Source: a virus
Reading direction: 5' to 3' (one strand)
DNA: 32,762 bases
IMG/VR virus record: IMGVR_UViG_3300005613_000250
Span: 1-32,762 of that record
The stretch's first letter is position 1. Each line of letters begins with the position of its first letter. The notes beneath the pieces are model-generated. The model made no database searches, had not been told where the DNA came from, and saw nothing but the letters and a program-made list of their open reading frames with translations. Positions 1-32,762 of the stretch are shown here, one piece after another. Position numbers and translations under genes: made by a program.

Positions 1-41
1 AGCACGCCACCGGACCAGTGCGCACCAAGTCGCGAAGCATT
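1..41 (-). repeat. DGR variable repeat, second allele (partial)
   Basis: Bases 1-41 correspond to 32623-32663 of the full VR. They differ from it at bases 1, 2, 11, 13, 14, 20, 30 and 31. Seven of these eight sites are template adenines on the coding strand; base 31 is the exception. Encoded changes relative to the other allele include Leu to Arg, Asp to His, Val to Ser and Ser to Gly. Bases 32-140 are identical to 32654-32762. This is best read as a second population allele of the same VR at the point where the assembly opened. Confidence 0.85.
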
Positions 42-2267
42 TGGAGCATTATACTCAGAGCCGAAACCTTCTGTATTAGCATTCCAGCCACCTGTATTGT
101 ATGCACCACCTCGGTCTGCCGCCCAAATCCACAAGTTACCAGTGGCCTGCATAACGCCCCAGCGTGAAGTTCTTGATGCATCAAGTCCAGTATTACCTGG
201 GTCACTACCACGAGATGTTGCTTCAGTCACGCCATAACAAGCGGCCATAAACTCAGATTGTGTAAATGCACGTTTACCATAAACCGCTGCAATAGACATG
301 GCTTCAAACCAAGTCAAGCTACCGTAAGTTGTCGAACCATTTCCACCAAGTGCTGATGGAACAATAGGTGGTGTACTACCATCTGCAATAGGTTTCCCGT
401 AACTTGACGTCCCGTTTACATCTGGGTTGTTATTTAAGAAATAAATATCTGACCAAAACGTACCTGCAACACAAGTCATTCCACGAGGGTCATCACAAGC
501 AGGTCTATACTTTAAATCCCAAAATGAATACTCGTTAATCTGTGCAGTTGAGTTACCACCTGACTGAGCTGCTGCATTTCCACCAGGGGCATAGTGAAAA
601 CCACCAATCTTGGTTGAGCCTGTATTTGGTGGTGTTACAAAGTTATTTGTAGCTTGCACAGTTCCATTAGGGTTAGCCCATATTGCATAATCAGTGCCAG
701 TTGAAGTTGTTGGCATTGATACTACTGTACCTGATGATATAGATAAAACAGAACCATCAACCAATACATAAATTTGCTGACTAGTCGATACTGTAAAGTT
801 ACCTGTCTTGGTAAATGCAGGAATAGATGAATTTGTTTTAATTAATTTTTGCGACATTGAAGCAGGCAATAGTAATGGAAACTGGTCTGTACCATTATCC
901 CCAACTTTAACCAACCTACCTGCTGTGGTGTCTGTTGATGATTGTGTACGACCCTCTGAGCCATATGTGCTATCAATCTCAGCTTTAGTGTAGTGGTCAG
1001 CTACTAAGAAAGCACCATAACCAATAAAGTCTACGTTATCGCCCACTGTAGCACCTGTAGTCAATGTAAAACCTGTACCACTTGATACGTCTACATCAAC
1101 ACCATTAACTAACTTAACACCATTCAAGTAGACATCTGCAAAACCTGCATCATATCCACCTGTTACGCTAAAGGCTGTTTGACCTGCTGTTGCTGTGTAG
1201 CTTTGACGTTTAGATGTACCATTAACTGTTGAACCTGCTGCTGTCCATAACGAACCATCATATACTCGCATCTCATTAAGAGTAGTGTCAAAGTATAAGT
1301 CACCAGCATCTAAGTTAGTTGTAGGTGCTGTTGCTAATGCTCCGTGGTAGATGTCTTGGAAGCTAGATAGTGATGCTGCTGCATTAGTTTCTGATGTACT
1401 TGCGTTGCTTGCTGATGTACTAGCTGCACTAGCAGAGCTTGAAGCACTGTTAGCTGCTGTATAGGCATCTGCTGCACTATTAGATGCTGCTGTTGCTTGT
1501 GTTGTAGCTGTACTAGCTGAACCTGCTGCTGCCGTAGCTAAGTTACTTGCATTTGTTTCACTTGTAGCCGCATTAGTAGCTGATGTACTTGCTTCACTTG
1601 CTTTTGTAGTCGCAATACCAGCTTGAGTTGTTGCAGTAGATGCTGAGTTACTAGCTGATGTTGCTGATGCTTCAGCATTTACTTCACTGACCGATGCTTC
1701 ACCAGCTTTAGCGATTGCCACCAACTCACTAGCTCTTGCTGAGTTTGCATAGCTTAGTGCATTTTGTACGTTTTGCGGAATAGTATCATCATTAATTAAT
1801 GCGTTACCATCAGCATTCCATCGCAAATATTGGTCGCCTTGCGGGTCAGGCAAGATAACGCTTGTACCTTGAACTGATTCATTTAATCGCAATGAAAGCT
1901 CAACCTTAGTCGCTACGTCCATTGACAAATATGTTTGATAGTTTTGGTCAATGTTTAAAGCTGCTGATGATAAATCACCGTTAAGCTGATACTCTGTTTC
2001 TCTTAATACTGGTAACTCTCGTAAGATTACAATCTGGTCATTGTTGGTTGCACCACTATTTAAAGTAATTACACCACCGTTATCACCGTTAATTGTTACT
2101 GTATAGTCTGTAACTAAAGCAAGTGGAGTATCTGTTGACGGTGCGCCTGCTTGTGACTGGTAAACTTTAATGTCTGAATCTTTATAAATCTTAAATAAAA
2201 AATCAAACTGGGTTTGTCCAGCACTGGCAACATACTCAATCCTGCCTGGCTCTGTATTAAATGCCAT
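1..2267 (-). CDS. DGR-diversified tail fibre, N-terminal and central part (runs off the left edge)
   Basis: This is a minus-strand frame that opens with ATG at 2267 behind GAGGTG and stays open to base 1. The N-terminus (MAFNTEPGRIEYVASAGQ, then QFDFLFKIYKDSDIKVYQ) matches the T7 gp17 tail-fibre attachment domain (PF03906 type). Residues of about 175-300 are a low-complexity Ala/Ser/Thr linker, probably coiled coil. From about residue 555 comes a formylglycine-generating-enzyme/C-type-lectin-like domain (SLTWFEAMSIAAVYGKRAF, then ATGNLWIWAADRGG), the usual carrier of DGR variable repeats. Bases 1-140 repeat 32623-32762, so the gene continues at 32526-32622. Together they make 787 codons plus a stop. 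The fibre should bind the virion tail at its N-terminus and the host receptor at its C-terminus. The gene overlaps the preceding ejection-protein gene by 11 bases. The family calls are from motif reading; the frame and the overlap are directly visible. Confidence 0.9.
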   Translation of the reverse strand, partial: MAFNTEPGRIEYVASAGQTQFDFLFKIYKDSDIKVYQSQAGAPSTDTPLALVTDYTVTINGDNGGVITLNSGATNNDQIVILRELPVLRETEYQLNGDLSSAALNIDQNYQTYLSMDVATKVELSLRLNESVQGTSVILPDPQGDQYLRWNADGNALINDDTIPQNVQNALSYANSARASELVAIAKAGEASVSEVNAEASATSASNSASTATTQAGIATTKASEASTSATNAATSETNASNLATAAAGSASTATTQATAASNSAADAYTAANSASSSASAASTSASNASTSETNAAASLSSFQDIYHGALATAPTTNLDAGDLYFDTTLNEMRVYDGSLWTAAGSTVNGTSKRQSYTATAGQTAFSVTGGYDAGFADVYLNGVKLVNGVDVDVSSGTGFTLTTGATVGDNVDFIGYGAFLVADHYTKAEIDSTYGSEGRTQSSTDTTAGRLVKVGDNGTDQFPLLLPASMSQKLIKTNSSIPAFTKTGNFTVSTSQQIYVLVDGSVLSISSGTVVSMPTTSTGTDYAIWANPNGTVQATNNFVTPPNTGSTKIGGFHYAPGGNAAAQSGGNSTAQINEYSFWDLKYRPACDDPRGMTCVAGTFWSDIYFLNNNPDVNGTSSYGKPIADGSTPPIVPSALGGNGSTTYGSLTWFEAMSIAAVYGKRAFTQSEFMAACYGVTEATSRGSDPGNTGLDASRTSRWGVMQATGNLWIWAADRGGAYNTGGWNANTEGFGSEYNAPNASRLGAHWSGGV

Positions 2268-5100
2268 TGCGTTCACCTCGTTTTATCATTTTTAGCTTCT
2301 CCACTTGTTCAGCTATCTCAATATTATCTTCTAGGAAATTTCTTCTAGCTATATCATCGTACTTGCGCTGAATGCTTTTAATATAATTTCGTCTAGCTTC
2401 ATCTGTCATTTTACTATAAGTATATGAATTAATGGTATATTCTATCGCTTCGTAGAATGTTCTTCCTGCAATAGTAACTCTTGTTCTTGATTCCTGGATA
2501 AGCTCATTGTGCTTGCTAGCCTTTAATCTAACGCCACCAATAGTACGGCCTATCTGTGTAATAGGAATCTGACCAATGCTTTCTGTAACTCTTAATATTT
2601 CTAGCTTGACTTTATTAGTTGTCTTATATTGCTCTTTCCAAATACCCAGAATGTGGTCGTATTTAACTCCGTTACCAAATATATCTAAACGCTCTGGTAA
2701 ATTCTCTGACATGGCTAACATATTTTTTGCTATGTCTTCCGATACTGTTTCACTAATGCGAATTGTATCGTCATTAAACTTTGTTAAATCTCTACGCAAG
2801 CCTGAAAACGGTACGGTACTCGCAACATAGTTTCTGGCCCATCGCTCAAATGATTCACCACCTCTAGTCAATGCCGTCATTGCATCTTGTAAACCAACCA
2901 TAAACGTTTTATCTAATACGTTATTAGTTAAACCTAAGATAACTGATGTAATCATTTTGTCTGTTTCTAACGCTTCTTCACGGTAGTCTGCACGCTGGAT
3001 AACATCTTTTTGCATTGCGGCAATATCTGCTGCTGCACCAAAGATAAAACTAAACGGCTCTAGTCTGTCATAACTTACATAGCTTACTGTGCCGTCTGAG
3101 TTATCAAACTTAAATGAGCGGGCCTTTACACCTGCTAATCTCCATGCGTCACGAGTAGCTTTATCTTGTGGCTCTGAACCTGTAATTTGACCGTTATATG
3201 CCATAGAGTAGAATGAAACAGCTAGTGCTGTACCTGTTGCAAGTCTTGAACGTGCTAACTGCCCTCTAGCTCCACCTGCAATTAAATCAGCTCTAATGTT
3301 TGCATTAATCAATCCTAGTGGTGAGCGCTCCAGGAATGCTTGCGTTACCAGATTCATCGGTGTGCGGATAAACGGTACAATCCATCTACCTGCTGGTAGC
3401 TCTTGGAAAAATGCCGATGCCTTTCTAGTAAAGCTGGTATCTGTTTGGAATACTGCACGCTTACTAAATTCTACTGCAACGTCCATCATTTGCGGTGTAG
3501 GGTTTTCGATTAAGTCTTGCAAATACGCCTTTGCTTCGTCTGCTGTTTTATCACCACTGCGCTCTGCTTGTCGGGCCATTCTAAATGCTTGCTCATAGAT
3601 AGACTGATGTTCACCTAGTACACGCATAAATCCATCAGCACCACCCATTACTCGCTCTGTTGGTACACGAATAACTGAACCCATCATGTCTGCTGCTCTA
3701 CCTAACGGACTTGCTTCGTCAAAACCAAATGCCTTAGATGAAATAGCTTCTGTCTGTACTTCTAACTTAGAGCTGCCTGCTGTGCCTGTCATGCCGCTGT
3801 ACTGCTCACCTGTCTTAGCTACTTTTATTGCTGCGTGCATTGCTTCTTGTAATACACTAATCTGTGCAAAGCCTGCACCTAACACTTCATCTACTGCAAT
3901 GTAATCTGCTTCGTTAGGCATTTCTTTGTTAAATGGGTTGCGGCCCATCAAAGCACCAACAGCTAAATCTACACGGTGCATACCAATTTGTAGCGCACCG
4001 CCTGTGGTGTTTACTATTTGCGTCTTAATACCAGAAAGAATTGAGTTAATCCACACTTCATGCAAAGCGTTACCAATTCTCTGAATAGCACCTGGGCGTG
4101 TAGCTTCGATTGCCTGCGATACACCACCCACTGTGCTAGTATTGTTAATTGTTTCTGCGATACGGTTAATATCCATACCCGCTTCAATATGTGCAAGCGT
4201 ATCTGTAAATGACATATCAACTTCAGTCTTCAAGCCAAACGCACGCATAGCACGACCAGCTTCAGCTCTTACACCCATAAATGAATCATACACTTCAATA
4301 TGTTCTGCGTAAGCCTTTGAAAACTCTATCTTTTCTGACGGTGATGCGTCTTCATTGCCTGCAACATTTTTAGCTAGCTTTTTAAGTTTAAGCGCTGACT
4401 GTGTAAGATATGACTTCATAAGCATAACTGTTTCAGCATTAGCCGCTTCACCTGGTAAGCGCTTCTTCCACATATCAATCTGCTCATTACCACGCAAACC
4501 TAAGTCGCTTGCTAACGAGTTAAGCTCTTTATCAGATAGCACGCCTGATTCATCGCCACGTCTTTGTGCCATAATGCTAGGTCTATTTTGTTGTGCAACC
4601 TTAGCTAATGTCTGAACAATATCCTGGCCCTCAAATGTGTTAGGGTTAATGTGGATAGGGTCGTCCATCATGTAATCAGGGTCAATAATTAAATCTGACT
4701 GAATAGCTTCTGCTTTAGTTGCTAGTGACGGACCATTGTTAATAATTTCGTCAATACGCCCTGACTTTGGTGTAATGTCAGGTGCATAGTCATCAATGTT
4801 TACAGTTTGTAATTTTGGCTCTGCTGTGCCTTGTGGTGCTGTTTTAATTTCTGGCTGTTCAAAGTCTTCAGCTTTAGGTGTTTCAATTGGCTCTGGCTGT
4901 ACTGGCGGCTCAATTTCTTGTATGCCTGACTCTGTACCTACATCAATTTTATCTTGACCAATGACTTCTTCAGTTACAGCATCAGCTCCTATTAACTCCT
5001 TCTTAGGCTCAATAGGCTGCTGGATAACCTCTTTTGTCTTTGGCTCTTGACCAATTAACTCACTGCCAATCTTCTTACCGAGTTCTTCAATCTTTGACAT
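2257..5100 (-). CDS. Large internal virion (ejection) protein, 947 residues
   Basis: ATG 5100 overlaps the preceding stop by 14 bases. The first 110 residues are Pro/Glu/Ile-rich and disordered (QPIEPKKELIGADAVTEEVI), probably the part threaded first. The body is helical: WINSILSGIKTQIVNTTGGA near 350, GGADGFMRVLGEHQSIYEQA, LPAGRWIVPFIRTPMNLVTQ, then SYDRLEPFSFIFGAAADIAA near 676. These segments recur in large ejection proteins of podoviruses and in polyvalent-protein domains of the LPD38 type. No transglycosylase motif was found. The role in building the ejection channel is inferred from position next to the fibre gene. Confidence 0.7.
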   Translation of the reverse strand: MSKIEELGKKIGSELIGQEPKTKEVIQQPIEPKKELIGADAVTEEVIGQDKIDVGTESGIQEIEPPVQPEPIETPKAEDFEQPEIKTAPQGTAEPKLQTVNIDDYAPDITPKSGRIDEIINNGPSLATKAEAIQSDLIIDPDYMMDDPIHINPNTFEGQDIVQTLAKVAQQNRPSIMAQRRGDESGVLSDKELNSLASDLGLRGNEQIDMWKKRLPGEAANAETVMLMKSYLTQSALKLKKLAKNVAGNEDASPSEKIEFSKAYAEHIEVYDSFMGVRAEAGRAMRAFGLKTEVDMSFTDTLAHIEAGMDINRIAETINNTSTVGGVSQAIEATRPGAIQRIGNALHEVWINSILSGIKTQIVNTTGGALQIGMHRVDLAVGALMGRNPFNKEMPNEADYIAVDEVLGAGFAQISVLQEAMHAAIKVAKTGEQYSGMTGTAGSSKLEVQTEAISSKAFGFDEASPLGRAADMMGSVIRVPTERVMGGADGFMRVLGEHQSIYEQAFRMARQAERSGDKTADEAKAYLQDLIENPTPQMMDVAVEFSKRAVFQTDTSFTRKASAFFQELPAGRWIVPFIRTPMNLVTQAFLERSPLGLINANIRADLIAGGARGQLARSRLATGTALAVSFYSMAYNGQITGSEPQDKATRDAWRLAGVKARSFKFDNSDGTVSYVSYDRLEPFSFIFGAAADIAAMQKDVIQRADYREEALETDKMITSVILGLTNNVLDKTFMVGLQDAMTALTRGGESFERWARNYVASTVPFSGLRRDLTKFNDDTIRISETVSEDIAKNMLAMSENLPERLDIFGNGVKYDHILGIWKEQYKTTNKVKLEILRVTESIGQIPITQIGRTIGGVRLKASKHNELIQESRTRVTIAGRTFYEAIEYTINSYTYSKMTDEARRNYIKSIQRKYDDIARRNFLEDNIEIAEQVEKLKMIKRGERNGI

Positions 5101-8100
5101 TACGGTTTCTCTCTATGTATTTATAGGTGTAATCTTCTAAAACATCTTGCAGCTCTGAGATTCTTTTAACTGGAGCATCTGACGCATCACCCATACTCAA
5201 ATACTTTTGTCTAATTTGTTCAATAAATTCATACAGATATTTTACCGCACGCTCAAACAATGTGGGGTCTTTTGTTAAACTATCCCAGAATTTATCATCA
5301 GTAAACGCTTCACCCATCAAATCAGCTACCGCTTCCTCAAATAATCCATCCATTGTTTTAGCATCTGGGTGCTTCTTACTAAGCTCATCTAATGGTGTAG
5401 TTATAAACGGCATGGCTTTTTGAAATAGCTCATCATATAGCTGTGGGTCGTTCTGCTTCATTGAGTGTAAAGCTTCATGACCAATTACTACACGGTAAGG
5501 GTCGCTTGATGTTGTATTAATATATATTTTGTTAGGCTCGTTACGGTTAAATACACCGTTAAAGTCTAAGTTTTCACCATCAATAAATACAACCTTCTTG
5601 CCTAGCGTCATTTCTAATCTGCGCTGTTCTCTAGCCATTAAAGGACTTTCTACCTGGTAAGCTTGCATATTTAAATTAGCTCTCTGGAATAAGCCGTTTA
5701 ACTCTGGTGTTTCAGCAATTGGTGCTTTGCCTGCACTTACACCAAGCTCGCCACGTGAGAATTTAGCTTCACCTGGCATATCTTCAACGATATTTTCCTT
5801 CCATACCCATTCTGGCATCAACCCTGTCTTCTGCTCTGCAAATACAGTATCTTCAACTTTAGCTGTTCTGTTAGCTTCACCATGCTTACCATAGTTTAAC
5901 CAGCTGTTTTGACCTCTAGTTTCAGAAGCCAAAGCACCTAAAGCATCACCTTTAAATAATCTTGCATGTGCCTGGAATGCGTTTTCTTCACCCCTTGCTC
6001 TAAATCCAGCCCCTTCCATTCCATGACCAAACACATCATGAACAGCTCTGAATAAGTCATTAGCTGTAACTTTGGCTGTTTTACTAGAATTAACGCCACC
6101 AATAGGCCATTCAAGGCCAGTATCCGCAAGCAATGGATTGTCCAGCACATCTGCCGATGACTCGCCAAAGCCTTCGTTAGTGGGATATACACCCATAGTT
6201 TTTGAGCTTCTTAATTCTCGAATAGCATTCCACGGTGAATCTAAAAACTCTGCGCTTTCTGGTGAATCATCAGTAAACCAAAACTTATACCCCGCTTTTG
6301 TTAGTGCGTTGTACTGTTCTGTTGTTTGCTCGATTAACTCTTTGTATGCTTTTTTAACTTTTGGGTTTTGTGGGTCATGCTTCATTGCTTCATATTCATC
6401 AGCAATACGTGCTGCAAACTCTGGTGAAACATCAACATATTCTGCTTGTCTGCCATGCTGCAAGCCTATTCTTTTTGCATAGTCTTTAGCAATACTAACT
6501 ACTTCTGGGATTGGCCCTGATGCCCCTTCGATTTTAGGCGTGTTTGGTAAAGGCGCTTCTTCTGGTATTCTCTGCCCTCTTCCTCGGTTTCCACTTCCGC
6601 TTCCTGGCTCTGAATCTTGCTCTGCATTTCTGCTTCCAGCTCCATCTTGTACTCGTCTGTCATTGTTTCTGGCGTCAATATCATCATTGGCTTTTACCTC
6701 ATTTGTTCCATTATTTTCACGTGCCATCATTACAACATCAGGCTCACCGTTATTATACTGTTTATACAGCTCTTTATCCCAGTCAATCGGCTTATATTCC
6801 TCATTCCAGGGCATTCTTCCAGTTTCTTTAAAGCCAAACTTTTCATAAAGTTTTGGAAGTACTGTATCAAAAGCATCAAGCTTAGTTCCGCCTGCGTTAA
6901 TTGCTGTCTGCATAATCTCTTCTACACCAGCATCGCCATAGCTAAACGCACTTACTATATCGCCATCAGGCTTAACAGCCACGCCACCAGTCTTGTCTTT
7001 TGTTAAAAACAATCTCATGCCAATATATTCTTCTGGCTCATAAGCATGGACCGATGAACCGAACTTATGACGCTTCTTAGCTGCCATTAAAGCATCATAA
7101 AATTCCTGCGCCTGTGTTTGTGGCTCAAGCTCATTAAGCTTTGTTTCTGTCTTGTTTAGATAGTCTGCAAGCTGAGAGAATGGCTTGTTCTCTACCTCAC
7201 CAACCTGGCTATTAATCAACTCGTCTAGCTTCTCAGCCTGTACTTGATTCTCTGCTAAGATTTCCTGCTGGCGTTTAATCGCTTGCTCTTCAATCAATTT
7301 AGACTCATAAACCAAATCTTCTTCTAAAGCTTTAATTACTTTCTGCTGTTCTGTATATGTTAGCTTTCGACCTAGTTTTTCTGTATGCGCCATTACTTCT
7401 TGGTCAACTTGCTGTTGCATTTCTAATGCACGCTGCTGAAGCCGCTGGTCCATTAAATCTGCTTCGTTCTCCAGGCGGTCCAATACTGGTGTGATTTCTT
7501 GTGCTTCTTCTGGTGGTAATGCATCAACTTTAGCACGTACTTCTTCATTGCTAACTTCAGGCTGTTGCTCTTCCGCCTTAGGTTGCTCTACTTCTGGTTG
7601 CTCTGCCGCTTCTGGTTTACCATCGCCTTTGTATGCACGAATACCTTTACCAATAAGTACACCAGCAATACCAATGCCTGCACCGATTGTTGCGCCTAGT
7701 CCTGTGCTAATGCCTAAGTCACCTGCGTCATATCCTTCTGCTGCACGTGATTCAATATCAATGCTTTGCTGTCCAAACTCGTCAGCTAAACCCCAACCAG
7801 CACCACCTGCTGTTGTTGTAGCAATTGCACCTTTAGCGCCTGACATCATCGCCTTGTCTGCTGTTGCTTGTCCTGCTAGCTTACCAATACCAAACTTAGT
7901 GCCTAGCTTAGATGCACCCATTAAGATACCACCAATGTAACTAGCTGGGTCTGCTGCAACATAACCTAACGCACGACCAAAGTCACTAAACGTGTCACCA
8001 GTGTTATCAAATTCTGTACGCATATCTCTGATTGACTTTCGTACTTCAGGACTAGCATCATACAATGCACCAGCTAGCTCAAATGAACCCGCAGCTTCGC

Positions 8101-8362
8101 CAATAATAGGTAGAATGGCCCACTTGCTTGACTGGATTAAGTTGTAACCATACTGTGAAATCTCTTCATCTGTACCGTCAAACTCTTTGCCTTCCATGTG
8201 CTGATATGCTACACGGCTGTTTTCACGCCAAGATTTAGTCTGCTTTAGCTGCTCATGACTTTCATACTTAACTTCATCTAACACTTCTGATGATTTATTC
8301 AGTAGGTTAAACTCTTCATCTTGTACTTCGCTTTCTACTGGTTTGTAGTCTTCAAACGCCAT
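5087..8362 (-). CDS. Multi-domain ejection protein with HEXXH protease motif (polyvalent type)
   Basis: 1091 residues, AAGGAATT before ATG. From N to C: an acidic N-terminus; a Gly/Ala-rich hydrophobic zone (about 135-245) that could span membrane; a Glu/Gln coiled coil (about 275-400); a GNAT-like segment ending VLPKLYEKFGFKETGRMPW near 500-517; a Gly/Arg/Glu hinge; and a domain with NDLFRAVHDVFGHGMEGAGF (HDVFGH at 775-780) and SETRGQNSWLNYGKHGE. Last comes a zincin-like C-terminus with GHEALHSMK (HEALH 962-966) and downstream EEAVADLMGE, a candidate third ligand. This assortment is typical of polyvalent phage proteins delivered with DNA. It takes the place of T7 gp15/16. The protease activity is inferred from the motif. 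Confidence 0.75.
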   Translation of the reverse strand: MAFEDYKPVESEVQDEEFNLLNKSSEVLDEVKYESHEQLKQTKSWRENSRVAYQHMEGKEFDGTDEEISQYGYNLIQSSKWAILPIIGEAAGSFELAGALYDASPEVRKSIRDMRTEFDNTGDTFSDFGRALGYVAADPASYIGGILMGASKLGTKFGIGKLAGQATADKAMMSGAKGAIATTTAGGAGWGLADEFGQQSIDIESRAAEGYDAGDLGISTGLGATIGAGIGIAGVLIGKGIRAYKGDGKPEAAEQPEVEQPKAEEQQPEVSNEEVRAKVDALPPEEAQEITPVLDRLENEADLMDQRLQQRALEMQQQVDQEVMAHTEKLGRKLTYTEQQKVIKALEEDLVYESKLIEEQAIKRQQEILAENQVQAEKLDELINSQVGEVENKPFSQLADYLNKTETKLNELEPQTQAQEFYDALMAAKKRHKFGSSVHAYEPEEYIGMRLFLTKDKTGGVAVKPDGDIVSAFSYGDAGVEEIMQTAINAGGTKLDAFDTVLPKLYEKFGFKETGRMPWNEEYKPIDWDKELYKQYNNGEPDVVMMARENNGTNEVKANDDIDARNNDRRVQDGAGSRNAEQDSEPGSGSGNRGRGQRIPEEAPLPNTPKIEGASGPIPEVVSIAKDYAKRIGLQHGRQAEYVDVSPEFAARIADEYEAMKHDPQNPKVKKAYKELIEQTTEQYNALTKAGYKFWFTDDSPESAEFLDSPWNAIRELRSSKTMGVYPTNEGFGESSADVLDNPLLADTGLEWPIGGVNSSKTAKVTANDLFRAVHDVFGHGMEGAGFRARGEENAFQAHARLFKGDALGALASETRGQNSWLNYGKHGEANRTAKVEDTVFAEQKTGLMPEWVWKENIVEDMPGEAKFSRGELGVSAGKAPIAETPELNGLFQRANLNMQAYQVESPLMAREQRRLEMTLGKKVVFIDGENLDFNGVFNRNEPNKIYINTTSSDPYRVVIGHEALHSMKQNDPQLYDELFQKAMPFITTPLDELSKKHPDAKTMDGLFEEAVADLMGEAFTDDKFWDSLTKDPTLFERAVKYLYEFIEQIRQKYLSMGDASDAPVKRISELQDVLEDYTYKYIERNRNVKD

Positions 8363-8371
8363 GTTAATTCC

Positions 8372-10207
8372 TTATTTAAAGCCTAGCTGCTTACGCTTTG
8401 CTTTCATTTCTTTTATTAGCTGCTCGTTTTTACGCTGCTCTGCTTTTAACTTTGCTTTAGATTTAGCTAGCGCTTCTGCGTTTGTTGTAGAAAACATAGA
8501 CATCGCCTGGCCCATTATGCTGCTGTTGTCTTCTTTAGTAATCTCTACGTTACGTTCTGTAAGCTCTTTAATCTTAGCCGTAAGCTGGTCACGCTCTGTA
8601 AACTTACCAACCCATGTCTTCTGCACTTTATCTAACTTCTCAGTATAGATTCTAGCGTATTCTGCTTTCATATTGGTGATTGGTACAGGCAATTGTGATG
8701 CTTCAATAGCAGCTTCTTTTCGTGCTTGCTCTACATCACGCATCAAACTAGGATTAATGACTATATCTTTTTGTTCGGCTTTTGTTACTGCGTCGTAAAT
8801 ATTTTTGTACACGTCCTGTTCAAACGCATCTTCAATCTTTTTAGTAGTCGTAGTATGAATGCCTGATACTTCTAGCTCTTTACTGAATGCGTCCTGCTTA
8901 TCCCATGCCGTGTATAAACTACGCTTGATGGCATTAGTTACACCCAAACCTTCAATAGCTTCACGGTCCATTGTGTAAATAATGGTAGGGTCTGTAATAT
9001 ATGCTTCGCCTGATGTTTCCTGGTTTAACTTCTTTTGTCTTTGTAGGCTAACTTTATCTGAGAATGTAAGGAATGGGTCTGACTCAATGTCCATTGTTAG
9101 ATATTCACCAGTAGAATAGTATTCATCACGCTTGCTAGCAGAAATATCATTGTTCTCAGCTTCTTCTTGAGCGTCTAATCTGTTCTGCATGATAATATCA
9201 TTCGATAATAGCTTCTCGAACATATCCTTCTTTTCTAGCCAAAGCGGTGAACCTGCTGGCGCTACCTTCTCCATGTAGTCAATACCAGCACCGTTAGATA
9301 CTGCTTGTTGAGCATTAGCATTGAATACTGATAATTCAATCTTCTTGCTCATTACCTGGATTTTATTTTGCCCTTCAGCTTCACCAATATAACCATTTTC
9401 TACATCGGATTTAACTCTAGCAATGTAACCGCCCATCATATCGCCTAGCCTTGGACTGTAATCAACAGCATTCTTGCCTTCTTGATACATATAGCCATCA
9501 ATTAAGGTTTGCCCTGACGTTGCAATAATCTCTTCTTCTAGGCCCATTAGAGCGGCTTGCGAATTTTCAATGGCTAATGTCTTGGCTTTCTGGTAATCGT
9601 TTAACGTTAGCTGTGCTGCTACACCTGAACCCTGTCTTACCAATGTTGCACCCATGTAAGCTGCTAGCTCTGGTGTAGGCGCATCATCAATCATCTTATC
9701 TGTATACTTCTTGAATATACGAGAAAACTCTGCTGGGTCATCACCAGAAATCATGCGTGCCTGCGCTTTAATCATTGGCAAGCTAGATTCAAATGCGTCT
9801 GCAAATTGCTTGTTAGCAGCTTCGTTATAAACTCTATCTAATCTAAAGAATGAACCTTTTTGTGTTTCTCTACTTGCACCAGTAATAGCTGCTGACTTCT
9901 GGGCCAATAGCTCTTCTACTTTCTTGGTGTCACCTTTCTTATTGGCTTCTTCTAGCTTTACATCTAACTTAGCTAATGCATCATTTAGCTTGTTAGTAGA
10001 TTCTAGTGCGTCACGTGTACCCTCTTGAGCCGCCATTCTATTAGTAATAGTTGCGCCCACTTTGCCTAGAGTTGCTGAAAACTTGTCTAGCTCCGCAGCT
10101 AGCATACTAGCACCCCTAGATTTAACATCTGCAATCACGCTTACACCAGTGTCAATTGGTCTGCTTGATGTTTGCTGTGGTCTGCTTTCGTAACGTTCTA
10201 ACGCCAT
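8372..10207 (-). CDS. Internal virion (ejection) protein, 611 residues
   Basis: AAGGAAA before ATG 10207. The N-terminus MALERYESRPQQTSSRPIDT is followed by long helices (KSRGASMLAAELDKFSATLG; LNDALAKLDVKLEEANKKGD) and a helical body, and a Lys-rich C-terminal coiled coil (LAKSKAKLKAEQRKNEQLIK). Size, helicity and position (after gp14-like, before larger ejection proteins) match T7 gp15-type core proteins that form the periplasmic conduit. No enzyme motif seen. Confidence 0.72.
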   Translation of the reverse strand: MALERYESRPQQTSSRPIDTGVSVIADVKSRGASMLAAELDKFSATLGKVGATITNRMAAQEGTRDALESTNKLNDALAKLDVKLEEANKKGDTKKVEELLAQKSAAITGASRETQKGSFFRLDRVYNEAANKQFADAFESSLPMIKAQARMISGDDPAEFSRIFKKYTDKMIDDAPTPELAAYMGATLVRQGSGVAAQLTLNDYQKAKTLAIENSQAALMGLEEEIIATSGQTLIDGYMYQEGKNAVDYSPRLGDMMGGYIARVKSDVENGYIGEAEGQNKIQVMSKKIELSVFNANAQQAVSNGAGIDYMEKVAPAGSPLWLEKKDMFEKLLSNDIIMQNRLDAQEEAENNDISASKRDEYYSTGEYLTMDIESDPFLTFSDKVSLQRQKKLNQETSGEAYITDPTIIYTMDREAIEGLGVTNAIKRSLYTAWDKQDAFSKELEVSGIHTTTTKKIEDAFEQDVYKNIYDAVTKAEQKDIVINPSLMRDVEQARKEAAIEASQLPVPITNMKAEYARIYTEKLDKVQKTWVGKFTERDQLTAKIKELTERNVEITKEDNSSIMGQAMSMFSTTNAEALAKSKAKLKAEQRKNEQLIKEMKAKRKQLGFK

Positions 10208-10219
10208 GTTATTTCCTTT

Positions 10220-10723
10220 TTAAAACAGTGAGCCAACAAAGTTAAGCACCGCACCTTTATCTGCTGCATTTGCCGCTTTTCTTGCCTGTTCAATATTTTG
10301 TAATGCGCCTTTGTAATAACTCTCTGATTGACGCTTGTAGCCTTGCTCTTCAAACTGACCAATAGCTTTTGCAAACTCTGTATCGTACTGTAAGTTAGCC
10401 AAATCACCCTGCATTACAGCTTGCACTGAACCACCTGCAAAGCTTCTGTTACTGCTTGCTGTTTCTACTGCGTTTTGCTGTTGTGTCTTATTGTAGTATT
10501 GGTTTAACGCATTTGACTGGTTTTGTGCCGTTAATAATGCCATTTCACCTGCAATAAATGCCTGTGTTGACTGGTCCATCATGGTTGTTGAATCTTGTAG
10601 CTGTGATTCAAAACGCATCATGTTTGCTTCTCTAGCTAAAGTAAGCTCTGCAAAACCAACTCCTGCATTCGCTATCTGCGCCCACGGCACACTACTACCT
10701 GAGCTGCCTGTTTTACCTGCCAT
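10220..10723 (-). CDS. Internal virion protein, T7 gp14-like
   Basis: 167 residues beginning MAGKTGSSGSSVPWAQIANA. It is helical and Gln/Ala/Asn-rich (GEMALLTAQNQSNALNQYYN, FAGGSVQAVMQGDLANLQYD) with a C-terminal helix KAANAADKGAVLNFVGSLF. This is the composition and gene position of gp14-type core proteins, which are ejected first and make the outer-membrane pore. The start overlaps the nozzle stop. The S-F-A-G-G-S-V-Q segment is characteristic of this family. Confidence 0.75.
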   Translation of the reverse strand: MAGKTGSSGSSVPWAQIANAGVGFAELTLAREANMMRFESQLQDSTTMMDQSTQAFIAGEMALLTAQNQSNALNQYYNKTQQQNAVETASSNRSFAGGSVQAVMQGDLANLQYDTEFAKAIGQFEEQGYKRQSESYYKGALQNIEQARKAANAADKGAVLNFVGSLF

Positions 10724-12711
10724 TAGTAGATTACCTCTAACTCAATTGACCGTATATAGAACGGCAATGGTTGCTCTTGTGTTAATGTGATGTCTAATCT
10801 TCTTGCATAACCTAAGAATCTGAATGACTTTACACCAGTAAACGGCTCTAAACTTGCATCTAGTGGCGTAATTAGCTGTCTAGTCTGTGATTGCACTTGA
10901 TTAACCGCACCACCAATAGTATCTAAATAGTCAATAATAACTTCACCAAAGCGTTTCTTCTTGTTGATATAGTTACCACCCTTAGTATCTGGCGCTTCTG
11001 GCAATGTTGTTATAGTTGATGTAAACGCTAAACCTATCTCAGCTCTTAACGCTGGTCTGGTTAATGTAATTGAGTTTGTACCGCTTGTATCATTTACTGT
11101 TACATTTTCTTGCACGTTAAAGTCATAAGTAACTGCCATTGGCATTAGTCCAGCATTGCCTTGTATGTTAGTTGTAATACTGCTAATCGTGCCTGCATTT
11201 AAAACCGCTGTATGGATAACATCGTCGCCTAAATTAACAACATCGTTAGCGTCGTGCGTAACATTATCAAAGTTTGCTGAGCTACCAATATTTACACTAG
11301 CATGGTCCGTGTATACAGTATCATCAAGCTTTTCAACATAGTAACTACCATTGCGCTTAACCAGGAAAAACACGCCTTCATTAATAACAATAACGTCTTT
11401 AAACTCGCCCTGTGTCGTAAATTCGGTCCAGCCTGATATGTTTTCTAGTCGGTTTGTATTCCATACAGCCACTTTACCATCAGCATTTACAACGTATACA
11501 AAGTCTGATACATCGTTTAACGTGCCTTTAACTGCACTCATTGAAATAGGGTCGTTAATTAAATGGCTTGCTGTTAATGATGCCGTAGGTGAAATATAAC
11601 CATCTTCATCTAATGAGTAGATTAATGAACGGATTGACTTACCACTAGAATCAACATACAGACTTGAACCATCAATATTGATAGGTCGTATTCTTTTTGA
11701 ACCGTAGCCTGTCTGTTCTTTCCAGCCTGAATCAGTCGGAGTAATGTATTCTGATGTGTTAATAAATTCTCTGTTAGTCGTATATACTTGCAAGCTACGA
11801 CCAGCATTAATGTTTACAATCTTGTTGTAATCGCCTGTTTCAATAATATCAAATACACCAAAGTCTTCTTCACCAGTACCTAGTCTAAAATCAAAATATG
11901 CATTAATCTTAGAGCCAAATACCGCAGTGCCTAATGCTTTAGTACCAGCCAACCATAAACGCTGTCCAAAGAAACAAGCCGTACTAGGATAGCCACGTGT
12001 TGCTGAGAATACCGCTTCACCCCAAGCTACTACATCGTAATTGGTAGAGTTGGCAAAGTTCTCATTATCTAGCCTGACGCTAGTTCTAGTTACTTTTGCT
12101 CGATAGTAAGTTTCATCTGTACCATTGACGTTATTGCCATCAATGTTATAAACAATATCACCGACTGCAATAGTATTAATTTCTAGCGGCTCGCCTGTAT
12201 TTACCCATTTAGCATCTGGTCTTGGTGTGTTATCAAAAGCATATTTACTAGCCTGGATTGTAATTGTCTGCAATGACCAGTCTGTATCATCTAGCGCATT
12301 TCTTACTAAGCTAACTGGAGCAAAGTCTTCATGCACAATAATTGCAGTATCTAAGTATTGCACAATATCAAAGTCACGCAATTCAGCAAGCGTAGTAATT
12401 TGCGGCATTGCAACAGTAGCTTTTAATGTCTTACCTTGCAAATAAACCTGAACCTGTCCAACAGAAAACACAAGCACGTATGATTCAGCAGCGCTTGCTT
12501 CAAATTTTTCAATGCGTGCTTCATTTACCCCAACATAAGCGCCTTCATGCTTGTTAAGGCCACCACGTCTTTTCAATCCGCCAAACGGACTGATTACAAC
12601 GTTCTCAGCCCTAGCAACCGAAGCTTCATATTTATCTATACCAACTCGTGAATGCAAGCTAGGTGAAATCTCACCCCCTGTCATATTGTTGTGTAGATAT
12701 AGAGCGCCCAT
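10723..12711 (-). CDS. Tail tubular protein B (nozzle, T7 gp12-like)
   Basis: 662 residues. There is no clear ribosome site; the start is reached by TAATG coupling to the adaptor gene. The opening LHNNMTGGEISPSLHSRVGI, then DKYEASVARAENVVISPFGG and LKRRGG is the well-known start of podoviral nozzle/tail-stabilising proteins. The body is beta-propeller-like (repeated YPSTACFFGQRLWLAGTKAL, WNTNRLENISGWTEF). The C-terminus is a beta domain (FTGVKSFRFLGYARRLDITL). It forms the tail tube end and docks the fibres. The stop overlaps the next start (TAATG). Confidence 0.92.
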   Translation of the reverse strand: MGALYLHNNMTGGEISPSLHSRVGIDKYEASVARAENVVISPFGGLKRRGGLNKHEGAYVGVNEARIEKFEASAAESYVLVFSVGQVQVYLQGKTLKATVAMPQITTLAELRDFDIVQYLDTAIIVHEDFAPVSLVRNALDDTDWSLQTITIQASKYAFDNTPRPDAKWVNTGEPLEINTIAVGDIVYNIDGNNVNGTDETYYRAKVTRTSVRLDNENFANSTNYDVVAWGEAVFSATRGYPSTACFFGQRLWLAGTKALGTAVFGSKINAYFDFRLGTGEEDFGVFDIIETGDYNKIVNINAGRSLQVYTTNREFINTSEYITPTDSGWKEQTGYGSKRIRPINIDGSSLYVDSSGKSIRSLIYSLDEDGYISPTASLTASHLINDPISMSAVKGTLNDVSDFVYVVNADGKVAVWNTNRLENISGWTEFTTQGEFKDVIVINEGVFFLVKRNGSYYVEKLDDTVYTDHASVNIGSSANFDNVTHDANDVVNLGDDVIHTAVLNAGTISSITTNIQGNAGLMPMAVTYDFNVQENVTVNDTSGTNSITLTRPALRAEIGLAFTSTITTLPEAPDTKGGNYINKKKRFGEVIIDYLDTIGGAVNQVQSQTRQLITPLDASLEPFTGVKSFRFLGYARRLDITLTQEQPLPFYIRSIELEVIY

Positions 12712-13271
12712 TAATTAAATCTCGCATCAATAAACGGTTTACTAACAATGTCTTTAGTCGGTGTCTGTCTAGCGTCTAAGTGTCTTGCTTTGCGAATAGC
12801 ACGCTCATATAGGCCCATATATAAACTAGCCTTGTCAATGTCACCAGTAACAGGAATTGCTAGCTTAGATGCCATCATTAGCTCTAACGCATTGGCAAAG
12901 TAATAAGGCGCTTTGTTGATGTCTGTATTAGCTACATATTCGATATATACTGACTGGCTACTTGATTGCAGCTCATTACCAATAATATCGTAGTCACTTG
13001 AATCTGCATTAATAAGTCTTAACAAATCAGTAGGTAAACTAAATGCATAGTCGTATGTATTGATAGGCGCAGCTTGCTTTCTAGCTAACTGTACTTTCTT
13101 GCGTGCAAAATTCCAATCGTACGATTCTAAGACGTTCTGATATGCGTTTTCAAATAAGTTAGATGCTGCTACTGTACCAGCGTCTGCACCTGATAAGTCA
13201 GAAATAGGCTCTGCGCCTAGCATGATTAGAGCATTTGAACAAATTGAAATTACTGATTGATTACCAGCCAT
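12711..13271 (-). CDS. Tail tubular protein A (adaptor, T7 gp11-like)
   Basis: 186 residues, AAGGGGAAAG before ATG 13271. SVISICSNALIMLGAEPISD, then FENAYQNVLESYDWNFARKK and LPTDLLRLINADSSDYD are the conserved features of podoviral gp11-like adaptors that join the portal to the nozzle. The C-terminal helix ends in KASLYMGLYERAIRKARHLD. Its stop overlaps the next start (TAATG). Confidence 0.9.
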   Translation of the reverse strand: MAGNQSVISICSNALIMLGAEPISDLSGADAGTVAASNLFENAYQNVLESYDWNFARKKVQLARKQAAPINTYDYAFSLPTDLLRLINADSSDYDIIGNELQSSSQSVYIEYVANTDINKAPYYFANALELMMASKLAIPVTGDIDKASLYMGLYERAIRKARHLDARQTPTKDIVSKPFIDARFN

Positions 13272-13297
13272 TTACTTTCCCCTTAATAGGTGTGCAA

Positions 13298-13321
13298 ATA
13301 ACCACCCCGAAAGGTGGCTAT
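13298..13321 (-). terminator. Hairpin after the capsid gene, probable partial terminator
   Basis: ATAGCCACC and GGTGGTTAT form nine pairs (one G-T) around loop TTTCGG on the minus strand, followed by TTTGC. It lies between the capsid stop and the tail-tube A gene. The weak T-run suggests partial termination, which would give more capsid than tail mRNA, or 3'-end protection. Confidence 0.65.
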
Positions 13322-13332
13322 AAACTCAACTA

Positions 13333-14163
13333 CTACTTAGTGCGGTCGTAGTTTACTTTAACTAAACCGTCAGCGTCGATTCCAACAGCTCCAGCTTTTA
13401 ACATACCCATTGATAGGTAAGATGCTTTGTGAGCAACCCAGTCAACCTGAGTCTTCATCAATGCTTCTGCATAACCAACAGACGGCATATGCCATGCTAA
13501 ACCTGAAACAGTGTCAGTAGCTAACGGTAAACCACCTTCAGCACGTGTACCAATACGCTTAAAGTTGAAGCCCATGAACGAGTTGATGTCGCCCTGTACT
13601 AAAGCTTTAACAGTATTGTAGTCTGATGATGTGATTGTAGTATCAGCTAATAACTGACGTAAACCTGTGTGGTCGATAAGCATATAACGCTCTTCTTCTG
13701 GTGCTTCAACAGCATCAAAGAATTCTTTAGCTTCACCAAGTTTAGCTAGTGTTAGTCCAGTTGTTCCAACCGCAACTTCATTAGTCGCTGCTGAATCAAT
13801 TGCATCAATAATTAGCTGGTCTTGACGACGACCTAAAGCGCCTGCAATAGTACGTGCTAACTGATTTACTTCCTGGAAGTTTACACCTGCCTGGTTGAAG
13901 ATGTCAGTGTACTCTGGAGCTTCATAATCTGTAAGCGTACATTGCTTTAGAGAGTGAGCTACGTTCATTGGTACTACGTCAGCTGAAGCGCCTGCACGTG
14001 CAGTAGCTTGACCTTTACCCATTAAACGGAAGTCATACTTCTCAGCAGTAATTCCTGTTCGTAGAGTAACGCAGTCACGTAGAGTTGATTGTAGTGCTTG
14101 GTATTCGTGTTTTACTTGTGAGTCAAATAACTCAACTTGTACTGAACTTAATGTGTTTGACAT
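13333..14163 (-). CDS. Major capsid protein (HK97 fold)
   Basis: 276 residues, AGGAGA seven bases before ATG. It begins MSNTLSSVQVELFDSQVKHE and contains RARAGASADVVPMN-type loop sequence (GKGQATARAGASADVVPMNV), YEAPEYTDIFNQAGVNFQEV, and the central IAGALGRRQDQLIIDAIDSA. This is the pattern of the small HK97-type capsids common in marine and freshwater podoviruses (Phage_capsid_2-like). The late part has GFNFKRIGTRAEGGLPLATD and WVAHKASYLSMGMLKAGAVG. It has its own promoter and is followed by a hairpin, so it can be made at a higher level than its neighbours. Confidence 0.9.
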   Translation of the reverse strand: MSNTLSSVQVELFDSQVKHEYQALQSTLRDCVTLRTGITAEKYDFRLMGKGQATARAGASADVVPMNVAHSLKQCTLTDYEAPEYTDIFNQAGVNFQEVNQLARTIAGALGRRQDQLIIDAIDSAATNEVAVGTTGLTLAKLGEAKEFFDAVEAPEEERYMLIDHTGLRQLLADTTITSSDYNTVKALVQGDINSFMGFNFKRIGTRAEGGLPLATDTVSGLAWHMPSVGYAEALMKTQVDWVAHKASYLSMGMLKAGAVGIDADGLVKVNYDRTK

Positions 14164-14202
14164 GATAATCTCCTAAATGAAAGTCAAAACTAAAATTTCC
14201 AT

Positions 14203-14309
14203 CTAAGAGTTTTTAGGTATCCTGATATTAGGCTAATCACTCTTAGTGATGCGGCTATTGCCACGGGTCTTGCTAATACCAGGCTCTCTGTTATAGATAT
14301 AAATATCTA
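14203..14309 (-). ncRNA. Structured leader RNA of the capsid mRNA (three-way junction)
   Basis: In the minus-strand transcript P1 (plus 14273-14283 with 14221-14231) is 11 pairs with one G-U. P2 (14260-14264 with 14251-14255, loop AAUA) is five pairs with one U-G. P3 (14245-14250 with 14236-14241, loop AAG) is six pairs. P2 and P3 abut, forming a three-way junction. A further hairpin (14294-14309) lies upstream. CUAAGAGU in P3 can instead pair with ACUCUUAG at plus 14203-14210. The whole 14164-14368 stretch has no gene. Confidence 0.55.
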
Positions 14310-14331
14310 AAGAAAGGTGTCTGATGTGTTT

Positions 14332-14361
14332 ATTATAACTATATGAAAACGTTATTGTAAA
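14332..14361 (-). promoter_or_regulatory. Sigma70-like promoter for the capsid gene
   Basis: Minus strand TTTACA (plus 14356-14361), 18-base spacer, TATAAT (plus 14332-14337, exact). It lies seven bases after the scaffold stop and gives a leader of about 160 bases before the capsid ATG. Confidence 0.75.
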
Positions 14362-14368
14362 TTATTTT

Positions 14369-15112
14369 TTAACCTACTGAACGTGCCCACTGGTCTTGTA
14401 CCCATTTGGCGTATTCAGGATTAGATTCAACCTTCTTACGCCCATAATCATCTTTAGCATTTGTGATTTCGTTTAGGTAGTCTTTAGTTAATGCTGGTTG
14501 CTGCATTTGTGTATCTACTGGAGCTTGTACACTTGCACCTTTCATTAACGATTCTAACGCTTCTACATGGGCCGCTGAAGCAAACATATCTGCCATAACA
14601 TCTTCATTAATGTTATTCGCCTTACCCCAATCTCTTAGGTTATCTAAGCGTGCATCTGCGTTTGGTCCTAGCTTTTGTAATTCAGCTTCATAGTATTGAT
14701 TCTGCTGTGCTGTTGTCTGCTCGTTATACTTCTCAAGCAAAGATGACAAACCTTCTTGTGATAGGTTGCTATCTTTGGCCCAGTCTGTAACCCAGTCACC
14801 AGCTTCAATGCCTTCTGGAATTTCATACTCATCTGGTGCGCCACTAAAAGAACCAAAACGCTGCTGTAAGTGCGTGTAAGCTTTTTCTAAATCACCAACC
14901 GTCTTGTACTTACCGCTTAATGATTCTACGCCTAACGCTGTTAAGTCTGCTGCTTTAATATCATAACCACTTAATGACTTGGCAATATCTTCAGGCATAG
15001 CTTGCTTTGGTGTAACATCACCGCTAAAACCTGGTTGATTACTGCCTTGTGCTGCTGACATATCTACGTTTTGTTCTACTGCTGCTTCAATGGGAGCTTG
15101 TGCTGTATCCAT
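14369..15112 (-). CDS. Capsid scaffolding protein
   Basis: 247 residues, AAGGTGG before ATG 15112. It is acidic and Gln/Ala-rich, with a disordered N-terminus (QAPIEAAVEQNVDMSAAQGS), DLEKAYTHLQQRFGSFSGAP and YEIPEGIEAGDWVTDWAKDS, and a helical middle and C-terminus. This is the usual composition and position (just before the capsid gene) of podoviral scaffolds such as T7 gp9. It directs capsid assembly and is then released. The stop is followed by the capsid promoter. Confidence 0.85.
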   Translation of the reverse strand: MDTAQAPIEAAVEQNVDMSAAQGSNQPGFSGDVTPKQAMPEDIAKSLSGYDIKAADLTALGVESLSGKYKTVGDLEKAYTHLQQRFGSFSGAPDEYEIPEGIEAGDWVTDWAKDSNLSQEGLSSLLEKYNEQTTAQQNQYYEAELQKLGPNADARLDNLRDWGKANNINEDVMADMFASAAHVEALESLMKGASVQAPVDTQMQQPALTKDYLNEITNAKDDYGRKKVESNPEYAKWVQDQWARSVG

Positions 15113-15123
15113 TTTTTACCACC

Positions 15124-15768
15124 TTATTTTTTTTCTAAAATTACTTTGCTTGACAAAATATCTACTGTTCCAGCTGAGTCAGACTTAGCATGAATTTCTA
15201 CCCATGCTTCACCTGATGCACTGTTAATTGTTGTATCTAAATGTGCTTGTGTAATGACAAATGCACTGCCATCAGATACTCGAATAGGCTTTGACGTTCC
15301 ATTACATATATAAACTGGTACTTGACCTGATGCGGCATCTTGACCATTCAAATAGTATGTAAACGTTACTTCACGACCATTATCGCCTGCAATTGTTCCG
15401 AATACTGTTGATACATAAACGCCTGGTGCTGTAATGATAAAACGCTTATTAGCTACATCATAGCTCATAAATCCATTTGTTTCAGTACCAACCAATACAT
15501 CTGGTGCAAACTCAATCTTGCTAAACGAAGTGGTAAGTGATAAAGGAATGTTTGCGTCTGTATTATTTACTAGCAAACCTTTACTTGCTGCTTCTGTTTG
15601 CAATACTGCTACGTCAGCTTCTAAAGCATCAGCACGCAGCTCAACAGGCGACACACTATCAATAACATACTGCTTCGTCGCTACTGAGCTGTTTAAATTT
15701 GTATCACCAATCTTAACGTCAGGGATTTCACCTGAGCTTAAAATCTGTCTTAACTCTCTATCAGCCAT
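15124..15768 (-). CDS. Jelly-roll (C1q/TNF-like) virion protein, candidate head fibre
   Basis: 214 residues. The N-terminus (RELRQILSSGEIPDVKIGD, then SVATKQYVIDSVSPVELRAD) includes a short coiled coil. Residues of about 85-214 form a beta-sandwich with the C1q-like run FIITAPGVYVSTVFGTIAGD and GREVTFTYYLNGQDAA. Such trimeric domains occur in phage head fibres, decoration proteins and spikes. Its site between portal and scaffold, away from the tail genes, favours a head fibre or decoration role. GGAG lies eight bases before the TAATG start. Confidence 0.6.
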   Translation of the reverse strand: MADRELRQILSSGEIPDVKIGDTNLNSSVATKQYVIDSVSPVELRADALEADVAVLQTEAASKGLLVNNTDANIPLSLTTSFSKIEFAPDVLVGTETNGFMSYDVANKRFIITAPGVYVSTVFGTIAGDNGREVTFTYYLNGQDAASGQVPVYICNGTSKPIRVSDGSAFVITQAHLDTTINSASGEAWVEIHAKSDSAGTVDILSSKVILEKK

Positions 15769-15962
15769 TACTTATTCTCCAGTATGCGCTTAATCATCAT
15801 TATTAAATCTGCTCGGCCCTGACGTTTACCAATCTCAAGCAAGCTTTCTGTGTTGGCAATACTAATTAGCACGTTACGGTCATATAGGTGGTCCAGCAAT
15901 CTCTTACCTTCATCACTGCCAAACACGTGCTTAATTAGCTTCTCAATGTCTTTATTGTCCAT
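15768..15962 (-). CDS. Bbp19-like small head protein, 64 residues
   Basis: ATG 15962 overlaps the portal stop by 11 bases; its stop overlaps the next start as TAATG. The pattern HVFGSDEGKRLLDHLYDRNV, then IGKRQGRADLIMMIKRIL matches the short Bbp19-like phage family (F-x-s-x-x-G-x-x-v-L-x-x-L ... e/k-G-x-R/G-x-x-v-x-x-I). These proteins lie between portal and scaffold in many podoviruses. Exact role unknown. Confidence 0.7.
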   Translation of the reverse strand: MDNKDIEKLIKHVFGSDEGKRLLDHLYDRNVLISIANTESLLEIGKRQGRADLIMMIKRILENK

Positions 15963-17568
15963 TCACCATACCTCTAGCTAGCTCTTGCTCTGCCCTTGCT
16001 TCACCTTTAGCCATTTCAATCTGTGATGCACTATCCGCTTGAGCTTGCTGCTCTGCTTGTTGCATCTGCATCATTTGCTGCTGTTGCTTGAGCTGTTCCA
16101 TTTCCATTTCTTCTTTAGACTTCAATAGATTTAGTGGCAAGTTTAAACGGTTAAAGATTTCTTTAGGCACATCATTCCATTTGACTGCGTTATGACTTTG
16201 CTCTGGTAGTCCAGTTAGAATCATTTGCAATCCTGTTACCATGTCTTGTAACTGTGCTGAGTCCTGCATTCTACTAGCTGGGGACATATACTTGACTTTA
16301 ATCAACTTACCGTCAGCTTTAATGTTAGCAATCTTACCTGCTTTCTTTAGTCGATAGATAGCACCATCAACAATAGGACGTACAAACTCTGTTAAAAAGT
16401 TACCTGTCGCTGCTGCTGTTGCTTCACTGTTATCATTTTGTCTAATCTGCATTTCTGTTGCTGTACGTACTGGTGTTTCTTCAATATCACCAAATACACC
16501 ATCTAACAGGGCCTTATCTACAATTGACTGGTAGTAACGCACGCCTTCCATCTGGATAGGTGTACCGCTGTTTACATTAAGCTGTCGAATAGTTGGATTA
16601 GCATTGTCATTAGAATCTACTGGAATAGTAGTCGCTGGATTAACTTTGATTGTACTTGTGTTAAAGATACCGTCATCAGCAGCAGTAAAGATAGGTGCAT
16701 TGTAAGCGTCTGAAATAAGCATAAACTTAACACGCTCGTTCAATGTCTTAATATCTTTAATTGCACGCATAACACGTCCACGGCCATACACTTCGCCCGC
16801 CATTGTTTGCTCTCTAAAGATTACCCAGCTAGATACTTCTTGCTTCATCTGGTAAACAAAACGGTTTTGGTCAGGAATAATTAAGAATGAATAATAACCA
16901 GCATCAACTGATTCATCTTTAATCTCACCTTCAATTAGTGTAATAAGCTCATGCGGTGTATCTTTCTGCTTACGGATAATGTCATCACCCCATTTGCCTG
17001 CGCCTTTAGGGAATGTTGTATCTAAGTCACCTGCTGGTATCTCAAACTCTCTGTATACGTTCTGCAATAAACCTAAGCGGCTTTTCTCCAGGACCAGCTC
17101 ACTGGTTGGTACAGCTCGGTAGTTTAAGAATGTATCAATGCCATCACCATCTTCTTGAATGATTGCACCTGTTGAGATACCTGCGTCTAAGAATGCCTGT
17201 TGTGCTTGGCCCACTAAGTTAGAGTTGCTGATATTCTCGAATAAAATATCTGTCATCATGCTTAGCTGCTGATTGATACGCTCTTCATCGCCTTCTGCAA
17301 CATCGCTGCCTGCTTCTAGTGCAATCCACTTTTTAGTGGGTGGAATAAGCTGCATAACCATCTTGTTAGCATAACGCTGTAAAGCATTAATTGCTGTTGA
17401 ATCATATACTCGCTCTTGCGTGTCCTGTCCTGGTGAACGCTTATCAAATAAGTTACCTTCAGGGTAAGCATACTCGTAGCAATCTCTAAGACGTGTACGC
17501 CAAAGCTCTTTATTCTTTTTGGCTTCGTTAAAGCGTCTTAATACAGACTTAATCTCAAGCTGTTTCAT
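15952..17568 (-). CDS. Portal (head-tail connector) protein, T7 gp8-like
   Basis: 538 residues, AAAGGTGG before ATG 17568. The family opening (ELWRTRLRDCYEYAYPEGNL, then YDSTAINALQRYANKMVMQL and IPPTKKWIALEAG) is that of the podoviral head-to-tail connecting protein (PF12236). Further conserved stretches are YREFEIPAGDLDTTFP, GRGRVMRAIKDIKTLNERVK and ETPVRTATEMQIRQND. The C-terminal 80 residues are a Gln/Met/Glu barrel helix. Twelve copies form the channel for DNA packaging and ejection. Confidence 0.93.
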   Translation of the reverse strand: MKQLEIKSVLRRFNEAKKNKELWRTRLRDCYEYAYPEGNLFDKRSPGQDTQERVYDSTAINALQRYANKMVMQLIPPTKKWIALEAGSDVAEGDEERINQQLSMMTDILFENISNSNLVGQAQQAFLDAGISTGAIIQEDGDGIDTFLNYRAVPTSELVLEKSRLGLLQNVYREFEIPAGDLDTTFPKGAGKWGDDIIRKQKDTPHELITLIEGEIKDESVDAGYYSFLIIPDQNRFVYQMKQEVSSWVIFREQTMAGEVYGRGRVMRAIKDIKTLNERVKFMLISDAYNAPIFTAADDGIFNTSTIKVNPATTIPVDSNDNANPTIRQLNVNSGTPIQMEGVRYYQSIVDKALLDGVFGDIEETPVRTATEMQIRQNDNSEATAAATGNFLTEFVRPIVDGAIYRLKKAGKIANIKADGKLIKVKYMSPASRMQDSAQLQDMVTGLQMILTGLPEQSHNAVKWNDVPKEIFNRLNLPLNLLKSKEEMEMEQLKQQQQMMQMQQAEQQAQADSASQIEMAKGEARAEQELARGMVNGQ

Positions 17569-17803
17569 TCTTTACCACCTTTCTTTTTCTACGCTTTGGT
17601 GCTTCTAGCTTGTAAAGCTTACCTGGCTCTAATGAAATAACGCCTTTACTTGAAGTCAATCTTGCATACGCTGTTACTTTAAACTCCGCAGCAGGCAACA
17701 AAACCTCTTGCAGTGGCTTAATCACACCTAACTCTGCGCCTTTTTCATCAATCAGCATAGTGTATTCATCGGTCTTGTAGCTATCTGCTGGAATCTTAAT
17801 CAT
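17555..17803 (-). CDS. Unknown small protein upstream of the portal gene
   Basis: 82 residues, ATG 17803 behind GGCGGGTAAG. It is beta-rich (EYTMLIDEKGAELGVIKPLQ, FKVTAYARLTSSKGVISLEP) with a very basic C-terminus (EAPKRRKRKVVKNETA). It overlaps the portal start by 14 bases. Family not recognised; a small virion or nucleic-acid-binding part is possible. Confidence 0.65.
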   Translation of the reverse strand: MIKIPADSYKTDEYTMLIDEKGAELGVIKPLQEVLLPAAEFKVTAYARLTSSKGVISLEPGKLYKLEAPKRRKRKVVKNETA

Positions 17804-17806
17804 AAC

Positions 17807-18088
17807 TTACCCGCCTAGCTTGTCTGTGCTTCCACCTAAGTTAGCACCACTGTATTTAGTAGATAGCCCACCACCTTTACGGCTTAAACGGAATGCACGC
17901 TCTTTTGTCTTGCCTTGCTCAAAAGCCATCTTAGCGTCTGCTAGCTCTTGCTGTTTTGCTAACTGTGCATCTGCTTCAGCTTGTTGTGCTGCACGCTCAC
18001 GTTCTGCTGCCGCTGCTGCTCTTTTTGCAGCTCTTTTTCTCTTGTCTGCATCAGTCTTACCTGAAAGTCTATCCCATGTACCACACAT
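17807..18088 (-). CDS. Unknown Ala/Lys-rich helical head-region protein
   Basis: 93 residues from ATG 18088, chosen because GGAG lies seven bases upstream and the previous stop is one base away. The N-terminus MCGTWDRLSGKTDADKRKRA leads into an Ala/Arg/Gln coiled coil (about 15-60), then a Gly/Ser basic tail (RLSRKGGGLSTKYSGANLGG). Small proteins of this layout are common next to the portal in T7-like phages. No function known; a minor head or scaffolding part is plausible. Confidence 0.65.
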   Translation of the reverse strand: MCGTWDRLSGKTDADKRKRAAKRAAAAAERERAAQQAEADAQLAKQQELADAKMAFEQGKTKERAFRLSRKGGGLSTKYSGANLGGSTDKLGG

Positions 18089-18089
18089 A

Positions 18090-18455
18090 TCATTTCTCCA
18101 ATAAGTAAATATCTTCTTCAATCTCAACAAAACCAAGCTTGACTAAGGTCTTACGCACAAGCTTTGACTCACCATCAACGTCAGTTATTACTGGCTTTGT
18201 TGATTTGTTTATTGTGTCAATTATTGTTTTTAAAAAACCTAGCGTATACTTGGTATCTTCATCAGCTCTTATAATAACATTATCTTGTTTCTTAGTTGTT
18301 GATTTCGCTACTAAATAATGCATATCTTGATAAGGCACTAACATCACTAAGCCGTCTTTATGCCACACTATTTCCTCTGCGGCTAACACCATATCCCTAA
18401 ACTCTTGTGTATTTGTATCTGGTCTATCTTTGAAAAACTCTGTTATATCAAGCAT
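18090..18455 (-). CDS. Unknown head-region protein, possibly GNAT-like
   Basis: 121 residues from ATG 18455, with GGAG ten bases upstream and an eight-base overlap with the terminase stop. A start eight codons earlier is possible. Strands around EIVWHKDGLVMLVPYQDMHY, a central helix (YTLGFLKTIIDTINKS) and the C-terminal LVKLGFVEIEEDIYLLEK resemble a minimal GNAT acyltransferase fold. Similar proteins sit beside the terminase in other podoviruses. The acetyl-CoA loop is not evident, so it may be structural and not catalytic. Confidence 0.55.
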   Translation of the reverse strand: MLDITEFFKDRPDTNTQEFRDMVLAAEEIVWHKDGLVMLVPYQDMHYLVAKSTTKKQDNVIIRADEDTKYTLGFLKTIIDTINKSTKPVITDVDGESKLVRKTLVKLGFVEIEEDIYLLEK

Positions 18456-19740
18456 GAGGTCTGTACTCCGTAGTTGCATTGCTTGCTACAATCAAGCGCC
18501 CTCTTGGTCTTTCAACCACAACAGGGAATAGTTTTGCTACTAGGTAGCCAACAGCATCTATGCCTTCGTTATCAAACCCTGACTTCTTATCTGGCATCTT
18601 AGTGGCATCGTCATACGCTTGCTTTTCTAATGAGCTGGTAAGCTTAGGGCACTTCATTGTGTTTACAAAGAATGTACGCTCGCCTTTACTATTGCAAATG
18701 ACTTTTTTCAATGCACCCACACGATTCATAATGCCTGGGTTTTTACTGTTAAACACTACCTTAAAACCTGCTGACTTTAATAGTTTAATGTCTGAGCTAG
18801 TAGCATCAACTGACTTTCTACTGTCACCTGAAGCATCTGGATATATGATGACCTGTCTACCAGCATACTCACGCTTTAGGACCTCTATCATTTCTGGGGT
18901 GTCGAATATGCCTATATGCTCATTGACTGCATAGCACTTGTTGTCACCTAGCAAACAAGCCACGGCACTCATAGCTGTTACGTTAAAGTCCATACCAATG
19001 TGTATAGGCATCTTAGGATTATCTTCTATGAACGTGTTATTTAGTGAGCGGTCAAATAGCTTGTAAACTGTACCTGTCGTTAGGTTGGTAAATTCGCCAT
19101 TGATATAGGCATCTATCTCTTCTTCTGAGTATTCATTGCGGAGGTTGTCTATGTAATCGGTAGGTAGGTGATAATTATCTGTTGTCTTAGCTCTGATTAA
19201 ACGCTTATTGTCATCCATCAGCTCAACAAATATCTGATACATAGCGTTAAAGCCTTCAGGTGTACTTGCTATTACCATCTGTCTTACGTTACCAACACGC
19301 AAACGACCTAATAACTTTTTGTACGCTTTCATTGCTGTATCTAGCTTGACCGTATCGAATTCGTCCATGATGCACCAGGCGGCATTGATACCGATTAGCG
19401 TCTGCCACTTTTCCATTGAACGGCAAATGATTCTGGTTTCTACGCCCCCAATGTCGACATAAAAGATGTTGTTCTTACCCAGGAACTTATAAGGCAATCC
19501 AAAGTAATCTAATGCATCCTTCATTTCGGGAATAAGTATCTGGTCCAGCAGTGGAAAGTTAGGCTCTGTTACTATACCGTCTGAGCCTGGGTTAATCATT
19601 GCAAGCTTTACAGCCTTTCTAGCAATAGCGTATGTCTTACCACCACCAAAGCCTGATACCAATCCCAGGACCTTAGTCTTTTCGTCTGCTAGTAGCTCGT
19701 ACTGATGTACTAATAGTTTAAGCGTCTTTGGTTGTGCCAT
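18448..19740 (-). CDS. terL: Terminase large subunit
   Basis: 430 residues. The packaging ATPase has Walker A SGFGGGKT at 29-36, Walker B WCIMDE at 122-127 and the coupling motif ASTPEGFN at 158-165. The RNase H-fold nuclease follows from about 245 (HIGMDFNVTAMS with Asp 251; YPDASGD near 303; and an acidic C-terminal IDAVGYLVAKLFP). It pumps DNA into the procapsid through the portal and cuts concatemers. The sequence type (P22/Sf6-like and not T7 gp19) suggests headful packaging, which agrees with a circular map. The assignment of packaging type is inference. Confidence 0.94.
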   Translation of the reverse strand: MAQPKTLKLLVHQYELLADEKTKVLGLVSGFGGGKTYAIARKAVKLAMINPGSDGIVTEPNFPLLDQILIPEMKDALDYFGLPYKFLGKNNIFYVDIGGVETRIICRSMEKWQTLIGINAAWCIMDEFDTVKLDTAMKAYKKLLGRLRVGNVRQMVIASTPEGFNAMYQIFVELMDDNKRLIRAKTTDNYHLPTDYIDNLRNEYSEEEIDAYINGEFTNLTTGTVYKLFDRSLNNTFIEDNPKMPIHIGMDFNVTAMSAVACLLGDNKCYAVNEHIGIFDTPEMIEVLKREYAGRQVIIYPDASGDSRKSVDATSSDIKLLKSAGFKVVFNSKNPGIMNRVGALKKVICNSKGERTFFVNTMKCPKLTSSLEKQAYDDATKMPDKKSGFDNEGIDAVGYLVAKLFPVVVERPRGRLIVASNATTEYRPHA

Positions 19741-20203
19741 CGTCTTTCACTATATTAACAATGACTGTACCTGCGCCATCTGTGCTAGTAGCTTCTGGCT
19801 TATCACCAAACGTAGGAATTAGCTTGCTCATTACCCACTGTCTTGTGTTTACCTTTAGCTTTGAACGGTTAATAGCTTCTCCATTAGTAACCATGTCACC
19901 GTTCTTATTCATTACCTGGTCATTATGGCCGTCATCACTTATATCAATGATTTCTTCGGCCATTAAGTAGGCTCTACATTGGAATGCAACACGATACCTG
20001 TCTGCAAACCCTTCTTCATTGCGAGCTATCCACTTGTTAATAGTGGCCCTGGCTGGCATATCTTCTTCTTTACTAATCTGGTTTAGACTCATACAGTCAT
20101 GTGCAATCTTGTCTAATATAGCTTGTGCTATCTCTTCTTTATAGGCTCTTGGTCTTCCACCTAGATTCTTTTCTTTTTGAGGGGTCATAACACCGTATCT
20201 CAT
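19718..20203 (-). CDS. terS: Terminase small subunit (Sf6-like)
   Basis: 161 residues from ATG 20203; ATG at the sixth codon (behind GAGATACGG) is an alternative. GGRPRAYKEEIAQAILDKIA and SLNQISKEEDMPARATINKW are the N-terminal HTH of Sf6 gp1-type small terminases. AYLMAEEIIDISDDGHND is the conserved central helix. The C-terminus is acidic and short. It recognises phage DNA and regulates the large subunit. It overlaps the large-subunit gene by 23 bases. Confidence 0.87.
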   Translation of the reverse strand: MRYGVMTPQKEKNLGGRPRAYKEEIAQAILDKIAHDCMSLNQISKEEDMPARATINKWIARNEEGFADRYRVAFQCRAYLMAEEIIDISDDGHNDQVMNKNGDMVTNGEAINRSKLKVNTRQWVMSKLIPTFGDKPEATSTDGAGTVIVNIVKDDGTTKDA

Positions 20204-20220
20204 TTTTATTGTGAGTTTAA

Positions 20221-20249
20221 ATTATATCATATTGATTTTATTAGTTAAA
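20221..20249 (-). promoter_or_regulatory. Sigma70-like promoter before the terminase genes
   Basis: Minus strand TTTAAC (plus 20244-20249), 17-base spacer, TATAAT (plus 20221-20226, exact consensus). It overlaps the end of the HTH gene's downstream gap and is 18 bases from the terminase small-subunit start, so the mRNA leader is very short. Confidence 0.65.
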
Positions 20250-20250
20250 T

Positions 20251-20583
20251 TTAAAAAGAGTATCTGCTTAATGCTGCTGGATTTGCACCAATTACATACC
20301 GACTGAACAATCTATTTAATGAATCAATCTCTGCTTCTCTCTTAGCTTCTGCTCTATCACGTTTTGCATTGTTATGAGTTGCTAGTGATGTGCCTGGTGC
20401 TAAGTTAGGGATATACCCCATATACTCTTTTTTAAAGTTTTTAACTGTTTCACTGCAAATACCAAACTGCTCTGCAATCTTTGCATTTGTTGCACCTGAT
20501 TCAATTAAGCGCTCAATTTCAATTGCTGTATCCTCTACTGATTGATTAGTCCACCACTTACTTACTTGTCTAGTTCCCTTCAC
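20251..20583 (-). CDS. Helix-turn-helix protein, 110 residues (GTG start)
   Basis: The start is GTG 20583, eight bases after GGAG; no ATG is nearby. Residues 17-50 (DTAIEIERLIESGATNAKIA, EQFGICSETVKNFKKEY) form a resolvase/MerR-like HTH. A basic helical tail follows. It is the last gene before the terminase promoter, so it may be the switch to late transcription or an additional packaging factor. That placement is suggestive only. Confidence 0.7.
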   Translation of the reverse strand: MKGTRQVSKWWTNQSVEDTAIEIERLIESGATNAKIAEQFGICSETVKNFKKEYMGYIPNLAPGTSLATHNNAKRDRAEAKREAEIDSLNRLFSRYVIGANPAALSRYSF

Positions 20584-20773
20584 TATCTAACTCCATTAGT
20601 GCATCGCTGTACACTTCATTTTCTTTTTTAAATTTAATATCTTCTAATACTCTACGTCTTTGTGAGATTAGCTTGTCTTCTGCTGTTATCTTCTTGGGCG
20701 GCCTAGTTGATTTTGTAAAGTGAAAATTGACCGCACCATTTGGATGAAAGTTTCTATCATCTTCATAGCTCAT
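20570..20773 (-). CDS. Unknown protein, 67 residues
   Basis: ATG 20773 is chosen because it overlaps the MazG stop (TAATG); the TTG two codons earlier is less likely. The N-terminus MSYEDDRNFHPNGAVNFHFT is polar, followed by a basic segment (STRPPKKITAEDKLISQRRR) and an acidic end. Family not recognised. It overlaps the next gene by 14 bases and lies between metabolic and packaging genes. Confidence 0.62.
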   Translation of the reverse strand: MSYEDDRNFHPNGAVNFHFTKSTRPPKKITAEDKLISQRRRVLEDIKFKKENEVYSDALMELDSEGN

Positions 20774-21075
20774 TAGCAATCCTTAACAAATATACCGTTT
20801 TCCATTCTACCAGTGCGCTTGCTAATAACATCATAAGCCTGCTGTAAGCACTCGTTAATAGTTGTGCCGTTCATGTATGCCTGGATAATTAGCGTGACAA
20901 CAATATCACCTATTGCGTCTTTAATCTCATGGTCATTCTTATCAACCAGTGCTTCTAATAGCTCTGTTACTTCTTCCTGGGTTTTTACGTGCTGCTTCAA
21001 TGGTGTCGATTTAGACATAATACCTTTTTGCTCGGCCCATACTGCTACCGCCATTTGTAATTCTTCCATATTCAT
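20773..21075 (-). CDS. MazG-like nucleotide pyrophosphohydrolase
   Basis: 100 residues, ATG 21075 after GAAGGGAAG. It shows the all-alpha NTP pyrophosphatase metal-binding motifs: KTQEEVTELLEALVDKND (E-E-x-x-E) and EIKDAIGDIVVTLIIQAY (D-x-x-G-D). MazG-like enzymes hydrolyse NTPs, dNTPs or ppGpp-like alarmones. Phages use them to tune nucleotide pools or starvation signals. The stop overlaps the next ATG as TAATG. Confidence 0.85.
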   Translation of the reverse strand: MNMEELQMAVAVWAEQKGIMSKSTPLKQHVKTQEEVTELLEALVDKNDHEIKDAIGDIVVTLIIQAYMNGTTINECLQQAYDVISKRTGRMENGIFVKDC

Positions 21076-21078
21076 TGT

Positions 21079-21333
21079 TTACTTCCCTTCTAAATTGTCT
21101 ATAACGTGGCTTAAATACCATTGCGCCTTCTTTAAGTCTTCTAAGCCGTTCTTGTTTTCGTATCGGCTAACGTATTTGATTACATTGCCAATCGTAAAAT
21201 TTATATTGTTGGCTTCTATATATTCAAGCGGCGTTATAGCCATATTGTAATGATTTGGTTTTATTGGATTGTTTTGCTCCATCCGCTCGAACTCTCTCTC
21301 TTCTTCAGGTGTTGCTTGTTTAATTTCAGTCAT
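21079..21333 (-). CDS. DUF3310 family protein
   Basis: 84 residues behind GAGGTTAAAGG. The conserved DUF3310 pattern is intact: KPNHYNMAITPLEYIEANNI, NFTIGNVIKYVSRYENK, NGLEDLKKAQWYLSHVIDNL. DUF3310 occurs in many phages, including within the T7 gp1.7 nucleotide kinase region, and may act in nucleotide metabolism. The neighbouring MazG-like gene, three bases away, suggests the same theme. Confidence 0.88.
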   Translation of the reverse strand: MTEIKQATPEEEREFERMEQNNPIKPNHYNMAITPLEYIEANNINFTIGNVIKYVSRYENKNGLEDLKKAQWYLSHVIDNLEGK

Positions 21334-21349
21334 TTTTACCTTTAACCTC

Positions 21350-21916
21350 TTATCTAAATTTAGCTTCGTATAAATTAGCTTTACGCCTAAATATATCTCT
21401 AATTCTGATTAGCTGCTCTTTAGTGTACCTCTTGGCTTCATGCTTTGACTCTATACATTCAACCTTTTCTAAGCCTAGCTTTTCTATTAGGTGTACTCGG
21501 TAGTTGGTTATATTGCCTGAGCCGTGGTCGTTACATTGCGAGCATTGCTTGTGTACGTTAAAAACATTAAACCTTAGCTCTGGTGATGAGCCAACAGTTT
21601 TGTAATGCCCTGCGTGCCACTGTACAACATCATAAGAGCAACATGATATGCATGGCAATGATTTATCTCTTATTCTAATATAGCGATTAAACTCGTATTG
21701 AGCCTTTGCAGCTAATTGACCTTTAGTGAGTAGCTTTTTCTTTGCTTCTCTAACGTTCTTGTTAGCAACCTTCTTAACAGCTGCTTCTCCACTTGGAGAT
21801 TTTAAAAATCCCATCTGGCAATCAATAGAGCAGTAAAAGCATGGACCTACTGTACGGCCATCTTCAGGCGGGTAAAACTTTTTGCACCCTCTACATTTAC
21901 GCTTACTGTTAGCCAT
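21350..21916 (-). CDS. ninG: NinG/Rap-type recombination endonuclease
   Basis: 188 residues. An N-terminal zinc site (C8-x-x-C11 ... C26-x-x-C29-x-x-x-C33) is followed by a Lys-rich linker, AQYEFNRYIRIRDKSLPCIS, then CCSYDVVQWHAGHYKTVGSS and HKQCSQCNDHGSGN. This is the His-Me/HNH-like core of NinG (PF05766). Lambda Rap (NinG) cuts recombination intermediates such as D-loops and Holliday junctions. It fits with Erf and NinB encoded on the other strand. The start overlaps the preceding stop as TAATG. Confidence 0.9.
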   Translation of the reverse strand: MANSKRKCRGCKKFYPPEDGRTVGPCFYCSIDCQMGFLKSPSGEAAVKKVANKNVREAKKKLLTKGQLAAKAQYEFNRYIRIRDKSLPCISCCSYDVVQWHAGHYKTVGSSPELRFNVFNVHKQCSQCNDHGSGNITNYRVHLIEKLGLEKVECIESKHEAKRYTKEQLIRIRDIFRRKANLYEAKFR

Positions 21917-22143
21917 TACTTAATCAATCTATGTCTAGTTATGCTAATAGATTCACCAAATCTATTTTTTACTTTTACGTTCTCACCTATGATTCTATGT
22001 CCGTCTTGCTTTAGACGGTGGATAACGCCACTGTAACGATAAATACCTAGCTCCTGCCATGCAACAATAGGCTCGCAATAATCGTATGTTTCTAGCCACT
22101 CTAGTAGTCGCTCTTTTTGTGTTTGCTTTTTAGTTTCGTTCAT
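21916..22143 (-). CDS. HTH_39-like DNA-binding protein, 75 residues
   Basis: ATG 22143 follows the previous stop by one base; a longer frame starting upstream would lie inside the coiled-coil gene and is rejected. Residues 8-55 (QKERLLEWLETYDYCEPIVA, WQELGIYRYSGVIHRLKQDG) match the HTH_39-type winged helix seen in many phages. The following beta hairpin is HRIIGENVKVKNRFG. It is probably a small transcription or replication accessory factor. Its stop overlaps the NinG start (TAATG). Confidence 0.75.
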   Translation of the reverse strand: MNETKKQTQKERLLEWLETYDYCEPIVAWQELGIYRYSGVIHRLKQDGHRIIGENVKVKNRFGESISITRHRLIK

Positions 22144-22144
22144 A

Positions 22145-22489
22145 TTAATACTTTTCCAATATCTCTTTGTGCGTGACGGGTATACTTTTGATTTCAAACT
22201 CAAAGCCATGCTTTTCAATGATGTCTGCCATGTATTCACTTGCATTCTCCTCTTCGGCATTAATCGCATTTACATCTGCGGTCCAGTCTTTAAACCACTT
22301 TCTTAGCTCGGTAATCGTTCCTGCTTCATTGGCTTGTATCTCAAACATACCAACAATCATGTCAAACTTACTGGTCCAATGATTATTTAAACGCTCATGC
22401 TCCATTTCAGTAATCATTCTTTGCGTTTCAATCTGCTGCTTAAGCTTCTTTACCTGGCGCTCTAGCTTGTTTATTTTTAATGTACTCAT
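22145..22489 (-). CDS. Unknown coiled-coil protein, 114 residues
   Basis: ATG 22489 in an ATGA overlap, with GGTGG upstream. The first 35 residues (KINKLERQVKKLKQQIETQR) form a clear basic leucine heptad coiled coil. The rest is acidic and helical with two Trp (LRKWFKDWTADVN). No family recognised. The stop is one base before the next gene's ATG at 22143. Confidence 0.7.
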   Translation of the reverse strand: MSTLKINKLERQVKKLKQQIETQRMITEMEHERLNNHWTSKFDMIVGMFEIQANEAGTITELRKWFKDWTADVNAINAEEENASEYMADIIEKHGFEFEIKSIPVTHKEILEKY

Positions 22490-22782
22490 TGCACGCCACC
22501 ATTTTTATCATAATTGTAGGCCCACCAGCGCATGACTGAATCTGTTTCTTTTAAATAAAAGTTACCACTAGCAATGCCTAGAGCTTGTTTAAACTCAATG
22601 CTTCTATCAATAGCACGCTTAACCAGGTTGTATTCTTTATGCTTTTCAATAATGTCAATAGCTATACGCTGTGCGGCTACTGGTAGGTCGTTAAACGTAC
22701 AATCAACGCCCGCTTCTGTTTTTTCAAACTCCAGCTGCTCTTTTTTGTCATCCAGGTTAATTAAGTTATTTGCAAATTTCAT
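22486..22782 (-). CDS. Unknown protein, 98 residues
   Basis: ATG 22782 overlaps the stop of the small gene before it, and its TGA overlaps the next ATG (22489). It is mostly helical with FNDLPVAAQRIAIDIIEKHK, then a C-terminal SVMRWWAYNYDKNGGVQ with two adjacent Trp. The family is not recognised. Its place in the middle operon suggests a metabolic or regulatory accessory role. Confidence 0.7.
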   Translation of the reverse strand: MKFANNLINLDDKKEQLEFEKTEAGVDCTFNDLPVAAQRIAIDIIEKHKEYNLVKRAIDRSIEFKQALGIASGNFYLKETDSVMRWWAYNYDKNGGVQ

Positions 22783-22919
22783 GCTGCACCTCTATCTATT
22801 AATGCGTCATACTCTTCTACTGTTAAGTTCATTGCTTTATCAGCGTCAGATATTGTGTAACCTTGTGAACGCAGCCAATTCCACGTTCTTATTAAAAATG
22901 TTGTTTCTTTTTTGCTCAT
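22779..22919 (-). CDS. Small 46-residue protein linked by ATGA overlaps on both sides
   Basis: ATG 22919 overlaps the upstream stop (ATGA) and its TGA overlaps the downstream ATG (22782). It begins MSKKETTFLIRTWNWLRSQG and continues YTISDADKAMNLTVEEYDAL. It looks like a small helical or HTH-like protein (YTISDADKAMNLTVEEY resembles a recognition turn). Both overlaps strongly support translation. Function unknown. Confidence 0.68.
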   Translation of the reverse strand: MSKKETTFLIRTWNWLRSQGYTISDADKAMNLTVEEYDALIDRGAA

Positions 22920-23155
22920 TCTTGACCATCCACGTAAACATCGTATTCTGACATAAAGTAGTCAAATGCCTTTTCTCTGATTTCTAAACGTGCTTTGTGC
23001 GTTATATCCTCAACCATTAAAAAACCACCTTTTTCAATGTCCCCTTGTTCTGATGCGAACTCAACATCAGTCCAATGCGGATAATCTTCTTCAAGGTCGC
23101 CATGCTTTACCATTACAAATACAATACCGTTCCAGTCATAATCAAATTCAGTCAT
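22916..23155 (-). CDS. Unknown acidic protein, 79 residues
   Basis: ATG 23155 behind TTAGGAGAG. The protein is strongly acidic (FDYDWNGIVFVMVKHGDLEE, then DYPHWTDVEFASEQGD) with a helical C-terminus ending DVYVDGQE. I do not recognise a family. A small acidic phage protein of this kind could be a DNA mimic or a host-factor inhibitor, but nothing in the sequence proves it. Its stop overlaps the next start as ATGA. Confidence 0.65.
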   Translation of the reverse strand: MTEFDYDWNGIVFVMVKHGDLEEDYPHWTDVEFASEQGDIEKGGFLMVEDITHKARLEIREKAFDYFMSEYDVYVDGQE

Positions 23156-23156
23156 G

Positions 23157-23294
23157 TTACTCTCCTAATAATCCTAGTAATAAATACACGCCAATAATAA
23201 TAGTTCCAAAATAAAACACCGTGTTGTATGCGTACTCTTTTAAAACTGCTACTCTTTGTTGGCGCTTACGCTCATGCGGTAATGTGTATTTCAC
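23157..23294 (-). CDS. Small single-pass membrane protein (45 residues, GTG start)
   Basis: GTG 23294 is preceded by AAGGAAG at a normal distance, and the frame ends at TAA 23159-23157 inside the ribosome site of the next gene. The product begins MKYTLPHERKRQQRVAVLKE (basic) and continues YAYNTVFYFGTIIIGVYLLL, then GLLGE, a clear transmembrane helix with the positive end cytoplasmic. The family is unknown. Position in the middle operon suggests a membrane-acting accessory protein, for example superinfection or host takeover; that role is speculation. Confidence 0.68.
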   Translation of the reverse strand: MKYTLPHERKRQQRVAVLKEYAYNTVFYFGTIIIGVYLLLGLLGE

Positions 23295-23325
23295 TTTGTT
23301 ACTTCCTTATTTAATATTTAGGCCC

Positions 23326-23354
23326 AGTTTAATTGTAATAATGGGTTATGTCAA
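23326..23354 (-). promoter_or_regulatory. Sigma70-like promoter before the middle genes
   Basis: TTGACA (plus 23349-23354), 17-base spacer, TAAACT (plus 23326-23331) on the minus strand. It overlaps the end of the helicase-loader gene and lies about 30 bases before the small membrane-protein gene. Confidence 0.6.
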
Positions 23355-23842
23355 ACTTTATTTAATATATTTCTTAGGTCGGCTATATTTGCTTTAGCTT
23401 CTGCCTTACGCTCTTCAAACGGCTTACTGTCTAGCATTAGTTTTTCATCAGTAATGCGATTCATATTCTGCTCTAGCTGCTTTTTCTTCAAATGCTGGCC
23501 GTACCCTTCTGTACACCAGGTTATAAATTGGCCCACACTAGGGAAAAATGGTGAGCTGTCTAGCTGTGCATACGCAATACCAAACTGTGCCTTCTCCATT
23601 GTGTTAATCTTTGCGTTAAACATAGCCACACCTAGAGCCTTTTTATAAGAAATAACTTCTTCCTTTTCTTTGAACGCTGTTCTCCAGCTAGGCTTACAAT
23701 TCATCAGCTCTTGAAATATAGCGTCTAGTGCTGTCTTTACTTCTTTAGGTATAGAATCACTATGGGTCTGACTAGATAAAGCTGTGCTGGCATCTTTACG
23801 GCTGTTTATTTGCATATTATCAATGTAACTTACTATGTCCAT
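23351..23842 (-). CDS. Replication protein P-like helicase loader
   Basis: 163 residues from ATG 23842, which overlaps the initiator stop (TAATG) with GGAG seven bases upstream; ATG 23848 would leave only one base after the GGAG. Family-like features are ALDAIFQELMNCKPSWRTAF, a K-x-x-W/A-x-x-hydrophobic helix around EEVISYKKALGVAMF, and the conserved FPSVGQFITWCTEGYG near 103-118 (lambda P pattern P-S-x-x-x-F-x-x-x-C). P proteins bring host DnaB helicase to the O-bound origin. Adjacency to the O-like gene supports this. The C-terminus is a charged helix. Confidence 0.78.
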   Translation of the reverse strand: MDIVSYIDNMQINSRKDASTALSSQTHSDSIPKEVKTALDAIFQELMNCKPSWRTAFKEKEEVISYKKALGVAMFNAKINTMEKAQFGIAYAQLDSSPFFPSVGQFITWCTEGYGQHLKKKQLEQNMNRITDEKLMLDSKPFEERKAEAKANIADLRNILNKV

Positions 23843-24501
23843 TACCATGCTCCATTCAAATCACTTGCTAATAACGGTTTATTAACTTGCTTGTTCTTGC
23901 TTGCTAAATACTCTGGCTTAATTGTTTGCCACTCGTTCTCCATCATTGTTTCAATAACTTTATCAATTCTCATATTATGCTTTTCTGCTGTCTGGTAAAT
24001 GTTTTTGATTAATCCATCTAAACCCCTAACTGTCTTGATAGGTTTTTTAATAGACTTTCTGTAATCAACTAATGCTTGCTCAAGTCCAGAACGGGCAATA
24101 GTTTTTTCTTTATGGTTCAATGACTGGTTAAAAAGAGTGACTGGTTTGGGTGACTCTGTGTCACTACCCCCTGGTGACACTGTGTCACTACCCTGGTGAC
24201 AATCTGTCACTACCCCTGGTGTCTTTGTGTCACCATCAAGCGTTAAAAAATACAAGTTAGATGTATTCTTGTCATTAGATACTTTTCTTCTCTTTATGCT
24301 TAGAAAGCCATCTTTTTCTAGTGCGCTTATGTGACGCATAACTGAACGCTTGCTAATCTCGCATTGGTCAGCTATGTGTTGATATGACGGCCAACACTCA
24401 CCACCGTCACTAGCATTATCAGCTAGCTTAATTAAAACCAATTTACGTAATGGGCTGCCTACTTTTATAGACATTGCCTTTACCATTAAATTCATACTCA
24501 T
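23842..24501 (-). CDS. Replication initiator, lambda O-like, with N-terminal winged helix
   Basis: 219 residues, ATG 24501 seven bases after GGAG. Residues of about 20-72 are a HTH_36/O-type winged helix: LRKLVLIKLADNASDGGECW, PSYQHIADQCEISKRSVMRH and ISALEKDGFLSIKRR. Residues 88-118 are a linker encoded by the four iterons. The C-terminal 100 residues are helical and basic and should bind the helicase loader, as in lambda O. It is expected to bind the iterons in its own gene, open the adjacent AT-rich DNA and recruit the next gene's product. The stop overlaps the next ATG as TAATG. Its leader carries an attenuator. The family is assigned by HTH pattern and layout; a transcription regulator is the alternative. 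Confidence 0.8.
   Translation of the reverse strand: MSMNLMVKAMSIKVGSPLRKLVLIKLADNASDGGECWPSYQHIADQCEISKRSVMRHISALEKDGFLSIKRRKVSNDKNTSNLYFLTLDGDTKTPGVVTDCHQGSDTVSPGGSDTESPKPVTLFNQSLNHKEKTIARSGLEQALVDYRKSIKKPIKTVRGLDGLIKNIYQTAEKHNMRIDKVIETMMENEWQTIKPEYLASKNKQVNKPLLASDLNGAW
24149..24234. repeat. Four iterons, probable replication origin inside the initiator gene
   Basis: Four 17-base units with dyad symmetry, GGTGAC-N5-GTCACT, lie at 24149-24165, 24173-24189, 24195-24211 and 24218-24234. Their starts are 24, 22 and 23 bases apart, separated by C-rich ACCCC-type links. The fourth is GGTGTC...GTCACC. An AT-rich stretch follows (24240-24300). This is the arrangement of lambda ori within gene O. 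Confidence 0.82.
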
Positions 24502-24518
24502 ACTATTTCTCCAGGCAT

Positions 24519-24586
24519 AAAAAAACCGACTGGGCTAAGAGAGGTGACACGGGGTGAATAAATCCCCACTCTCTTAGCGCAATCGG
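24519..24586 (-). terminator. Terminator/attenuator hairpin in the leader of the replication operon
   Basis: On the minus strand CCGA (plus 24583-24586) and CTAAGAGAG (24569-24577) pair with CTCTCTTAG (24535-24543) and TCGG (24526-24529). An inner GGGG/CCCC stem (24564-24567 with 24551-24554) caps it. The arm is followed at once by seven T (24519-24525) and, 12 bases on, by the GGAG of the initiator gene. A full terminator between promoter and first gene implies attenuation or antitermination. The 3' arm carries GGTGACAC, half of the iteron sequence found inside the downstream gene. Confidence 0.75.
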
Positions 24587-24644
24587 CTCATATATTATAT
24601 TCGTTTTCGCACTGGTTCGGTGTCACTCTTGCCAATACAAGGTA

Positions 24645-24674
24645 ATTATAACACTGTATTAACGATTCATTCAA
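24645..24674 (-). promoter_or_regulatory. Sigma70-like promoter for the replication operon
   Basis: On the minus strand TTGAAT (plus 24669-24674), an 18-base spacer and TATAAT (plus 24645-24650). It gives a leader of about 135 bases before the initiator gene that contains the terminator hairpin at 24519-24586. The -35 boxes of the two divergent promoters are about 35 bases apart, so one regulator could act on both. Confidence 0.7.
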
Positions 24675-24707
24675 CCAATTAATTAGCAAATATATTTATA
24701 TTATTGT

Positions 24708-24737
24708 TTGACAGCACCTACAAATAGAGTTTACAAT
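24708..24737 (+). promoter_or_regulatory. Sigma70-like promoter for the recombination operon
   Basis: TTGACA (24708-24713), an 18-base spacer, then TACAAT (24732-24737). Transcription should begin near 24744, about 35 bases before the first ATG. It faces away from the replication promoter at 24645-24674. Confidence 0.75.
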
Positions 24738-24778
24738 AACCACTAAGTTAATCAATAAACAACCGCTGGAGTTATGAC

Positions 24779-24922
24779 ATGACTGATACTGAGCTGTTAT
24801 TACAATTAAAAGAAATAGTTAAAGAACACCCTGGAACTGTGGCCCGCTGCCTTATGTGGATTATCAAAAGTGACGGTGAGGATAAACCATCAATTAGAGA
24901 GTTAGAGGAGTTAATAAAATGA
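24779..24922 (+). CDS. Small 47-residue first gene of the plus-strand operon
   Basis: ATG 24779 follows CTGGAG with seven bases of spacing and the stop overlaps the Erf start (ATGA), so it is almost surely translated. The product is MTDTELLLQLKEIVKEHPGT, then VARCLMWIIKSDGEDKPS and a Glu-rich helix. It is helical, acidic and without membrane segments. I do not recognise the family. It is the first product of the early operon, about 40 bases after the promoter, where phages often place small host-modifying or regulatory proteins. Confidence 0.7.
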   Translation: MTDTELLLQLKEIVKEHPGTVARCLMWIIKSDGEDKPSIRELEELIK

Positions 24923-25500
24923 AAGAATTAAATAGCATACAAGTAGAGCTAAAAGCTAATAAAAGTCAGACTAATAAGTTTGGTGGTTATAAATACCGCA
25001 GCCTAGAGGATATTAACGAAGCTGTTAAACCATTGCTTGCTGAACATTCTTGCTGCCTTGTATTGTCAGATACAATTGAGCTAGTTGGTGATAGACATTA
25101 TGTAAAAGCTACTGCAACAATCACTAATGCCGAGGGCGTAGCTGTTAGTGTTACTGCATTTGCTAGAGAGCCGTTCAGCAAGAAAGGCATGGACGATGCA
25201 CAAATAACAGGCTCAACCAGCTCTTATGCTAGAAAGTATGCGTTAAACGGATTATTTGCTATTGATGATACTAAAGACGCAGATAGTATGGATAACACAA
25301 AGCACGTTACAGCAAAAAAGTTATTTAAAACAAAAGAGGAACGTAACACATATATCTCTGGTATCGTTACTGGTTTGCAAGAAAACGAGCCAAGCGTAGT
25401 GCAAGAGCTATGGCGTGAATTAAGTAAAGAGCAACAACAAGATTTATGGTCCGAGTTTGGGTCAAATCAACAAACTGCAATTAGAGCATCATTAGTTTAA
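24919..25500 (+). CDS. erf: ERF family single-strand annealing protein
   Basis: 193 residues. The start ATG overlaps the preceding stop as ATGA, behind GGAG. Erf superfamily motifs are FGGYKYRSLEDINEAVKPLL near 22-41, a central beta region (HYVKATATITNAEGVAVSV) and the diagnostic DDAQITGSTSSYARKYALNG followed by LFAIDDTKDADS. Erf proteins form rings, anneal complementary strands and circularise or recombine phage genomes. The C-terminal 70 residues are a separate charged helical domain. The neighbours SSB and NinB complete an annealing recombination system. Confidence 0.92.
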   Translation: MKELNSIQVELKANKSQTNKFGGYKYRSLEDINEAVKPLLAEHSCCLVLSDTIELVGDRHYVKATATITNAEGVAVSVTAFAREPFSKKGMDDAQITGSTSSYARKYALNGLFAIDDTKDADSMDNTKHVTAKKLFKTKEERNTYISGIVTGLQENEPSVVQELWRELSKEQQQDLWSEFGSNQQTAIRASLV

Positions 25501-25515
25501 ACAAAGGAAGTAAAC

Positions 25516-25965
25516 ATGAATATTATTGGATTAGTAACATTAGGTCGTGATAGCGAATTGAAATATGCACCAACAGGTACAGCAATACTTGAGTTTTCAG
25601 GCGCATACAATACTGGCTACGGTGACAAAAAAGAAACGATGTGGTTACGATGTGCCATTTACGGTAAGAAAGGTGAAGCGTTACAGCAGCACTTAACTAA
25701 AGGTAGCAAGATTGTTATTAATGGTGATGAACTAAAGCTTACTACATATCAAAAGCAAGACGGTACGCAAGGCGCATCAATGCAATGTACTGTTAATAAT
25801 ATTGAGTTTGCTGGTGGACAAAACACTGGACATTCTCAAGGACAACAACAGCCGCAACAGCAACCGCAGCAAGGCTTTAACAACGGACAACAGCAAGGAC
25901 AATACGGCATTCGCCCACAAACGCAGCAACAACCAGGTTTTGATAACGTAGATGTACCATTTTAA
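25516..25965 (+). CDS. ssb: Single-stranded DNA-binding protein
   Basis: 149 residues, GGAAG eight bases before ATG. Residues 1-100 form an OB fold: MNIIGLVTLGRDSELKY, TAILEFSGAYNTGYG, ETMWLRCAIYGKKGEAL, LTKGSKIVINGDELK and the final strand MQCTVNNIEFAG. A Gln/Gly/Pro-rich disordered linker follows (about 102-140), ending in NVDVPF, which is the acidic tip used by bacterial SSBs to bind partners. It coats ssDNA during phage replication and recombination. It follows Erf by 15 bases in the same operon. Confidence 0.93.
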   Translation: MNIIGLVTLGRDSELKYAPTGTAILEFSGAYNTGYGDKKETMWLRCAIYGKKGEALQQHLTKGSKIVINGDELKLTTYQKQDGTQGASMQCTVNNIEFAGGQNTGHSQGQQQPQQQPQQGFNNGQQQGQYGIRPQTQQQPGFDNVDVPF

Positions 25966-25979
25966 GGAAAATATAAGAT

Positions 25980-26243
25980 ATGGAAATCGTGATTAAAAGA
26001 AGCGAAATAAAACCTATCTTTGGCTCATACAAGGCTTTTTATGCTTGTGCGGGCCGTGATAAAGATAGCTATCTGTTAAAGACTGGTATATGGAATGACC
26101 AGGACCAATTAATAGGCTCAACCCCAGCAGAACGATTAAGCCGTATTAGCTTATTGATTACTGCGTATATTGTATTTACTGGTGGTTGTAAAGCAATTCC
26201 TAAGCACTGGATTGATTATGCAAAAGCACAAGAAAAGCGCTAA
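25980..26243 (+). CDS. Unknown small protein between SSB and NinB
   Basis: 87 residues, ATG 25980 with GGAAAAT just upstream. I do not recognise the family. It has a mixed alpha/beta look with two Cys (YACAGRDKD and FTGGCKAIP) and a hydrophobic helix ISLLITAYIVF, which is probably buried and not membrane-spanning. It ends in a basic tail. Tight spacing on both sides places it in the recombination operon. Confidence 0.7.
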   Translation: MEIVIKRSEIKPIFGSYKAFYACAGRDKDSYLLKTGIWNDQDQLIGSTPAERLSRISLLITAYIVFTGGCKAIPKHWIDYAKAQEKR

Positions 26244-26643
26244 GTTTTATTTGCATACTGATACCAGAAAAACTGTATGGGCCAACATGGTTGCGTTCAT
26301 ACGGTCTTTAGGTGAATCTAGTCTAGTTATAACAGTTGAACAATTAAAGCCCAGGAAAAGCACCCAGCAGCGTGCGTATGCGCATTTCTTAATAGATTGC
26401 ATTGCTGAGTTTGTTGGTGTAAATCCTGATTACCTTAAAAAAGAGATAAAAGTAAATTTGGGTTTAATAGAAACGGAAGTTATTTCTGGTAAAGTTATAA
26501 CCACCGTAACATCTACGGAATCTTTATCTAAAGATGAATACTCTGTATTTGTAACTGAAATTGTCAATATTGCACAAAGTCTAAGCGATTCAAATACTGG
26601 GTTTGTTATACCTGACCGCAAATTTTTTGGATATGACTATTAG
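26218..26643 (+). CDS. ninB: NinB-like recombination protein
   Basis: About 141 residues from ATG 26218, which lies inside the end of the previous gene; a longer version beginning at 26170 would overlap that gene much further, so I prefer 26218. Visible features are FYLHTDTRKTVWANMVAFIR, then TVEQLKPRKSTQQRAYAHFL, where NinB proteins have a strand followed by a basic R/K-S-x-x-Q-R/N segment. The C-terminal half is KTEV/TSTESLSKDEYSVFV and an amphipathic helix. NinB (lambda Orf family) binds ssDNA and SSB and helps load annealases. Its presence beside Erf and SSB fits that role. The stop overlaps the convergent phosphoesterase stop. Confidence 0.65.
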   Translation: MQKHKKSAKFYLHTDTRKTVWANMVAFIRSLGESSLVITVEQLKPRKSTQQRAYAHFLIDCIAEFVGVNPDYLKKEIKVNLGLIETEVISGKVITTVTSTESLSKDEYSVFVTEIVNIAQSLSDSNTGFVIPDRKFFGYDY

Positions 26644-27797
26644 CAAACAGGTACAGTACCGCTGCCTATCTTGCCTTTATTAATATCATACGTGTATCTG
26701 GTTGCACCACGCTTAGATGCATAACCTCCGACTGTGGCGTATCTATTGCGCCCACTCATAATTTCATGCTGCACGACTTCAACTCCGCTAATATCTTTTG
26801 CTGAATAGTGATGCTTGTCACCGCTATGTAAGTATCTATATTCGCTTGCTCCCCATTCCTTGCCGTACTCTGTTGCAAATAATAAAGGTAATTGCTCTGG
26901 CTTGCGTCTATCGCCATGATGCCAACCTAGCATAAGATTGCCAACCTGATAAACCTGGTAATCTAAACGGCCTTGCAATATCTCGATTCTAGGATTGTTG
27001 CTATATATCTGCACCAGGAATTCTTTAATCCAAATAGTGCTGGCTTCATCATGGTTGCCACGAACAATACTAATAACTAGCTTTTCATGTGTTTGCGCTA
27101 ATATATCAATTACACGTCTTAATATTCTTATTGCTACTGGGACAATCATTTCCATTGAGCCATCTGTGTCTAGCACGTTAAGGCTTCTAGGTGTATGTGG
27201 GTATAATGCCGAGTCATAATGAATTAAATCGCCTAGCAGTGCTAATATGGCCGTTTTAGCTTTTGGTGATTCATCTACCATTTTTTGCATAATGCCGCAT
27301 ATTGTTTTGTCAGCTATTTCTAAATCCCAATCATCACCGCCAAGTGAGCTGCTGGCCCAATCACCGATATGTGTATCTGTTAAAGTAAACAGGTTTACTA
27401 AATCAGGATTATGCATAGTGTTGTTATGCACTTGCATTGGTTTATAAACTGGTAGCTCTTCTTTTAATGCGTCTACCGCATCTTGCATCATCTTAAGCTT
27501 TGCTTGGTCGCTAGCTTTGGTTTTAATCCACTGCAAGCCGTCTTCTGTTTTGACTAAAGTTGATGTGCCGCTGACTGGTAAATGCTGCGGAATGTTTATA
27601 TCTTGTAAGTAGTGCTTAGATTTGCCTAGTGCTTCTGCTCGGTATCTAAGTTTAAGCAATGTTTTCTCTAAACTGCTAATGTGTATACCTAATGCTAATG
27701 CGGCTTTTTGCTGTGACGGGTAATCTATACAAGCTTGTACTTTGTTGCGCTGGTTTTCTGTGGTGCAAATTTCTAATAGAGCATCGTAATCAAGCAT
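26640..27797 (-). CDS. Calcineurin-like metallophosphoesterase with N-terminal HTH-like region
   Basis: 385 residues, ATG 27797 behind AGGAG. Metal-binding motifs appear in family order: D141-T-H143 (TLTDTHIGD), GD 189-190 (ALLGDLIHYD), GNHD 247-250 (SIVRGNHDE) and GWHHGD 291-296. A further His is in SGDKHHYSAKD. This is a di-metal phosphoesterase like those found in many phages beside replication genes; the substrate (nucleic acid or nucleotide) is unknown. Residues 10-60 (YPSQQKAALALGIHISSLEK) look like a helix-turn-helix, suggesting DNA binding. The gene lies beyond the late terminator, so it is read by leak-through or from an unseen promoter. Its stop codon overlaps the stop of the converging NinB gene. 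Confidence 0.88.
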   Translation of the reverse strand: MLDYDALLEICTTENQRNKVQACIDYPSQQKAALALGIHISSLEKTLLKLRYRAEALGKSKHYLQDINIPQHLPVSGTSTLVKTEDGLQWIKTKASDQAKLKMMQDAVDALKEELPVYKPMQVHNNTMHNPDLVNLFTLTDTHIGDWASSSLGGDDWDLEIADKTICGIMQKMVDESPKAKTAILALLGDLIHYDSALYPHTPRSLNVLDTDGSMEMIVPVAIRILRRVIDILAQTHEKLVISIVRGNHDEASTIWIKEFLVQIYSNNPRIEILQGRLDYQVYQVGNLMLGWHHGDRRKPEQLPLLFATEYGKEWGASEYRYLHSGDKHHYSAKDISGVEVVQHEIMSGRNRYATVGGYASKRGATRYTYDINKGKIGSGTVPVC

Positions 27798-27814
27798 TTT
27801 CTTTTACTCCTAAA

Positions 27815-27842
27815 CTAAAAAACCGCATAAAGCGGCTTGATT
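27815..27842 (-). terminator. Rho-independent terminator at the end of the late/lysis operon
   Basis: On the minus strand AAGCCGC pairs with GCGGTTT (seven pairs, one G-T) around loop TTTAT, running into a stretch of six T. It lies directly after the membrane-protein stop and 18 or more bases before the phosphoesterase start. Confidence 0.8.
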
Positions 27843-28290
27843 ATTTATCGAATTTATTCAAAAGCTTTTGTATCTGGCTTTGACTGAATGAATTAACTTT
27901 GTATTTGTCTAACTTGTTTTTAAGATAATGTAAATATTTAAGCTCATCTTGACTAAGTGATTCCGCATTAATATGGTCTTTGTACCACCTATCAACATCT
28001 GCACGTACTAGGTTTTTCTGTATTTCATTTAATTCATCATTTACGTTTGTCTTTAGCTCTTTAATGTTTGCATCTGTTGCCTCTGTCTTTTTAGATAAAG
28101 TAAACCAAACCATGCCGCTAGTCACAATAGTAAGCCCTACTAATCCTAATTCGGTTGAGTGCATAATAAATAGATTGTAATTCTCATTAAAATAATAAAT
28201 TGAACCAGTCACTACTGCAGAAAAACTACCCCATATAAGAACAATATCTTTGATACACTTTGCTATTGATGAAATGTTAGGGCCTGACAT
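27841..28290 (-). CDS. Membrane protein of the lysis region (possible second holin)
   Basis: 149 residues with two predicted membrane segments near the N-terminus (IVLIWGSFSAVVTGSIYYF and a second around LGLVGLTIVTSGMVWF). A long charged coiled-coil tail follows. The end, YLHYLKNKLDKYKVNSFSQS and IQKLLNK, follows a recurring phage pattern (L-x-x-L-R/K-x-x-L-x-V-N-S-x-x-x-x-x-I-x-x-L). It follows the 3TM holin by 17 bases and is the last gene before a clear terminator. It may be an antiholin, a second holin or an i-spanin-like protein. No lipoprotein (o-spanin) partner was seen. Confidence 0.5.
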   Translation of the reverse strand: MSGPNISSIAKCIKDIVLIWGSFSAVVTGSIYYFNENYNLFIMHSTELGLVGLTIVTSGMVWFTLSKKTEATDANIKELKTNVNDELNEIQKNLVRADVDRWYKDHINAESLSQDELKYLHYLKNKLDKYKVNSFSQSQIQKLLNKFDK

Positions 28291-28307
28291 TTTATTGATT
28301 CCAGTTA

Positions 28308-28721
28308 TTAATTTATATTAGTTTTATTTTGTTTGCTCATAACAGTAGGCGCAATCTTTTCTGCACTTCTGCCTACTACATATCCACCTAAACCAATTTG
28401 CAACAAGGTCCAGGCTTCTGCGCTTAGTCTAAATGCTAGCAAGCCAAACGCATCACATACAACTAGGACCAAAAAAGTTAGCATTGTAATTGGTCGCCAT
28501 GACCGCTGTAACCAAGACTGTCCATTAGCTTCGGCTTTTATAATATCTGCCTTAGCTTGCAATTGCGTCTTTTCAAAGTCTAAAGCTTGAGTATATGCTT
28601 GCGCCTGGAGCTTTAGCATTTGGGCCTTAATTTCCATTTTCTCTGCATCTGACGTGTGCATTTTGTCAATTAAGTTTGTAACAGGCGTAATTATTTCACC
28701 TATAATATTTAAAAAGCTCAT
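28308..28721 (-). CDS. Holin of the GTA 3TM superfamily
   Basis: 137 residues from ATG 28721, two bases after the previous stop; an in-frame TTG five codons earlier is less likely. Residues of about 25-65 form a charged helical segment rich in Lys/Gln/Ala. They are followed by the family signature NGQSWLQRSWRPITML and hydrophobic stretches LTFLVLVVCDAFGLLAF and LLQIGLGGYVVGRSAEK. This is the pattern of GTA_holin_3TM (PF11351). Such holins sit in the inner membrane and time the release of the lysis enzyme. Position beside the DUF5675 gene supports a lysis cassette. Confidence 0.82.
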   Translation of the reverse strand: MSFLNIIGEIITPVTNLIDKMHTSDAEKMEIKAQMLKLQAQAYTQALDFEKTQLQAKADIIKAEANGQSWLQRSWRPITMLTFLVLVVCDAFGLLAFRLSAEAWTLLQIGLGGYVVGRSAEKIAPTVMSKQNKTNIN

Positions 28722-28723
28722 TG

Positions 28724-29176
28724 CTAAACACCCCAAACTTGCAAAATAAATGACTTTCTATTAGTCGCTTCATGAATACATTGTAGCGCAGTCTTGCTGT
28801 CATATCCCATTAGCTGCCTGTCACTATCAACAGTAAAGCCCATGCAAGGCAACAGACAACCGTCTGAATTTGACTTATAACCAAGAGCTTCATCGCCCGC
28901 CCAGTTACCCATGTGGATTAATATACCATCACGACTAACTACTTGCTGCACTAACTGCATTGCATCATTAACTAAATACACTGACTTATATCGCCCGCTT
29001 GCTGATTCAGGCAAATAATTAACTTCATATCTACCAGGCGGTATACAGCTTATATTCTTAGTATTGTCACGCCACGGCAATTCAAGCATTTTGCATACAA
29101 GTTTATCACCGTAATACAGCTCGCCTTTTGTACCCATGTCGCTAGTGCGCTCTCGATATAACTCTAGTGTTTTCAT
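28724..29176 (-). CDS. DUF5675 family protein, candidate endolysin
   Basis: 150 residues, ATG 29176 behind GGCAGGA. The order of motifs fits DUF5675: TKGELYYGDKLVCKMLELPW, CIPPGRYEVNY, SGRYKSVYLV, and the signature ILIHMGNWAGDEALGY followed by SDGCLLP. The H-x-G-N ... G-C arrangement resembles the His/Gly-Cys active site of L,D-transpeptidase-like enzymes; His and Cys are about 20 residues apart. No lysozyme, amidase or transglycosylase was found elsewhere in the genome. The next genes downstream encode a 3TM holin and a membrane protein, so this is the best candidate for the cell-wall-degrading lysis enzyme. There is no signal peptide. The activity is inference; DUF5675 has no agreed function that I know of. 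Confidence 0.6.
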   Translation of the reverse strand: MKTLELYRERTSDMGTKGELYYGDKLVCKMLELPWRDNTKNISCIPPGRYEVNYLPESASGRYKSVYLVNDAMQLVQQVVSRDGILIHMGNWAGDEALGYKSNSDGCLLPCMGFTVDSDRQLMGYDSKTALQCIHEATNRKSFILQVWGV

Positions 29177-29260
29177 ATCCTGCCAATATGTTTTAGTAAG
29201 ACTTTAGGTACTACCCTATACGTTTGCATAAGATAGTAGTAAAGTCCTCTCAGTAAGGCT
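29177..29260 (-). promoter_or_regulatory. Gap before the lysis genes with an imperfect inverted repeat
   Basis: No gene is visible here. On the minus strand GTAGT-AAAGTC (plus 29236-29246) faces GACTTTA-x-ACTAC (plus 29200-29214), giving a 12-pair hairpin with a small bulge. It lacks a T-run, so it is not a simple terminator. It could be an mRNA processing or control site ahead of the DUF5675 gene. A weak TTTACT-17-TATAGG promoter match overlaps it. I give this low weight. Confidence 0.3.
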
Positions 29261-29608
29261 CTATTTAGCTTCTAAGCCATTAATAACATCACGCATAAGC
29301 TTTCTATGCGATAGTTCATCAATATACTTAGCTTTCAAAGCAGTTGTATCTAGCCCTTCAATATCTGCTTCTGCAATCTTAGTTACAATCCAATCGGTAG
29401 ATGATAGGTAGGCTTTAGCTTCTGCAATCTTCTTTTGACTCTCTTGTTCAGCTAATTCAGCTTCTGTAAACTCAGGTTCAGGTGTATTGCCTTCTGAAAC
29501 CCATTCTTGGACTAGCTTGTAGTGACGATTACCTTCTGACTTTGGTACTGCTAATGTACCGTTGACTAGGTAGCCTTCACTTTGTAATTTTACTGTTTCA
29601 ATATTCAT
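29261..29608 (-). CDS. Tail-fibre-assembly-like protein, copy 2
   Basis: 115 residues, ATG 29608 preceded at ten bases by GGAG. The N-terminal half has GYLVNGTLAVPKSEGNRHYK and a short acidic hinge. The C-terminal half (AEAKAYLSSTDWIVTKIAEA and a helix ending DVINGLEAK) parallels the gene at 30526-30921. The EAKAYLxxTDW segment is frequent in phage fibre-assembly and XkdW/DUF4376-like proteins. Three bases separate it from the fibre gene upstream. An 84-base gap with inverted repeats follows. Role inferred from context. Confidence 0.55.
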   Translation of the reverse strand: MNIETVKLQSEGYLVNGTLAVPKSEGNRHYKLVQEWVSEGNTPEPEFTEAELAEQESQKKIAEAKAYLSSTDWIVTKIAEADIEGLDTTALKAKYIDELSHRKLMRDVINGLEAK

Positions 29609-29611
29609 ATC

Positions 29612-30529
29612 TTATAACTCCGCATCAAGTGATACTTTACAACCTGTGTCACTTCGCCAAAAACCGCTTGTTCCTGTACTAAACTGAAATTCCATCATAG
29701 TTGAACCATTTAGAGAAGCTAATGATATGTTTTGTGTAGAGTAAGTTCCGCCAGAAAACACTATCCCTGCGCCATTAAGTATAGAAACGCTAGGAATTAC
29801 ACGCATATGTGCTACATATTGCATATGACCATAAGCATTAGGTGACCAAGGCATTGGGGAGGCATACCCAGTGATACCATTATCATGGTCAATTAAGTTC
29901 TGATAATACCTCTGACACAAAGCCAACTCTTCACCATAACTTCTATACTCAAAGTCAGTAGCTTGTGAGCCTAGTTCTAGTTGGACATCCTTAATGCTGA
30001 CATAATCGCTAGATGTAAGATTTACATTAGCTGATTGATACCCATCTAATCCCACAGTAAATCTTAAGAGTGTAAGTCCGCTAGATTCTATTGTGGCAGT
30101 TATTTTTAATTGTTCCCAATCACTGTTTCCAGAATGTGTGTCTGTTTCTGTGTACCATTGAGTATTTGAATCAATAAGAAGTCTTGCGTTTGGGTTATTG
30201 GACTTAACCATCGCGGAAAAGGTAATGGTTTTACCGTGGTATTTCTCTGGAAACTCAACTATTTGACCAACACGGGCAGTACCGTTACCACTGCCTGTTA
30301 CGGTGATTTGCATATTTCCATTACTATCTTTAGAAAATGTTGCTCCACCTACACCTGCCGTGTATTGTTTCCATCGGTCTGCACTTCCGTATCCATTAGC
30401 AATAATAGAACTATTACCCCTCTGCCATACATCAAACCCGCCATTAATAATCAGGTTCTTACGTCCTGCTAAGATACGCTCTGTGGTATTACCACTAGCA
30501 ACATCTGCTAATTCCCTAGCTTGGCTCAT
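29612..30529 (-). CDS. Second tail fibre / carbohydrate-binding virion protein
   Basis: 305 residues behind GGAGGGT. The N-terminus (ELADVASGNTTERILAGRKN, then LIINGGFDVWQRG) and the DRW segment are common in phage fibre proteins that carry a beta-sandwich carbohydrate-binding module. Residues of about 35-190 look like that sandwich, closing with SIKDVQLELGSQATDFEYRS, followed by the YGEELALCQRYYQ motif shared by many fibre tips. The last 90 residues are beta-rich and end in a Trp/Gly segment. There is no T7 gp17 attachment domain, so it may attach to the main fibre or baseplate hub, or be a separate spike. It sits between two assembly-like genes. It has no VR-like segment, so it is not an evident DGR target. 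Confidence 0.65.
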   Translation of the reverse strand: MSQARELADVASGNTTERILAGRKNLIINGGFDVWQRGNSSIIANGYGSADRWKQYTAGVGGATFSKDSNGNMQITVTGSGNGTARVGQIVEFPEKYHGKTITFSAMVKSNNPNARLLIDSNTQWYTETDTHSGNSDWEQLKITATIESSGLTLLRFTVGLDGYQSANVNLTSSDYVSIKDVQLELGSQATDFEYRSYGEELALCQRYYQNLIDHDNGITGYASPMPWSPNAYGHMQYVAHMRVIPSVSILNGAGIVFSGGTYSTQNISLASLNGSTMMEFQFSTGTSGFWRSDTGCKVSLDAEL

Positions 30530-30921
30530 ACGTTACCCTCCAATAAGTTAATTAGTGTTCTAGCATCTTCACGCTTAGATTTAAGCTCTGCTTGACGTTC
30601 TTCTGTTAAGGTAGCGTACTTATCAACCGTAAAGTAAAGGTCTGTTGATGCTAGATAGGATTTAGCTTCAGATACCTTTTCTTGAGCTTCATGGTCAACA
30701 AAAACATAATTAGGTAGAATAGGTTGCTCAATTGGTTCAAAGTCTGCACGAGTAAACCCATACTGTTCAATTAGTTCGTTGCTTTCATCTGCAACCCATT
30801 TACCCAGGTTATCATCTTTTCTTATATTAAACAATGAGCCTTTTAGTTTATCTAAAAAATGTACATATTCATCTGTACCTTTTAGTGTATCTAAGTCTTT
30901 TTTTGTGTTAATTATTGTCAT
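30526..30921 (-). CDS. Tail-fibre-assembly-like protein, copy 1
   Basis: A 131-residue acidic protein with GGAG seven to eight bases before ATG 30921. The C-terminal half (EKVSEAKSYLASTDLYFTV, then a charged helix ending in LINLLEGNV) is the pattern of phage tail fibre assembly/chaperone proteins, with the E-A-K-x-Y-L-x-S-T-D-W/L segment. A second gene at 29261-29608 has the same C-terminal plan, so the two look like paralogues on either side of the second fibre gene. Its stop overlaps the next start as ATGA. Role inferred: folding or attachment of one of the two fibres. A minor structural role is also possible. Confidence 0.55.
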   Translation of the reverse strand: MTIINTKKDLDTLKGTDEYVHFLDKLKGSLFNIRKDDNLGKWVADESNELIEQYGFTRADFEPIEQPILPNYVFVDHEAQEKVSEAKSYLASTDLYFTVDKYATLTEERQAELKSKREDARTLINLLEGNV

Positions 30922-30922
30922 T

Positions 30923-31891
30923 TTAAATCTCCAGTTCGAGTTTTACTTTTAAGTTGTGTGCGTTGCTCCATTTAACATGACCTAACCAAGATGCTTTAAA
31001 CTTTCGCAGTGCCTCTAAATCATTTTGCCTTGTGTAGCTTTTTATCTTTTTCTTTGCTCGTTGCACAGAATCTTTACGAATGAGTTTATAATCTCTCCAT
31101 ATCCGATATCCAAGAAAGTTAATTCCTCGGATTGTGTTACTAGTTTCCCAGTGACTTAAACTCATACTCATTTCATCTAAAGAAAACTTTTCAATCTTCT
31201 TTTGCAACTCTCTAAGCTCCTCTATGGAATTGCCCAGTATAACCACATCATCCATGTACCTTGCCCAGTCGCGTAAACCTAGTTCATAGAACAAAAACTT
31301 ATCAAGTATATTCCCATAAATATTAGCAGACAACTGGCTGGTAAGCCACCCTATCTTTACTCCAACACCATCGCCTAAAATCAGCCTGAGAAGATTTAAT
31401 GTTTTTTTACACTTAATCTTCTTTTCAATTTCTTGCATTAGCCTAGATATTACAATAGATGCAAAATATTTACTGTAGTCTGTCTTTAGAAAGAACTGAT
31501 AGTTTTCTTTTCGTAGCTTACTTTGTATAAACTTAACGCCGCCATGAGTTCCTTTACCTTCTCTGCAAGCATAACTGTTTGGTAAGAATGTGTTTTCAAA
31601 TATGGGCGATATTAGATTGCATAGTGCGTGTTGCACTAATCTATCTCTAAACTCAAGGGCTTCTATTGCCCTTTCTTTTGGCTCATATACAAAAAACTTT
31701 CTGCTTGGCTTTAAAGCATACTCCCCGCTAATCAATTCTTTTTGAATTTGTAGAAGGTTGTACTCTGCATATTCTTTGAATCTTAAATAACCCACAGTTG
31801 CTTTTTTACCCTTAGAGGTTTTTCTATAAGCCTCCCTTAGATTATCCATGTCGGTTATTTTGTCAAATAAATTTCCGTACCTTTTTGGCAT
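30923..31891 (-). CDS. DGR reverse transcriptase
   Basis: A 322-residue reverse transcriptase that makes error-prone cDNA from TR. I chose ATG 31891 because AAAGGTGG lies ten bases upstream; a TTG seven codons earlier is less likely. Motifs in order: the N-terminal PKRYGNLFDKI typical of retron/DGR/group II RTs, FRDRLVQHAL near 85, LKTDYSKYF with catalytic Asp at about 138, IGWLTSQLSAN at 180-190, YMDD at 212-215, and NFLGYRI near 262. The (I/L/V)GxxxSQ form of motif 4, instead of QGxxxSP, is the DGR signature and is linked to adenine infidelity. The length fits DGR RTs and there is no maturase or endonuclease domain. One base separates its stop from the next ATG (30921), so it is cotranscribed with fibre-assembly genes. 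Confidence 0.95.
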   Translation of the reverse strand: MPKRYGNLFDKITDMDNLREAYRKTSKGKKATVGYLRFKEYAEYNLLQIQKELISGEYALKPSRKFFVYEPKERAIEALEFRDRLVQHALCNLISPIFENTFLPNSYACREGKGTHGGVKFIQSKLRKENYQFFLKTDYSKYFASIVISRLMQEIEKKIKCKKTLNLLRLILGDGVGVKIGWLTSQLSANIYGNILDKFLFYELGLRDWARYMDDVVILGNSIEELRELQKKIEKFSLDEMSMSLSHWETSNTIRGINFLGYRIWRDYKLIRKDSVQRAKKKIKSYTRQNDLEALRKFKASWLGHVKWSNAHNLKVKLELEI

Positions 31892-32029
31892 AATGTCGGC
31901 ACCACCTTTCAATTAATTACTTGGTGTTCTACCGAACCTATTAGTGTGTTCCCCTAGGGAGGATAAGAACGGCTGACCACAAGTGGTCGGGAGATAATGC
32001 CGTAGCGATTACCTACCGAGTAAATCGTC
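31892..32029 (-). ncRNA. TR-to-RT spacer, structured 3' part of the DGR template RNA
   Basis: These 138 bases between TR and the RT start have no convincing frame. In the Bordetella DGR the equivalent spacer is needed for cDNA priming and Avd-RT binding. Visible inverted repeats include GACCA/TGGTC with loop CTTG at 31975-31988. Around it, 31969-31973 pairs with 31999-32003 (five base pairs). There is also TCCC/GGGA at 31950-31960 and GTTC/GAAC with loop TACC near 31926-31937. The end carries the RT ribosome site AAAGGTGG. Function is inferred by analogy; the pairings are read by eye. Confidence 0.5.
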
Positions 32030-32149
32030 GTCACAGCGCAACCGCAGCGAGATGTTGTTGTTCGAGTTGGAAGCTGAGTTGTTCCAGTTCGAAGAACGTG
32101 AACCAGCATTGGAGCCGTTGTTCCAGTTCGCACCAAGTAGCGAAGCATT
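32030..32149 (-). repeat. DGR template repeat (TR)
   Basis: This is the non-coding template between avd and the RT gene, 120 bases and gap-free against VR. Read in the VR frame on the minus strand it holds ten AAC codons in the segment GANWNNGSNAG...NWNNSASNSNNN, where the VR has diverse residues. That is the hallmark of a TR. Every A in this frame sits where substitution cannot produce a stop codon (AAC, AAT, ATC, CTA, TCA, GAC). The IMH* end (plus 32030-32050) is identical to the VR. A 64-codon frame across this region is only a by-product of the repeat and is not annotated as a gene. Confidence 0.93.
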
Positions 32150-32157
32150 GCCCATTC

Positions 32158-32508
32158 TTACCCCTGTGATTTCTTGCTCTTAATCCATGCGCCAAGTATC
32201 GAGCCTGCTTCAGCCATTAAGGTTTGAGCAGTTTGTTCTTGATGCTTGGTCATACATTTCTTAGTCACAAGAAACCGCATCCAGTAACGCAGTGTTGCAA
32301 ACTGCGCATCAATTAAATATAACTTACTTACTTGCCCTGTCTTGCCTGCAACAATCATTTGTGATGGAGCAGAAAGTAAATCCTCTAAAATCATGTTTCG
32401 TGCAATTGCGTGTTTTCTAGGCATGCTTTGCAGTATTGGATAAAGATAGTGAATTAGTTTTTCGTACTTCTCCACTATCAGCATTTGATTATTGGTGTCT
32501 TTAATCAT
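32158..32508 (-). CDS. avd: DGR accessory variability determinant (Avd)
   Basis: This 116-residue basic, helical protein lies between VR and TR, exactly where Avd sits in classical DGRs. The pattern fits the bAvd family four-helix bundle. It has a helix with LYPILQSMPRKHAIARNMI (family: hypho-Pro-Arg/Lys-x-x-Arg), a second with LYLIDAQFATLRYWMRFL (family: LR-hydrophobic-R), and the C-terminal EAGSILGAWIKSKK (family EIGrmlGgWik). Family members form a positively charged pentameric barrel that binds the RT and TR RNA and is required for mutagenic retrohoming. ATG 32508 follows the fibre stop by 17 bases with only a weak GAG-type ribosome site. The stop at 32160-32158 lies eight bases before TR begins, so avd and TR share one transcript. 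The call rests on motif and position. Confidence 0.88.
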   Translation of the reverse strand: MIKDTNNQMLIVEKYEKLIHYLYPILQSMPRKHAIARNMILEDLLSAPSQMIVAGKTGQVSKLYLIDAQFATLRYWMRFLVTKKCMTKHQEQTAQTLMAEAGSILGAWIKSKKSQG

Positions 32509-32525
32509 ACACTCGCTTTCGCTCG

Positions 32526-32762
32526 TTAATCAAGTTGCAGGTGGTCACAGCGCAACCGCAGCGAGATGACGTTGGTCGAGCTCGAAGCTGAAAAGCCCCA
32601 GTACGAAGAACGAGAACCAGCGCTCACGCCACTGACCCAGTCCGCACCAAGGAGCGAAGCATTTGGAGCATTATACTCAGAGCCGAAACCTTCTGTATTA
32701 GCATTCCAGCCACCTGTATTGTATGCACCACCTCGGTCTGCCGCCCAAATCCACAAGTTACC
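32526..32762 (-). CDS. DGR-diversified tail fibre, C-terminal part (continuation of 1..2267)
   Basis: This open frame enters from the right edge and ends at TAA 32528-32526. It starts with GNLWIWAADRGGAYN, the same residues encoded around bases 95-140 at the other end of the window, so it is the same gene. The TTG that could be read as a start is the Leu of GNLW and is not a real start. The last 45 residues are the variable region: GADWVSGVSAGSRSSYWG, then a Ser-rich segment, then ISLRLRCDHLQLD. Trp/Gly/Arg spacing and a closing R-x-x-CD are typical of DGR targets with a C-type lectin fold. The variable residues should line the ligand-binding face. Stop and avd start are 17 bases apart. Known of the family: Mtd-like and FGE-like DGR targets. 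Inferred: receptor switching. Confidence 0.9.
   Translation of the reverse strand, partial: GNLWIWAADRGGAYNTGGWNANTEGFGSEYNAPNASLLGADWVSGVSAGSRSSYWGFSASSSTNVISLRLRCDHLQLD
32544..32663 (-). repeat. DGR variable repeat (VR), full copy
   Basis: This 120-base segment of the fibre gene aligns without gaps to the template repeat at 32030-32149 (constant offset 514). I count 23 substitutions. Sixteen fall where the coding-strand template has A (29 such positions) and seven at the other 91 positions. The last 20-odd coding-strand bases (plus 32544-32564) are identical and GC-rich, ending in TGCGCTGTGAC, and are the expected initiation-of-mutagenic-homing (IMH) region. Identity stops abruptly just past this point (VR CAC, TR GAC). 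Confidence 0.93.

What the first reader, a model, noticed from the sequence alone, without database searches (positions are those of the whole stretch)
1..140. The two ends of the window are two alleles of the same hypervariable fibre tip
Bases 1-140 match 32623-32762. I count eight mismatches, all in bases 1-31, followed by 109 identical bases. Seven of the eight fall on template adenines of the DGR. Joining the ends gives one in-frame 787-codon fibre gene. The simplest reading is a circular phage map of about 32,622 bp that an assembler could not close because the variable repeat differs between virions in the sample. That would be direct evidence that the DGR is active in the source population.
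Basis: partly seen in the sequence, partly recalled or inferred. Interest (0 to 1): 0.9.

Follow-up and report, generated by a model that had tools for sequence, protein, structure and literature searches.

The report
Unclosed circular phage with hypervariable fibre tip
The window is a complete or near-complete circular map of a small phage whose two ends are two versions of the same hypermutated tail-fibre tip; this is a well-known kind of system (as in Bordetella phage BPP-1), but the template copy in this genome matches neither version, so part of the mutating cassette seems to have been swapped.

Summary
Bases 1-140 match 32623-32762 with 8 mismatches, all in bases 1-31, then 109 identical bases; seven lie on template adenines. 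Joining the ends gives one in-frame fibre gene (787 codons from the ATG). The circular reading is well supported: relative L003 (4.8 kb) runs through the join unbroken (96% and 89% identity), L004 does the same, and complete phage MEP301 has the same gene order. The cassette is a BPP-1-type diversity-generating retroelement: Mtd-like fibre tip, Avd, TR, RT with IGxxxSQ and YMDD motifs. All five codons that differ between the ends align with BPP-1 template-adenine codons. Assembly breaks at the VR recur in this fibre family: 8 of 79 contigs end inside the VR against 1.3 expected; one relative has seven N calls in its VR, all on template adenines. One caveat is new: both alleles carry bases that the contig's own TR cannot supply but the TRs of L003/L004 can, and the TR lies in a recombined block. 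So the diversity is real, but "this DGR is active now" is not directly shown.

The parts
1..2276 (-). Tail-fibre gene, N-terminal part and most of the Mtd-like tip (ATG at 2267, in-frame GTG at 2276); continues across the circular join
   Evidence: ORF; Pfam mtd_2nd E 9e-14; PHROG tail protein E 2.8e-97; fused ORF open
32526..32762 (-). C-terminal end of the same fibre gene, ending in CDHLQLD and a stop
   Evidence: ORF open at the contig end; contiguous with the fibre in L003 and L004
1..41 (-). Partial VR, second allele
   Evidence: 8 differences from 32623-32663, 7 on TR adenines
32541..32663 (-). Variable repeat (VR), first allele
   Evidence: 80.5% identical to the TR; 16 of 30 TR adenines changed against 8 of 93 other bases (Fisher P 8e-7)
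32027..32149 (-). Template repeat (TR); lies in a recombined block and is not the direct template of VR bases 33-82
32158..32508 (-). avd, accessory protein of the DGR (116 aa)
   Evidence: Pfam bAvd E 5.5e-27; PHROG Avd E 6.9e-20
30923..31912 (-). DGR reverse transcriptase (329 aa), IGWLTSQ and YMDD motifs
   Evidence: Pfam RVT_1 E 1e-15; 52% identical to BPP-1 Brt; motifs
30526..30921 (-). 131-aa ORF that travels with the cassette, 93% identical in L003 (perhaps a fibre-assembly protein; inference)
   Evidence: no Pfam match
32511..32526 (-). Place of the post-VR hairpin; here CGAGC-GAAA-GCGAG, a weak stem
32623..32762 (.). Right-hand copy of the overlap that closes the circle (the other copy is 1-140)

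Best explanation
The window is one turn of a circular map (about 32,622 bp) of a small podovirus-type phage. The assembly was left open inside the VR of the tail-fibre gene because the VR sequence differs between genomes in the sample. The fibre gene ends in an Mtd-like tip whose VR is rewritten by a BPP-1-type DGR: TR RNA is copied by RT with Avd, errors arise at adenines, and the cDNA replaces the VR, changing receptor-facing residues and probably host range. Shown here: sequence anatomy, adenine bias, contiguity in relatives, two alleles. Inferred: RNA copying, homing and receptor switching, by homology to BPP-1. Both alleles were written from an L003-type TR rather than the TR now in the contig, which probably arrived by recombination together with avd and half of the RT, or was joined from another strain by the assembler.
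For: Exact overlap with differences only in the VR. L003 and L004 run through the join. MEP301 has the same order. Window TR/VR: 16 of 30 adenines changed against 8 of 93 other bases, P 8e-7. Allele-differing codons equal Mtd template-adenine codons 340, 344, 346, 347, 350. Solved Mtd structures match the tip profile at about E 1e-120. Eight of 79 fibre contigs end in the VR against 1.3 expected, P 7.5e-5. All seven N calls in the L021 VR lie on TR adenines.
Against: No reads were available. The contig's own TR does not match the VR alleles at non-adenine sites, so the alleles need not reflect current activity of this cassette. The post-VR hairpin, long-stemmed in BPP-1, is weak here.
Confidence: 0.92

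Rival explanations
1. The two ends come from different, already diverged strains (one perhaps carrying an L003-like cassette), and the contig is partly a strain chimera. The difference records past DGR activity, not current activity of the cassette shown. This rival concerns when and where the alleles arose, not the circular map.
For: The own TR cannot have written either allele in VR 33-82. The TR sits in a block about 20% diverged from L003/L004, while the outer fibre tip and the RT 3' half are 98-100% identical to L003. L003 and the same-species contig L091 come from one sample number. Around 31430-31550 the three sequences are nearly identical, long enough for a misjoin.
Against: The two alleles are identical over the 99 shared bases outside the VR. 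True recombination, or rewriting of only the VR 3' end by a new TR, explains the mosaic equally well.
Confidence: 0.35
2. The contig is a linear piece of a larger genome with two fibre genes or two VRs; the ends are different loci.
For: DGRs with two targets exist (PMC8008677). No reads were available.
Against: L003 and L004 have a single fibre running through the VR into avd, TR and RT. The two parts complete each other in frame. 99 of 99 bases outside the VR are identical.
Confidence: 0.04
3. The 140 bp is a physical terminal repeat of the packaged genome that diverged by DGR action on one copy.
For: Terminal repeats are common in phages of this size (general knowledge).
Against: The repeat would cut the fibre gene and start in the middle of the VR. 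Relatives show the region uninterrupted. Eight other contigs of this fibre family also end in the VR, on varied backbones.
Confidence: 0.02

Closest known systems
Bordetella phage BPP-1 DGR (mtd-VR-avd-TR-brt; AY029185)
   Same: Same gene order; RT 52% identical, fibre tip 46%, VR about 120-134 bp at the 3' end of the fibre gene, adenine-directed changes, allele-differing codons at the same Mtd positions.
   Different: Long repeat-rich fibre N-terminal part in place of the short Mtd N-terminus; unrelated smaller genome; weak post-VR hairpin; own TR mismatched to the VR at non-adenine sites.
Methylophilales phage MEP301 (MW452941)
   Same: Related backbone (capsid 43%, portal 29%, tail tubular proteins 30%) in the same order, with the fibre gene next to internal-virion genes.
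   Different: No RT among its annotated genes; a different fibre tip.
IMG/VR contigs L003 and L004 (3300005512_002441, 3300005613_000643)
   Same: Same cassette: RT 93% and 91%, fibre tip 96% and 94%.
   Different: Unrelated head genes: SPP1-type portal in L003, SU10/P22-type in L004, T7-type connector in the window.

Membership tests
Diversity-generating retroelement (DGR) | Reverse transcriptase with the DGR motifs ([ILV]GxxxSQ and YMDD) | tested here: met
   IGWLTSQ at 187 and YMDD at 219, as in BPP-1 Brt; RVT_1
Diversity-generating retroelement (DGR) | TR/VR pair with mismatches concentrated on TR adenines | tested here: met
   16 of 24 mismatches on adenines, P 8e-7. The share (67%) is below the at least 75% usual for DGRs (PMC8144416) because the own TR appears to have been replaced; L003 has 14 of 14 and L004 13 of 14
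Diversity-generating retroelement (DGR) | Accessory protein Avd | tested here: met
   bAvd E 5.5e-27
Diversity-generating retroelement (DGR) | VR in a C-type-lectin-like target domain | tested here: met
   By sequence: tip profile matches solved Mtd structures at about E 1e-120. Structure prediction was poor and not used
Diversity-generating retroelement (DGR) | Stable hairpin just after the VR (as in BPP-1) | tested here: inconclusive
   Same place and a GNAA loop, but only two predicted pairs; the form is conserved in close relatives
Diversity-generating retroelement (DGR) | Mutagenic homing observed | not testable with these tools
   Needs reads or experiment
Circular phage map | Ends contiguous in independent sequence | tested here: met
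   L003 and L004 run through the join; MEP301 synteny. The sample's own reads not tested

The most novel reading that the evidence does not exclude
The fibre tip plus DGR acts as a transferable host-range module among phages with unrelated head genes, and this genome was caught just after its template (with avd and half of the RT) was replaced: the VR still shows the old template in its 5' two thirds and the new one in its 3' end, as partial homing by the new TR would leave it.
Probability: 0.3. Interest if true: 0.6.

Novelty: new member of a known kind. Interest (0 to 1): 0.42.

Why it matters
Two frayed contig ends can be read as population diversity, and the signature is general: contig ends pile up in the VR across one fibre family. 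That offers a way to recognise complete phage genomes that circularity tests miss, and to spot diversified receptor-binding genes without reads. That VRs break assemblies is already stated in the literature (PMC8008677), and broad DGR activity in metagenomes is known (PMC8144416). The template swap, and the nearly identical cassette on three unrelated backbones, are the less familiar parts.

Tried and rejected
A genome-contig scan for a host or prophage gave only distant RTs. A scan with the internal-virion protein found no relative. The avd scan found no closer donor for the recombined block. Structure prediction of the tip was poor (pLDDT 46), so no fold search was made. TR/VR similarity as the cause of the contig break was rejected: their longest shared exact run is about 25 bases, far below the 109-base exact overlap of the ends. 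Relating the overlap to an assembler word length (99-109) is possible but was not used as evidence. N clusters elsewhere in L021 and in L032 showed no template and were set aside.

Full report
Observation. Bases 1-140 align without gaps to 32623-32762 with eight mismatches, all within bases 1-31, followed by 109 identical bases. On the minus strand the VR is 32541-32663 and the TR 32027-32149. Seven of the eight differences fall on TR adenines, and all fall in the 41 VR bases that both ends share. The fused gene is open in frame with either allele, 787 codons from the ATG at 2267.

Circularity. Three lines support the join. First, contig L003 matches window 860 to 3 and then 32762 to 30536 in one uninterrupted stretch at 96% and 89% identity, and L004 does the same at 93% and 86%. 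Second, in both relatives the fibre ORF runs through the VR to a stop followed by avd, TR and RT. Third, the complete phage MEP301 shares the backbone order and has its fibre gene beside the internal-virion genes as the circle predicts. Genes for packaging, head, tail, lysis and recombination are present, and the related phages listed with a homologous capsid are mostly 31.6-34.8 kb.

What the cassette is. The RT is 52% identical to BPP-1 Brt and carries the IGxxxSQ and YMDD motifs. Avd is recognised at E 5.5e-27. The fibre tip belongs to the Mtd family, and a profile of 21 related tips hits the solved Mtd structures at about E 1e-120. The five residues that differ between the two ends (749, 753, 755, 756, 759) align with Mtd 340, 344, 346, 347 and 350, all of them codons that contain TR adenines in BPP-1. 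The known mechanism, adenine-directed error-prone reverse transcription with homing of the cDNA into the VR, is therefore inferred with good support but was not observed here.

Family-level tests. Among 79 IMG/VR contigs with this fibre tip, eight end inside the VR, against 1.3 expected if ends were placed at random (simulated P 7.5e-5). In 43 relatives with an identifiable second copy, 605 of 1203 TR adenines are changed against 132 of 4126 other bases; a few of these copies are probably not true TRs, which inflates the second figure. In L021 the assembly has N at seven VR bases, and all seven lie on TR adenines.

The complication. The window's own TR is not the direct template of its VR alleles. 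At the non-adenine positions between VR bases 33 and 82 where the VR departs from its own TR (33, 37-39, 42, 72, 82), the VR base is present in the TR of L003, mostly also of L004. The left allele agrees at the four such sites it covers. The last 20 or so VR bases, by contrast, match the window's TR and not that of L003. Along the cassette the window is 98-100% identical to L003 in the outer fibre tip and in the RT 3' half, but about 80% from the VR 3' end through avd, TR and the RT 5' half, while L003 and L004 are about 97% identical there. Since L003 and L004 each have a TR and VR that differ almost only at adenines, the window is the likely recombinant. Three histories fit: recombination replaced this block; a new TR has since rewritten only the VR 3' end; or the assembler joined two strains. 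Current activity of this exact cassette is therefore not directly shown.

Cassette transfer. L003 has an SPP1-type portal, L004 an SU10/P22-type portal and the window a T7-type connector. TerL, portal and capsid of the window have no meaningful match in L004, and its portal none in L003, yet fibre tip, avd, TR, RT and the 131-aa ORF are about 80-100% identical in DNA. The fibre N-terminal part of L004 differs, so the exchange point there lies inside the fibre gene. L003 is a short contig, so a misjoin in it cannot be excluded. DGR transfer between unrelated organisms has been proposed (PMC8144416).

Verdict. This is a new member of a known kind: a BPP-1-type DGR phage with its circle left open at the VR. 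That VRs break assemblies is stated in PMC8008677. The interest lies in the clean demonstration, in the contig-end enrichment, and in the mismatch between template and target.

Noticed in passing
window 31590-32560 against L003 and L004: Mosaic block: VR 3' end, avd, TR and RT 5' half are about 20% diverged from L003/L004 while both flanks are 98-100% identical to L003; the TR was apparently replaced.
   Followed up: partly
L003, L004 and window 30526-32762 plus 1-942: Nearly the same fibre tip plus DGR cassette sits on three phage backbones with unrelated portals and head genes.
   Followed up: partly
L016, L023, L050, L052, L053, L054, L058, L078: Contigs of this fibre family end inside the VR far more often than expected (8 of 79 against 1.3).
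   Followed up: yes
L021 10810-10925: Seven N calls in the VR, every one over a TR adenine; population diversity frozen in an assembly.
   Followed up: yes
L056 10815-10925: Five N calls in the VR, four of them over adenines of the best nearby copy.
   Followed up: partly
window 32511-32526; L003, L004, L012-L018, L048: The hairpin after the VR has a GNAA loop but a weak stem with two adjacent G.A mismatches in this clade, where other relatives and BPP-1 have a GC-rich stem of 6-8 pairs; outer pairs change together in L012.
   Followed up: partly
L091: Same-species contig (98% DNA identity) with three internal stretches missing relative to the window, one cutting the capsid gene; probably assembly joins.
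   Followed up: no
window 29612-30529: A second fibre-like gene with a weak carbohydrate-binding-domain match lies downstream of the cassette.
   Followed up: no
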